This document shows, piece after piece, positions 1-47,567 of a DNA stretch of 47,567 nucleotides. Below the pieces are notes generated by a model, which was given only the letters and a program-made list of their open reading frames with translations, was not told where the DNA came from and searched no databases. The stretch's first letter is position 1, and every line of letters starts with the position of its first letter. The position numbers and the translations under genes were made by a program. The stretch comes from an uncultured Oscillospiraceae bacterium (GTDB lineage Bacteria; Bacillota; Clostridia; Oscillospirales; Acutalibacteraceae): contig URED01000015.1 of assembly GCA_900546785.1 (NCBI GenBank), forward strand, positions 1 to 47,567, read 5' to 3'.

Positions 1-73
1 GTATAACGCTGAAAACATCTTCTCAGCGTTGCGCCGGGCGGGTGCGCGTGTATAACGCTGAAAACATCTTCTC
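1..73. repeat. 24-bp direct repeat at the window edge
   Basis: The 24 bases at 1-24 recur exactly at 50-73. The offset of 49 is not a multiple of three, so the second reading of the same DNA falls in a different frame of the aldolase gene and family resemblance stops at the duplication. An assembly end artefact is the simplest explanation; a real small duplication inactivating the gene is the alternative. Confidence 0.85.
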
Positions 74-335
74 TTTTTTCATAGCAGCGCAGGTGCATCT
101 TGATCTCGCTGGAGGGGCGCAGCCCCGGCGCCGCCTCAAGCACGTTTCCTTTTGCGTCAATATGTATCAGCTTATCCGGCGTTATAAAGGATTTGCTCAT
201 GCCCGTGGGTGTGGCAAGAATCGTGCCGTCCTCAAGCTTTGCGCTCACATTGCCGTCGTTTGCGGCAACCCAGCCAAGCTGCCACATTTTGTGGCACACA
301 TCGCATATCTGGTCTTTAATCTCATCCATGCTCAT
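1..335 (-). CDS. Class II aldolase/adducin family protein, 5' part only
   Basis: The gene reads leftwards from an ATG at 335-333 behind a GAGAGGA ribosome site and leaves the window. About 111 residues are visible. An N-terminal stretch ending WVAANDGNVSAKL and the segment SSEIKMHLRCYEKR followed by IHAHPP match the class II aldolase fold (L-fuculose-phosphate aldolase and ribulose-phosphate epimerase relatives). The two His of HAH are expected metal ligands. Likely role: metal-dependent aldol cleavage of a sugar phosphate in the cytoplasm; the substrate cannot be told. The last residues before the edge do not look like the family. They coincide with a duplicated 24-mer that shifts the frame, so the extreme edge is doubtful. 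It is divergent from the AraC-type regulator at 461, which may control it. Confidence 0.8.
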   Translation of the reverse strand, partial: MSMDEIKDQICDVCHKMWQLGWVAANDGNVSAKLEDGTILATPTGMSKSFITPDKLIHIDAKGNVLEAAPGLRPSSEIKMHLRCYEKREDVFSVIHAHPPGATLRRCFQRY

Positions 336-385
336 AATCGTTTTCCTCTCTTAAAATTAAACGGTTCCTACTTTGTATTATACTG

Positions 386-415
386 TTGCCAATGCCCGTC
401 TACTTGGTGTATAAT
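386..415 (+). promoter_or_regulatory. Promoter of the AraC-type gene
   Basis: TTGCCA at 386-391 and TATAAT at 410-415 with an 18-bp spacer, followed by an AGGGAG ribosome site before the ATG at 461. It lies in the divergent gap with the aldolase gene. Confidence 0.6.
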
Positions 416-460
416 GTGATAAAGTAGTACAATATTCACTTTTTTAGGGAGCACCTTTCT

Positions 461-1327
461 ATGCGATATTCTGATTTTCAGGAAAAATCGAACCGCGGCA
501 CATTCGGCTTTCCCATTCAGCTTTATTATGTGGATCACACGCACCCGCAGTATGAGATGCCGCTGCACTGGCATATGGAATGTGAGCTTATTCTTATCCT
601 TAAGGGCGAGTTCCTTTTGCACGTAAACGGCAGGGCGCTGCGCCTTTCCAAAGGGCAGTGCGCATTCATTCCGGCGGAATTTATCCACGGCGGCATACCG
701 CGCGAATGTGTTTATGAGTGTGTTGTTTTCCAGGCGGAAAGCTTTTTGAGCGGCTCTGCGGCATGCCTGAACGAATACAGGTCAGCCTGTGAGTGCGGCA
801 GGCTTACGCAAACGGTTTTTGAGCCGGGCAGCTGCGCCGGCAGGCTGGCCGATGCGCTGTTTGAGCTGATGGAAAAGGAAAGCGCCGGCTATGTGTTTAA
901 AACGACCGGACTTCTGTGGCAGCTGATGGGGGAGATACTGGCGCAGTCAAGCCGCCAAAGCCAAACTTCCCAAATCGGCGGGGCAAGCAGGCAGAGCGCA
1001 AGGATAAAGAGAGTGCTTGCAAGGATAAGAAACGATTATTCAAAGCCGCTCACGCTTGCCGATATGGCGCACACCGCGGGGCTCAATCCGCAGTATCTGT
1101 GCAAGGTCTTTAAGCAGGTAACGGGCAAGACTCCCGTTGATTATCTCAATTATTACCGCATAGAGTGCGCGGGGGAGATGCTGTGTTTTGAATATATGAC
1201 GGTAACGGAGATCGCATATCAGTGCGGGTTCGGCGATCTCAGCTATTTTAACCGGCTCTTTAAACGCCAAAAGCAGATGACGCCCACGCAGTACCGCAAA
1301 ACACATGCCCCGCTATGGTCAAAATAA
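461..1327 (+). CDS. AraC-family transcriptional regulator
   Basis: A 288-residue protein with the two-part AraC layout. The N-terminal half is a cupin-like sensing domain (HWHMECELILILKGE at about 36-50, then a QCAFIPAEFIHG strand). The C-terminal half, about 180-280, holds two helix-turn-helix motifs: LADMAHTAGLNPQYLCKVFK and VTEIAYQCGFGDLSYFNRLF, ending in the typical MTPTQYRK. Proteins of this form usually sense a sugar or related small molecule and act on a neighbouring promoter. The divergent aldolase gene is the obvious candidate target, so a sugar-phosphate pathway is plausible but not shown. Length is normal for the family. Confidence 0.9.
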   Translation: MRYSDFQEKSNRGTFGFPIQLYYVDHTHPQYEMPLHWHMECELILILKGEFLLHVNGRALRLSKGQCAFIPAEFIHGGIPRECVYECVVFQAESFLSGSAACLNEYRSACECGRLTQTVFEPGSCAGRLADALFELMEKESAGYVFKTTGLLWQLMGEILAQSSRQSQTSQIGGASRQSARIKRVLARIRNDYSKPLTLADMAHTAGLNPQYLCKVFKQVTGKTPVDYLNYYRIECAGEMLCFEYMTVTEIAYQCGFGDLSYFNRLFKRQKQMTPTQYRKTHAPLWSK

Positions 1328-1338
1328 CGGCGTACTCC

Positions 1339-1352
1339 TTACAAAAATGTAA
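1339..1352. promoter_or_regulatory. TTACA-N4-TGTAA dyad, putative response-regulator site
   Basis: TTACA (1339-1343), AAAA, TGTAA (1348-1352). It is centred roughly 58 bp upstream of the expected start of transcription of the two-component operon, a usual activator position. A near-identical dyad (TTACA-N4-CGTAA) precedes the transporter operon at 3106-3119. That makes autoregulation by the response regulator at 1422 a reasonable inference. Confidence 0.5.
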
Positions 1353-1368
1353 TAATGCGGCGTTGTTC

Positions 1369-1397
1369 TTGATTGCGGTTTTGTATTCTGATAAAAT
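1369..1397 (+). promoter_or_regulatory. Promoter of the two-component operon
   Basis: TTGATT at 1369-1374, 17-bp spacer, TAAAAT at 1392-1397, about 15-25 bp upstream of the candidate start codons of the response regulator. Confidence 0.6.
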
Positions 1398-1421
1398 TAT
1401 GCCGTAAAGCTGGTGATAGGA

Positions 1422-2093
1422 TTGTATAAAATATTTATAGTGGAGGACGATCCCGGCATAGCCGGAGCTATAAAAAAAGAGGCGGCAGGCTGGGGCTTTT
1501 CGGCAGAAACGGTGAATGATTTTTCAAATGTGGCAGGTGAATTTTCCGCGTTCTCGCCTCATCTTGTGCTGCTGGATATCTCGCTGCCTTTTTATAACGG
1601 CTACTATTGGTGTGAAAAGATCCGCGCCGTTTCAAGCGTGCCAATCATCTTTATATCCTCCGCTGCGGACAATATGAATATGGTCATGGCGATGAATATG
1701 GGCGCTGATGATTTCATTGCTAAGCCGTTTGATATGAATGTGCTGATCGCAAAAATAAACGCGCTTTTGCGCCGGGCATATGATTTTGCGCCCGCATCGC
1801 CCGTTCTGGAGCACCGCGGCGCGCTGCTGGATACGGGCAGGGGCGTGCTGGAATACGGCGGCGAAACGGTTGAACTCAGTAAAAATGAATACAGGATCCT
1901 GCTTGAGCTGATGAGAAGCAAGGGCAGGGCGGTCAGCCGCGAAAAGCTGATGCAGAGCCTTTGGCAGACGGACAGCTTTATTGATGATAATACGCTTACG
2001 GTAAACGTGAACCGCCTGCGCAAAAAGCTGGATTCTGCAGGGCTTAAGGATTTTATCAAAACAAAGTTTTCCGTGGGCTACATCATTGAATAG
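1422..2093 (+). CDS. OmpR-family response regulator, BceR-like
   Basis: A receiver domain (about 1-112) is followed by a winged-helix DNA-binding domain (about 130-223, ending in the characteristic KFSVGYIIE). The acidic pocket EDD is at 8-10, the phospho-acceptor is Asp52 in LLDISLP, and the conserved Lys is 101 in AKPFD. The TTG at 1422 is preferred because LYKIFIVEDD aligns with family N-termini and a GGTGAT site lies just upstream. A GTG at 1413 would add three residues but has no visible ribosome site. The kinase gene follows 9 bp later. Together with the downstream FtsX-type ABC transporter this matches Bce-type modules that detect cell-wall-active peptides such as bacitracin. Confidence 0.9.
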   Translation: MYKIFIVEDDPGIAGAIKKEAAGWGFSAETVNDFSNVAGEFSAFSPHLVLLDISLPFYNGYYWCEKIRAVSSVPIIFISSAADNMNMVMAMNMGADDFIAKPFDMNVLIAKINALLRRAYDFAPASPVLEHRGALLDTGRGVLEYGGETVELSKNEYRILLELMRSKGRAVSREKLMQSLWQTDSFIDDNTLTVNVNRLRKKLDSAGLKDFIKTKFSVGYIIE

Positions 2094-2102
2094 GGTGATC
2101 GA

Positions 2103-3089
2103 TTGAGATTTTATTTAACATATTTAAGGAAACGCAAAACGCTGATTCTGACCTTCCTTTTGTTCTGCCTCATTTTTTTGTGCGCGTTTGTTTTATATCA
2201 CCTGCCTGCGGGTGCGGTGCTGTATCCCGCGCTGGTGTGCCTTTGCATAGGCGCGGTTATCGCGGCAATCGATATTTCAAAGGCAAAGCGCAAGCACAAA
2301 ATGCTGTGCGAGATCGAAAAAATGCGCGCCGAACTGATAGAGGAGCTGCCGGCACGCATCACACAGGACGACGAGGATTACCAGAATATCATTGCAAATC
2401 TACGGCAGCAGATCAGAGCAGAGGAAGAGGCGTTCAACAGCAGATTCAGTGATATGGTTGAATATTATACGGTATGGGCGCACCAGATAAAAACGCCGAT
2501 AGCGTCCATGCGCCTTGCGCTCGGCGAGGAGGATTCGCCGCTTTCACGCGCGATAAGCGGCGATCTTTTCAAGATCGAGCAATATGTTGAAATGGTACTC
2601 TGCTATCTGCGGCTGGACAGTGAGAGCACGGATTACGTGATTGCAAAACAGGATTTGGACAAAATATTAAAACTGGCATTCCGCCGCTTTTCGGGTCAGT
2701 TCATCTCTAAAAAACTGAAACTGAATTATAAAGCGGTGCAGTTCACGGCGCTTACGGATGAAAAGTGGCTGTTGTTTGTGATCGAGCAGATCCTCTCCAA
2801 CGCGGTCAAGTACACCCCTGCCGGCGGAGAGATAAACGTATTCATGAAAACGCCGGGCATACTCTGTATCAAGGACAACGGTATCGGCATCGCGCCGGAA
2901 GACCTGCCAAGGATATTCGAACGCGGCTATACCGGCCTGAACGGCAGGGCGGATAAAAAAGCGAGCGGGCTCGGCCTTTACCTTTGCAAACGGATCTGCG
3001 ATAATCTGAATCACCGTATATGGGCGGAATCAGACGGCGGCACCGCCGTATATATAGACCTGAGAAGCCGAAAGCTTGAAACGGAATAG
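2103..3089 (+). CDS. Sensor histidine kinase, BceS-like intramembrane type
   Basis: A 328-residue kinase. Two closely spaced membrane helices (about 12-32 and 36-54) have almost no extracellular loop, as in kinases that sense through a partner transporter. The phospho-acceptor is His127 in WAHQIKTP. The ATPase part shows QILSNAVKYTP (N box), DNGIGI and ERGYTG, and GLGLYLCK (G2 box). It starts with TTG behind AGGGTGAT, immediately after the response regulator. In the family the partner is a BceAB transporter, and such a pair lies directly downstream. The ligand cannot be predicted from sequence alone. Confidence 0.9.
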   Translation: MRFYLTYLRKRKTLILTFLLFCLIFLCAFVLYHLPAGAVLYPALVCLCIGAVIAAIDISKAKRKHKMLCEIEKMRAELIEELPARITQDDEDYQNIIANLRQQIRAEEEAFNSRFSDMVEYYTVWAHQIKTPIASMRLALGEEDSPLSRAISGDLFKIEQYVEMVLCYLRLDSESTDYVIAKQDLDKILKLAFRRFSGQFISKKLKLNYKAVQFTALTDEKWLLFVIEQILSNAVKYTPAGGEINVFMKTPGILCIKDNGIGIAPEDLPRIFERGYTGLNGRADKKASGLGLYLCKRICDNLNHRIWAESDGGTAVYIDLRSRKLETE

Positions 3090-3100
3090 CATTTATTTCA

Positions 3101-3124
3101 ATTTCTTACAGCACCGTAAGAAAT
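3101..3124. promoter_or_regulatory. 9-bp-arm palindrome upstream of the transporter operon
   Basis: ATTTCTTAC (3101-3109), AGCACC, GTAAGAAAT (3116-3124), a perfect inverted repeat. It contains TTACA-N4-CGTAA, nearly the same as the dyad before the two-component operon. It is not followed by a T-run, so a protein-binding site is more likely than a terminator. Confidence 0.55.
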
Positions 3125-3126
3125 GC

Positions 3127-3168
3127 GCGGGGAAATGTAAGCACAATCGATGGCTTGCGTTTCCCCGC
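3127..3168. promoter_or_regulatory. 16-bp-arm inverted repeat over the -35 region of the transporter promoter
   Basis: The left arm 3127-3142 and right arm 3153-3168 pair at 14 of 16 positions around a 10-bp centre. The right arm ends three bases before the extended -10 element. A binding site here would compete with or recruit RNA polymerase directly. Confidence 0.5.
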
Positions 3169-3170
3169 CC

Positions 3171-3179
3171 TGCTATAAT
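3171..3179 (+). promoter_or_regulatory. Extended -10 promoter of the ABC transporter operon
   Basis: TGCTATAAT is a perfect extended -10 (TGn plus TATAAT). No good -35 hexamer sits at 17 bp, consistent with a promoter that depends on an activator. Confidence 0.6.
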
Positions 3180-3203
3180 GACAGCAGGAAAGGAGAGATA
3201 CGA

Positions 3204-3968
3204 ATGAGTATTCTTGAAGTAAAACAGATCAAAAAGATCTATCAGACCCGCTTCGGCGGAAATCAGGTAACGGCGCTGCGCAATGTTTCCTTCAGCGTGG
3301 AACAGGGCGAATATGTTGCCGTAATGGGCGAATCCGGCTTGGGAAAGACCACGCTTTTAAATATTCTTGCCGCTTTGGATAAGCCTACATCGGGCGCCGT
3401 AAAGCTTGCGGGCGAGGATCTTTCCTCTTTAAAGGAAAGAAATATCGCGGCGTTCAGAAGACAGAATATAGGCTTTGTTTTTCAGGATTTCAGCCTGCTG
3501 GATACGTTTTCCGTGGAAGACAATATTTATCTTCCGCTTGTGCTTGCCGGCATGAAGTATGAGGAGATGCACCGCCTGCTGCCGCCCATAGCCGCCCAGC
3601 TCGGTATAACGGAGATACTTAAGAAATATCCCTATGAGATTTCCGGCGGCCAAAAACAGAGAGCGGCAGTTGCCAGAGCCGTTATAACGAACCCAAAGCT
3701 GATCCTGGCGGATGAGCCCACGGGCGCGTTGGATTCAAAGGCAACGGACGAGCTGTTAAGACTGTTTGAAGAGATCAATGCCGCCGGGCACACGATCGTT
3801 ATGGTAACGCACTCCGTAAAGGCGGCAAGCCACGCGGGCAGAGTGCTTTTCATAAAGGACGGCGAGGTGTTTCACCAGCTTTACCGCGGCGGCTGCACGG
3901 ATGAACAGCTTTACCAGCGTATTTCGGATACGCTGACCATGCTTGCAACGGGCGGTGATGCCGTATGA
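3204..3968 (+). CDS. ABC transporter ATP-binding protein, BceA-like
   Basis: A 254-residue ATPase of the MacB/LolD-like class that pairs with FtsX-type permeases. Walker A is GESGLGKTT (about 42-50), the signature is ISGGQKQR, and Walker B is LILADEPTGALDS followed by the H-loop VTHS. The ATG at 3204 follows AAAGGAGA. An upstream in-frame extension to 3150 would overlap the promoter and is rejected. The stop overlaps the permease start by 4 bp. It is predicted to drive removal or sensing of cell-envelope-active peptides together with the permease and the upstream kinase/regulator pair. Confidence 0.92.
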   Translation: MSILEVKQIKKIYQTRFGGNQVTALRNVSFSVEQGEYVAVMGESGLGKTTLLNILAALDKPTSGAVKLAGEDLSSLKERNIAAFRRQNIGFVFQDFSLLDTFSVEDNIYLPLVLAGMKYEEMHRLLPPIAAQLGITEILKKYPYEISGGQKQRAAVARAVITNPKLILADEPTGALDSKATDELLRLFEEINAAGHTIVMVTHSVKAASHAGRVLFIKDGEVFHQLYRGGCTDEQLYQRISDTLTMLATGGDAV

Positions 3969-5992
3969 AAAAAGCGTTTTACCTGCGCCTTGCGTGGGAC
4001 GGCATCAAAAAGAATAAAAAGCTGTATCTGCCGTATATCCTGACCTGCGTCGGCATGATCGCCATGTTTTACATTGTGGCATTTTTAAGCAAAGATAAAT
4101 CCATGCTTGCCGTCACGGGCGGCGAGCAGATACAGGGCATACTTGTTTTCGGCACCTATGTGCTGGGCGTCTTTTCCCTGCTGATCCTGTTTTACACCAA
4201 TTCCTTTTTAATACGCAGAAGAAAAAAGGAATTCGGCTTATACAATATTTTGGGCATGGATAAAATCAATCTTTCCAGGGTGCTGTTTTGGGAAAACGCC
4301 GTGATCTTTTGCATATCCATGGTATCCGGCCTTGCGTGCGGACTGCTGTTTTCAAAATTTGCCCAGCTTTTGATGGTAAATATCCTAACGGCCGGCACGG
4401 ATTTCTCTTTAAGTGTTTCGCCGGATTCCATTAGCACTGCGTTTTTATGGTTTGCCGTGATCTTCGTTTTGATATTTCTGAATGCGTTAAGGCAGATCCA
4501 TATGACAAATCCTGCCGATCTGCTCAAAAGCGAGAGCACCGGCGAAAAACCGCCCAAAGCCAACTGGGCTATAGCCGCGCTCGGCGCGCTGATCCTTGCC
4601 GGGGCGTATATTATTGCCGTTACCATAACGAACCCCACGGCGGCGATCTTTATGTATTTTGTTGCCGTTATCATGGTCATCCTTGCAACTTATATGCTGT
4701 TTATTTCCGGCTCCGTTGCGCTTTGCAAGGCGCTGCAGAAAAACAAGCATTATTATTACAAAACCAATCATTTTATATCCGTTTCCACCATGGCGTACAG
4801 AATGAAAAGAAACGGCGCCGGGCTTGCCTCCATCTGCATACTCAGCACAATGGTGCTTGTTATGATTTCCTGTACGGTGTGCCTGTATACCGGCATGGAC
4901 GACAGCCTGCGCACACGCTACCCCCGCGATCTGGTCATAGATATTACCGCTGCGCAGGACGGCAGTATTGATGAAAGCATAATAAACAGCGCAAATGAAA
5001 CATTTGACGGCACTGTAAAAAAAAGCGGCGTCAATCCTCTGAATAGGATCAGTTACCGGCTTTCAGATTTTTCCGCCAACGTCAGCGGCAGCGATTTTCA
5101 GATCGTTACGAACGGATTTTATAACAGCAGCGCATATAATGTGCTGATTGTGCCGCTGGAGGATTACAACCGCCTGATGGGCAAAAACGAAACGCTTGGG
5201 GAAAATGAAGCGATCGCCTATACAACAAAGCTTTCGGATTATGACGAAAGCACGATCAATATCAACGGCACGGGCGAGCTTACGATCACAAAATATGTTG
5301 ATGATTATATCGGCTACGGAATCGATATCAGTTCTGTAAATGACAGCATTTATCTTTTTGTGCCGAATTATGATGAATATATCGCGCAGTTTTCCGATAT
5401 AACGGAGCCGAACGGCAACAAGGTCATGAGCTCACATTATATCATAGGTTCTGATTTTGATTGTGAAACCGAAACATTATATGATCTTACGGAGGCATTT
5501 GATGAAAGCATAGGCGCAAACACAACGCTGACCTCAGCAAGCTGCGGCTTTTCCATTGAAAGTATCGCCGGAAGTTTAGAAATGTTTATGGGGCTTTACG
5601 GCGGGCTGTTTTTCCTTGGGATCCTGCTGGGGATCGTATTCGTTTTTGCCGCCGTTTTGATCATGTATTATAAGCAGATCTCAGAGGGGTATGAGGACCG
5701 TTCCAGATTCGATATCATGAAAAAAGTGGGTATGACGGAAAAAGAGATCAAAAAGAGCATAAATTCACAGGTGCTCACCGTCTTTTTCGCGCCGCTTGTA
5801 ATGGCGGGCATCCACCTTGCTTTCAATTTCCCGCTGATCAACAGAACGATCACTCTGCTCGGTTTCACAAACCCCGCGCTGCTGCTCGGCACCACGGTTG
5901 CCTGCTTTTCGGTCTTTGCGGTGTTTTATGTAATCGTTTACCGCATAACGTCAAGCTCCTATTTCAATATTGTAAACGCAAAGGCGCAGTAG
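3965..5992 (+). CDS. FtsX-type ABC transporter permease, BceB-like
   Basis: A 675-residue membrane protein. One helix lies near the N-terminus (VGMIAMFYIVAFL), there are FtsX-like helix groups around 50-170 and 190-300, a large hydrophilic domain at about 315-530, and a final FtsX block (about 535-665). This one-plus-FtsX-plus-large-loop plan is typical of BceB/VraG permeases. The big loop is the presumed peptide-recognition or sensing part, and its sequence usually differs between subgroups. The ATG overlaps the ATPase stop. A strong bidirectional hairpin at 6064-6094 ends the unit. Confidence 0.9.
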   Translation: MKKAFYLRLAWDGIKKNKKLYLPYILTCVGMIAMFYIVAFLSKDKSMLAVTGGEQIQGILVFGTYVLGVFSLLILFYTNSFLIRRRKKEFGLYNILGMDKINLSRVLFWENAVIFCISMVSGLACGLLFSKFAQLLMVNILTAGTDFSLSVSPDSISTAFLWFAVIFVLIFLNALRQIHMTNPADLLKSESTGEKPPKANWAIAALGALILAGAYIIAVTITNPTAAIFMYFVAVIMVILATYMLFISGSVALCKALQKNKHYYYKTNHFISVSTMAYRMKRNGAGLASICILSTMVLVMISCTVCLYTGMDDSLRTRYPRDLVIDITAAQDGSIDESIINSANETFDGTVKKSGVNPLNRISYRLSDFSANVSGSDFQIVTNGFYNSSAYNVLIVPLEDYNRLMGKNETLGENEAIAYTTKLSDYDESTININGTGELTITKYVDDYIGYGIDISSVNDSIYLFVPNYDEYIAQFSDITEPNGNKVMSSHYIIGSDFDCETETLYDLTEAFDESIGANTTLTSASCGFSIESIAGSLEMFMGLYGGLFFLGILLGIVFVFAAVLIMYYKQISEGYEDRSRFDIMKKVGMTEKEIKKSINSQVLTVFFAPLVMAGIHLAFNFPLINRTITLLGFTNPALLLGTTVACFSVFAVFYVIVYRITSSSYFNIVNAKAQ

Positions 5993-6063
5993 GCTCTGGC
6001 AGACTATAAAACTATAATTTAATGTAATTAATATTAAAATTATTATAAATAGATATTATAAAA

Positions 6064-6094
6064 GCGGGGCGCTGAAATCATTTCAGCGCCCCGC
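6064..6094. terminator. Bidirectional terminator between converging genes
   Basis: A 14-bp perfect GC-rich stem, arms 6064-6077 and 6081-6094, three-base loop. A TTTT run follows on the plus strand. On the minus strand the stem is followed by TTTTATAA. It serves both the permease gene and the malic enzyme operon. Confidence 0.9.
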
Positions 6095-6114
6095 CGGTTT
6101 TGTATGAATATCAA

Positions 6115-7287
6115 TCAGATTCTTGCAACGCCGTCTTTTTTTGCCGCTTCGGCAACAGCCGTGGCAACCGCGTCTTTTATACGCTTGTCAAACGCAAACG
6201 GCAGAATATAATCCGCTTTCAGCTCTTCGTCAGATACAAGCGATGCGATCGCGTATGCCGCCGCGATCTTCATATTCTCCGTTATCTGGCTTGCACGAAC
6301 GTCAAGCGCCCCGCGGAATATACCCGGAAACGCCACAACGTTGTTGATCTGGTTCGGAAAATCGGAACGCCCGGTGCCTACTATGGCCGCGCCCGCCGCC
6401 TTTGCCTCGTCCGGCATGATCTCCGGCACGGGGTTTGCCATGGCAAGCACAATCGGATCCGGGTTCATCGTTTTGATCATATCCTGCGTTAAAACGCCCG
6501 GCGCCGAAACGCCTATGAATATATCCGTATTGCGCACGGCGTCCGTAAGCGTGCCCTTTACGCCCGCTTTGTTGGATAACTTTGCGATCTCCGCTTTATA
6601 GGGGTTCAGATTCTCTCTGCCGCCATAGATCGCGCCGGTTCTGTCGCACAGGATCACGTCGCCCAGCCCAAGCGTCATAAGAAGCTTTGCTATGGCAATG
6701 CCTGCCGCGCCGGAACCGTTGATGACGGCCCTGCATTCGGAAAGCGGCTTGCCCGTAAGCTTTGTGGCATTGATCAGCGCTGCGGAAACCACTACCGCCG
6801 TGCCGTGCTGGTCATCATGAAAAACGGGTATATCGCACAGCTTCTTCAGCTTTTCTTCTATCTCAAAGCACCTTGGCGCCGCAATGTCTTCAAGGTTTAT
6901 TCCGCCGAAGGAACCGCTTATGTTATAGACTGTCTGCACGAATTCATCAACGTCTTTTGTACGCACGCACAGCGGGAAAGCGTCCACCCCGCCAAATTCC
7001 TTAAACAGCACGCATTTGCCCTCCATTACGGGCATGCCAGCCTCCGGGCCGATGTCGCCGAGCCCCAGCACGGCGGAGCCGTCAGTAATGACCGCCGCCA
7101 TGTTCCAGCGGCGCGTCAGTTCCCAGCTTTTGCTGTAATCCTTTTGTATCTCCAGGCACGGCTGCGCAACGCCGGGCGTGTACGCAAGCGAAAGCGCGTC
7201 GCTGTCGTCTGCCTTTGCGCGGGCGATCACCTCTACCTTGCCTTTCCACTGCTCGTGCAGCTTAAGTGATTCTTTTCTGTAATCCAT
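6115..7287 (-). CDS. Malic enzyme (malate to pyruvate and CO2), NAD(P)-dependent
   Basis: A 390-residue short bacterial malic enzyme. The N-terminal catalytic part contains SLAYTPGVAQPC, TDGSAVLGLGDIGPEAG and MPVMEGK. The nucleotide-binding part begins near NGSGAAGIAIAKLL. It oxidatively decarboxylates malate to pyruvate in the cytoplasm, yielding NAD(P)H. Whether NAD or NADP is used cannot be decided here. The ribosome site AGAGGA precedes the ATG. It is the last gene of a minus-strand run glpK / Ldh2 / malic enzyme with gaps of 26 and 19 bp, suggesting one transcript and a shared role in three- and four-carbon metabolism. Confidence 0.92.
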   Translation of the reverse strand: MDYRKESLKLHEQWKGKVEVIARAKADDSDALSLAYTPGVAQPCLEIQKDYSKSWELTRRWNMAAVITDGSAVLGLGDIGPEAGMPVMEGKCVLFKEFGGVDAFPLCVRTKDVDEFVQTVYNISGSFGGINLEDIAAPRCFEIEEKLKKLCDIPVFHDDQHGTAVVVSAALINATKLTGKPLSECRAVINGSGAAGIAIAKLLMTLGLGDVILCDRTGAIYGGRENLNPYKAEIAKLSNKAGVKGTLTDAVRNTDIFIGVSAPGVLTQDMIKTMNPDPIVLAMANPVPEIMPDEAKAAGAAIVGTGRSDFPNQINNVVAFPGIFRGALDVRASQITENMKIAAAYAIASLVSDEELKADYILPFAFDKRIKDAVATAVAEAAKKDGVARI

Positions 7288-7306
7288 ATTCCTGTCCTCT
7301 TCAGAT

Positions 7307-8467
7307 TCATTGATTTTCTATATGGGCGGTCGTTTTTCCCGTTTCCGGGTAAGGCTCATAGCCGCTCTCCCACGGAAAAACGTATTTCAGCTGAAGCTCG
7401 TCCCGCACGGCGCACAGCTCCTTTTGCACTGCCTCGTTTATGGGAACGCCGCTGTTTTCCCGCTCTTTCCATATATCATACTCTTTTTCGCCGGCAGTGT
7501 AAATCCTTTTTTCACCCGGCGCCTTTTTGCTGGCTCTGAGCTCGCGCAGAATATCGCCGGCGGTCTTTTTAAAGGAATCAACGCCTAAAAACGCCTGCGT
7601 ATCTATCGCAATGAACCAGTGCCCCAAATGGTATTTTTTCTTTTCGCCGTTTTCTCCGATGCCGGAAAGGGCGGAAAGAAACTGCCCCTGCTGCAGCGCT
7701 GCGGAAAGCAGCTCAACTGCCGTTGCAAAATCATAGCCCTTGTAGCCGCCCAGCTCCTCGCCTATGCCGCCCAAAGGGGCAAGCGCCGCCTCGTGCGTGT
7801 TCAGCTGCGTCAGGATCTCCTCGCTGTTCGTGAGCGCGCTGCCGTCTCTGCCGATCACGGTGCCGGCAGGGCAATCCTTTCCTATGCGGGCGTAATATTC
7901 TATCCTGCCGCGCTGGATTATGGAAGTTGCCGCGTCAAACACAAACGGAAATTTTTCGTCCGTAGGCATACCTATCGTAAACGGGTTCGTGCCCAGCATG
8001 TTTTCAACGCCGAATGTAGGCGCTATAGAGGGGCGGGCGTTGGTGCCCGTCATGCCTATCATGTCCTGTTCGGTTGCCATCGTGGCATAATAGCCCGCTA
8101 TGCCGTAGTGGCAGCTGTTTCTTACAGCCGTCATGCCAAGGCCGTATTTTTTCGCTTTTTCAATGGCCATATTCATTGCCTTAACGCCTATGACCTGCCC
8201 CATTCCGTCGTGCCCGTCAATCACTGCCGTGGTCGGCGTTTCGCGTATGATCTCAAATTCGGTAACGGGGTTCTGGATCCCGGCCTTGATCCTGTCTATA
8301 TAGATGGGTTTAAACCGGTTGCAGCCGTGGCTCTCGATCCCTCTTTTGTCTGATTCCAGCAGCACGTCGGCGCAGATCTCGGCGTCGCCGTCCGGCACGC
8401 CGTACCCCTTGAATGCGTCTGTTATAAAATCTGTAATAAGCGCCCACGGGCAGATGACTTTTGCCAT
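7307..8467 (-). CDS. Malate/L-lactate dehydrogenase family (Ldh2-type) oxidoreductase
   Basis: A 386-residue protein with the hallmarks of the Ldh_2 family: ADVLLESDKRGIESHGCNR, DGHDGMGQ, VRNSCHYGIAGYYA, and PSIAPTFGVENMLGTNPFTIG. These NAD(P)H-dependent enzymes, unrelated to classical LDH/MDH, reduce 2-oxoacids such as pyruvate or oxaloacetate. The exact substrate is not predictable from sequence. GAGGTGA lies 6 bp before the ATG. Its place beside malic enzyme fits interconversion of malate, pyruvate and lactate. Confidence 0.85.
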   Translation of the reverse strand: MAKVICPWALITDFITDAFKGYGVPDGDAEICADVLLESDKRGIESHGCNRFKPIYIDRIKAGIQNPVTEFEIIRETPTTAVIDGHDGMGQVIGVKAMNMAIEKAKKYGLGMTAVRNSCHYGIAGYYATMATEQDMIGMTGTNARPSIAPTFGVENMLGTNPFTIGMPTDEKFPFVFDAATSIIQRGRIEYYARIGKDCPAGTVIGRDGSALTNSEEILTQLNTHEAALAPLGGIGEELGGYKGYDFATAVELLSAALQQGQFLSALSGIGENGEKKKYHLGHWFIAIDTQAFLGVDSFKKTAGDILRELRASKKAPGEKRIYTAGEKEYDIWKERENSGVPINEAVQKELCAVRDELQLKYVFPWESGYEPYPETGKTTAHIENQ

Positions 8468-8493
8468 ATCTTCACCTCAAAGAATTGATGTTA

Positions 8494-9996
8494 TTATCTT
8501 TCCCAGTTTCTTGAGCGTTCAACCGCTCTTTTCCAATCAGTGTAAAGTTTGTTTCTCTTTTCTGTTTCCATGGAGGGAATAAAGATCTTTTCAACCTGCC
8601 TGTTCTGCTCTATCTCGTCCGTGCTTTCCCAAACGCCCGTAGCAAGCCCGGCAAGGTATGCGGCGCCGAGCGCAGTCGCTTCCTTGTTCACCGGTCTGTT
8701 TACGTTAACGCCTGTCATGTCCGCCTGTATCTGCATCATGATGTCGGAAACGGAAGCGCCGCCGTCCACGCGCAGGTCCTTTAGAAGAATGCCGCTGTCT
8801 TTCATCATGGCTTCCAGCAGATCCGTCATTTGGAAAGTGATGCTTTCAAGCACTGCGCGGCAGATATGCTTTTTGTTAACGGCGCGTGTAAGACCGATCA
8901 TACACCCGCGGGCATACATATCCCAGTAGGGCGCGCCCAGCCCCGTGAATGCAGGCACAAAGTAAAGCCCGTTTGAATCGGGTACCTGCTCGGCAAGTAC
9001 GTCGCATTCCGGCGCGCTCTTTATAAGCTCTACCTCATCGCGCAGCCATTTAATAACGGAGCCGGCGTTGAACGCGGAGCCTTCAAGATCATATGTTATC
9101 TTTCCGTTCAGCCCCCAGGCAACGCCTGTTAACAGATTTGAACGGGAATTTATGCGTTTTTCGCCGGTGTTCATAAGCAAAAAGCAGCCTGTGCCGTATG
9201 TGTTTTTTGCCTGCCCCTCTTCAAAACAGCCCTGCCCGAACAGCGCGCCTGGCTGATCGCCTATCGCGCTTGCGATGGGAACGCCTGCAATGGCGTCCAT
9301 ACCCGGGAATTTAACACATTCGCCGTAAATGCAGCTGGAGGGCTTTACCTCAGGCAACATGTTCATGGGTATGCCCAGCGTTTCGCACAGGTAGGGATCC
9401 CACTGCAGCTTGTCAATATCAAAAAGCATGGTGCGGCAGGCGTTTGAATAGTCCGTAACGTGCACCTTGCCCGCTGTCAGGTTCCATATCAGCCATGTAT
9501 CCACCGTGCCGAAAAGCAGTTCGCCCTTTTCAGCCTTTTCCCGGGCGCCCTCAACATTGTCCAGAATCCATTTTATCTTGGTGCCGGAGAAATAAGCGTC
9601 AATCAGCAGGCCGGTCGTTTCCTTTATATAATCGCCCAGCCCCTGCGCTTTCAGCTCTTCACAGTAATCGGCAGTGCGCCGGCACTGCCAAACGATGGCG
9701 TTGTAGACGGGCTTTCCTGTCTCTTTATCCCACACGATCGTAGTTTCGCGCTGGTTTGTTATGCCGATTGCGGCAATTTCATTTGCATTGATTTTCCCTG
9801 AGCGAAAGACCTCTATAACCGCCTCAAGCTCGGAAAATAAGATCTCGTTCGGATCGTGCTCCACCCAGCCGTTTTGCGGATAATACTGGTTGAATTCCTT
9901 TTGCGCCTTTGCAACGATCTCTCCCTTTTTGTTAAAAACGATCGCCCGGGAGCTTGTGGTTCCCTGGTCGAGCGCCAACACATATTTTTTATCCAT
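8494..9996 (-). CDS. glpK: Glycerol kinase
   Basis: A 500-residue FGGY kinase that phosphorylates glycerol to glycerol-3-phosphate. [15 protein letters not shown] near the N-terminus, [13 protein letters not shown], and [13 protein letters not shown] with NTYGTGCF are diagnostic. The ATG at 9996 follows GGAAGGG. A 40-residue N-terminal extension in the same frame is rejected because it would cover the promoter palindrome and lacks homology. First gene of the run with Ldh2 and malic enzyme. No glycerol facilitator or glycerol-3-phosphate dehydrogenase is adjacent. Confidence 0.96.
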
Positions 9997-10068
9997 AATA
10001 AAAGCCCTTCCGTTTTTGCCGCCCAAGCGGCTTGCGTTTTTGTGTATATGCTGCTCTTTAAAATAAAA

Positions 10069-10096
10069 AAGAGCAAGTATTTTAATACTTACTCTT
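10069..10096. promoter_or_regulatory. 28-bp palindrome at the glpK transcription start
   Basis: Arms 10069-10081 and 10084-10096, one mismatch in 13, two-base centre. It abuts the -10 box, and on the coding (minus) strand it is followed by a T-run (TTTTTTATTTT). It can be read as an operator over the start site or as a short terminator in the leader. The expected start near 10090 cuts into the 5' arm, which favours the operator. Confidence 0.55.
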
Positions 10097-10125
10097 ATTT
10101 TAATATTTATTTTCACTTATGTCAA
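10097..10125 (-). promoter_or_regulatory. Promoter of the glpK operon
   Basis: On the minus strand: TTGACA (10125-10120), 17-bp spacer, TAAAAT (10102-10097). Near-consensus. Confidence 0.75.
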
Positions 10126-10190
10126 TTTATACTTAAAAAACAACGCTTTTTGGGCAGCTTTAACAGTTCTTAAAGGAAAGTGCCGGTTTT

Positions 10191-10418
10191 TTACTGGTTG
10201 TTTTCAATAAAGTTCACAATATCGCCAACGGATTTCATATTGGCAATCACTTCATCGGGAACCTCAATTTCAAATTCGTCCTCAATGCTCATAACGATAT
10301 CGATGGCGTCAAGGCTGTCCGCGTCAAGGTCCTCTTCAAGCATGCTCTCCATCGTGATCTTATCCGGGTCAACACTGAGCTGCTCCGCTAAGATCTGAAC
10401 CACTTTTTCAAATACCAT
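10191..10418 (-). CDS. acpP: Acyl carrier protein
   Basis: A 75-residue acidic protein with the phosphopantetheine attachment site DADSLDAID; the Ser of DSLD carries the prosthetic group. It carries growing acyl chains in type II fatty-acid synthesis. The C-terminal SVGDIVNFIE is typical. AGGAG lies about 11 bp upstream of the ATG. It stands alone rather than in a fab cluster, divergent from aroE, with its own near-consensus promoter. Confidence 0.95.
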   Translation of the reverse strand: MVFEKVVQILAEQLSVDPDKITMESMLEEDLDADSLDAIDIVMSIEDEFEIEVPDEVIANMKSVGDIVNFIENNQ

Positions 10419-10469
10419 AATAGAAACACTCCTAAAATACAGTTGTTAAAATTAGTAGTTTGTGTTATT

Positions 10470-10498
10470 ATATTATAAAATTTATTCGGCATTGTCAA
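10470..10498 (-). promoter_or_regulatory. Promoter of the acyl carrier protein gene
   Basis: On the minus strand: TTGACA (10498-10493), 17 bp, TAATAT (10475-10470). A TATAAT at 15-bp spacing overlaps it. Confidence 0.65.
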
Positions 10499-10541
10499 TA
10501 CTTAGGGCATATTTTTACGCCGTGCGTTTTACGAGGTGCTT

Positions 10542-11369
10542 ATGGAAAAATACGGCTTGCTCGGCTGCCCGCTCGGGCACTCGCTTTCACCCTTTATACA
10601 TAAATGCCTGTTCGATATTACCGGCAGGCAGTGCGAATACGGGCTTTACGAGCTTGATGAAAGCGCCCTGCGCACAAATATCGATTCTCTTATGAGTCTT
10701 TGCGGTTTTAATGTTACTATTCCGCATAAGATCAATATTATTAAATATCTTGATTCGCTTGATGAAAAAGCGGCGCTGTTCGGCGCTGTCAATACCGTTA
10801 AAACCGGCGAACGAACCGTGGGGTATAATACGGATTGCATAGGTTTTCTGCGCGCGCTTGACGGCGCGGGAATCGTGCTCGGCGGCAAAACGCTGCTCTG
10901 CGGCACGGGCGGCGCGGCGAGAATGGCGGCGTTTGAAGCCGTGCTGCACGGCTGTGCGCTTACTTTGGCTTACAGGCAGGGTTCTGAAAGCAAAGCAGAA
11001 AGGATCCGTTCGGAAATAAATGAAAAGCTGAATAAGGATATAATTATAAAGGAATATGCTTGCCTTGAAGAGGGCTGGGATCTTATCGTAAACGCCACTT
11101 CGGCCGGTATGTATCCCAATATAAACACCTGCGCCGTTCCTGAAAATATCGTTCAAAGCGCCTCGGCCGTATACGATATTGTATACAACCCCGGCGAAAC
11201 GCAGCTTTTGAAATATGCTAAGGAGGCCGGCATCAAGTATGCCAACGGGCTTTCCATGCTTGTGTGGCAGGCGGCCGTTGCGCAGGAGATCTGGACAGGC
11301 GCCGAATTTTCTGCCGATGCCGTTGAAAAGGTCATCCGCAAAACGGAAAAGGAGCTGTTAAGGCGATGA
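10542..11369 (+). CDS. aroE: Shikimate dehydrogenase
   Basis: A 275-residue enzyme that reduces 3-dehydroshikimate to shikimate with NADPH. It shows the substrate motif HSLSPFIHK, the catalytic Lys in NVTIPHK, GAVNTV, GYNTDCIGF, the nucleotide loop GTGGAARM, NATSAGMYPN and the C-terminal NGLSMLVWQ. The ATG at 10542 is chosen because GAGG lies 6 bp before it; a GTG two codons upstream overlaps that site. The stop overlaps the shikimate kinase start by 4 bp, so two consecutive steps of the shikimate pathway are translationally coupled. Confidence 0.95.
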   Translation: MEKYGLLGCPLGHSLSPFIHKCLFDITGRQCEYGLYELDESALRTNIDSLMSLCGFNVTIPHKINIIKYLDSLDEKAALFGAVNTVKTGERTVGYNTDCIGFLRALDGAGIVLGGKTLLCGTGGAARMAAFEAVLHGCALTLAYRQGSESKAERIRSEINEKLNKDIIIKEYACLEEGWDLIVNATSAGMYPNINTCAVPENIVQSASAVYDIVYNPGETQLLKYAKEAGIKYANGLSMLVWQAAVAQEIWTGAEFSADAVEKVIRKTEKELLRR

Positions 11370-11854
11370 ATATTGCATTGTGCGGCTTTATGGGCGCGGG
11401 CAAGACCTCGGTGGGGCGCGAGCTTGCAAAGCTTTCCGGCATGGAATTTGTGGATACGGACGAGCTGATACAGCAGGCGGAGGGTATGCCCGTCAGCAGG
11501 ATCTTTGCCGAAAAGGGCGAGGATTATTTCAGAGAAGCGGAGCATACTATGTGCAGGCGCGCGGCGCAGATGGAAAACGCCGTTATCTCAACGGGCGGCG
11601 GCGCAGTTACGTTTGAAAGGAATGTTAAGGCGCTTCACACGGGGGCAAAGATCGTTTTTATAGACGCTTCGTTTGATGTAATATGCAAACGGGTCGGGGA
11701 CGCTTCCACACGCCCGCTTTTTAAGAACAGGGAAAATGCCAAAATGCTTTTTAACGAGCGGCGCGCAAAATATCTGAAAGCCGCCGATTATGTTGTTAAC
11801 GGAAACAAAAGTGTAAAAAAGGTTGCGCTCCAAATCCTTGAATTGGTTAAATAA
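11366..11854 (+). CDS. aroK: Shikimate kinase
   Basis: A 162-residue P-loop kinase that phosphorylates shikimate. Walker A is GFMGAGKTSVG (7-17), the shikimate/Mg site is DTDEL, STGGGAV follows, and the lid region RPLFKNREN is complete. Length is normal. It starts inside the aroE stop codon. Confidence 0.94.
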   Translation: MNIALCGFMGAGKTSVGRELAKLSGMEFVDTDELIQQAEGMPVSRIFAEKGEDYFREAEHTMCRRAAQMENAVISTGGGAVTFERNVKALHTGAKIVFIDASFDVICKRVGDASTRPLFKNRENAKMLFNERRAKYLKAADYVVNGNKSVKKVALQILELVK

Positions 11855-11866
11855 TTGTTACTATTA

Positions 11867-11895
11867 TTTACAAATCCATATGCGTGTGCTATAAT
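11867..11895 (+). promoter_or_regulatory. Promoter of the ABC-2 permease gene
   Basis: TTTACA (11867-11872), 17-bp spacer, TATAAT (11890-11895) with the extended -10 TGC directly before it. Confidence 0.7.
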
Positions 11896-11942
11896 GACTG
11901 CGATTTTAATACAAGCTTTTTGGTTATTTTTGGAGAAATAAT

Positions 11943-12782
11943 ATGAATAAAATTAAAAATGAAAGCTTGCGGCATTTCTTTGAAATGTTCAGCAAATACA
12001 GGAACCTGCTTGGCGAGCTTACACGTAAAAACGTTAAGCTGAAATACAGGGATTCCTGGCTCGGTATTTTTTGGAGCTTTCTTCAGCCCTTGCTTACAAT
12101 GATCGTTCTTTCCGTTGTGTTCGGCAACATTTTCGGCTCCAACAGGCAATTTATCGTTTGCTATCCCGTATATCTTTTTACGGGCAGGCTGATGTTTGAA
12201 TTTTTTACATCGTCCACCAAAAGGGCAATGACCTCGTTCAGAAACAATGCCCCCATAATCAAAAAGGTTTATGTTCCCAAATATATGTACCCGCTTTCGG
12301 GCGTCCTTTCAAACTTTGTAACATTTGCGATTTCTCTGCTCTGTTACCTGTGCGTTTGGATATTCTTTAAAGTGTCCGGCATCAGCGGGGGCAGCGGGCT
12401 TGCCATAAACGGCTATGCGCTGCTTTTCTTCATTCCCATGGCAATCCTGCTTGTATTCGTAATCGGCGTGGGGCTGATTCTTTCCGTTTTGCAGGTGTAT
12501 TTCAGGGATGTTGAATATATCTGGGATGTATTCTGCACGCTGCTGTTTTACTGCGTTCCCATTATTTATCCGCTTCAGCAGATCAAGCAGGAGTGGACGG
12601 AATTTCTTATCAAAGTCAACCCGCTCTATTCTATGCTTGAACTGTTTAGGCAGTGTATCCTCTATTGCCAGCCCATGAGCTGGAAACTGCTTGTGTATGC
12701 GCTTGCCTGGGCATTCGGCACGCTCTTTATAGGCATACTCATCTTCAATAAGAAGAGCGATGATCTTATCTATCATCTGTAA
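11943..12782 (+). CDS. ABC-2 type polysaccharide/polyol-phosphate export permease (TagG/Wzm-like)
   Basis: A 279-residue protein with a hydrophilic N-terminus (LTRKNVKLKYRDSWLGIFWS), a signature of the family, and about six membrane helices. The segment VYFRDVEYIWDV and CVPIIYPL near the last helices also match. Such permeases export lipid-linked teichoic acid, O-antigen or other surface glycans with an ATPase partner (TagH/Wzt). No such ATPase lies in this window: the gene stands alone between its own promoter and a terminator. GGAGAAA precedes the ATG. The exported polymer is unknown. Confidence 0.88.
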   Translation: MNKIKNESLRHFFEMFSKYRNLLGELTRKNVKLKYRDSWLGIFWSFLQPLLTMIVLSVVFGNIFGSNRQFIVCYPVYLFTGRLMFEFFTSSTKRAMTSFRNNAPIIKKVYVPKYMYPLSGVLSNFVTFAISLLCYLCVWIFFKVSGISGGSGLAINGYALLFFIPMAILLVFVIGVGLILSVLQVYFRDVEYIWDVFCTLLFYCVPIIYPLQQIKQEWTEFLIKVNPLYSMLELFRQCILYCQPMSWKLLVYALAWAFGTLFIGILIFNKKSDDLIYHL

Positions 12783-12810
12783 AATTTGTTATAAATATAT
12801 AATATGTAGC

Positions 12811-12840
12811 AAAAAGACGGCATTTTGTTGCCGTCTTTTT
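12811..12840. terminator. Bidirectional terminator
   Basis: Stem 12811-12822 with 12829-12840 (AAAAAGACGGCA / TGCCGTCTTTTT), six-base loop. T-runs lie on both strands, separating the export permease gene from the two small minus-strand genes. Confidence 0.92.
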
Positions 12841-12848
12841 TTGCGCCC

Positions 12849-13061
12849 CTACAGCTTGTTTTCTTCTTGGTATTCCTTGGAATATTCAACGTTTTCCACG
12901 CTGGGTATCGGTATACCCATTTCCGTCCGTTCGTCTGGCTGAACCGTGGGATTGCTCATGTTTGCGCAATATCTGTTTGTAATGTGCGGGTTGAGCCTGT
13001 ATTTTTTCCTAAACGAGCGGTGCGGAGATGAAACGGCTTTATTCTTTTTGGGCTGATCCAT
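12849..13061 (-). CDS. Small protein of unknown function, 70 residues
   Basis: Starts at an ATG at 13061, inside the end of the preceding 55-residue gene (23-bp overlap, different frame), with GAGGG about 11 bp upstream. The protein is basic at the N-terminus (MDQPKKNKAV), has a middle segment HITNRYCANMSNPTVQ, and ends EMGIPIPSVENVEYSKEYQE plus ENKL. The ending IPxPS-ENVE-SKE-ENKL faintly recalls short DUF3787-type clostridial proteins; I hold that loosely. A longer reading to 13136 would overlap its neighbour more and is rejected. No membrane segment or signal peptide. Confidence 0.6.
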   Translation of the reverse strand: MDQPKKNKAVSSPHRSFRKKYRLNPHITNRYCANMSNPTVQPDERTEMGIPIPSVENVEYSKEYQEENKL

Positions 13062-13206
13062 TTCCCGAAAAGCCCTCAACAAGCTGCTTAAGGTCCGCAA
13101 GGCTGTTCGCCTTTGCGCCGCTGTAGACAAGCGCACTCTGCACGCTCTTGGGCAGGGAATTGAAATAGGCGCTCATTTCATCTGTTAAATTAAAAATATC
13201 CGGCAT
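13039..13206 (-). CDS. Small protein of unknown function, 55 residues
   Basis: ATG at 13206-13204 behind AAAGGATG, stop TAA at 13041-13039. The protein begins MPDIFNLTDEMSAYFNSLPK and continues SVQSALVYSGAKANSLADL. It looks like a short helical protein without cysteines, signal or membrane segment. The good ribosome site and a codon pattern like the neighbours support it as a real gene. It overlaps the next small gene by 23 bp, suggesting they are translated together. Confidence 0.6.
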   Translation of the reverse strand: MPDIFNLTDEMSAYFNSLPKSVQSALVYSGAKANSLADLKQLVEGFSGNGSAQKE

Positions 13207-13400
13207 AAAATCATCCTTTCATTTGCCGCGGCACTATTATTATTTGTGCGTTTTAACAAAGTATCAGCTGTAAAAAATGATAAATCCTGCCAAAATGAAC
13301 AGAAATATAAATTTTAAAAACAAGAAAATATTACAAAATTCAAAATATGTATGAAAACGTGTCAACACTTTTTATAAAATTTTGTAAAAGGTGCATAACT

Positions 13401-13417
13401 ATTACAAAATAGTTACA
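13401..13417 (-). promoter_or_regulatory. WalR-like box 1 (TGTAAC-N5-TGTAAT)
   Basis: On the minus strand the site reads TGTAAC, five bases, TGTAAT. This matches exactly the WalR/YycF consensus TGTWAH-N5-TGTWAH known from Bacillus and Staphylococcus. It lies in the 348-bp gap before the CHAP hydrolase, about 105 bp upstream of its expected transcription start. Confidence 0.55.
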
Positions 13418-13450
13418 AAACGCTTGTTAAAATTTCACATAGATTAAAAG

Positions 13451-13467
13451 GTTACAAATGTGTTACA
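13451..13467 (-). promoter_or_regulatory. WalR-like box 2 (TGTAAC-N5-TGTAAC)
   Basis: A second exact match to TGTWAH-N5-TGTWAH on the minus strand, about 55 bp upstream of the predicted transcription start of the CHAP gene. A single extra half-site TTACAAA sits at 13331. Confidence 0.6.
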
Positions 13468-13477
13468 ATCTTTGCTG

Positions 13478-13507
13478 TTGAAATACATCGGGCAGGTCTT
13501 GTATATG
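13478..13507 (+). promoter_or_regulatory. Possible promoter of the CHAP gene
   Basis: TTGAAA (13478-13483) with TATATG at 18 bp (13502-13507). The -10 is weak, which would fit an activator-dependent promoter. Confidence 0.4.
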
Positions 13508-13554
13508 CAAATGCCGTGCCCGCGCGGGTGTTATCCCGCTTTTCGGAGGTTAAA

Positions 13555-14247
13555 ATGAAAACACTTATCAGATCGCTTGCGGTCATGCTGCTGTCGCTCG
13601 TCATGCTGTTTACGGCATTTCCCGTAACGGCGTCGGCACAAACAGATGGCTTTGAGCCAAGGCTTACTTCGCCTTCGCGCTCAAATCCGTATTATAACCG
13701 CGAGCTGAATGTTTATTCACAAACAGGTTACGGTATGCCAAACTGCGTGGCGTATGTATTCGGCAGGATCTATGAGATCACGGGTGAAAAGCCGCTGATA
13801 ACAAGAGGCAGCGCCGGTGACTGGTGGTTCATCAACAAAAACAACGGTTATTACGAATACGGGCAGGAGCCGCAGTTAGGCGCTGTTGCCTGCTGGAGCA
13901 ATCATGTGGCGGTGGTTGAGGAGATAGACGGCAATACCGTTACGGCTTCCCAATCCCATTGGGGCGGTAATTATTTTGATACAACCGTTTTTGAAAGCGG
14001 CACAGACCGATACGGTCAAACGTTTTACGGTTATATCTATATGAGCAGCGATTATCTTGAACAGCTTGAAGAGGAAAAAATGCAGGATATCAAAACGCGC
14101 CTGGCGGAAAAAGCGCAGGGTATGAGCAGCGTAGCCCCGGCAGAAAAGAAAAGCCCGGAATTTACGCAGGTATCCCTTTTTTATCAGCAGGAAGAAGTGC
14201 TGATAAACAGCGAGATGCTGAAAAACGCGCTCGGCGAAAACGGATGA
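13555..14247 (+). CDS. Secreted CHAP-domain protein, probable peptidoglycan hydrolase
   Basis: A 230-residue protein. Residues 1-28 are a Sec signal peptide with cleavage expected after ASA. The CHAP domain spans about 50-180, with the catalytic Cys64 in GMPNCVAYVFGRI and His117 in WSNHVAVVEEIDG, followed by a conserved SHWGGNYF segment. CHAP enzymes cut peptidoglycan peptides (amidase or endopeptidase). The C-terminal 50 residues are charged, rich in Glu/Lys, and unrecognised. CGGAGGT is 5 bp from the ATG; an upstream in-frame extension is rejected. The two WalR-like boxes upstream fit the known control of such hydrolases by WalRK. Confidence 0.88.
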   Translation: MKTLIRSLAVMLLSLVMLFTAFPVTASAQTDGFEPRLTSPSRSNPYYNRELNVYSQTGYGMPNCVAYVFGRIYEITGEKPLITRGSAGDWWFINKNNGYYEYGQEPQLGAVACWSNHVAVVEEIDGNTVTASQSHWGGNYFDTTVFESGTDRYGQTFYGYIYMSSDYLEQLEEEKMQDIKTRLAEKAQGMSSVAPAEKKSPEFTQVSLFYQQEEVLINSEMLKNALGENG

Positions 14248-14291
14248 TCAAATCAGTAATCTGCCCGCATTGCGAATATTAAAAATTTTAG

Positions 14292-14315
14292 GACTGTGTT
14301 TTGCACAGTCTTTTT
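14292..14315 (+). terminator. Terminator after the CHAP gene
   Basis: GACTGTG (14292-14298), loop TTTTG, CACAGTC (14304-14310), then TTTTTATTTT. Confidence 0.9.
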
Positions 14316-14387
14316 ATTTTGCTTTTTTAATTTTGCTTATACATAGTAAATACATGCCTTATTCATAATTTATTTTCAAAAAAAGTG

Positions 14388-14416
14388 TTGACAAATGCGG
14401 GAAATGGATATAATAT
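14388..14416 (+). promoter_or_regulatory. Heat-shock operon promoter
   Basis: TTGACA at 14388-14393. TAATAT follows at 17-bp spacing (14411-14416), overlapped by a perfect TATAAT at 15 bp (14409-14414). The CIRCE operator lies just downstream. Confidence 0.75.
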
Positions 14417-14427
14417 AAGAAATGTAG

Positions 14428-14454
14428 TTAGCACTCAAAGCGTTAGAGTGCTAA
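14428..14454. promoter_or_regulatory. CIRCE operator (HrcA binding site)
   Basis: TTAGCACTC, nine bases, GAGTGCTAA: an exact match to the CIRCE consensus. HrcA bound here blocks the hrcA-grpE-dnaK-dnaJ operon at normal temperature, and misfolded protein load relieves repression through GroEL in the known systems. Confidence 0.98.
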
Positions 14455-14478
14455 CCGATGAAAAGGACGGTGGAAAGG

Positions 14479-15516
14479 ATGTTAGGTGAAAGGCAGGCAG
14501 CTATCTTGGCCCTAATCATAGATAGTTATATAAAGACCGGCGAGCCGATCGGCTCAAAAACCCTTGCCGAGCTTTTGCCTTACAAGATTTCCAGCGCAAC
14601 GATCAGAAATGAAATGGCGCATCTTTCGCAGCTCGGTCTGCTCAGACAGATGCATACAAGCGGCGGCAGGATCCCCAGTGAGGAATCTTTCAGATATTAT
14701 GTCGATAACCTGATGATCCCCCAGCCTTTAACGGATTATGAAAAGCAGCAGATGCGCGAGGCGCTTTCCGTGAATGCCGGCGATCCGGAAAGGCTGTTGC
14801 ACGACGCAGCTGCGCTGCTGGCTTCAGAGACCAACTGCACAGCGCTTTACAGCGTTGTCAGGGACAGTTATGATTGCGTTCAGGGAGCGGAGCTCATCCC
14901 CGCCGGCAATAATAAGGCTATGATCGTCATGCTTTCGGTCGGCGGCAAGATCAGATCCTCCGTCTGCAAACTGAGTTGCCCGGCGGACGATGAATTCAGA
15001 AAGCTTTTTTACAGCGTTGTGGGCAGGTTTTTTATCGGTACTGCGCTTAAAGATGTCAATCCGGCGCTGCTCCAGAATACCGTGCCGGCGCTCGGCGCAA
15101 GAGTGTTTGATATGCTGCCCGCGCTCACAAGCCTTTGCGCGCTGTGTGCAGAGGCGGCAAGCGGTTCGCTTGAATTTGAGGGCGAAACAAATCTGCTCTC
15201 GCACGAGGAGCTGGGAAACGACGTATATAAGATACTTTCGTTCTTTGCGTCAAAAAATCAGGTGCGCTCGGCAATAGAGCAGTTTGTTAAAACCGGGCAC
15301 GATACAGAATTGTATATCGGAAGAGAAAATCCGCATCCGATGCTCAAAAACACGGTCACTTTGATTTCAAAATTTAATTACAACAACAGCCAAACGGCTG
15401 TTTTGAGCATAGTAGGCTCAACAAGAATAGATTATTCGTCCGTGCTCGTGCGGGCTGAATATATAATGAATACAGTTAAAAAATATCTTAAAGAGGGAGG
15501 CGCGTCATTTGAATAA
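14479..15516 (+). CDS. hrcA: Heat-inducible transcription repressor HrcA
   Basis: A 345-residue repressor. The N-terminal winged helix (ERQAAILALIIDSYIKTGEP, GSKTL, ISSATIRNEMAHLSQLGLL) is followed by the GAF-like middle domain and the conserved C-terminal part. The ATG at 14479 is preferred: GGTGG lies 5 bp before it and it gives the usual M-L-x-ERQ start. An in-frame ATG at 14458 would start only four bases after CIRCE with no ribosome site. The grpE start overlaps its end by 8 bp. It represses its own operon through the CIRCE site. Confidence 0.95.
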   Translation: MLGERQAAILALIIDSYIKTGEPIGSKTLAELLPYKISSATIRNEMAHLSQLGLLRQMHTSGGRIPSEESFRYYVDNLMIPQPLTDYEKQQMREALSVNAGDPERLLHDAAALLASETNCTALYSVVRDSYDCVQGAELIPAGNNKAMIVMLSVGGKIRSSVCKLSCPADDEFRKLFYSVVGRFFIGTALKDVNPALLQNTVPALGARVFDMLPALTSLCALCAEAASGSLEFEGETNLLSHEELGNDVYKILSFFASKNQVRSAIEQFVKTGHDTELYIGRENPHPMLKNTVTLISKFNYNNSQTAVLSIVGSTRIDYSSVLVRAEYIMNTVKKYLKEGGASFE

Positions 15517-16069
15517 GAAAGAAAAGGATACCAAAAAAAAGCCGTCTAAAAAGGAAACGGCGGCAAAGGATACCGCTCAGGCAAACGAAAGCGCGGCACC
15601 CGAGGAAGCGGAGAAAAAAGAACCCGTTCAACAGGAAAACCCGCTTCAGCAGGAGCTGGATGAAACGAAGGACAGGTTGCTTCGCATAACTGCCGAATAT
15701 TCAAATTATAAAAGGCGCAGTGAGCTGGAAAAGCAGGAAGCATATACTTATGCAAAAGCGCAGACCATTAAGGAACTGCTGCCCGTTATAGATAATTTGG
15801 AAAGGGCGCTTGCAAATGAAACAAAGGATTATGACGCTTTTAAAAAAGGCGTTGAAATGACTTTTGACAATCTGACTTCGGTGCTTGAAAAGCTTGGGAT
15901 AGAGGTGTTCGGCGAACCGGGTGAGATCTTTGATCCTAATCTTCATAACGCAGTCATGCACGTTGAAGACGAAAACTACAAATCAGGCGAAATAGTTGAC
16001 GTATTCCAGAAGGGGTATAAGATCGGCGATAAGATCGTGCGCCCCGCCATGGTAAAATCAGCTAATTAA
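15509..16069 (+). CDS. grpE: Nucleotide exchange factor GrpE
   Basis: A 186-residue DnaK cochaperone. A charged, disordered N-terminus (about 1-50, rich in Lys/Glu/Ala) is followed by the long dimerising helix (DETKDRLLRITAEYSNYKRR) and the C-terminal beta domain with EVFGEPGEIFDPNLHNAVM and GYKIGDKIVRPAMVKS. It releases ADP from DnaK. It begins with TTG behind AGAGGGAGG and overlaps hrcA by 8 bp. Confidence 0.96.
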   Translation: MNKKEKDTKKKPSKKETAAKDTAQANESAAPEEAEKKEPVQQENPLQQELDETKDRLLRITAEYSNYKRRSELEKQEAYTYAKAQTIKELLPVIDNLERALANETKDYDAFKKGVEMTFDNLTSVLEKLGIEVFGEPGEIFDPNLHNAVMHVEDENYKSGEIVDVFQKGYKIGDKIVRPAMVKSAN

Positions 16070-16108
16070 ATAAACAAATTACAGAAATTATAGGAAGGAA
16101 GATATAGT

Positions 16109-17944
16109 ATGGCAAAAATAATCGGTATTGACTTAGGTACAACAAACAGCTGCGTCAGCGTAATAGAGGGCGGCGAACCCGTCGTTATCCCCAACGCAGA
16201 GGGCGCAAGAACAACACCGTCCGTCGTTGCGTTCAGCAAGGACGGCGAAAGAATGGTCGGCAACGTTGCAAAGCGTCAGGCCATCACAAACCCGGAAAGA
16301 ACCATCAGCTCCATCAAAAGGCATATGGGTTCCGATTATAAGGTAAATATAGACGGCAAAGCTTACACACCGCAGGAGATCTCCGCGATCATTCTTCAGA
16401 AGCTCAAAACAGATGCGGAAAGCTACCTCGGCGAAAAAGTAACAGAAGCGGTCATCACCGTTCCCGCTTACTTTACGGACGCACAGCGCCAGGCTACCAA
16501 GGACGCAGGCAAGATCGCCGGTCTTGATGTTAAGAGAATCATAAACGAGCCTACGGCTGCAGCTCTTGCTTTCGGTATAGATAAGGAAGAGGATCAGAAA
16601 GTCATGGTCTATGACCTCGGCGGCGGCACATTCGATGTATCCATTATCGAAATGGGCGACGGTGTTCAGGAAGTTCTTGCAACTGCGGGTAACAACCGTC
16701 TCGGCGGCGATGATTTTGATAAAAAGGTTATGGATTGGATCGTTTCCGAATTCAAAAAGACGAACGGCATAGACCTTTCGGGCGATAAAATGGCTATGCA
16801 GCGTGTTAAGGAAGCGGCTGAAAAGGCAAAGATAGATCTTTCCGGTATGACTACGGCGCAGATCTCTCTGCCCTTTATTACGCAGGATGCTACCGGCCCC
16901 AAACACCTTGAGATGACGCTTACCAGAGCGCAGTTCAATCAGATGACGGCGGATCTTGTTGAAAAGACCATGGGCCCCGTTCGCCAGGCTATGCAGGACA
17001 GCGGCCTTTCCATGAACGAGATAGATAAAGTCCTTCTTGTAGGCGGTTCAACACGTATTCCCGCTGTTCAGGAAGCGATCCAGAAGTTCAGCGGCAAACA
17101 GCCGTTCAAGGGCATCAATCCCGATGAATGCGTTGCAATGGGCGCGGCGCTCCAGGGCGGCGTTCTCGGCGGCGATGTAAAGGGTCTGCTTCTGCTTGAC
17201 GTTACCCCGCTTTCCCTCGGCATTGAAACCATGGGCGGCGTAAATACAGTCATCATTGAAAGGAATACAACGATTCCTACTAAGAAATCTCAGATCTTCT
17301 CAACTGCCGCAGATAATCAGACCTCGGTTGAGGTTCATGTTCTTCAGGGTGAAAGGCAGTTCGCAAAGGATAACAAAACGCTTGGTATGTTCCATCTGGA
17401 CGGTATTTTGCCCGCACGCCGAGGCGTTCCGCAGATCGAAGTAACCTTTGATATAGACGCAAACGGCATCGTTCATGTATCTGCAAAGGATCTCGGCACC
17501 GGCAAGGAGCAGCATATCAGCATCACAGCCTCCTCCAATATGAGCAAGGAGGATATTGATAAGGCTGTTAAAGAGGCGGAGCAGTTCGCTGAGGAGGATA
17601 AGAAGAGGCGTGAGGCCGTTGACCTTAAAAACGGCGCGGAGCAGCTTGCTTATCAGACGGAACAGCTCATCTCCGAAAACGGCGATAAATTCTCCGCAGA
17701 TGATAAATCCGCTCTTGAAACAAAGTGCAGCACGCTGAAAGAGGCGCTGAAAGGCGATAATTTAGACGCGATCAAATCGGCGCAGGATGATCTTCAGAAT
17801 AAATTTTACGAGGTATCACAGAAACTCTACCAGGCGGCTCAGGGTGCGCAGGGCGCTCAGCCCGGCGCGGATCCCAATGCAGCGCAGCAGGGCGGTGACG
17901 ACGGCTATACGGACGCCGATTTCACTGAGGTAGACGATAACTGA
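16109..17944 (+). CDS. dnaK: Molecular chaperone DnaK (Hsp70)
   Basis: A 611-residue Hsp70. The ATPase domain has [14 protein letters not shown], the phosphate loop [13 protein letters not shown] and [12 protein letters not shown]. The substrate domain starts near [14 protein letters not shown]. The C-terminal lid is followed by a Gln/Ala/Gly-rich tail ending FTEVDDN. It uses ATP to bind and release unfolded proteins with DnaJ and GrpE. GGAAGGAAG precedes the ATG. Third gene of the CIRCE-controlled operon. Confidence 0.98.
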
Positions 17945-17971
17945 TTCGGTTAAAGGCTTTTTCTCCAAAAC

Positions 17972-18003
17972 AAGGTGGCGGAATATGCAGATTCCGTCAC
18001 CTT
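17972..18003 (+). other. Intercistronic hairpin between dnaK and dnaJ
   Basis: A 13-bp stem (17972-17984 with 17991-18003, one G-U pair) and a six-base loop. No T-run follows, so it is more likely an mRNA processing or stability element, or a partial attenuator lowering dnaJ expression, than a full terminator. Confidence 0.6.
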
Positions 18004-18027
18004 GAATATGATTAGAGGGAGGAAAAT

Positions 18028-19182
18028 ATGGCGGAAAACAAACGCGATTACTATGAAGTTCTGGGCGTTTCCAAAGGCGCTTCAGAGGATGAGATAAAAA
18101 AAGCATACAGAAAAACGGCAAAAAAATACCATCCCGATCTTCATCCTGACGATAAAGAGGCGGAGGAAAAATTTAAGGAATGCAACGAGGCTTATGAGGT
18201 GCTTTCAGACCCCGAAAAGAAAGCCCGCTACGATCAGTTCGGCTTTGCCGGCGTGGATCCCAATTACGGCGCCGGTCAGGGTGCCGGCGGCTACGGCGGC
18301 GGTTTTGGGTTTGACGGCGATATAGACCTCGGCGATATATTCTCCTCTTTCTTCGGCGGCGGTTTCGGCGGCGGCTTCGGCGGTTCCAATCCGAACGCGC
18401 CCAGAAGGGGCAGGGATATTCAGATCAGTCTTACGCTCTCTTTTGAGGAGGCTGCAAAGGGCTGTAAAAAAGAGATAGAAGTTCCGCGTGTGGAGGATTG
18501 CAGCGAGTGCGGCGGAACAGGCGCGGAAAAAGGCACAAGCGCCAAGACCTGCTCAAACTGCGGCGGCAAGGGCTATATCAATGTTCAAAACAGAATGGGC
18601 TTTACCATTGTTACCCAGCAGCGCCCTTGTAATGTATGCGGCGGTCGTGGTAAAATAATAGAAAAGCCGTGCCATAAATGCGCAGGAAAAGGAAAAGTCA
18701 GGATTAAAAAGAAACTGTCCGTTGATATACCGGCGGGTATTGATGAAACAAGAGTTATCAATCTCCACGGCATGGGTGACAGCGGTATGAACGGCGGCCC
18801 GGCAGGCGATCTTAAGGTTGTTGTTAAGATCAGACCGCATAAGTTCTTCAAGCGCGAGGGATATGATATTTGGTACGATAAGCATGTTTCCATGGTTGAG
18901 GCAACTTTGGGAGCAGAACTGAAGGTGCCCACGCTTGATGGGGATGTAAAATATAATATGCCGGCAGGCACCCAGCCGGGTGATGTTTTCAAGCTGAAAG
19001 GCAAGGGCGTTCAGCGGCTCAATTCCATAGGCAGGGGCGATCAGCTCGTAAGAGTTATCGTTGATATTCCTAAGGGGCTGAATTCTCAGCAGAAAGAGCT
19101 TTTAAAGCAGTTCGATAAATCCTATATTGCGCCCAAAAATCAGGGCAAAGAGGGATTTTTTGATAAATTTAAGAAAAAATAG
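18028..19182 (+). CDS. dnaJ: Chaperone protein DnaJ (Hsp40)
   Basis: A 384-residue class I J-protein. The J domain at 1-70 carries the HPD motif in [12 protein letters not shown] Gly/Phe-rich linker runs to about 130. Four zinc-binding repeats follow ([32 protein letters not shown]), then the C-terminal substrate domains. It delivers clients to DnaK and stimulates its ATPase. AGGGAGG precedes the ATG. No terminator is seen before the next gene 34 bp downstream. Confidence 0.97.
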
Positions 19183-19216
19183 GCTCGTATTTTAACAGCG
19201 CGCCGGAGAGGGTTTT

Positions 19217-20437
19217 ATGGAAAATAAAAAAATCAAGATCGCCGTTGCAGGCACAGGCTATGTGGGTCTTTCAAACGCGGTGCTGCTTGCGCAGCACAAC
19301 ACGGTCTTTGCCGTTGATATCGTAGAAGAAAAGGTAAAGCTTATAAACGAGAGAAAATCGCCTATAGTAGATAAGGAGCTCTCCGAATATCTTGCTGAAA
19401 AAGATCTGGATCTAACTGCTACAACAAACGGCGCCGAGGCTTATGCGCAGGCGGATCTCGTTATCATTTCCACACCAACGGACTATGATGAGCAAAAAAA
19501 TTATTTTAACACTTCTTCTGTTGAGGCAGTCATAGAGCTTGTGCTCAGTGTGAATAAGGACGCGGTAATGGTTGTCAAATCAACCGTTCCCGTCGGTTAC
19601 ACAAAAACGCTTGCAAAGAAATACCCCGGTGCAAATATCATCTTCAGCCCCGAATTCCTGCGCGAGGGCAGGGCGCTTTATGATAATCTTTACCCAAGCC
19701 GCATCATCGTTGGCTTTGACAAGGAAAATAAAAAGCTGGAAGAGGCTGCGCACACTTTTGCTTCGCTTTTGCAGCAGGGCGCTCTGAAAGAAAATATCCC
19801 CGTGCTTTTTACTAAACCTACGGAGGCGGAGGCAGTAAAGCTTTTTGCAAACACCTATCTTGCGCTTCGCGTAAGCTATTTTAATGAGCTGGATACGTAT
19901 GCGGAGATACACGGGCTGGATACAAAAGAGATCATTGAGGGCATCGGCCTTGATCCCAGAATCGGCACGCATTACAATAACCCCTCGTTCGGCTACGGCG
20001 GCTACTGCCTGCCCAAGGATACGAAGCAGCTGCTTGCAAACTACGCGGATATTCCTGAAAACCTGATCCGCGCCATCGTGGATTCAAACCAAACAAGAAT
20101 TGAATTCGTCGCTTCGCGCGTGCTGAAAAAGGCAAACCACAGCGCAGAAAATATTGCCACCATAGGCGTGCATAGGTTAACGATGAAATCCAATTCGGAT
20201 AACTTCCGCCAAAGCTCCATTCAGGGTGTTATCAAGCACATTAAGGGCGAGGGCGCAAACGTTATTATCTATGAACCCACGCTTGAGGACGGCAGCACGT
20301 TCTTCGGCAGCAAGGTGGTAAACGACCTTGATGAATTTAAAAAGCGCAGCGATGTCATCATCGCAAACAGAATGAGCGCTGAGCTTGAGGACGTTGCCGG
20401 TAAGGTATATACAAGAGATATTTATAACAGAGATTGA
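19217..20437 (+). CDS. UDP-glucose 6-dehydrogenase family nucleotide-sugar dehydrogenase
   Basis: A 406-residue enzyme. The NAD fold begins [12 protein letters not shown] (about 10-21), followed by [18 protein letters not shown] and FSPEFLREG. The catalytic Cys264 is in [11 protein letters not shown]. It oxidises a UDP-sugar (most often glucose) to the uronic acid, feeding capsule or other envelope glycans. The sugar is not certain. GGAGAGGG precedes the ATG. It follows dnaJ closely, so heat-shock readthrough is possible, and has its own terminator. Confidence 0.9.
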
Positions 20438-20448
20438 TTTTACACATT

Positions 20449-20480
20449 ACGCCCTGCGAACACGCCGCAGGGCGTTTTTC
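20449..20480 (+). terminator. Terminator after the UDP-sugar dehydrogenase
   Basis: ACGCCCTGCG (20449-20458), loop, CGCAGGGCGT (20466-20475), followed by TTTTC. Confidence 0.92.
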
Positions 20481-20511
20481 TATGAGAAAATAAAAATCTT
20501 ATCATTTTGTA

Positions 20512-20540
20512 TTGACAAATTGATTTTGCAGGCGTAATAT
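20512..20540 (+). promoter_or_regulatory. Promoter of the TetR-type gene
   Basis: TTGACA (20512-20517), 17-bp spacer, TAATAT (20535-20540). The -10 lies inside the left arm of the palindrome at 20536-20567. Confidence 0.7.
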
Positions 20541-20567
20541 AACAGTGTGATATAGCACTGTTATATT
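20536..20567. promoter_or_regulatory. Palindromic operator, likely TetR autoregulatory site
   Basis: A perfect inverted repeat with 12-bp arms (AATATAACAGTG / CACTGTTATATT) and an 8-bp centre, over the -10 and transcription start of the TetR-type gene. Its symmetry and position are what a dimeric repressor controlling its own gene would use. Confidence 0.65.
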
Positions 20568-20585
20568 TTTGCGGGAGAGAATTTT

Positions 20586-21209
20586 ATGCAGGAAAAAGAG
20601 CTTTCAACACTTCAGGTCATTCTGATAACAGGCAAAAACGAATTCCTTGAAAAGGGCTATTCGGGCGCCTCGCTGCGCAATATCGCGCGGGAAGCCGGCG
20701 TAACGACCGGCGCGTTTTACGGTTATTTTAAAAGCAAGGCGGAGCTTTTTGACGCGCTTGTTGCGGAGCCTTACAGCGAATTTCTTGCTATCTATAACGG
20801 CGCGCAAAAGGCGTTTGCCGACCAGCCTTACGAAAAACAGGCGGTGTCCGTGGGAGAAATCAGCGGCGATTGCATGGTGGAGCTGCTGGATTACGCCTAT
20901 GATCATATGGACGCTTTCAAGCTGATCCTCTGCTGCTCTGAGGGCACGAAATATGAGCGCCTGATTGACGATATGGTGGATATAGAGGTAAAAGCTACGC
21001 ATGATTATATCAAGGTTCTGCGCAGTATGGGCAAAAGCGTGCCGAATATAGATCCGGTTTTGGAGCATATCCTTATAACCGGCATGTTCAACGCCTTTTT
21101 TGAAATGATTATACATGAGATGCCGCGCGCGGATGCGCAGGAATATCTGAAAGAGATGCGCGCGTTCTACACAGCCGGTTGGTTTAAGATCATGGGGCTG
21201 GAAATGTAA
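20586..21209 (+). CDS. TetR/AcrR-family transcriptional regulator
   Basis: A 207-residue protein. The N-terminal helix-turn-helix (NEFLEKGYSGASLRNIAREA followed by GVTTGAFYGYFKSKAELF) is classical TetR. The rest is a helical ligand-binding domain of unknown specificity. GGGAGAG precedes the ATG. Its own promoter overlaps a strong palindrome, suggesting autoregulation. A terminator at 21227-21249 separates it from the two ABC exporter genes, which it may also control. Confidence 0.92.
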   Translation: MQEKELSTLQVILITGKNEFLEKGYSGASLRNIAREAGVTTGAFYGYFKSKAELFDALVAEPYSEFLAIYNGAQKAFADQPYEKQAVSVGEISGDCMVELLDYAYDHMDAFKLILCCSEGTKYERLIDDMVDIEVKATHDYIKVLRSMGKSVPNIDPVLEHILITGMFNAFFEMIIHEMPRADAQEYLKEMRAFYTAGWFKIMGLEM

Positions 21210-21226
21210 TTTTATTTTGTTAAATT

Positions 21227-21249
21227 CAGGGGCGGGAGCCTCTGTTTTT
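21227..21249 (+). terminator. Terminator after the TetR-type gene
   Basis: Stem CAGGGGC (21227-21233) with GCCTCTG (21238-21244), one G-U pair, four-base loop, then TTTTT. Confidence 0.7.
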
Positions 21250-21259
21250 AAAATCAACA

Positions 21260-21275
21260 GTTAGGCATACCTAAC
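21260..21275. promoter_or_regulatory. DtxR-like dyad before the ABC pair
   Basis: GTTAGG-CATA-CCTAAC, a perfect 16-bp palindrome 24 bp before the first ABC start codon. Its TTAGG/CCTAA halves resemble iron-dependent DtxR/IdeR sites. A weak TAAAAT -10 candidate lies just upstream at 21249-21254. Confidence 0.5.
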
Positions 21276-21298
21276 CAATATTATAAGGAGGTCTTTAT

Positions 21299-23077
21299 TT
21301 GAAAAAAGAATCTGATCTGAAGCGCCTTATGGGCTGGGCGGGAAGGCATAAATACCTTACCTATGCCTCCTGGGCGCTTTCCGCACTGAGCGCGCTGATC
21401 GCGCTTTTGCCGTTCTTTTATATCTGGCGCATCATAAACGAGGTGATACGTGCGGCGCCCGATTTCTCTTCTGCACAAAATCTGACGCAGTACGGATGGT
21501 CGGCAGTCGGCTTTGCAGTGCTCAGTGTGCTCATTTACATAGCAGGGCTTATGTGCTCGCATATCGCTGCGTTTCGCGTGGCAACAAATATTCGCATTGA
21601 GGCAATGCGCCATATTGTGGAACTGCCGCTCGGCGTTGCCGAAGGCTTCGGCAGCGGCAGGCTGCGCAAGATCGTGAATGAATCCAGCGCCGCAACGGAA
21701 ACTTACCTTGCCCACCAGCTTCCCGATAAAGCGGGCGCTATAGCAACACCGCTTGGTCTGTTAGTGCTGCTGTTGGTGTTTGACTGGCGGCTTGGTCTTC
21801 TGAGCCTTGTGCCCGTTGTGCTCGGATTTATAATCATGATGTTTATGACGGGCAAGAATATGCAGCAAAAGATGAAAGAATATCAGGACGCTCTGGACGA
21901 TATGTCCAACGAAGCGGTTGAATACGTGCGCGGAATACCCGTTGTTAAAACTTTCGGTCAAACGGTGTTCTCCTTTAAGAAATTTAAGGATTCCATAGAA
22001 AGATACCGTGTCTGGGTCATTGCGTATACAAAGCAGCTCAGAACACCCATGATCTTTTATACAGCGGCAATCAACGGCGTTTTCGTGTTTCTTACCGCAG
22101 GCGCGCTCGCTTTTACACGCGGCGGAGTCAACGGTGAATTTCTTGTAGATCTTATCTTCTATATCATAATCACGCCCGTGATCTCCATAACGCTGACGAA
22201 GATCATGTTTCAAAGCGAGAACGCTATGATCGTGCGTGATGCGCTTCAAAGAATAGACAGCGTGCTGGATCTGGAACCGCTGCCAAACAGCAAAGCGCCC
22301 GCTTTTGCGCGTGATTCTTCTGTTGCGCTTAAAAACGTGACATTCAGTTATGACGGAAAAACAGATGTGATAAAAGGTGTTTCCATGTTTGTGCCTGCCG
22401 GAAACACGGTCGCCCTTGTCGGGCCGTCCGGCGGCGGAAAAACAACGCTTGCAAATCTGATCGCCCGGTTTTTTGATGTGAAAAGCGGCAGCGTTCTAAT
22501 AGGCGGAGCAGATGTCAGGGATATACCCAAAAACGAACTGATGAACAATATTTCTTTTGTTTTTCAAAACAGCCGCCTGATCAAAGCTTCCGTGCTTGAA
22601 AACGTGCGCCTTGCAAGGCCCACGGCAAGTGAGGAGGAAGTGGAGAATGCGCTGCACGCGGCGCAGTGTGCCGATATTATCGAAAAGCTGCCGCAGGGCA
22701 TACACACCGTTATCGGCGAAAACGGCGTGTATCTTTCCGGCGGCGAGCAGCAACGCATAGCCATTGCCAGAGCGGTGCTCAAGGACGCGCCCGTCATCGT
22801 GCTTGACGAGGCCACGGCGTTTGCAGATCCTGATAACGAAACGAAGGTGCAGGCGGCGTTTTCCAATCTATCCAAAGGGAAAACGGTTATTATGATCGCG
22901 CACAGGCTTTCAACGGTTGTAAATGCAGATCGTATCTATGTGGTTCAGGACGGCAGAATCGTGCAGAGCGGAACTTTTGAGGAGCTGAAAGCGGCAAAAG
23001 GGCTGTTTGCCGATATGTGGAAAAATTACCAAACATCGGTAGAATGGAAAGTTGCGGGAGGTAATCATCATGCTTAA
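21299..23077 (+). CDS. ABC transporter, fused permease and ATPase (IrtA/YbtP-like half)
   Basis: A 592-residue half-transporter. The six-helix membrane domain is about 1-310 and includes EYVRGIPVVKTFGQTVFSF, a segment characteristic of exporter-fold ABC pairs linked to siderophore uptake. The ATPase domain has Walker A GPSGGGKTT, signature LSGGEQQR, Walker B VIVLDEATAF and the H-loop IAHR. The D-loop is FADPDNE instead of the usual SALD-type. It starts with TTG behind AAGGAGG. It overlaps the next ABC gene by 8 bp, so the two probably form a heterodimer. The transported substrate is not proven. Confidence 0.88.
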   Translation: MKKESDLKRLMGWAGRHKYLTYASWALSALSALIALLPFFYIWRIINEVIRAAPDFSSAQNLTQYGWSAVGFAVLSVLIYIAGLMCSHIAAFRVATNIRIEAMRHIVELPLGVAEGFGSGRLRKIVNESSAATETYLAHQLPDKAGAIATPLGLLVLLLVFDWRLGLLSLVPVVLGFIIMMFMTGKNMQQKMKEYQDALDDMSNEAVEYVRGIPVVKTFGQTVFSFKKFKDSIERYRVWVIAYTKQLRTPMIFYTAAINGVFVFLTAGALAFTRGGVNGEFLVDLIFYIIITPVISITLTKIMFQSENAMIVRDALQRIDSVLDLEPLPNSKAPAFARDSSVALKNVTFSYDGKTDVIKGVSMFVPAGNTVALVGPSGGGKTTLANLIARFFDVKSGSVLIGGADVRDIPKNELMNNISFVFQNSRLIKASVLENVRLARPTASEEEVENALHAAQCADIIEKLPQGIHTVIGENGVYLSGGEQQRIAIARAVLKDAPVIVLDEATAFADPDNETKVQAAFSNLSKGKTVIMIAHRLSTVVNADRIYVVQDGRIVQSGTFEELKAAKGLFADMWKNYQTSVEWKVAGGNHHA

Positions 23078-24812
23078 AAAGCTTCAAAGGCGGTTCGCCC
23101 TTTCGGAACAGGGCGCAAAGGATCTGATCAAGGGCTGTATCGCCTGTGCCTTTCAGAATATCTCTTTTATGTTTCCCGTGTGGATCCTCTATCTGCTTGT
23201 GGCGGATATGTTTTCGGGTGTATCGCCGGCAAGCAGGGCGCCCGCGTATTTGGCGGGCTGTGCAGCGTGCGTGCTTCTTATCATTATAACAACATATTTT
23301 CAGTATAACGCTACTTATTTTGCAACATATAAGGAAAGCGGTGTACGCCGGATCACGCTTGCGGAAACACTGCGTAAGATACCGCTGTCCTTCTTCGGTA
23401 AAAAAGATCTTGCGGATCTAACCAGTACCATTATGGCGGATTGCACTTTTCTTGAACAGAGCTTTTCGCATTTTGTGCCGGAGCTTTTCGGTTCGATCGC
23501 TTCAACAGTCATCGTTGGCATCGCGCTTTTGATCTATAATCCCGTTTTGGCGGCTGCGGCGCTGTGGGTGCTTCCTGTTTCTTTCCTTATCGTTGCGCTC
23601 TCTTCCAAGGTGCAGGAAAAGCTGAATCAAAAATCGATGGATGCTAAAATGGCGAGCGCGGACGGGATTCAGGAATGTATAGAAACGCTGAGCGATCTAA
23701 AATCGAACAATGCGCAGTACCGTTACCTGCGTGTGCTTGAAAAAAAGATACGAGCTGTTGAAAAAAGGCTTGTAATTACGGAGCTGGGCACGGCGGTATT
23801 CGTCGTTTCCGCAGGACTCTGCCTGAAACTCGGTATCGCCACGGTTGCACTCACCGGTTCTTCGCTGCTTGTTCAGGGAAAGCTCAGCGTGCTGGATTTC
23901 TTTATGTTTTTACTTGTCGTTTCCCGTTTGTATGATCCGCTGCAAAGCGCACTTCAAAATCTTGCAGCCATAATATCCACAAATACAAATGTTTCAAGAA
24001 TGAATGAGATACTGGATCACCCGTTGCAAACAGGCTCCAAAGCGCTTACCAACAACGGATGCGATATTGCCTTTGAAAATGTCAGATTCGCCTATAATAC
24101 AGGTGAGGCTGTGCTTAAAGATGTGTCTTTTACCGCAAAGCAGGGGCAGGTAACAGCGCTTGTAGGCCCGTCCGGCGGAGGCAAAACTACCGTTTCGCGC
24201 CTTGCGGCACGCTTTTGGGATATAAACAGCGGCAGGATCACCGTGGGTTCCATGGATATTTCAAAAATAGATCCGGAAACGCTTATGTCGCTGTATTCGA
24301 TCGTATTTCAGGATGTTACGCTGTTCAACAATACCATAATGGAAAACATACGTCTTGGCAGAAAAGATGCAACGGACGAGGAGGTGCTTGCCGCAGCCAA
24401 GCTTGCAAATGTTGATGAATTTGCTCTGCGCCTGCCTGATAAATGGAACAGTATGATCGGTGAAAACGGTTGTGCGCTCTCGGGCGGTGAACGCCAGCGC
24501 ATCTCCATTGCAAGGGCATTTTTGAAGGATGCGCCGATCATACTTATGGACGAAGCGACCGCTTCCCTCGATGTGGAAAACGAAACGCTGATCCAGACCG
24601 CATTATCACGCTTGATAAAAGATAAAACCGTGCTGATCATCGCGCACAGAATGCGAACTGTTGCGGGTGCTGATAAGATCGTTGTTTTAAAGGACGGCGT
24701 TGTTGCAGAGCAGGGAGCGCCGCAGGAGCTTATGAAAGCAAACGGCATTTTCAGCCATATGGTAAAGCTCCAGAGGCAGGGCGCGGATTGGTCTATCGGG
24801 GAGCTTTCTTAA
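23070..24812 (+). CDS. ABC transporter, fused permease and ATPase (IrtB/YbtQ-like half)
   Basis: A 580-residue partner of the preceding half-transporter. The membrane domain covers the first ~320 residues. The ATPase domain carries Walker A GPSGGGKTT, FQDVTLFNNT at the Q-loop, signature LSGGERQR, Walker B IILMDEATASLD and IAHR. The ATG at 23070 follows GGGAGGT; a TTG six codons upstream overlaps the ribosome site and is rejected. Both ATP sites look intact, so both halves should hydrolyse ATP. A GC-rich hairpin and T-run follow at 24860-24912. Confidence 0.9.
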   Translation: MLKKLQRRFALSEQGAKDLIKGCIACAFQNISFMFPVWILYLLVADMFSGVSPASRAPAYLAGCAACVLLIIITTYFQYNATYFATYKESGVRRITLAETLRKIPLSFFGKKDLADLTSTIMADCTFLEQSFSHFVPELFGSIASTVIVGIALLIYNPVLAAAALWVLPVSFLIVALSSKVQEKLNQKSMDAKMASADGIQECIETLSDLKSNNAQYRYLRVLEKKIRAVEKRLVITELGTAVFVVSAGLCLKLGIATVALTGSSLLVQGKLSVLDFFMFLLVVSRLYDPLQSALQNLAAIISTNTNVSRMNEILDHPLQTGSKALTNNGCDIAFENVRFAYNTGEAVLKDVSFTAKQGQVTALVGPSGGGKTTVSRLAARFWDINSGRITVGSMDISKIDPETLMSLYSIVFQDVTLFNNTIMENIRLGRKDATDEEVLAAAKLANVDEFALRLPDKWNSMIGENGCALSGGERQRISIARAFLKDAPIILMDEATASLDVENETLIQTALSRLIKDKTVLIIAHRMRTVAGADKIVVLKDGVVAEQGAPQELMKANGIFSHMVKLQRQGADWSIGELS

Positions 24813-24859
24813 TCTGCCTGCGCGTGTTACGTTCCGCGGTGTTTGAGCGGCGGTTCCCG

Positions 24860-24912
24860 GTGTGCCCGGCGGGGTGATCGTACCCTGCCTCGCACACGGT
24901 GCCAATTTTTTA
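24860..24912 (+). terminator. Probable terminator after the ABC pair
   Basis: GTGTG (24860-24864) pairs with CACAC (24893-24897), enclosing GGGT/ACCC around GATCGT. The T-rich run at 24905-24912 follows after eight bases. The spacing to the T-run is longer than ideal. Confidence 0.5.
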
Positions 24913-24930
24913 AAAGTTTTTATTTTTGTA

Positions 24931-24959
24931 TTGACAAAGAGCGGTGAATATGGTATTGT
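24931..24959 (+). promoter_or_regulatory. Promoter of the DUF3793-flavodoxin unit
   Basis: TTGACA (24931-24936), 17-bp spacer, TATTGT (24954-24959), followed directly by two related dyads. Confidence 0.65.
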
Positions 24960-24967
24960 TTAGGTAG

Positions 24968-24985
24968 TTAGTTAAGGCTAACTAA
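24968..24985. promoter_or_regulatory. DtxR-like dyad A before DUF3793
   Basis: TTAGTTA-AGGC-TAACTAA, a perfect inverted repeat starting 8 bp after the -10 box, at the expected transcription start: a repressor position. Confidence 0.6.
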
Positions 24986-25000
24986 TTTTTTAAAGCTACA

Positions 25001-25017
25001 AGTTAGCCTGAACTAAC
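25001..25017. promoter_or_regulatory. DtxR-like dyad B before DUF3793
   Basis: GTTAG (25002-25006), six bases, CTAAC (25013-25017). Read against the reverse of dyad A it shares AGTTAGCCT-n-AACTAA, so the two are copies of one site in opposite orientation. Confidence 0.55.
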
Positions 25018-25048
25018 CTGTCGTTGTCCGCACAGCGGCAAACACGCA

Positions 25049-25143
25049 GGGCGCCGGAAATTGCTCCTTCAGAACTTCTTTGTACCCGAAATGCAAAATT
25101 ACACTCTCCCTCAATTTTTGCCTTTTGAAAATGACCGGCGCCC
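25049..25143 (+). other. Structured 5' leader of the DUF3793 transcript
   Basis: GGGCGCCGG (25049-25057) is exactly complementary to CCGGCGCCC (25135-25143). It encloses 77 bases that include an inner stem (25093-25100 with 25113-25121, one bulge). The long-range pairing ends about 30 bases before the start codon. It does not match a riboswitch class that I recognise. Confidence 0.4.
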
Positions 25144-25174
25144 TTTATAAAAATTTTGCCCTTACGGTGACATT

Positions 25175-25726
25175 ATGATAGAAAAATACCTTATAGAGCA
25201 TTGCTCGCCGACGCTTGCGTCGCTCAAAACGGCAAATCTGTTTTCCGTATCTCTTAAACAGGAATGCAATGCGGATGATCAGATAAACGAATGGAGCAGG
25301 CTGCTTGCGCCGAAAGGAATAGAACTTTTTGTGATCAAGCGCAGCGAATCAGCGGCGCTTGTATATGTTTTCAGGCGCGATATGCTTAAAAGCGACCTTG
25401 AAAAGCCGGGCGTTTGTGAATTCCTTTGTGAATACGGATATAGCGGCACGGATACCTGTTCAGCTCTTGAAAGGCTTTCATACAGGCTTGCTTGCTGCGC
25501 GGATTTTCCGCACGAGATCGGTATATTTTTGGGTTATCCGCTTGAAGATGTCAAGGGCTTTATCAAATTCGGCGGCAGAAACTGCAAATGTTCCGGCTGC
25601 TGGCAGGCATACGGCAATGTGGATGAAGCGCGCAGAACCTTTCGGCGCTTCAAAAAATGCCGCGCCGTATATAAAAAACAGTGGCTCGGCGGCAGATCTG
25701 TTTTGCAGCTGACTGTTGCCGCCTAA
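25175..25726 (+). CDS. DUF3793 family protein
   Basis: A 183-residue soluble protein. The C-terminal part GIFLGYPLEDVKGFIKFGG followed by NCKCSGCWQAYG and FRRFKKCRAVYKK is typical of DUF3793. The Cys of NCKCSGC could bind metal or an Fe-S cluster but this is not known. The family is found in anaerobic Firmicutes, in my recollection often near iron-acquisition genes and flavodoxin, as here. GGTGA lies just before the ATG. Two TTAG-rich dyads and a structured leader precede it. Molecular function unknown. Confidence 0.85.
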   Translation: MIEKYLIEHCSPTLASLKTANLFSVSLKQECNADDQINEWSRLLAPKGIELFVIKRSESAALVYVFRRDMLKSDLEKPGVCEFLCEYGYSGTDTCSALERLSYRLACCADFPHEIGIFLGYPLEDVKGFIKFGGRNCKCSGCWQAYGNVDEARRTFRRFKKCRAVYKKQWLGGRSVLQLTVAA

Positions 25727-25791
25727 ACGATCCTGTGAAAAGCGTACAAATCACACGATCATAAAATTATTGAATGAAAGAGGTAAATCAT

Positions 25792-26214
25792 ATGAGTAAA
25801 GTTGCTGTCGTTTACTGGAGCGCTACGGGGAATACGGAACTTATGGCGCAGAGCGTTTTGAACGGCGCGGCGGCTGCCGGCGCCGAGGCGGATATTTTTA
25901 CTGCCGGCGAATTTTCTTCGGAAAAAGCAAAAGCGTATGATTCAGTAGCGCTCGGCTGCCCTGCAATGGGCGCGGAAGAGCTGGAGGATTCGGAATTTCT
26001 GCCGATGTTTGAGGAGTGTGCCGGCTCTCTTTCCGGAAAAAGGGTGGCGCTTTTCGGTTCATACGGCTGGGGAGACGGCGAATGGATGCGCAGCTGGGAG
26101 GAAAGCTGCGCGCAGTACGGAATCTCGCTTACAGCGGACAGCGTTATATGCTGCGGTGCTCCCGACGAAGCAGGCGAAGCCGAATGTGAAGCGCTGGGCA
26201 GAGCGCTTGCCTGA
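25792..26214 (+). CDS. Short-chain flavodoxin
   Basis: A 140-residue flavodoxin. The FMN phosphate loop is WSATGNTE (9-16). The isoalloxazine-flanking loops are CPAMGAEELED and GSYGWGDGEWM. It is a low-potential electron carrier that commonly replaces ferredoxin when iron is scarce, consistent with the DtxR-like dyads upstream of its operon partner. The ATG at 25792 follows GAAAGAGG; an in-frame ATG six codons upstream overlaps that site. It is followed by a decayed HMA-domain gene. Confidence 0.93.
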   Translation: MSKVAVVYWSATGNTELMAQSVLNGAAAAGAEADIFTAGEFSSEKAKAYDSVALGCPAMGAEELEDSEFLPMFEECAGSLSGKRVALFGSYGWGDGEWMRSWEESCAQYGISLTADSVICCGAPDEAGEAECEALGRALA

Positions 26215-26235
26215 GCCGTTTTAAGAAAGAGAGAG

Positions 26236-26376
26236 ACCACACTAAAAATAGACGGCATGATGTGCGGAATGTGTGAAACGCATATAAATGACTGTATAAG
26301 AAATCATTTCAAGGTCAAAAAAGTTTCGTCCTCCCACATAAAAAAAGCAGTGCGTTATCCTATCGGAGGCAGATAG
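26236..26376 (+). pseudogene. Remnant of a heavy-metal-associated (HMA) domain gene
   Basis: Translation of 26236 onward gives TTLKIDGMMCGMCETHIND and then CIRNHFKVKKVSSSHIKK, a clear HMA fold start with the metal motif MCGMC. No start codon precedes it: the frame is open back to the flavodoxin stop with no ATG, GTG or TTG in a suitable place. At the A7 run (26340-26346) the frame breaks. Shifting it by one base recovers QCVILSEAD, like the next HMA strand, but a stop follows at once. The second half of the domain is absent. A broken metallochaperone-like gene, formerly downstream of flavodoxin. Confidence 0.75.
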
Positions 26377-26381
26377 ATAGA

Positions 26382-26421
26382 AAAAGATCCGGCGCGGATT
26401 ACAGTCCGTGCCGGATCTTTT
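26382..26421. terminator. Bidirectional terminator
   Basis: AAAAGATCCGGC (26382-26393) pairs with GCCGGATCTTTT (26410-26421), with further CGGA/TCCG pairing inside. Shared by the flavodoxin unit and the converging symporter gene. Confidence 0.92.
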
Positions 26422-26436
26422 ATGCTTATAATGCCG

Positions 26437-27795
26437 TCAGATCGTAACGATGCCGAGCGTGTTTAAAACGGAACTTATAAGGATAGCGAAAATACACACG
26501 GGTGCGATCCATTTGACCATGATATTGTAAAATTTCTTTTCTTTGAACCTGCCGTTCAGTTCAACCTCGTCGGTAATCGCTTTCGGCTTGATTATGAAGC
26601 CTACAAGCACGCAGGTAAGCATGCCCACAAGCGGCATCATAACGCTGTTTGATATGAAGTCCAGAAAATCAAGAATGCTCAGATCCATAATCGTAAAGTT
26701 TTTCCATATGCTGAAACCGAATGCGCAGAAAGTGCCTATCAAAAGCGCGTATGCGTAAACGATGAGAGAGGCGTTTTTGCGGTCGATCTTATATTTATCC
26801 GCCATACCGGCAACGATCGCTTCCATAACCGAAACGGAGCTTGTAAGCGCGGCGAAGAGCACAAGCACAAAGAATGCCGCACCCACGGCGGAGCCGAACG
26901 GCATGCCGGCAAATACTTTCGGTAGTGTGTCAAACATCAGACCCGGGCCCTGACCGAGAGCCGTTTCGTCACCGCCCGAATAAACGAAAACGGACGGAAC
27001 GATCATAAGCCCTGCAAGCAGTGCAACAACGGTGTCAAACGCCTCTATCTGCCTTGTGGAGGTAACGATATTGCTGTCTTTCTTCAGATAAGAGCCGTAT
27101 GTTACCATGATCCCCATTGCCAGCGACATGGAAAAGAACAGCTGCCCCAGTGCCGCAACGAAGGTCATGATACTGAGCTTGCTGAAATCCGGCTTCAGGT
27201 AATAGATAACGCCCTCCAGCGCGCCGGGCTGGCAGATCACGAAGATCGTGAGCGCCACGGTGATGACCAAAAGCGCCGGCATAAGGTATCTGCTCATTTT
27301 TTCAATGCCCTTGTCCACGCCTAAAAAAACGATGACCGCAGTTGCCGTTGTGTAGATGAAAAACCAGATGAGCGGCTCAAACGGGCGCTCGGTAAATGAT
27401 GTAAAATAACCGTTTGCAGCCGCCTCCTGCACGCCGCCCGTGATCATAACGGCGGCGTATTTTATTACCCAGCCGCCGATCACGCAGTAGTACGGTAAAA
27501 TGATTACGGGAACGAGCGTGGAAAGCACGCCCAGCCATTTCCATTTTTTATTCAGTATGCCGTAAGCCTCCATAGGGCTTCTGTGCGTTTTTCTGCCGAT
27601 TGCGATCTCGGTTATCATAAGCGTAAAGCCGAAAGTTACAGCCAATAGGATATAGATAAGAAGAAAAATTCCGCCGCCGTATTTTGCGGCCAAATAGGGA
27701 AAACGCCAAAGATTACCAAGCCCTACCGCAGAGCCTGCGGCGGCAAGAACAAATCCTATCCTGCCGGAAAAGGTGCTTCGCTTTGCCTCTTTCAT
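26437..27795 (-). CDS. Neurotransmitter:sodium symporter (NSS) family transporter
   Basis: A 452-residue membrane protein with about 11-12 helices. The first helix RIGFVLAAAGSAVGLGNLWR continuing into FPYLAAKYGGG is the sodium- and substrate-binding hallmark of LeuT-fold NSS transporters. The later LFFAALTSSVS-like segment (VLFAALTSSVSVMEAIV) also matches. It imports an amino acid or related amine with sodium; the substrate is not predictable. AAAGG precedes the ATG. It stands alone with its own promoter and a shared terminator. Confidence 0.93.
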   Translation of the reverse strand: MKEAKRSTFSGRIGFVLAAAGSAVGLGNLWRFPYLAAKYGGGIFLLIYILLAVTFGFTLMITEIAIGRKTHRSPMEAYGILNKKWKWLGVLSTLVPVIILPYYCVIGGWVIKYAAVMITGGVQEAAANGYFTSFTERPFEPLIWFFIYTTATAVIVFLGVDKGIEKMSRYLMPALLVITVALTIFVICQPGALEGVIYYLKPDFSKLSIMTFVAALGQLFFSMSLAMGIMVTYGSYLKKDSNIVTSTRQIEAFDTVVALLAGLMIVPSVFVYSGGDETALGQGPGLMFDTLPKVFAGMPFGSAVGAAFFVLVLFAALTSSVSVMEAIVAGMADKYKIDRKNASLIVYAYALLIGTFCAFGFSIWKNFTIMDLSILDFLDFISNSVMMPLVGMLTCVLVGFIIKPKAITDEVELNGRFKEKKFYNIMVKWIAPVCIFAILISSVLNTLGIVTI

Positions 27796-27850
27796 TTTTT
27801 CACAGCCTTTCTTTTGTCGTTTTTATGTCCAGACCTGTGCGGATCCTAAC

Positions 27851-27879
27851 ATTATAGCAATTATAACTAACAATGGCAA
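27851..27879 (-). promoter_or_regulatory. Promoter of the symporter gene
   Basis: On the minus strand: TTGCCA (27879-27874), 17 bp, TATAAT (27856-27851) with extended -10 TGC. Confidence 0.75.
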
Positions 27880-27940
27880 CAGTTTTGTTAAAAAACGTTG
27901 AATTGAATAAATTTGATGTGATATGCCGTTGCTTGATAAA

Positions 27941-27969
27941 TTGACATAACGGCGGCGATTTGATAAAAT
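27941..27969 (+). promoter_or_regulatory. Promoter of radC
   Basis: TTGACA (27941-27946), 17 bp, TAAAAT (27964-27969). Confidence 0.75.
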
Positions 27970-28004
27970 AGAAACTGAATAAGCAATGGGGAGGCGCAAA
28001 CAGC

Positions 28005-28721
28005 TTGCAGGACGGGAAAGCCGGGCACAGAAGCCGTATAAAAGCAAAATATCTTGAAAACAGCGCAAACCTTGTTTATGATTACGAGGTGCTTGAGCTG
28101 CTTTTAACATACGCTATTCCCCGGCGCGATGTCAAGCCGGTCGCAAAAGCGCTGCTGGAGCGTTTCGGTTCGCTGGAAAAGGTGCTTTCGGCAAGCAGCA
28201 GGCAGCTTTGCACCGTGAGCGGAATAGGCCCGAACGCGGCGATGCTCATCACGCTTGTAAAAGATATCCAGCTCAGAAGCGAAAAAAGTAAAAACAGCAA
28301 CGTCCGCAGTCTTGAAGACCCGTCTGCTTCAACCGCCTATTTCAAAAATATGCTCTCTTGCGAGGCGAAGGAGGTGCTTGTGCTCGTCTGTCTTGATAAT
28401 GCAAACAGAATCATTGCAAGCCACGTTATCGCAAGGGGAGATGTAAATCATATAGACATAAACCCAAGAGATATTATGGAAACGGTGCTGCTGGATAACG
28501 CAAGCAGGGTGATCCTTGCCCACAATCATCCTGCCGGCTCACCGGAACCATCCGCCGGAGATATTGATTTTACACTGAATCTCAGGAATATTCTTTCTTC
28601 TGTAAACGTAAAGCTTTCAGACCATATCATCGTCGGCAGCGAGGAGACAATCTCCATGCGTTCCCAGCCAAGGTTTTCGCGCTATTTTGCAAAAGAAACG
28701 AGCGCCGGTTATAAAGGATGA
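28005..28721 (+). CDS. radC: RadC family protein (JAMM/MPN+ domain)
   Basis: A 238-residue protein. An N-terminal helix-hairpin-helix region (VSGIGPNAAMLITLVK at about 71-86) is followed by the JAMM metalloprotease-like domain. The zinc motif H-x-H-x7-S-x2-D is complete: His173, His175, Ser183 and Asp186 in AHNHPAGSPEPSAGD. Despite its name, a role in DNA repair is not established and the biochemical activity is unknown. It starts with TTG 10 bp after GGGGAGG. The next gene starts 4 bp after its stop. Confidence 0.92.
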   Translation: MQDGKAGHRSRIKAKYLENSANLVYDYEVLELLLTYAIPRRDVKPVAKALLERFGSLEKVLSASSRQLCTVSGIGPNAAMLITLVKDIQLRSEKSKNSNVRSLEDPSASTAYFKNMLSCEAKEVLVLVCLDNANRIIASHVIARGDVNHIDINPRDIMETVLLDNASRVILAHNHPAGSPEPSAGDIDFTLNLRNILSSVNVKLSDHIIVGSEETISMRSQPRFSRYFAKETSAGYKG

Positions 28722-28725
28722 TCCT

Positions 28726-29958
28726 ATGAACTCCGATTTTAAAATAAGATACAATAAAATAAGCGCAGAGCTTCAGGAACGTATAAGGCGCGACAGGGAA
28801 GCGGGATACGTCAATCCTTACCGCTGTGACGATTCGGCGGTGATCCGGCGCGATCCTGCAAGGGATAAGGCGAATCTTTGGCGCCCTGCATACGTTCGGG
28901 ATACGGAAAAGATTATCCATCTGCCGTATTATAACAGGTATGCGGATAAAACACAGGTCTTTTCTTTCTATAATAACGATGATATTACCCGCCGTGCGCT
29001 GCATGTTCAGCTCGTTTCAAGGATCGCCAGAAATATAGGCGCCGTGTTGGGCCTCAATCTGGATCTTATAGAGGCTGTTGCCTTAGGCCATGATATCGGG
29101 CATACTCCGTTCGGCCATGCCGGCGAACGCTTTTTGAGCCGCTTGCTCCAAAAAGAAACGGGCAGATATTTTAATCACAATGTGCACAGCGTTCGCGTGC
29201 TGGATACTCTTTTCTGCCGCAATATAAGCTTGCAGACGCTGGACGGCATCCTGTGCCACAACGGTGAATTTGAGCAGCAGGAATACAGACCGCAGTACGA
29301 AAAAAGCTTTGCGGATTTTGATAACAGTGTGGAGGCATGCTATACGGGCGGCAAAAGCGCGATCGAAAGCCTTGTGCCCAAAACGCTCGAGGGCTGCGTG
29401 GTGCGCATCTGTGATATGATCGCGTATCTCGGAAAAGACAGGCAAGACGCTTATATCGCAAAGATCATTCCGCCCGATTACAGATTTTCAACGGAGCTTA
29501 TCGGTGATCAGAACGCCAAGATCATCAATAATCTTTCCGTTGATATTATTGAGAACAGTTACGGCAAGGATCATATCCTTTTGAGCAAAGAGGCGTATGA
29601 AAGCCTTAAACTCATGAAAGAGGAAAACAACGCCGTGATCTACCGCAATAAGGGCATCAACGATCAGTATAACGAGATTATTATGCCTATGTTTGAGGAG
29701 CTTTATTATCAGCTGCTTTCAGATGTTTCAAAAAAAGACAAAAGCTCCCTTATTTACCGTCACCATATCCGCTTTATAAACGAAACAAGAAAATATTATA
29801 ACAGCGAGGATTATTTTAACGAGGAGCCGAATCAGATCGTTGCGGATTATATTGCAAGCATGACGGACGATTATTTTATAGCCCTGCACAAAAAGCTGTT
29901 TCCGAACAGTAAATATAAAATAACCTACAAACCGTATTTCAGTGATGAAAACAAATAA
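28726..29958 (+). CDS. dGTP triphosphohydrolase-like HD-domain protein
   Basis: A 410-residue protein. The N-terminal YNRYADKTQVFSFYNNDDIT and the following TRRALHVQLVSRIAR, then GHDIGHTPFGHAGE, are the HD-superfamily signature of the Dgt family. A distal Asp is in VRICDMIAYLGKD. Members hydrolyse dNTPs, typically dGTP, to the nucleoside and triphosphate. The ATG at 28726 follows AAAGGATGAT; an upstream in-frame extension into radC is rejected. Probably cotranscribed with radC. Enzymatic specificity is inferred. Confidence 0.85.
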   Translation: MNSDFKIRYNKISAELQERIRRDREAGYVNPYRCDDSAVIRRDPARDKANLWRPAYVRDTEKIIHLPYYNRYADKTQVFSFYNNDDITRRALHVQLVSRIARNIGAVLGLNLDLIEAVALGHDIGHTPFGHAGERFLSRLLQKETGRYFNHNVHSVRVLDTLFCRNISLQTLDGILCHNGEFEQQEYRPQYEKSFADFDNSVEACYTGGKSAIESLVPKTLEGCVVRICDMIAYLGKDRQDAYIAKIIPPDYRFSTELIGDQNAKIINNLSVDIIENSYGKDHILLSKEAYESLKLMKEENNAVIYRNKGINDQYNEIIMPMFEELYYQLLSDVSKKDKSSLIYRHHIRFINETRKYYNSEDYFNEEPNQIVADYIASMTDDYFIALHKKLFPNSKYKITYKPYFSDENK

Positions 29959-29989
29959 TTTGTTCGGCACTGCCGGGAAAGGAACAGTT

Positions 29990-31051
29990 ATGAAGAAAAA
30001 ATTTTTAAAAGCCGCAAAGGCGGCATTGGCTTGTTTTACCGTGCTTTCCGTTTCGGTATGTGCCGTTGCGTGCTCCTCTGTGCTTGATGAAGAAGTTGAC
30101 CCGGTAGCGCAGGAGGATTTCCGCGTTACCGCCTATATGGTGGGAGACCGTTTCCTGAATGCGGACGAGATCGATTATTCGCATTTTGACCAAGTCACGG
30201 ATTTTATCTTTATGAGCATGGCGGATTTCGGTACGGACGGCATGATCACGCTGAATGCGGATTTTGATACGGCTTACAACAATATCAAACCGTATCTGCC
30301 TGAGGACGCTGCGTTTTATGTAAATCTTCTGGGTCCCAAGAGCACGCTTGAAACGGATGACTGGAACGAGCAGATGGCGGATCAGGGCGCGCTGCACAAT
30401 CAGGCGTTTGCAAGCGGCAATCTGGAGGGGCAGATCAAAGAACTGCTGGAAGAATATGATTTTGACGGCGTTTATTTTGATTACGAATACCCCGTGGATC
30501 AGGTGAATTGGGACGGGTTTAACGAATTTATCGTATCGCTTGACGAATATCTGGGCGATGACTATAAGATAGGCATGGCGCTTTCGGACTGGGATCTTAA
30601 GCAGACCCCTGAGGCTGTGGCGGCAACGGATTTTGTGGAGGTTATGAGCTATGATAACTGGGATGATGACGGCAATCATGCTCCGTATGAAAACGCAGAA
30701 AAAAGCCTGGAGGCTGTTTTGGACGCAGGTTACGAGCGTTCCAAGATAGGGCTTGGGCTGCCGTTTTACGCACGCCCCACAACGCAGGAGGAGTATTGGT
30801 ACGATTATAAGACCTATTGCGATCTGCTTGATGAAAACGGGCTTTTTGAAGACGCAGAGACCGGGCTTACCTTTTCCTTTAACACCTACGATGTGATCAA
30901 GCAGAAAACAGAGCTTGCCGTGAACTGCGGTTTGGGCGGCGTTATGATCTGGCACTATTCGTGCGATGCGCCTGCCGATCATCCCGAATCTCTTTTTAAC
31001 GCCATAGAGGACGGCATCCAAACTGCCTATGCGCAGCTGCAGGCTGAATAG
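29990..31051 (+). CDS. Glycoside hydrolase family 18-like lipoprotein
   Basis: A 353-residue protein. A lipoprotein signal ends at Cys28 in VCAVACSS. The rest is a GH18-type barrel: FDGVYFDYEYP (158-168) matches the catalytic DGxxxDxE pattern with Glu166 as the acid, but the middle acidic position is Tyr162. SYDNWDDDG and GLGLPFYARPT are also typical, as is MIWHYSCD near the end. It likely acts on chitin-like or N-acetylglucosamine-containing glycans at the cell surface. The ATG at 29990 follows GGGAAAGGA, just beyond the dGTPase stop; the 16-residue upstream extension is rejected. Confidence 0.85.
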   Translation: MKKKFLKAAKAALACFTVLSVSVCAVACSSVLDEEVDPVAQEDFRVTAYMVGDRFLNADEIDYSHFDQVTDFIFMSMADFGTDGMITLNADFDTAYNNIKPYLPEDAAFYVNLLGPKSTLETDDWNEQMADQGALHNQAFASGNLEGQIKELLEEYDFDGVYFDYEYPVDQVNWDGFNEFIVSLDEYLGDDYKIGMALSDWDLKQTPEAVAATDFVEVMSYDNWDDDGNHAPYENAEKSLEAVLDAGYERSKIGLGLPFYARPTTQEEYWYDYKTYCDLLDENGLFEDAETGLTFSFNTYDVIKQKTELAVNCGLGGVMIWHYSCDAPADHPESLFNAIEDGIQTAYAQLQAE

Positions 31052-31063
31052 AATATACTTTTG

Positions 31064-31092
31064 AGAGCTGTGTTTATACACGGCTCTTTCTC
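31064..31092 (+). terminator. Terminator after the GH18 lipoprotein gene
   Basis: AGAGCTGTGT (31064-31073) pairs with ACACGGCTCT (31078-31087), one G-U pair, four-base loop, then TTCTCTTT. Confidence 0.8.
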
Positions 31093-31160
31093 TTTGCCGC
31101 TTTTCTTTTTGATCCGGCAGCTTATTATGTTAAATAACCTTTAATCTTGTTTTTATTTCA

Positions 31161-31189
31161 TTGAATAATCCGCTTTGTAATGCTATAAT
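31161..31189 (+). promoter_or_regulatory. Promoter of the RlmB-type methyltransferase gene
   Basis: TTGAAT (31161-31166), 17 bp, TATAAT (31184-31189) with extended -10 TGC. Confidence 0.75.
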
Positions 31190-31225
31190 AAAATCAATAA
31201 TAAAGAATAATCAACGGAGGCTTGT

Positions 31226-31993
31226 GTGAGATCGGATAATAAAAGACCGCCCGCGGAGAATGATAATATCGTTATCGGCAGAAACGCCGTGCTGGAGCTT
31301 CTTAAAAGCGGCAGAGAGATAGAGAATATCTATGTTTCTTCCGGAGAAAAAGAGGGCAGCATAACAAGGATAATCGCGCAGGCAAAAAGCCGCGGCGTCG
31401 TTATAAAAGAGGTAAACAGAAAAAAGCTTGATTTCATGTGCGCAGGCGCAAATCATCAGGGCGTTGCGGCGTCCGTTCCGGCACATGAATATGCAACTGT
31501 GGAGGAGATACTGGATTACGCCGCCGAAAAAGGCGAAAGCCCTTTTGTCATCATTTGTGATGAGATAGAGGACAGCCGTAATTTGGGCGCAATCATCCGC
31601 TCTGCGGAAGCATGCGGCGTACACGGCATTATCATTCCCAAACGCAGAAGTGCCGGGCTGAATTTTGCCGTTGCCAAAACTTCCTGCGGCGCGCTTGAAT
31701 ACGTGAAGGTCGCCCGGGTATCAAATCTTGCCTGCGTTATAGACAGCCTGAAAAAGCAAAATATCTGGGTTTACGCTGCGGATATGGACGGGCAGGAATG
31801 GTGCAAAACGGATTTCTCCGGCGGCGTTGCGCTCGTTGTGGGCAACGAGGGGCGCGGAGTCAGCCGCCTTATAAAAGAAAAGTGCGATGTTACGGTTTCT
31901 CTGCCGATGCGCGGGCATGTAAACAGCCTAAATGCGTCCGTTGCGGTATCCGTGATCATGTATGAAGTTGTAAAACAAAGACTCGGTATTTGA
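31226..31993 (+). CDS. rlmB: SpoU/TrmH family RNA 2'-O-methyltransferase (RlmB-like)
   Basis: A 255-residue protein. A small N-terminal substrate-binding domain begins VIGRNAVLELLKSGREIENI, followed by a SPOUT methyltransferase with EIEDSRNLGAIIRSAEACGV, VVGNEGRGVS and the C-terminal LPMRGHVNSLNASVAVSVIM knot. Family members methylate the ribose of a guanosine in 23S rRNA (position 2251 for RlmB). The precise target here is inferred. It starts with GTG behind CGGAGG. The next gene follows directly. Confidence 0.9.
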   Translation: MRSDNKRPPAENDNIVIGRNAVLELLKSGREIENIYVSSGEKEGSITRIIAQAKSRGVVIKEVNRKKLDFMCAGANHQGVAASVPAHEYATVEEILDYAAEKGESPFVIICDEIEDSRNLGAIIRSAEACGVHGIIIPKRRSAGLNFAVAKTSCGALEYVKVARVSNLACVIDSLKKQNIWVYAADMDGQEWCKTDFSGGVALVVGNEGRGVSRLIKEKCDVTVSLPMRGHVNSLNASVAVSVIMYEVVKQRLGI

Positions 31994-32013
31994 ACCGGGA
32001 GCGAAGTGATGAA

Positions 32014-34467
32014 ATGAGTCAGAATAACAATAATATGTCAATAGAGGATATCCTGCGCGAGGCGCAGGAGGTGCTCAGCAGCATCGGTTCGGAAAGGGAA
32101 GAGCCGGCTGAAGAGGACGTCAAAACCTATGTGCCGCAAAAGAAAAAAACCGCACAGGAAACACGGGAAAGCGCTTCGGCAGATGCTCAGGAGCAGGAAG
32201 AAGAGGTAAAAGAATTTACAGGCAGATCTGCTGAAAACGAGAAACAAGCTGCCCCGGCTCAGGATAAGACCAGAACGATCCCGGCGATCGGCAGTGAACC
32301 GGCAAGTGATAAGACCATTCGCGTGCCGCGGCAAAACACAGGCAGGCAAACTTTTTTCAAAAAGAATTCCGCCGATGAGGAGTATGGCTCCACACCGCCG
32401 CAGATCATCGAAAAAGCGGCAACGATCAAAAGCAAATCACGGTTTGATACGACCTCCGATCTTCAGGAGATCCCTACGATCCTTGCTGTGGAGGAGCTTG
32501 ATAAGACGCGGCGTGTACTGTCTGCGGACCGGCAGGCCGTAACGCAGGAAAACACGGAGGAATATGATCATTCGGATCAGATCAAGCTCAGCGGGTTTGA
32601 TGATGAGATGGACGAAGTGCCTGATATAGATGAAGAGCTTGCCGAAGAGCAGCTTCGTCGCCGCAGAGAGGAAAAGGTAAACAAATTCCGCGTTTTTGTG
32701 CCGGAGGAGCTTTCTGGAGACGATAAAAGCGAGGCGCAAAAGATAACGCACGGCGATTACAGAGACAGAAGCGAGCGCACAAATACGCTGGAACGCCTTT
32801 TTAAAAAGAAAACGGCCGTGCAGCTCCAGCTGTCTTTCACATTTGTTTTCAGCGCGCTTTTGCTTGCCGGCGCGCTTTTGCACGGCACGGGCTATATGCC
32901 GGCGTTCTTAAATCATGATTTTGCATACTGCATTGCCGTTACGGCGGTTTATTCGGCGGCGCTTATCACCAACATAAATATGCTTGCGCACGGCTTTCAT
33001 TTGAAAAAGGGCATCAACTTTGATTTTCCCGTCACCGTTTCGTGCCTTGTTGTGCTGGCGCACTGCATAGCAGCGGCGGCAGGTGTTGATCTGTTGTCTG
33101 ACGGCGGCTCGCTTTTTCCCTGCGCAGCGGTTTTCGGATTGTTTATGTGCGCTTACGGCAGGCTGAAAAAGCTTGTTCGTATCATTCGCAATTTTGAGTA
33201 TCTGACCGCCGGCGGAGAAAAATATACGGTTGAGGATATCGTTAACGAGGTAGACGCCCGCATCATCTCCAAAAATATGCTGGACGGCACGCCGTATTTA
33301 AAATACAGTGTAAAAACGGATTTTCCTACAAGCTTTTTTGAGATATCGTTTGCAAATGAACCGGCGGATAAGATAGCAAAGATACTTTTTCCTGTTATAT
33401 TCGGTTTCAACGCAGCGCTTTTCGTCATTTACGGTATCGTGTATTCCGATTGGCTCATTGCGTTTACGATCGTTACGGCAGGGCTTGTAATATCATGCCC
33501 GTGCGTTACGCTTGCGGCGGTAAATTCCGCGCTTTGCGATGCGTCTAAAAATCTTGAAAAGCGCGGCGCTATGATCTGCGGCTACGAGGGCGCGCATTAT
33601 ATCCACAATTCAAATGCAATCGTGATGGAGGCGTCAGAGCTTTTCGGCGCGCATTCGTGCGCGTTCCACGGCTATAAAACCTTCAACGGCGCAAAGATAG
33701 ACGATGCGCTGCTTCAGACCGCCGCAGTCATTATCCAAACGAACAGCCCGCTTGCAGGTGTGTTTGATTCCGTTATCGTAGGGCAGAATTCCATACTTCC
33801 CACGGCAGAGGGGATCACTTATGAGGATAAAATGGGTACCTCCGCCTGGATATATCAGAGGAAAGTGCTTGTGGGCAACCGCGATCTGCTGATCCGCCAC
33901 GGTGTTTCGGTACCCAAGATAGAGTATGAAAAAAAGTATACGCGCAAGGGCAGAAAGGCGCTCTATCTTGCGGTGGCGGGCAAGATCGCCGCTATGTTCA
34001 TCGTCAGCTACACGGCGGATCCCGCGCTCAAAAAAAGTCTTAAACGCCTTGAAAAAAGCGGTATGACGGTCATATTGAGAAGCTGTGATCCCTATATCAA
34101 CGAAGAGAGCATAACAAAGATATTCGACCTTCCGGAGGGCTTTATAAGAGTCATGACTGCCTCAAACGGCAGAAGCTTTGAAAAATACAGCGGTGCGGTC
34201 GCCGAAAAAAGCCCCGCCTATGCGATCCATAACGGCACAACAAATGCGTTTATCTCCACTGTTCTCGGTGCGGACAAGCTTGTTATGACGGAAAAGATCA
34301 TATCCGCGCTCGTGTCTTTCGGCTCCGCCATAGGCTTCGGCGTTGCCGTGCTGCTTGCCTTTGCAAACGGCCTCAGCCAGCTCAATGATGTAAATATAGT
34401 AATATTCCAACTGTTTTGGGCAGTATTTGTACTTTTGATTACTAAATTTCGGAAAAACGGTATATAA
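32014..34467 (+). CDS. Degenerate P-type ATPase-like membrane protein (probable pseudoenzyme)
   Basis: Residues 1-270 of 817 are hydrophilic, acidic and probably disordered, with three DKT repeats at 84, 99 and 163. Membrane helices follow (about 272-292, 303-322, 338-358, 365-382), then two more around 456-500 containing SCPC (494-497), the transport motif of CPx-type metal ATPases. The DKTGT phosphorylation motif is replaced by EASEL at 539-543, the acceptor Asp by Glu539. VGNRDLLIRHGV (619-630) and KGRKALYLAVAGKIAA resemble the nucleotide domain. TGDN becomes SCDP, and no GDGxND is found. The final two helices are present. It cannot form the normal phospho-intermediate. The ATG at 32014 is preferred over a TTG at 31990 that overlaps rlmB. 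Confidence 0.8.
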   Translation: MSQNNNNMSIEDILREAQEVLSSIGSEREEPAEEDVKTYVPQKKKTAQETRESASADAQEQEEEVKEFTGRSAENEKQAAPAQDKTRTIPAIGSEPASDKTIRVPRQNTGRQTFFKKNSADEEYGSTPPQIIEKAATIKSKSRFDTTSDLQEIPTILAVEELDKTRRVLSADRQAVTQENTEEYDHSDQIKLSGFDDEMDEVPDIDEELAEEQLRRRREEKVNKFRVFVPEELSGDDKSEAQKITHGDYRDRSERTNTLERLFKKKTAVQLQLSFTFVFSALLLAGALLHGTGYMPAFLNHDFAYCIAVTAVYSAALITNINMLAHGFHLKKGINFDFPVTVSCLVVLAHCIAAAAGVDLLSDGGSLFPCAAVFGLFMCAYGRLKKLVRIIRNFEYLTAGGEKYTVEDIVNEVDARIISKNMLDGTPYLKYSVKTDFPTSFFEISFANEPADKIAKILFPVIFGFNAALFVIYGIVYSDWLIAFTIVTAGLVISCPCVTLAAVNSALCDASKNLEKRGAMICGYEGAHYIHNSNAIVMEASELFGAHSCAFHGYKTFNGAKIDDALLQTAAVIIQTNSPLAGVFDSVIVGQNSILPTAEGITYEDKMGTSAWIYQRKVLVGNRDLLIRHGVSVPKIEYEKKYTRKGRKALYLAVAGKIAAMFIVSYTADPALKKSLKRLEKSGMTVILRSCDPYINEESITKIFDLPEGFIRVMTASNGRSFEKYSGAVAEKSPAYAIHNGTTNAFISTVLGADKLVMTEKIISALVSFGSAIGFGVAVLLAFANGLSQLNDVNIVIFQLFWAVFVLLITKFRKNGI

Positions 34468-34468
34468 T
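34463..34468 (+). promoter_or_regulatory. Possible -10 of the rubrerythrin gene
   Basis: TATAAT at 34463-34468, overlapping the stop codon of the preceding gene. No convincing -35 at 17 bp (TTGATT lies at 22 bp), so transcription could also come from upstream. Confidence 0.4.
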
Positions 34469-34478
34469 ATCCTTAGGC

Positions 34479-34623
34479 AAAATCAGTATGAATCTGGTTT
34501 TGAAACGGCAGGCGGCGCATTCGCCTGTAATAAGGACGCACAGGGCATGATGCCCTTGTATATAAGCAAGGAAAAAAGATTTTGATTTTCTTGCTTTAAG
34601 CAAATCCGCAGCTTAAACTGCGG
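34479..34623 (+). other. Hairpin-rich leader of the rubrerythrin gene
   Basis: Five consecutive hairpins fill this stretch: 34479-34501 (AAAATCAG/CTGGTTTT), 34509-34527 (CAGGCG/CGCCTG), 34542-34556 (AGGGCA/TGCCCT), 34564-34596 (a long stem with one bulge) and 34606-34623 (CCGCAG/CTGCGG). The ribosome site follows. I cannot assign it to a known RNA class. The fourth stem could act as a terminator of the preceding gene. Confidence 0.5.
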
Positions 34624-34645
34624 CAGAAAGAAAGGAAAGAATTTT

Positions 34646-35188
34646 ATGAAAAAACTTGACGGAACAAAGACGCAGGCAAATCTGATGGCGGCGTTTGCCG
34701 GCGAGAGCCAGGCGCACACCAAGTACCAGTATTACGCCTCAAAGGCAAAGAAGGACGGTTTTGTTCAGATCGCAAATCTGTTTACAGAGACCTCCAACAA
34801 TGAAAAAGAGCATGCCAAGATCTGGTTCAAGCTCCTTCACGACGGCGGCATACCGGATACCGCCGCAAACCTAAAGGACGCCGCTGCGGGCGAAAATTAT
34901 GAATGGACCGATATGTATGCCACCTTTGCAAAAGAGGCTAAGGAAGAGGGCTTTGATGAGATCGCCTTCCTTTTTGAAAAGGTAGGGGAGATTGAGAAAG
35001 AGCACGAGCAAAGGTATCTTAAATTGCTTGAAAACGTTGAGGGCGGTCTTGTGTTCAGCCGCGACGAGGATAAGATCTGGAAGTGCAGCAACTGCGGGCA
35101 CATCGTTATCGGCAAGGAAGCGCCGGAAATCTGCCCCGTTTGCTCTCACCCCAAGGCTTATTTTGAGATCAAGGCAGAAAACTATTAA
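34646..35188 (+). CDS. rbr: Rubrerythrin
   Basis: A 180-residue oxidative-stress protein of anaerobes. The N-terminal four-helix diiron domain has Glu20 and two ExxH motifs (53-56 and 117-120). The C-terminal rubredoxin-like domain binds iron through Cys147, Cys150, Cys163 and Cys166 (CSNC and CPVC). It reduces hydrogen peroxide to water in the cytoplasm with electrons from NADH via redox partners. GAAAGGAAAG precedes the ATG. The 5' leader is unusually structured. Confidence 0.97.
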
Positions 35189-35198
35189 TGAATAAACG

Positions 35199-35224
35199 CC
35201 CGGCGGGTCACGCCGGGTATTTTT
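35199..35224 (+). terminator. Terminator after rubrerythrin
   Basis: CCCGGCG (35199-35205) pairs with CGCCGGG (35211-35217), five-base loop, followed by TATTTTT. Confidence 0.9.
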
Positions 35225-35286
35225 AAGTATAAGAGATCATGTAAGACGGCAAACCGTTTAAAGATCTTAAGGCAGGAGGGAAGCGC

Positions 35287-36228
35287 GTGTTTTACCAATT
35301 TCAGGATGAAGTTACAACCGTTGATATAGAGGATATAGACAGCCATTATGTTACTGCGGGTTATGTGACCGCAGCGGAATTTGAAAAGATCTATGACAGA
35401 TTCGGCTTTGCTGCTTCAACGGCGCAAAGCATTTCTTCCGATAATCTTTATTTGCACTCCCGCTTCGGCGTGGAGATCTATGATGATTACTGTTTTACAA
35501 AGATGAATATATTAGACGCGCTTGATTTAAAAGGAGAGCGCGATATCGTTGCCGTTTATATCAAGAAAAACCTGCTTATCGTTGTGGACGTGCGCGACAG
35601 GGATTGTTCCACCAGAGATAAATTCCTTGCCTGCCTCAATAAATATTCGCCGATCAACATAACGCTTGAAAAGCTGATCTATGCTTTTTTGGACAGCCTT
35701 ACCGCCGGGGACAGTAAAGTCATAGAGGATAAGGGCTATGAGATCACAAAGCTGGAAGAGCTTGTGCTGCACGGCAAGGCGGAAAATAATTTTAATCTGG
35801 AGCTGCTTCAGATGAAAAAGGAATTGCTTTCCATGCGCAATTATTACGAGCAGCTTATTGATGTGGGCGAGGCGCTTGAAGATAACGAAAACGAGATCTT
35901 TGATGAAAATTATCTTCGTTATATATCAAATTTTACAAAAAAAACAGAGCGCCTGCTTGATGATGTGGAGCTTCTGCGCGGCAGCGTGGTACATCTTCAG
36001 GACGCATATCAGTCGTTTATAGACCTGAAAGCAAACCATACCATGCAGATCTTCACGGTGGTGACCACCATATTTTTTCCGCTCACCCTGATCGTAGGCT
36101 GGTACGGTATGAATTTTACCTCCATGCCGGAGCTTCACTGGAAATACGGGTATCTGTTCGTAATAGCGTTGTCCGTCACCGTGGTCTCCGTTCTGGCAAT
36201 CATCGGCAAAAAGAAAAAATGGATTTAA
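35287..36228 (+). CDS. CorA-family divalent cation transporter
   Basis: A 313-residue protein with a large cytoplasmic N-terminal domain rich in long helices and two C-terminal membrane helices (about 251-271 and 287-307). The selectivity motif YGMNF is at 273-277, between the helices. CorA proteins form pentameric channels for Mg2+ and sometimes Co2+ or Ni2+. The N-terminal domain begins unusually and aligns poorly with E. coli CorA in my reading, as in many Clostridia. GTG start behind GGAGGGA. The stop codon lies in the left terminus of a repeat element. Confidence 0.88.
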   Translation: MFYQFQDEVTTVDIEDIDSHYVTAGYVTAAEFEKIYDRFGFAASTAQSISSDNLYLHSRFGVEIYDDYCFTKMNILDALDLKGERDIVAVYIKKNLLIVVDVRDRDCSTRDKFLACLNKYSPINITLEKLIYAFLDSLTAGDSKVIEDKGYEITKLEELVLHGKAENNFNLELLQMKKELLSMRNYYEQLIDVGEALEDNENEIFDENYLRYISNFTKKTERLLDDVELLRGSVVHLQDAYQSFIDLKANHTMQIFTVVTTIFFPLTLIVGWYGMNFTSMPELHWKYGYLFVIALSVTVVSVLAIIGKKKKWI

Positions 36229-36497
36229 GCTGCCGGGAGTCGAACCCGATATGCTGAAAATGTGCCGGTGCGGCGCCTTTTCCCTTTTTCGCCGTTGATG
36301 GGCGACAGCACATCTGCCGTCTCAAAAGCAAAAATCCATCCACACCGCCATCATTTTCAGTGCTGCGCAGTTTTGCGCGAGCTGATTTTTGGGCGGATAA
36401 AGTAAAAAAAGGTATACTCCGTATACCGAGATTTTAACACAGAATACACGGAATCAGCCGCTTAAAACCATATTGCGCCCGATTCCCGTCAGCTTGA
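36225..36497 (-). mobile_element. MITE-like element, copy 1 (complete)
   Basis: About 273 bp without a coding sequence between corA and the Tex gene. The left end AAGCTGCCGGGAGTCG (from 36227) recurs inverted at the right end (to 36496); 21 of 27 terminal bases match. Positions 36309-36497, read on the minus strand, align closely along their length with 47372-47567. An internal hairpin GGTATAC-TCC-GTATACC is at 36411-36427. No transposase inside, so a non-autonomous element is inferred. The left end starts at the corA stop codon. Confidence 0.75.
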
Positions 36498-36501
36498 TAT
36501 T

Positions 36502-38643
36502 ATGAATATTATTGAAACACTTGCAAAAGAATTTAACGTTAATGAACATCGTATAGAAAATACCGTTGCGCTGCTTGATGAGGGCAATACGATCCCGTTT
36601 ATCGCGCGGTACAGAAAGGAAGCCACCGGCTCGCTTGACGATCAGCTGCTTCGCGGTATTGCGGACAGGCTGGATTATCTGCGCTCTCTTGCAGAGCAAA
36701 AAGAAAAAGTAACAGCTTCCATAACCGAGCAGGGCGCCATGACGGATGAGCTTGCCGCCGCAATAGAATCCGCTGCAACGCTTACGGAGCTTGAGGATAT
36801 CTACCGCCCGTACAGACCCAAAAGAAAAACGAGGGCGTCCGTTGCAAAGGCACGCGGGTTAGAACCGCTTGCAAAAGCGATCCTTGAACAGAAGGACAAT
36901 TTTGACCCGCTTTCGGCAGCACGGGAATTTATAAATGAAGAGGTGCTTACGGCGCAGGACGCTTTAGACGGCGCAAAGGATATTATTGCGGAGATCATTT
37001 CGGACGACGCCAATGTCCGCCGCCAGCTGAGATATATGCTGCGCACGCACGGCACGGTAACGGCAAAGGCGGCAGGCGATGATCCGGGCGTGTATGAAAA
37101 TTACGCGGATTATGCGGAGACGGTATCCAAGATCGCAAACCACAGGATCCTTGCCATAAACCGCGCGGAAAAGGAAAATGTACTTAAAGTAGGCATAGAG
37201 CTTGATAAGGCGATCGGCATGAGCGTACTCACGGGGCTTTACGTAAACGGCACAAATGCGTCCTCGCAGCTTGTCCGCGAGGCGGCGGAGGATTCCTACT
37301 CCCGCCTTGTTTACCCTGCTGTTGAAAGAGAGATCAGAAACGATCTTACACAGCGGGCAAACGGGGATTCCATAAAGGTCTTTGCTAAGAACACGGCGCA
37401 GCTCCTGATGCAGCCGCCGGTGCGCGGCAGGGTCACGATCGGTCTTGACCCCGGCTACAGAACCGGCTGCAAGGTCGCCGTTGTGGACGAGACCGGCAAA
37501 GCGCTCGACACCGCCGTTATCTACTGCGCGCCGCCGCACAGCAAAATAGACGAGGCAAAAAAGATCATAAAGGATCTTGTAAAAAAATACGGCGTTCAGA
37601 TGTTTGCCATCGGCAACGGTACGGCAACCCATGAAACGGAAACGTTTGCCGCAGAGGTCATCAGAGAGCTGGATTGCGGTATTACTTATATGGTGGTCAA
37701 CGAGGCGGGCGCGTCCGTTTATTCCGCCTCAAAGCTTGCCGCAGCGGAATTCCCGCAGTATGACGTTTCCCTGCGTTCCGCCGTTTCCCTTGCAAGACGG
37801 CTTCAGGATCCGCTGGCGGAGCTTGTTAAAATAGATCCAAAATCAATAGGTGTGGGGCAGTATCAGCATGATATGCCGCAAAAGGAACTCAGCCACGCGC
37901 TGGACGCCGTTGTGGAGGACTGCGTAAATTCCGTGGGCGTTGATCTGAATACCGCTTCTCCGGCGCTTTTGCAGCGCGTATCCGGGATAACCGCATCCGT
38001 GGCGGAAAACATTGTAAAATACAGGGAGGAGAACGGCGCGTTCACCTCAAGAAAACAGCTTATGAAGGTGCCCAAGCTCGGCCCAAAGGCATTTGAGCAG
38101 TGCGCCGGCTTTTTAAGGATACCCGGGGCGGAGAATGTGCTGGATAACACTGCCGTGCATCCAGAATCCTATGAAACGGCGGAAAAGCTGCTTGCCCTGT
38201 GCGGCGTTTCCAATCAGGATGTTGCGGCGGGCAATATCACCGCCGTCACAAAGACGGTTGAACAGCAGGGGATCACCGCGCTTGCAAAGGAGCTGGATAC
38301 GGGTGTTCCCACGCTTGCGGATATCGTTTCAGAGATCGGCAAGCCCGGCCGCGACCCGCGCGATGAGCTGCCGCCTCCCATGCTCAGAACGGACGTTATG
38401 GGTATTGAGGACTTAAAGCCCGGCATGGAGCTGAAAGGCACGGTGCGCAATGTAATTGATTTCGGCGCGTTTGTAGACGTCGGCGTGCACCAGGACGGGC
38501 TCGTGCATATCTCCCAGATCTCAAACCGCTTTATCAGGCACCCGTCAGAGGTTCTGAAGGTGGGGCAGATCGTAACCGTTTGGGTGCTCTCCGTTGATCC
38601 TGCCAAAAACCGTATCTCCCTCACGATGAAAAAGCCGGAATAA
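36502..38643 (+). CDS. tex: Tex-family S1 RNA-binding protein
   Basis: A 713-residue protein of normal Tex length. The N-terminus has NTIPFIARYRKEATGSLDD and LEDIYRPYRPKRKTRA. A YqgF/RNase H-like domain begins TIGLDPGYRTGCKVAVVD. Helix-hairpin-helix repeats (VDLNTASPALLQRVSGI, VPKLGPKAFEQCAGFLRI) follow, and an S1 domain ends the protein (GTVRNVIDFGAFVDVGVHQ). Tex proteins bind nucleic acid and affect transcription or RNA turnover. The ATG lies 5 bp after the end of the repeat element and has no visible Shine-Dalgarno sequence. Confidence 0.93.
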   Translation: MNIIETLAKEFNVNEHRIENTVALLDEGNTIPFIARYRKEATGSLDDQLLRGIADRLDYLRSLAEQKEKVTASITEQGAMTDELAAAIESAATLTELEDIYRPYRPKRKTRASVAKARGLEPLAKAILEQKDNFDPLSAAREFINEEVLTAQDALDGAKDIIAEIISDDANVRRQLRYMLRTHGTVTAKAAGDDPGVYENYADYAETVSKIANHRILAINRAEKENVLKVGIELDKAIGMSVLTGLYVNGTNASSQLVREAAEDSYSRLVYPAVEREIRNDLTQRANGDSIKVFAKNTAQLLMQPPVRGRVTIGLDPGYRTGCKVAVVDETGKALDTAVIYCAPPHSKIDEAKKIIKDLVKKYGVQMFAIGNGTATHETETFAAEVIRELDCGITYMVVNEAGASVYSASKLAAAEFPQYDVSLRSAVSLARRLQDPLAELVKIDPKSIGVGQYQHDMPQKELSHALDAVVEDCVNSVGVDLNTASPALLQRVSGITASVAENIVKYREENGAFTSRKQLMKVPKLGPKAFEQCAGFLRIPGAENVLDNTAVHPESYETAEKLLALCGVSNQDVAAGNITAVTKTVEQQGITALAKELDTGVPTLADIVSEIGKPGRDPRDELPPPMLRTDVMGIEDLKPGMELKGTVRNVIDFGAFVDVGVHQDGLVHISQISNRFIRHPSEVLKVGQIVTVWVLSVDPAKNRISLTMKKPE

Positions 38644-38656
38644 ACTTGCAGAGAAA

Positions 38657-38690
38657 AAGGAGCCGTGATTTTCACAGCTCCTTGCTTTTT
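38657..38690. terminator. Bidirectional terminator
   Basis: AAGGAGC (38657-38663) plus GTG pairs with CAC plus GCTCCTT (38677-38683) and is followed by GCTTTTTT. On the minus strand AAAAAGG becomes the T-run, serving the glycogen operon. Confidence 0.85.
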
Positions 38691-38697
38691 TATTCGT

Positions 38698-40119
38698 TTA
38701 TTTCAGCAGTGACTTATACATTTTAATGTATTCGTTTGCAGATTTGCCCCAGCTCATATCGCAGTTCAGCGCGCGCTCCACAAGCGTGGGCCAGTATTCC
38801 TTGTTGTTATAGGCGTCAACAGCTCTGTAGATCGCCCCAAGCATATCGTAAGCGTCATACGTTTTGAATGTAAAGCCGTTGCCTTCGCCGTCGCCGCAGT
38901 CCGTAACGGAATCACGCAGGCCGCCGGTCTCACGCACAATGGGCAGCGTGCCGTAGCGAAGGGCTACCATCTGTGAAAGCCCGCACGGCTCGCTCTTGCT
39001 GGGCATCAGGAACATGTCCGCGCCGGCGTAGATCTTTCTTGCAAGATCGGGCACAAAGCCGAGCCTTAAGCCCACTTTATCCGGGTATTTGTCGTGCAGC
39101 TCGCGGAAAAAGCTTTCGTACTGCCATTCGCCGGAACCGAGCACAACATATTGAATATCCCTTTCCCAAAGGCTTTTTTCCAGCACCTCACGCATCAGGT
39201 CTACGCCCTTGTGGCCTACAAGTCTTGTAACGATGCCAACAAGCGGCGGTTCAGGCCTTACGGCAAGACCCATCATCTTTTGCAGTTCTTCCTTGTTTTT
39301 AGTTTTGTCGGAAACATCACTTGCGCTGTAATTTGCCCAAATTGCAGTATCCGTTTCCGGGTTATAGCTGTCTGTGTCAATACCGTTTAAGATGCCGCAC
39401 AGTTTCCATGAGCGCTGGTTTAAGATGGGGTCAAGTCCGTAGGAATACCACGGGTCAAGTATCTCCTTGGCATAGGACGGCGAAACCGTTGTAACTTTAT
39501 TTGCGCATTCGATACCTGCTTTCATAAAGTTTACAAGTCCGTCGTACTGGATCAGGTCATAGTGTTCTGGGCCGATTCCGAGCACGTCTTCCAGCAGCTC
39601 GTTGCCGTATTTGCCCTGGTATTGGATATTATGAATGGTGAAAACGGTCTTGATATTTTCATATCCCATTCTGGTCGCATAGTAGCAGCTGTAATAGAGC
39701 GGCGTCAGCGCCGTCTGCCAGTCGTTGCAGTGGATAATATCCGGCTTCCAGTCTATTGCGGGGATGATCTCAAGGATCGCCCTGGAGAAAAACGCAAATC
39801 TTTCCGCGTCATCATAATGCCCGTAGATTCCGTCGCGCTTAAAGTAATACTGGTTGTCAAGAAAATAGAATATAACTCCGTTCAGCTTTGTTTCAAAAAT
39901 ACCGCAATACTGCCTTCTCCAGCTTACGGGCACGGAAATGGAAGTGATAAATTTCATTTTATCCTTGTATTCCTGCTTGATGGAATCATAAAGCGGCATA
40001 ACAACGCGGCAGCCGATCAGCCTTTTTCGGAGCGCGATCGGCAGCGAGCCGGCAACGTCGCCGAGCCCGCCGGATGCCATAAACGGATTCGCCTCTGACG
40101 CGGCGTATAAAACTTTCAT
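38698..40119 (-). CDS. glgA: Glycogen synthase (ADP-glucose-dependent)
   Basis: A 473-residue GT5 glycosyltransferase that extends alpha-1,4-glucan from ADP-glucose. The N-terminus is KVLYAASEANPFMASGGLGD. The C-terminal Rossmann domain has GIVTRLVGHKGVDL and SKSEPCGLSQMVALRYGTLP, including the catalytic EPCGL region. The KxGGL motif of E. coli GlgA, whose Lys15 contacts ADP-glucose, is ASGGL here, with Ala at 15. Last gene of glgB-glgC-glgD-glgA; 18 bp separate it from glgD. Confidence 0.95.
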   Translation of the reverse strand: MKVLYAASEANPFMASGGLGDVAGSLPIALRKRLIGCRVVMPLYDSIKQEYKDKMKFITSISVPVSWRRQYCGIFETKLNGVIFYFLDNQYYFKRDGIYGHYDDAERFAFFSRAILEIIPAIDWKPDIIHCNDWQTALTPLYYSCYYATRMGYENIKTVFTIHNIQYQGKYGNELLEDVLGIGPEHYDLIQYDGLVNFMKAGIECANKVTTVSPSYAKEILDPWYSYGLDPILNQRSWKLCGILNGIDTDSYNPETDTAIWANYSASDVSDKTKNKEELQKMMGLAVRPEPPLVGIVTRLVGHKGVDLMREVLEKSLWERDIQYVVLGSGEWQYESFFRELHDKYPDKVGLRLGFVPDLARKIYAGADMFLMPSKSEPCGLSQMVALRYGTLPIVRETGGLRDSVTDCGDGEGNGFTFKTYDAYDMLGAIYRAVDAYNNKEYWPTLVERALNCDMSWGKSANEYIKMYKSLLK

Positions 40120-40137
40120 AATCTTACCTCCCTAAAA

Positions 40138-41268
40138 TCAGATCCTTGTGCCCTTGGAAAGGGTAACAGGGAAGGTGGGAGCGCCCGAAAGCTCCACTCC
40201 GTTTTTGATATTTACTTTCTTATCTGCAATCACGCAGCTGAGCTTTGCATTTTCACCGATAACCGTATCCTGCATAAGGATAGAATTTTTAACAACGGCG
40301 CCTTTTCCTACCTTTACGCCCTTGAAGATGATTGAATTTTCAACTGTGCCGTCAATGATACAGCCGTCGGCAACAAGGGAATTCGTCAGATGGGATTCCG
40401 CGCCGTAAAGAGAGGGCATATCGTCCCTTTCTTTTGTATAGATCGGGAAATCCTTATTGAAGAGCCTGCTTCTGCAGTCTTTCTCAAGCAGATTCATGGA
40501 AACATCGTAATAAGCCTGTACGCTGGAAATGGTGCCCACAAAGCTTTCCGTAGCGTCATAAGCGTAGATCTTCAGGCTCTTGGCGTTTGCCATAAGCACA
40601 TTTCTTTGGAAAGAGATCTCATTCTTTGAATGTGCCGTGGTGATGAGCGATTCAAGCAGGTATTTTTTCATGATAACGATATTTACGCTGTGGAAGATCT
40701 CTTTTTCATCGTGCCTGTCAAGGCTCATCTCGGTGATCCTGCCGTCTGCTTCCACCTTGTCAAAGCAAAGTATGGAGCCTATCTTATCCGGCATAGGCGC
40801 CTTCACGCCTACAACGGTTATATCCGCGCCGCTCTCCTCATGCCTGTCAAAAAGCGCTTCGTAATCAAGCGAAAGCACATTGTTGCAGTCGCACATAACA
40901 ACATACGCCTGATTGCTCTGTTCAAGAAAGCCCATGTTGCCGTAGATGGCGTCTATCCTGTTGCCCCACATCGTGGCGCTGCCAACATTGAACGGCGGCA
41001 GAATAAACAAACCGTCATTTTTTCTGCTCAGATCCCACGGCTTACCCGTACCTACGTGATCCATAAGGGACTGGAAATTGGCGTTTGTGATCACGCCCAC
41101 CTTTGTTATGCCGCTTTCAACCATATTGGAAAGCGGAAAATCTATCAGCCTGTAGCGTGAGCAAAACGGTACGGAGCCCATGGTCCTCATCGCCGTAAGG
41201 CTGTCTAAGGTGCCCTCGTGAATGTTTGCAAATATCATTCCCAAAACTTTTTTTCCGTTCATGCTCAA
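40138..41268 (-). CDS. glgD: Glucose-1-phosphate adenylyltransferase subunit GlgD
   Basis: A 376-residue GlgC paralogue. The nucleotidyltransferase start is altered ([18 protein letters not shown] instead of a GGxGxRL loop), whereas [17 protein letters not shown] is kept. A left-handed beta-helix domain ends it. In Firmicutes GlgD accompanies GlgC in a hetero-oligomer and is thought to be regulatory or poorly active alone. Its ATG overlaps the glgC stop by 4 bp, so the two are translationally coupled. Confidence 0.93.
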
Positions 41269-42473
41269 ACCTCCTTGCCCGCTTCAATCATTGCGCCGGG
41301 TTCTATTTTTGTGCCGCTTTTCACGGCAGCGCCCGCGCCGATAACGGCAACTCCCCAATCCTCGGGATTATCAAGAAGCTCCGGTATCTCGCCTACCTGC
41401 GCGCCCTCTTCCACAACTGCGTCTTCGGCAACGATCGAATAATAGACCTTTGCGCCTTTTTTGATGATTGCGCCCGGCATGATCACGCTGTATCTGATAT
41501 CCGCGTCCTCTTCGATCTTCACATTGCTGGAGATCACGCTGTAATCCACATTGCCCTCGATCTCACAGCCCTCCGAAACGGAAGAAAGCTCCACCTTTGC
41601 CCTTTTGCCGATATAATGCGGCGGGCTTACCGGGTTGCGGCTGTAGATCCTCCAGCTCGTGTCGCTCAGATCAAGCTCAACATTCGGGTTTATGATGTCA
41701 AGATTGGCTTCCCAAAGGGAATCTATGGTGCCAACGTCTTTCCAGTAGCCCTCAAACGGGAAGGCGAACATTCTTTCTCCGGCGTCCAGCATTGTCGGTA
41801 TAATGTTTTTGCCGAAATCGTTTGCGGAGCCGGGTGTGTTTTCGTCCTGAATCAGATATTTTTTCAACTTGTCCCAGCTGAATACGTATACGCCCATGGA
41901 GGCCTTATTGGATTTTGGTTCTGCGGGTTTTTCCGCAAATTCATAGATCTTGTTGCTTTTGTCCGTTGCAAGAATGCCGAAGCGAGACGCCTCTTCCCAC
42001 GGCACTTCCAGCACGGCAATGGTGCAGTCCGCCTTATTCTTCTCGTGGAAATCAACCATTTTTGCGTAATTCATTTTATAAATATGGTCGCCGGAGAGCA
42101 CAACAACGTATTCGGGGTCGTATTTTTCTATAAAGTTTATGTTTTGGTAGATGGCGTTTGCCGTGCCCTTGTACCATTCCTTGCTGCCTATCGCCTCATA
42201 AGGGGAAAGCACGTGCACGCCGCCGTTCTGCCTGTCAAGATCCCACGGCTGACCGTTGCCGATGTAGTCGTTAAGCTCCAGCGGCTGGTATTGGGTGAGT
42301 ACGCCCACCGTATATATGCCGCTGTTTACGCAGTTTGAAAGCGGGAAATCGATGATCCTGTAATTTCCGCCGTAGGGAACAGCGGGCTTTGCAATGCTTT
42401 TTGTAAGAACGCCGAGCCGGCTGCCCTGCCCGCCTGCAAGCAGCATTGCAACTATGTTTGCTTTATGTGCCAT
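41265..42473 (-). CDS. glgC: Glucose-1-phosphate adenylyltransferase catalytic subunit
   Basis: A 402-residue enzyme that makes ADP-glucose, the committed step of glycogen synthesis. [18 protein letters not shown] is the nucleotide-binding loop. [38 protein letters not shown] and [14 protein letters not shown] are all intact. The C-terminal beta-helix follows. The ATG at 42473 is 9 bp from AAGGAGG; a GTG two codons upstream is too close to it. It starts 14 bp after the glgB stop. Confidence 0.96.
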
Positions 42474-42487
42474 AAACACATTCCTCC

Positions 42488-44368
42488 TTATTTGGACTTT
42501 TCAATAAATAACGCGTTCAAGCCGCCGAGCTTGACTCCAATGCTCTGGTCAAACCCGTGCATCGGCTTTTTCGCGGTTTTATAAGTTCCCGAAAGCCTTG
42601 CCTTGTTTCCGCCGTATCTTTTAAGGTTGGAATCAAAAATGACCTTGTATGTTCCGGCGCTCGGCACGCCTATGCGGTATTCCTTGTGTTCGTTGGGCGT
42701 GAAATTGAATATTCCTATAATTTCTCCGCCGGATTTATTCATGCGTCTGAAAGCAATGGTGGAATTTGCGTTGTCATCGCTGGATATCCAGCTGAAGCCC
42801 TCCCAGCTGTAATCTATTTCCCACAGTTCGGGGCGCGCTTTGTAAAGATGATTCAGCTCTTTAGAGAATTCAAGCAGCTTTCTGTGCTTTTCGTAATCCA
42901 GCAGCATCCAGTCCAGCCCGTCTTCATAAGCCCATTCCTTAAACTGCCCGAATTCCTGCCCCATAAACAGCAGCTTTTTGCCCGGGTGCGCGATCATATA
43001 TGAAAGAAACAGGCGCATGCCCTCAAATTTCATATCGTAATCGCCCGGCATTTTGTTTATCAGGCTGCATTTGCCGTGAACGACCTCGTCATGGCTGATG
43101 GGTAAAATAAAGTTTTCGGAAAAAGCGTAAAAGAAACTGAATGTGATGCAGCTGTGGTTGCCTTTTCTGAACAGCGGGTCCATCGAGGTGTAGCGCAGCA
43201 TATCGTTCATCCAGCCCATGTTCCATTTGAAATTGAAACCGAGCCCGCCAACGTCCGGCGGCATGGTGATCATGGGCCAGGCGGTGGATTCCTCGGCGAT
43301 CATCATAACGCCGGGGTGCTCTTTGAACATAGCGCTGTTCAGCTGTTTAAAGAATTCGACCGCTTCCAGGTTTTCGTTGGAGCCGTATTTGTTGGCGACC
43401 CATTCGCCCGCCTGTCTGCCGTAATCCAGGTAAAGCATGGAGGCAACGGCGTCCACGCGCAGGCCGTCAAAATGGTACATGTCCGCCCAATACATTGCGG
43501 AAGAGATCAGAAAGCTTTTCACTTCGTTTCTGCCGTAGTCAAATACTCTTGTGCCCCATTCCTTGTGCTCGCCCTTACGCATATCGGCGTATTCGTAAAG
43601 CGGTTCGCCGTCAAATTCATAGAGCCCGTGCGCGTCCTTCGGGAAATGCGCGGGCACCCAGTCCAGGATAACGCCGATCCCCGCCTGATGGCAGCGGTCA
43701 ACAAAATACATAAGATCGTCCGGCGTGCCGTAGCGCGAGGTGGGCGCGAAATACCCTGTAACCTGATAGCCCCAGGAGCCGTCAAACGGGTATTCCATAA
43801 GCGGCATCATCTCTATGTGCGTATACCCCATGTCGGTAACATAAGGTATAAGCTCATCTGCCATTTCACGGTAGGAATAGTAATCGCCGCTTTCTTTCTT
43901 TTTCCAGGAGCCGAAATGGATCTCATAGATATTCACGGGCTTTTCAAGAATATTGCTGTTTTTCGTCTCTTTTTGCCACTTCGCATCCTTCCATTTGTAA
44001 TTGCCCAGCTCGTATACCTTTGAAGCCGTGCCGGGTCTTGTTTCACAGTGGAAGCCGTAGGGGTCGGCTTTGTAGAGCAGGCGGCCGTCGGCGGCCGTTA
44101 TTGCGTATTTATAACAGTCATAGATGTGAACGCCGTCTATAACAGCCTCCCATATTCCGGGAGAGATCTGCTCTGCGGGGTCGGCATTCTCGCTCCAGCC
44201 GTTGAAGTCGCCGGCAACACAAACCGCCTTTGCGTCAGGCGCCCAGACTCTGAATGCAAATTCATTTCCTTTAATTCTATGACAGCCGAAAAATTCGTAT
44301 GCCCTGTAATTCTCACCTTTGTTAAATATATAGATCGGAAATTCGTAATCCTTGTTCAGTTTTTTCAT
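42488..44368 (-). CDS. glgB: 1,4-alpha-glucan branching enzyme
   Basis: A 626-residue GH13 enzyme that introduces alpha-1,6 branches. The N-terminal CBM48 has [19 protein letters not shown]. The four GH13 regions are [31 protein letters not shown] and [10 protein letters not shown], giving the catalytic Asp (RVDAV), Glu (AEEST) and Asp (SHDE). First gene of the glycogen operon, with AAGGAGA before the ATG and a promoter about 75 bp upstream. Confidence 0.96.
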
Positions 44369-44443
44369 AGATATAATTTCTCCTTAACGGCGATCATGAT
44401 GCGGAGGGCGTAAAAATACCGCATAATTTTTATACTCAATAAC

Positions 44444-44472
44444 ATTGTAGCACCTCACATATAAACAATCAA
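44444..44472 (-). promoter_or_regulatory. Promoter of the glycogen operon
   Basis: On the minus strand: TTGATT (44472-44467), 17 bp, TACAAT (44449-44444). Confidence 0.65.
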
Positions 44473-44667
44473 GTGTTTTTTGTTTACTTTGTTACAAGAA
44501 TTTTTTGAATTATAGCAAATATTGTGCAAATTGTTAAAATTTTTTTGATATTTTTGGTAAAAGTAAATCAAAAGCCCCAATTCGATAAAAAATTCCCTGC
44601 CGGAATTTTCATCATTATACATAATTTCGGCGGCAATAAATAAAATATTTTTATATTTATTTTTCTA
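44473..44667. other. AT-rich intergenic stretch between divergent operons
   Basis: Part of a 385-bp gap between glgB and the ANTAR gene. It is strongly AT-rich with oligo-A/T tracts and holds no open frame that I can support. An imperfect GCCGGAATTTTC region near 44600 is the only local symmetry. It could be a curved upstream element for either promoter. Confidence 0.4.
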
Positions 44668-44697
44668 TTGATTGCATATGGATGAATATGGTATAAT
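44668..44697 (+). promoter_or_regulatory. Promoter of the ANTAR-dapF-dapL unit
   Basis: TTGATT (44668-44673), 18 bp, TATAAT (44692-44697) preceded by TGG, an extended -10. Confidence 0.7.
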
Positions 44698-44753
44698 TAC
44701 TAACGGATTTCTGCGCCTGTAATATGCGCGGCGTATTCTGAGAGGGTGAGTGC

Positions 44754-45269
44754 GTGAAAGATATTATTGTTGTTTATCCTAAAAAGGAAACAGCGCTTTC
44801 GCTCAGATCGCTGATCGAAAAGAACGGCTTTCACGTTACCCATATCTGCGCGCTCGGCTCCTCCGCGCTGGAGATCGCGCATGAAAAGCAGAGCGGAATC
44901 ATAGTCTGCCCCTTTTTAATGCGGGATATAACCGCCGCAGAGCTTGCGGAGCAGGTTCCGCCCGGGTTTGATATAATCGCCCTTTCCAAAAACGGCTCGG
45001 AGCAGTATATGGGAAATTTGATAACGCTTCCCGTGCCTATGGACAGAGAGGATTTTCTAAACACCGTTCATATGCTTGCAAGCAGCAAATCAAGCTTTAC
45101 AAGAAGAACGGGGGAGGACGGCGAATATATCTCCAAGGCAAAAGAGGCGCTTATGCACATCAAGGGTATGAGCGAAACGCAGGCGCATAAGTATTTACAG
45201 CAGCAGAGTATGAAAAGCGGCAAAAAGATAGCCGCCGCCGCTATGGATATATTAGACAGTCTTACGTGA
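44754..45269 (+). CDS. ANTAR-domain protein with a degenerate receiver
   Basis: A 171-residue protein. Residues 1-115 have the shape of a response-regulator receiver but lack its chemistry: the phospho-acceptor position after strand 3 is Cys52 (GIIVCPFLMRD) and the early acidic pair is absent. Residues 124-171 form an ANTAR RNA-binding domain (ISKAKEALMHIKGMSETQAH, then KYLQQQSM and KKIAAAAMDILDSL). ANTAR proteins bind paired hairpins in nascent RNA and prevent termination. GTG start behind GAGAGGGTGA. It sits directly before dapF, possibly on the same transcript. The input signal is unknown. Confidence 0.82.
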   Translation: MKDIIVVYPKKETALSLRSLIEKNGFHVTHICALGSSALEIAHEKQSGIIVCPFLMRDITAAELAEQVPPGFDIIALSKNGSEQYMGNLITLPVPMDREDFLNTVHMLASSKSSFTRRTGEDGEYISKAKEALMHIKGMSETQAHKYLQQQSMKSGKKIAAAAMDILDSLT

Positions 45270-45325
45270 TTTATTGAAAATAATACATCGGCGCTGTGCG
45301 CGCCCGGCTGAAGGCTTGTGATATT

Positions 45326-46189
45326 ATGAAATTTATTAAAATGCAGGGCTGCGGCAACGATTATGTTTATATCGACTGCCTGGAGCAGAGCCTTGAAAAC
45401 GAAAGTGAAGCGGCAATCAAGCTCTCTAACCGCCACTTCGGCGTAGGGGCTGACGGACTTATTCTTATAAAAAAAGGTTCTGCCGCGGATTTTGAAATGG
45501 TTATGTATAATGCGGACGGTTCCCGCGCAGAGATGTGCGGCAACGGTATACGCTGCGTTGCAAGATATGTATATGATAAGGGTTATACCGATTCTTCGGA
45601 ATTTACGGTTGAATCCATGGGCAAGGTCAAAAATATAAGGCTCGTCCTAAACGGCGCAGAGGTGAAAGCCGTGCGCGTGGATATGGGCGCGCCGGTCCTG
45701 CATGCCGCTGAGGTGCCCGTTATTTCTCAAACGGATAAGGTGATCAACAGCCCCGTGCAGATCGGCGGCAGGGATTTTAATATGACCTGCGTTTCCATGG
45801 GAAATCCCCACGCCGTTATGTTTATTGCGGAAAGCCCACGTGAATTTGAACTTGAAAGATTCGGCCCGCTTTTTGAAAGCAGCAAAATGTTTCCCAACCG
45901 TGTAAATGCCGAATTTGCCCGCATCATCAGCGATAAAGAGATTGAGATGCGCGTGTGGGAGCGCGGCACCGGCGAAACGCTTGCCTGCGGTACGGGCGCG
46001 TGCGCAACCGCCGTTGCGGCAAGGCTCTGCGGATATACAGGCGATGAAGTTGTGCTGCATCTTGTGGGCGGCGATCTTAAGATTGAATGGAACGGCAGGG
46101 AAGATTCCCCCGTTTATATGATCGGCCCCGCCGAATACGCTTTTACCGGCGATATCGATATTGATAAGATCAGGAGGTTTAATATATGA
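45326..46189 (+). CDS. dapF: Diaminopimelate epimerase
   Basis: A 287-residue enzyme converting LL- to meso-diaminopimelate for lysine and peptidoglycan synthesis. Both catalytic cysteines are present: Cys71 in RAEMCGNGIRC and Cys221 in GETLACGTGACAT. The N-terminus KMQGCGNDYVYID is typical. The ATG at 45326 is chosen on family alignment; the in-frame GTG ten codons upstream lacks a ribosome site. Its stop overlaps the dapL start by 4 bp. Confidence 0.95.
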   Translation: MKFIKMQGCGNDYVYIDCLEQSLENESEAAIKLSNRHFGVGADGLILIKKGSAADFEMVMYNADGSRAEMCGNGIRCVARYVYDKGYTDSSEFTVESMGKVKNIRLVLNGAEVKAVRVDMGAPVLHAAEVPVISQTDKVINSPVQIGGRDFNMTCVSMGNPHAVMFIAESPREFELERFGPLFESSKMFPNRVNAEFARIISDKEIEMRVWERGTGETLACGTGACATAVAARLCGYTGDEVVLHLVGGDLKIEWNGREDSPVYMIGPAEYAFTGDIDIDKIRRFNI

Positions 46190-47370
46190 AAGTAAACGAT
46201 AATTTTTTAAAGCTGGAAGGCTCATATCTGTTTTCCACCGTTGCAAGAAAGCAGAGGGAGTACCAGCAGGCGCATCCGGATAAGGAAGTGATCCGCCTTT
46301 CCATAGGCGATGTAACCAAGCCGCTTGCTCCCGCCGTTATCGAAGCCATGCATAAGGCGGTGGACGAAATGGCAGATGAGGCTACCTTCCGCGGCTATCC
46401 GCCGGAGCACGGCTATGATTTTCTTATAGACGCCATCCAAAAAAATGACTATACAGACAGAGGCCTTGATATAGAAAAGGACGAGATATTTGTTTCAGAC
46501 GGCGCTAAGTCGGACTGCGGCAATATCGGCGATATCTTCAGCACGGATAATAAGGTTGCCATATGCGACCCCGTTTATCCCGTTTATCTGGATTCAAACG
46601 TTATGAGCGGCAGAACGGATATCATCTATCTGCCCTGCACGGCTGAAAACGGCTTTATGCCGCAGCTGCCGCAGGAAGTGCCGGATGTGATCTATCTCTG
46701 CTTCCCCAATAATCCCATCGGCGTTGCGGCAAGCAAGGAGCAGCTTAAGGTGTGGGTGGATTACGCAAACGAACACGGTTCGCTCATTCTTTATGATTCC
46801 GCCTATGAGGCGTTTGTAACGGACGGCTCCGTAAGATCGATTTATGAGGTGGAGGGCGCAAAGACCTGCGCAATTGAATTCCGTTCCTTTTCCAAAACAG
46901 CCGGTTTTACCGGCGTTCGCTGCGGCTACACCGTTGTGCCGAAGGCGCTGGAATTCGGCGGTATCAGCCTTAACCCGCTTTGGGCGCGCCGTCAGGCAAC
47001 CAAGTTTAACGGCGTCAGCTATGTTACACAGCGCGCGGCGGAGGCTGTTTACAGTGAAGCGGGCAAGAAGCAGACCAAGGAAACGCTTGCCTATTATCAG
47101 AGAAACGCCAAGGCTATTTTCGACGGGCTTACCGAGGCAGGCTTTACCTGCTACGGCGCTGTTAACTCACCGTATGTCTGGCTCACTGTGCCTCAGGGCA
47201 TGACCTCCTGGGAATTCTTTGACGATCTTTTGGACAAGTGTCAGGTAGTCGGCACGCCGGGTTCGGGCTTCGGCAGCTGCGGCGAGGGCTATCTGCGTTT
47301 GACCGGCTTCGGCAACTATGAAAAAACGCTTGAGGCGATAGACAGGATCAAGCGTGTATACGGCAAATAA
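46186..47370 (+). CDS. dapL: LL-diaminopimelate aminotransferase
   Basis: A 394-residue fold-type I PLP enzyme making LL-diaminopimelate directly from tetrahydrodipicolinate, bypassing the succinylase or acetylase steps. SIGDVTKPLAPAVIEAMHKA, RGYPPEHGYDFLIDAI, CFPNNPIGVAAS and the PLP lysine Lys237 in SFSKTAGFTG all match. It is coupled to dapF by a 4-bp overlap, so two consecutive steps of the pathway are made together. A repeat element begins 2 bp after its stop. Confidence 0.96.
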   Translation: MKVNDNFLKLEGSYLFSTVARKQREYQQAHPDKEVIRLSIGDVTKPLAPAVIEAMHKAVDEMADEATFRGYPPEHGYDFLIDAIQKNDYTDRGLDIEKDEIFVSDGAKSDCGNIGDIFSTDNKVAICDPVYPVYLDSNVMSGRTDIIYLPCTAENGFMPQLPQEVPDVIYLCFPNNPIGVAASKEQLKVWVDYANEHGSLILYDSAYEAFVTDGSVRSIYEVEGAKTCAIEFRSFSKTAGFTGVRCGYTVVPKALEFGGISLNPLWARRQATKFNGVSYVTQRAAEAVYSEAGKKQTKETLAYYQRNAKAIFDGLTEAGFTCYGAVNSPYVWLTVPQGMTSWEFFDDLLDKCQVVGTPGSGFGSCGEGYLRLTGFGNYEKTLEAIDRIKRVYGK

Positions 47371-47371
47371 G

Positions 47372-47567
47372 TTAAGCTGCCGGGAATCGAACACAATATG
47401 GTTTTAAGCGGCTGATTCCCGCGCGAACAGCGTTAAAAATCTCGGTATACAGCAGTATACCTGCGATTTTATGCCTTGTCCGCCCAAAAATCAACTCACT
47501 TAAAACTGCGCCGCACTGAAAATGACGGCGGGGTGGATGGATTTTTGCTTTTGAGACGGCAGATGTG
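47372..47567 (+). mobile_element. MITE-like element, copy 2 (cut by the window edge)
   Basis: Begins with TTAAGCTGCCGGGAATCG directly after the dapL stop and runs off the window. It aligns over its whole visible length with 36309-36497 on the opposite strand. The hairpin GGTATAC-AGCA-GTATACC (47444-47461) is kept while its loop differs from copy 1. About 80 further bp, including the other terminus, are expected beyond the edge. Confidence 0.75.

Follow-up and report, generated by a model that had tools for sequence, protein, structure and literature searches.

The window, by which we mean the whole 47,567-nt stretch of DNA analysed, carries on its forward strand a pseudo-P1B-ATPase gene of 817 codons, hereafter the pseudo-pump. 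The original prediction described an intact frame holding SCPC, a Glu539 that opens EASEL, and SCDP, and lacking GDGxND. All of this was found as claimed, and no frame error was detected. The gene, its mapped parts and its neighbours are listed below.

31161..31189, +, promoter-like site before rlmB (10/12, with TG ahead of the second hexamer), a consensus match alone
31226..31993, +, rlmB-type 23S rRNA methyltransferase (SpoU family), conserved upstream partner, separated by a 20-nt gap
32014..34467, +, pseudo-P1B-ATPase gene, 817 codons and stop
32014..32763, +, long N-terminal tail, residues 1–250, probably disordered, judging from composition and alignment gaps
32038..32061, +, docking-like motif SIEDILRE, residues 9–16
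32395..32499, +, second tail block PPQIIEKAATIKSKSRFD...EELD, residues 128–162, conserved within the subfamily (alignment)
32767..33207, +, first membrane helices, residues 252–398 (AF2 model)
33208..33360, +, reduced actuator-domain loop, residues 399–449 (model and P1B alignment)
33283..33294, +, D424-G-T-P427 at the TGES site of true pumps (P1B alignment)
33493..33504, +, SCPC, residues 494–497, of which Pro496 alone is conserved in the family
33628..33645, +, EASELF, residues 539–544, with Glu539 aligned to the phosphorylated Asp of DKTGT
33739..33753, +, TNSPL, residues 576–580, replacing the N-domain SEHPL (P1B alignment)
33874..33879, +, G621-N622, the GN motif of the P1B N-domain, retained
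34081..34092, +, SCDP, residues 690–693, replacing TGDN, with Asp692 retained
34228..34239, +, HNGT, residues 739–742, at the GDGxND site, flanking residues deleted (P1B alignment)
34240..34461, +, C-terminal membrane helices (AF2 model)
34646..35188, +, rubrerythrin, frequent downstream neighbour in the subfamily of the window protein

The relation to metal pumps was assessed by sequence and by fold. The window protein matched NCBIfam CopA at 1.4e-13 and TIGR01525 at 4.7e-12, both well under the curated cut-offs, and PDB 3rfu at 1.5e-9. The match to PF00122 was below its cut-off and covered only positions 115–180 of 181; the actuator part, positions 1–114, had no match in the window protein. 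Pfam scans of ten divergent members gave a weak HAD match in two, one of them also with a weak DUF6057 match, and none in the other eight. For the structural comparison we used an AF2 model of the window protein from which tail residues 1–250 were left out; in the model of a divergent member, pLDDT in the tail was below 50 over residues 2–29 and 88–252. The nearest structural matches were copper pumps, and 9byb_A, an entry titled ‘membrane transport protein’, was also among the matches. The overall fold and helix layout of a P1B-type ATPase are present, and in the model some 50 residues make up the actuator loop that joins two membrane helices. The window protein thus has its whole-length fold and helix order in common with the P1B copper and heavy-metal ATPases (CopA, TIGR01525; PDB 3rfu, 4bbj, 7r0g), as well as the kink proline, the second Gly of the N-domain GxG, GN and the Asp of TGD. 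Unlike these pumps, it is without DKTGT, SEHP, GDGxND and TGES, its actuator domain is reduced, CPC is not conserved, and it has a long tail, with a docking-like motif in many members. By fold, the protein is a P-type ATPase nearest the P1B group; judged by its catalytic features, it does not count as a working member.

In order to assess how far the gene is spread, we searched several genome samples. Among the best 120 of 756 homologues (E ≤ 1e-3; 7998 candidates scored), the seven rows with a name from their source were all called ‘hypothetical protein’. In a separate set of 120 loci, from which the divergent members come, the pseudo-pump ORF was picked in 89 (94 when the overlap filter was omitted), most of the other 26 having been chosen for motif matches in other proteins. 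The main sample comprised 197 genomes from the order of G001 (the genome of L001, Clostridium sp. CAG:678), which we take to be GTDB Oscillospirales. The taxa of the homologue loci (Ruminococcaceae, Oscillospiraceae, Eubacterium, Clostridiales and Clostridia) agree with this order, and the carriers are mostly uncultured Clostridia. Order counts are profile matches, sequences having been inspected for part of them. At 1e-10, profile A1 matched 71/197 genomes and profile A6 matched 196/197, leaving one genome with no match. With A6, 184 genomes (~93%) matched at 4.4e-63 or better, far above true pumps, and 12 lay between 9.4e-15 and 8.7e-34, the level of true pumps; A6 partly recalls its own seeds, since 34 of its 42 rows come from genomes of the same order. 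In a phylum sample of 299 genomes, three matched at 1.4e-165 or better (G001, G018 and G023), all of them also in the order sample. The others were no better than 7.2e-35, and those listed aligned over ~430–710 of the 795 profile positions, as expected for true pumps. A class survey with A1 found ten genomes at 2.9e-26 or better, all again in the order sample, and the rest at 2.9e-10 or weaker. The two surveys indicate that the family border is sharp in these samples. The family also includes short members of 541–548 residues with no N-terminal tail (L123, L124, L126, L127, L134, L138, L144 and L145).

The gene upstream of the pseudo-pump is conserved. A tblastn comparison placed rlmB immediately before it, in the same orientation, in 128 of the 131 loci that could be judged, and likewise in all eight of the short tail-less members. 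Within the subfamily it was found in 43/49 loci, the remaining six having fewer than 300 bases upstream. Among divergent loci the count was 85/89; one was too short, and three (L109, L115 and L222) had no rlmB within the tested distance. Of these three, L222 has masked bases, and in L109 and L115 the ORF seems to extend too far at its start. Downstream genes are fairly stable within the subfamily only, where clustering of 51 sequences placed a rubrerythrin cluster at 35 loci, CorA at 15 and Tex at 13. They differ across the order, and no conserved downstream partner was found order-wide. On the plus strand, our scan gave no promoter-like site between the one at 31161–31189 and position 34049; the region holds 11 promoter-like sites against 7.6 (sd 2.9) in shuffles, which is not above the shuffled level. 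Co-transcription of rlmB and the pseudo-pump is likely. Farther upstream of rlmB, the window encodes a GH18-family protein with a lipoprotein-like start (29942–31051). In the clustered loci, hisH-like and hisF-like clusters, named from sequence, were seen at 18 and 19 loci, respectively, often just before rlmB (L005, L009, L010, L012, L013 and other subfamily loci).

A linkage to rlmB that persists although the downstream genes differ could mean that the pseudo-pump takes part in maturing ribosomes or in controlling translation. In 16 divergent loci one of the two nearest downstream genes is presumably EF-G-like, as we named it from its sequence, which fits this idea. Against it, no RNA-binding domain appeared in the Pfam scans of the window protein and the ten divergent members, and conserved adjacency can be purely transcriptional. 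We regard a ribosomal role as unlikely, although it keeps some weight.

To follow the catalytic motifs through the family, we took their correspondence from an alignment with nine true P1B pumps that a profile search had yielded, and counted residues in 53 subfamily rows and 42 order-wide rows. GDGxND was found in 0/121 close proteins, 0/16 distant proteins, 0/51 subfamily loci and 0/94 divergent loci, and in 9/9 true pumps; its loss, which the original prediction proposed to check in orthologues, is conserved in these sets. DKTGT was found in 0/121 close proteins. In the family, the shorter string DKTG is confined to the N-terminal tail (3/121 close proteins, 7/51 subfamily loci and 2/94 divergent loci; residues 93–193 of proteins 811–1169 residues long), whereas all nine true pumps have it at the acceptor site. 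No homologue examined has an intact DKTGT at the acceptor. Intermediates were sought with profile A2 among 7997 scored candidates. This yielded 25 proteins, 16 of them pseudo-pumps (DKTG or GDGxND in 0/16) and nine ordinary P1B pumps (both motifs in 9/9), and none with an intact DKTGT between the two groups. A TGE string remains in the reduced actuator loop of at least 7/121 close proteins, four of these having TGEP, so loss of the actuator motif is not complete everywhere. The proposal of a conserved P-type ATPase fold that is non-catalytic thus held in the homologues examined, and the structural match is to copper pumps and not to a different fold.

Other positions are strongly retained. Invariant in the 53 subfamily rows are Pro496, Ala540, Leu543, Phe544, Ser578-Pro579-Leu580, Gly608, Gly621, Ser690, Asp692 and Pro693. 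Order-wide, Gly621 is kept in 42/42 rows, Gly608 (the second Gly of GxG) in 41/42, Asp692 in 40/42 and the kink proline Pro496 in 33/42; Asn622 of GN, intact in the window protein, is kept in 21/42. These residues show that constraint acts on the N/P-domain scaffold and on the membrane kink, but not on the chemistry. Selection on the gene was estimated against L001, giving a dN/dS of 0.077 overall and 0.033 for residues 505–742 (dS 1.2 to 1.7), and against L016, giving 0.035 over 405 codons (dS 2.1); the values are rough because dS is near saturation. Other pairs and gene parts were saturated and gave no dN/dS. The gene is under purifying selection. Of the parts measured, the dead N/P domain is the best conserved, and this speaks for its having a binding or structural function.

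The same retention, with the fold, the kink proline and the highly constrained N/P region, could instead belong to a non-canonical P-type ATPase that is still active by means of other residues, as has been argued for human ERMA/TMEM94. In the mostly open-access literature searched, this protein was the one debated case of a dead P-type ATPase, and no paper on a bacterial family of this kind was among those listed. In one report, ERMA has the hinge GSSANL and no canonical TGES, and transport is claimed that is abolished by D427N (PMC13322241). The claim is contested: a second report describes TMEM94/ERMA as lacking TGES and found no ATPase activity and no Mg2+ interaction, but micromolar affinity for AMPPCP (PMC12134183). 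The human and the window protein both have P-type architecture without TGES and with an altered hinge, but TMEM94/ERMA is eukaryotic, has ten helices, is structurally nearest SPCA according to its authors, and keeps the acceptor Asp in the motif DKQGI (PMC13322241). The ERMA-like pattern, with the acceptor Asp kept and TGES and GDGVND lost, does not describe the window protein, which departs further because the acceptor Asp is gone as well. In its family that position holds E, D, T, S, N, R, Q, K and others, and the actuator domain has been cut down to the short loop described above. We consider continued ATPase activity quite improbable.

Two further explanations take up a phosphomimetic Glu and a metal sensor, both raised in the original prediction. 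Glu539 could mimic an aspartyl phosphate and lock one conformation, and its conservation holds within the subfamily, where it is fixed (E in 50/53 rows). Across the order this conservation breaks down, the eight commonest residues in the 42 rows being E (8), D (8), T (8), S (5), N (3), R (2), Q (2) and K (2), and those motifs with which true pumps act on the phosphate have been lost or changed. Alternatively, the protein could be a metal sensor or metal chaperone acting through SCPC, which the window protein does have, and copper pumps are the structures nearest to this protein. The two cysteines, however, lack conservation: Cys495 is C in 30/53 subfamily rows, Cys497 is C in 16/53 subfamily rows and 3/42 order-wide, and CPC occurs in 3/121 close proteins; only Pro496, present in 53/53 subfamily rows, is kept. 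The variable acceptor position and the poorly conserved cysteines thus make both readings unlikely; we give the phosphomimetic lock a low probability and metal sensing or delivery through CPC a lower one still. Decay, frame error or assembly artefact, which the lost catalytic motifs might suggest, is refuted by frames open in nearly all listed survey rows, low dN/dS and the conserved sequence of the dead domain.

In many members the N-terminus has the motif S-[ILV]-[DE]-[DE]-I-L-x-E, after which comes a long tail of variable sequence. Its strict form lies within the first 100 residues of 50/138 pseudo-pump ORFs (19/49 subfamily, 31/89 divergent) and is thus frequent, not universal. Among shuffled pseudo-pump N-termini its frequency was about 1e-4. 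Loci selected on other grounds served as a control: of 1410 other ORFs in them, a single one bears the motif close to an end. It is 145 residues long, lies in L031 and resembles a CBS-domain protein. A narrower pattern was found in 23/106 pseudo-pumps versus 1/1384 other ORFs. Separately, DKT[RI]x[VI] strings are repeated in the subfamily tail (32014–32763 in the window), and a related pattern occurs in two or more copies in 8/106 pseudo-pumps and 0/1384 other ORFs; one might guess that they are threonine phosphorylation or FHA-binding sites.

To look for the motif in other proteins we built profile A4 from 15 pseudo-pump N-termini only. On the 197 order genomes it gave 56 matches in 52 genomes at E ≤ 0.01. 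Twenty of these, chosen as lying off known pseudo-pumps, were inspected and comprised nine more pseudo-pumps, four VanW-family proteins, one LspA, two probable pseudo-pump fragments and four chance-like matches. An earlier run of A4 on eight genomes had matched an ABC-2 permease in G113 (L156) and a tail fragment in G186 resembling ABC-2 tails found later. A second profile, A5, which included A4 finds, was run on 394 genomes, where 97 matched at E ≤ 0.02. The best 30 A5 loci contained 19 with a pseudo-pump by HMM; by position and sequence, the other 11 were four VanW, four ABC-2, one ABC-2-like tail fragment and two probable pseudo-pump fragments. Finds outside the A5 inputs were ABC-2 permeases in G631, G496, G666 and G661 and a second LspA in G482. 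Pfam confirmed VanW with PG_binding_4 and G5 in 4/4 tested, ABC2_membrane in 4/4 and Peptidase_A8 in 2/2.

The motif or a near variant, in some cases with N or D for Ser, ends the variable tails of unrelated envelope proteins of the same order, namely ABC-2 permeases (L156, L217–L220), VanW proteins (L166, L168, L171, L180) and LspA (L181, L225), in the last at the extreme C-terminus. The motif-bearing tails of all three are presumably cytosolic. Motif-profile matches were also seen at L157 (G001), L223, L224 and L226; those at L172, L182, L183, L184, L227, L228 and L231 were judged from their sequences to be chance. No tail paralogue beyond the gene itself was found in the one related genome searched, G001, and none of the papers listed in literature searches for the motif was relevant by title.

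Taken together, we conclude that the window gene is very probably a member of a conserved family of non-catalytic P1B homologues. A role as scaffold or regulator is possible and is the reading we prefer. The pseudo-pump would neither hydrolyse ATP nor pump ions; its membrane domain and N/P-like domain may form a fixed platform or a ligand-responsive sensor, and through its long cytosolic N-terminal tail, where the docking-like motif lies, it may be tethered to a shared cytosolic partner, which would make it part of a cell-envelope assembly. Several observations weigh against a scaffold or sensor: the motif is not universal and the short members have no tail; a purely structural role would not need the retained GN, second Gly of GxG and Asp of TGD; some close relatives still have TGE in the actuator loop; and the rlmB linkage could be co-transcription alone. 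As a whole, an old, near-order-universal non-catalytic P1B family reused as an envelope scaffold or sensor is the best explanation, to which we assign a probability of roughly 0.6. That the protein is a scaffold or sensor docked with envelope proteins is a tentative part of it, for which the odds are a little short of even. More speculative, and on balance doubtful, is the wider picture in which the order has turned a copper-pump fold into a non-enzymatic, order-defining membrane component of an envelope assembly, wired by a motif common to VanW, ABC-2 and LspA tails and read by one putative cytosolic hub.

Transport folds have been reused for sensing elsewhere, as in UhpC and Snf3/Rgt2. The pseudo-pump may have this reuse in common with them, but the folds differ and the likeness is an analogy only. 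The family is real, strongly conserved and unusual, and its reading as a pseudoenzyme is well supported. An order that keeps a dead pump in ~93% of sampled genomes (184/197 by profile), with the dead domain best conserved, is a natural test system in which to ask what a pump fold does without the phosphoenzyme cycle, and the common motif lets one predict, in a form open to experiment, that these bacteria have a new interaction network.
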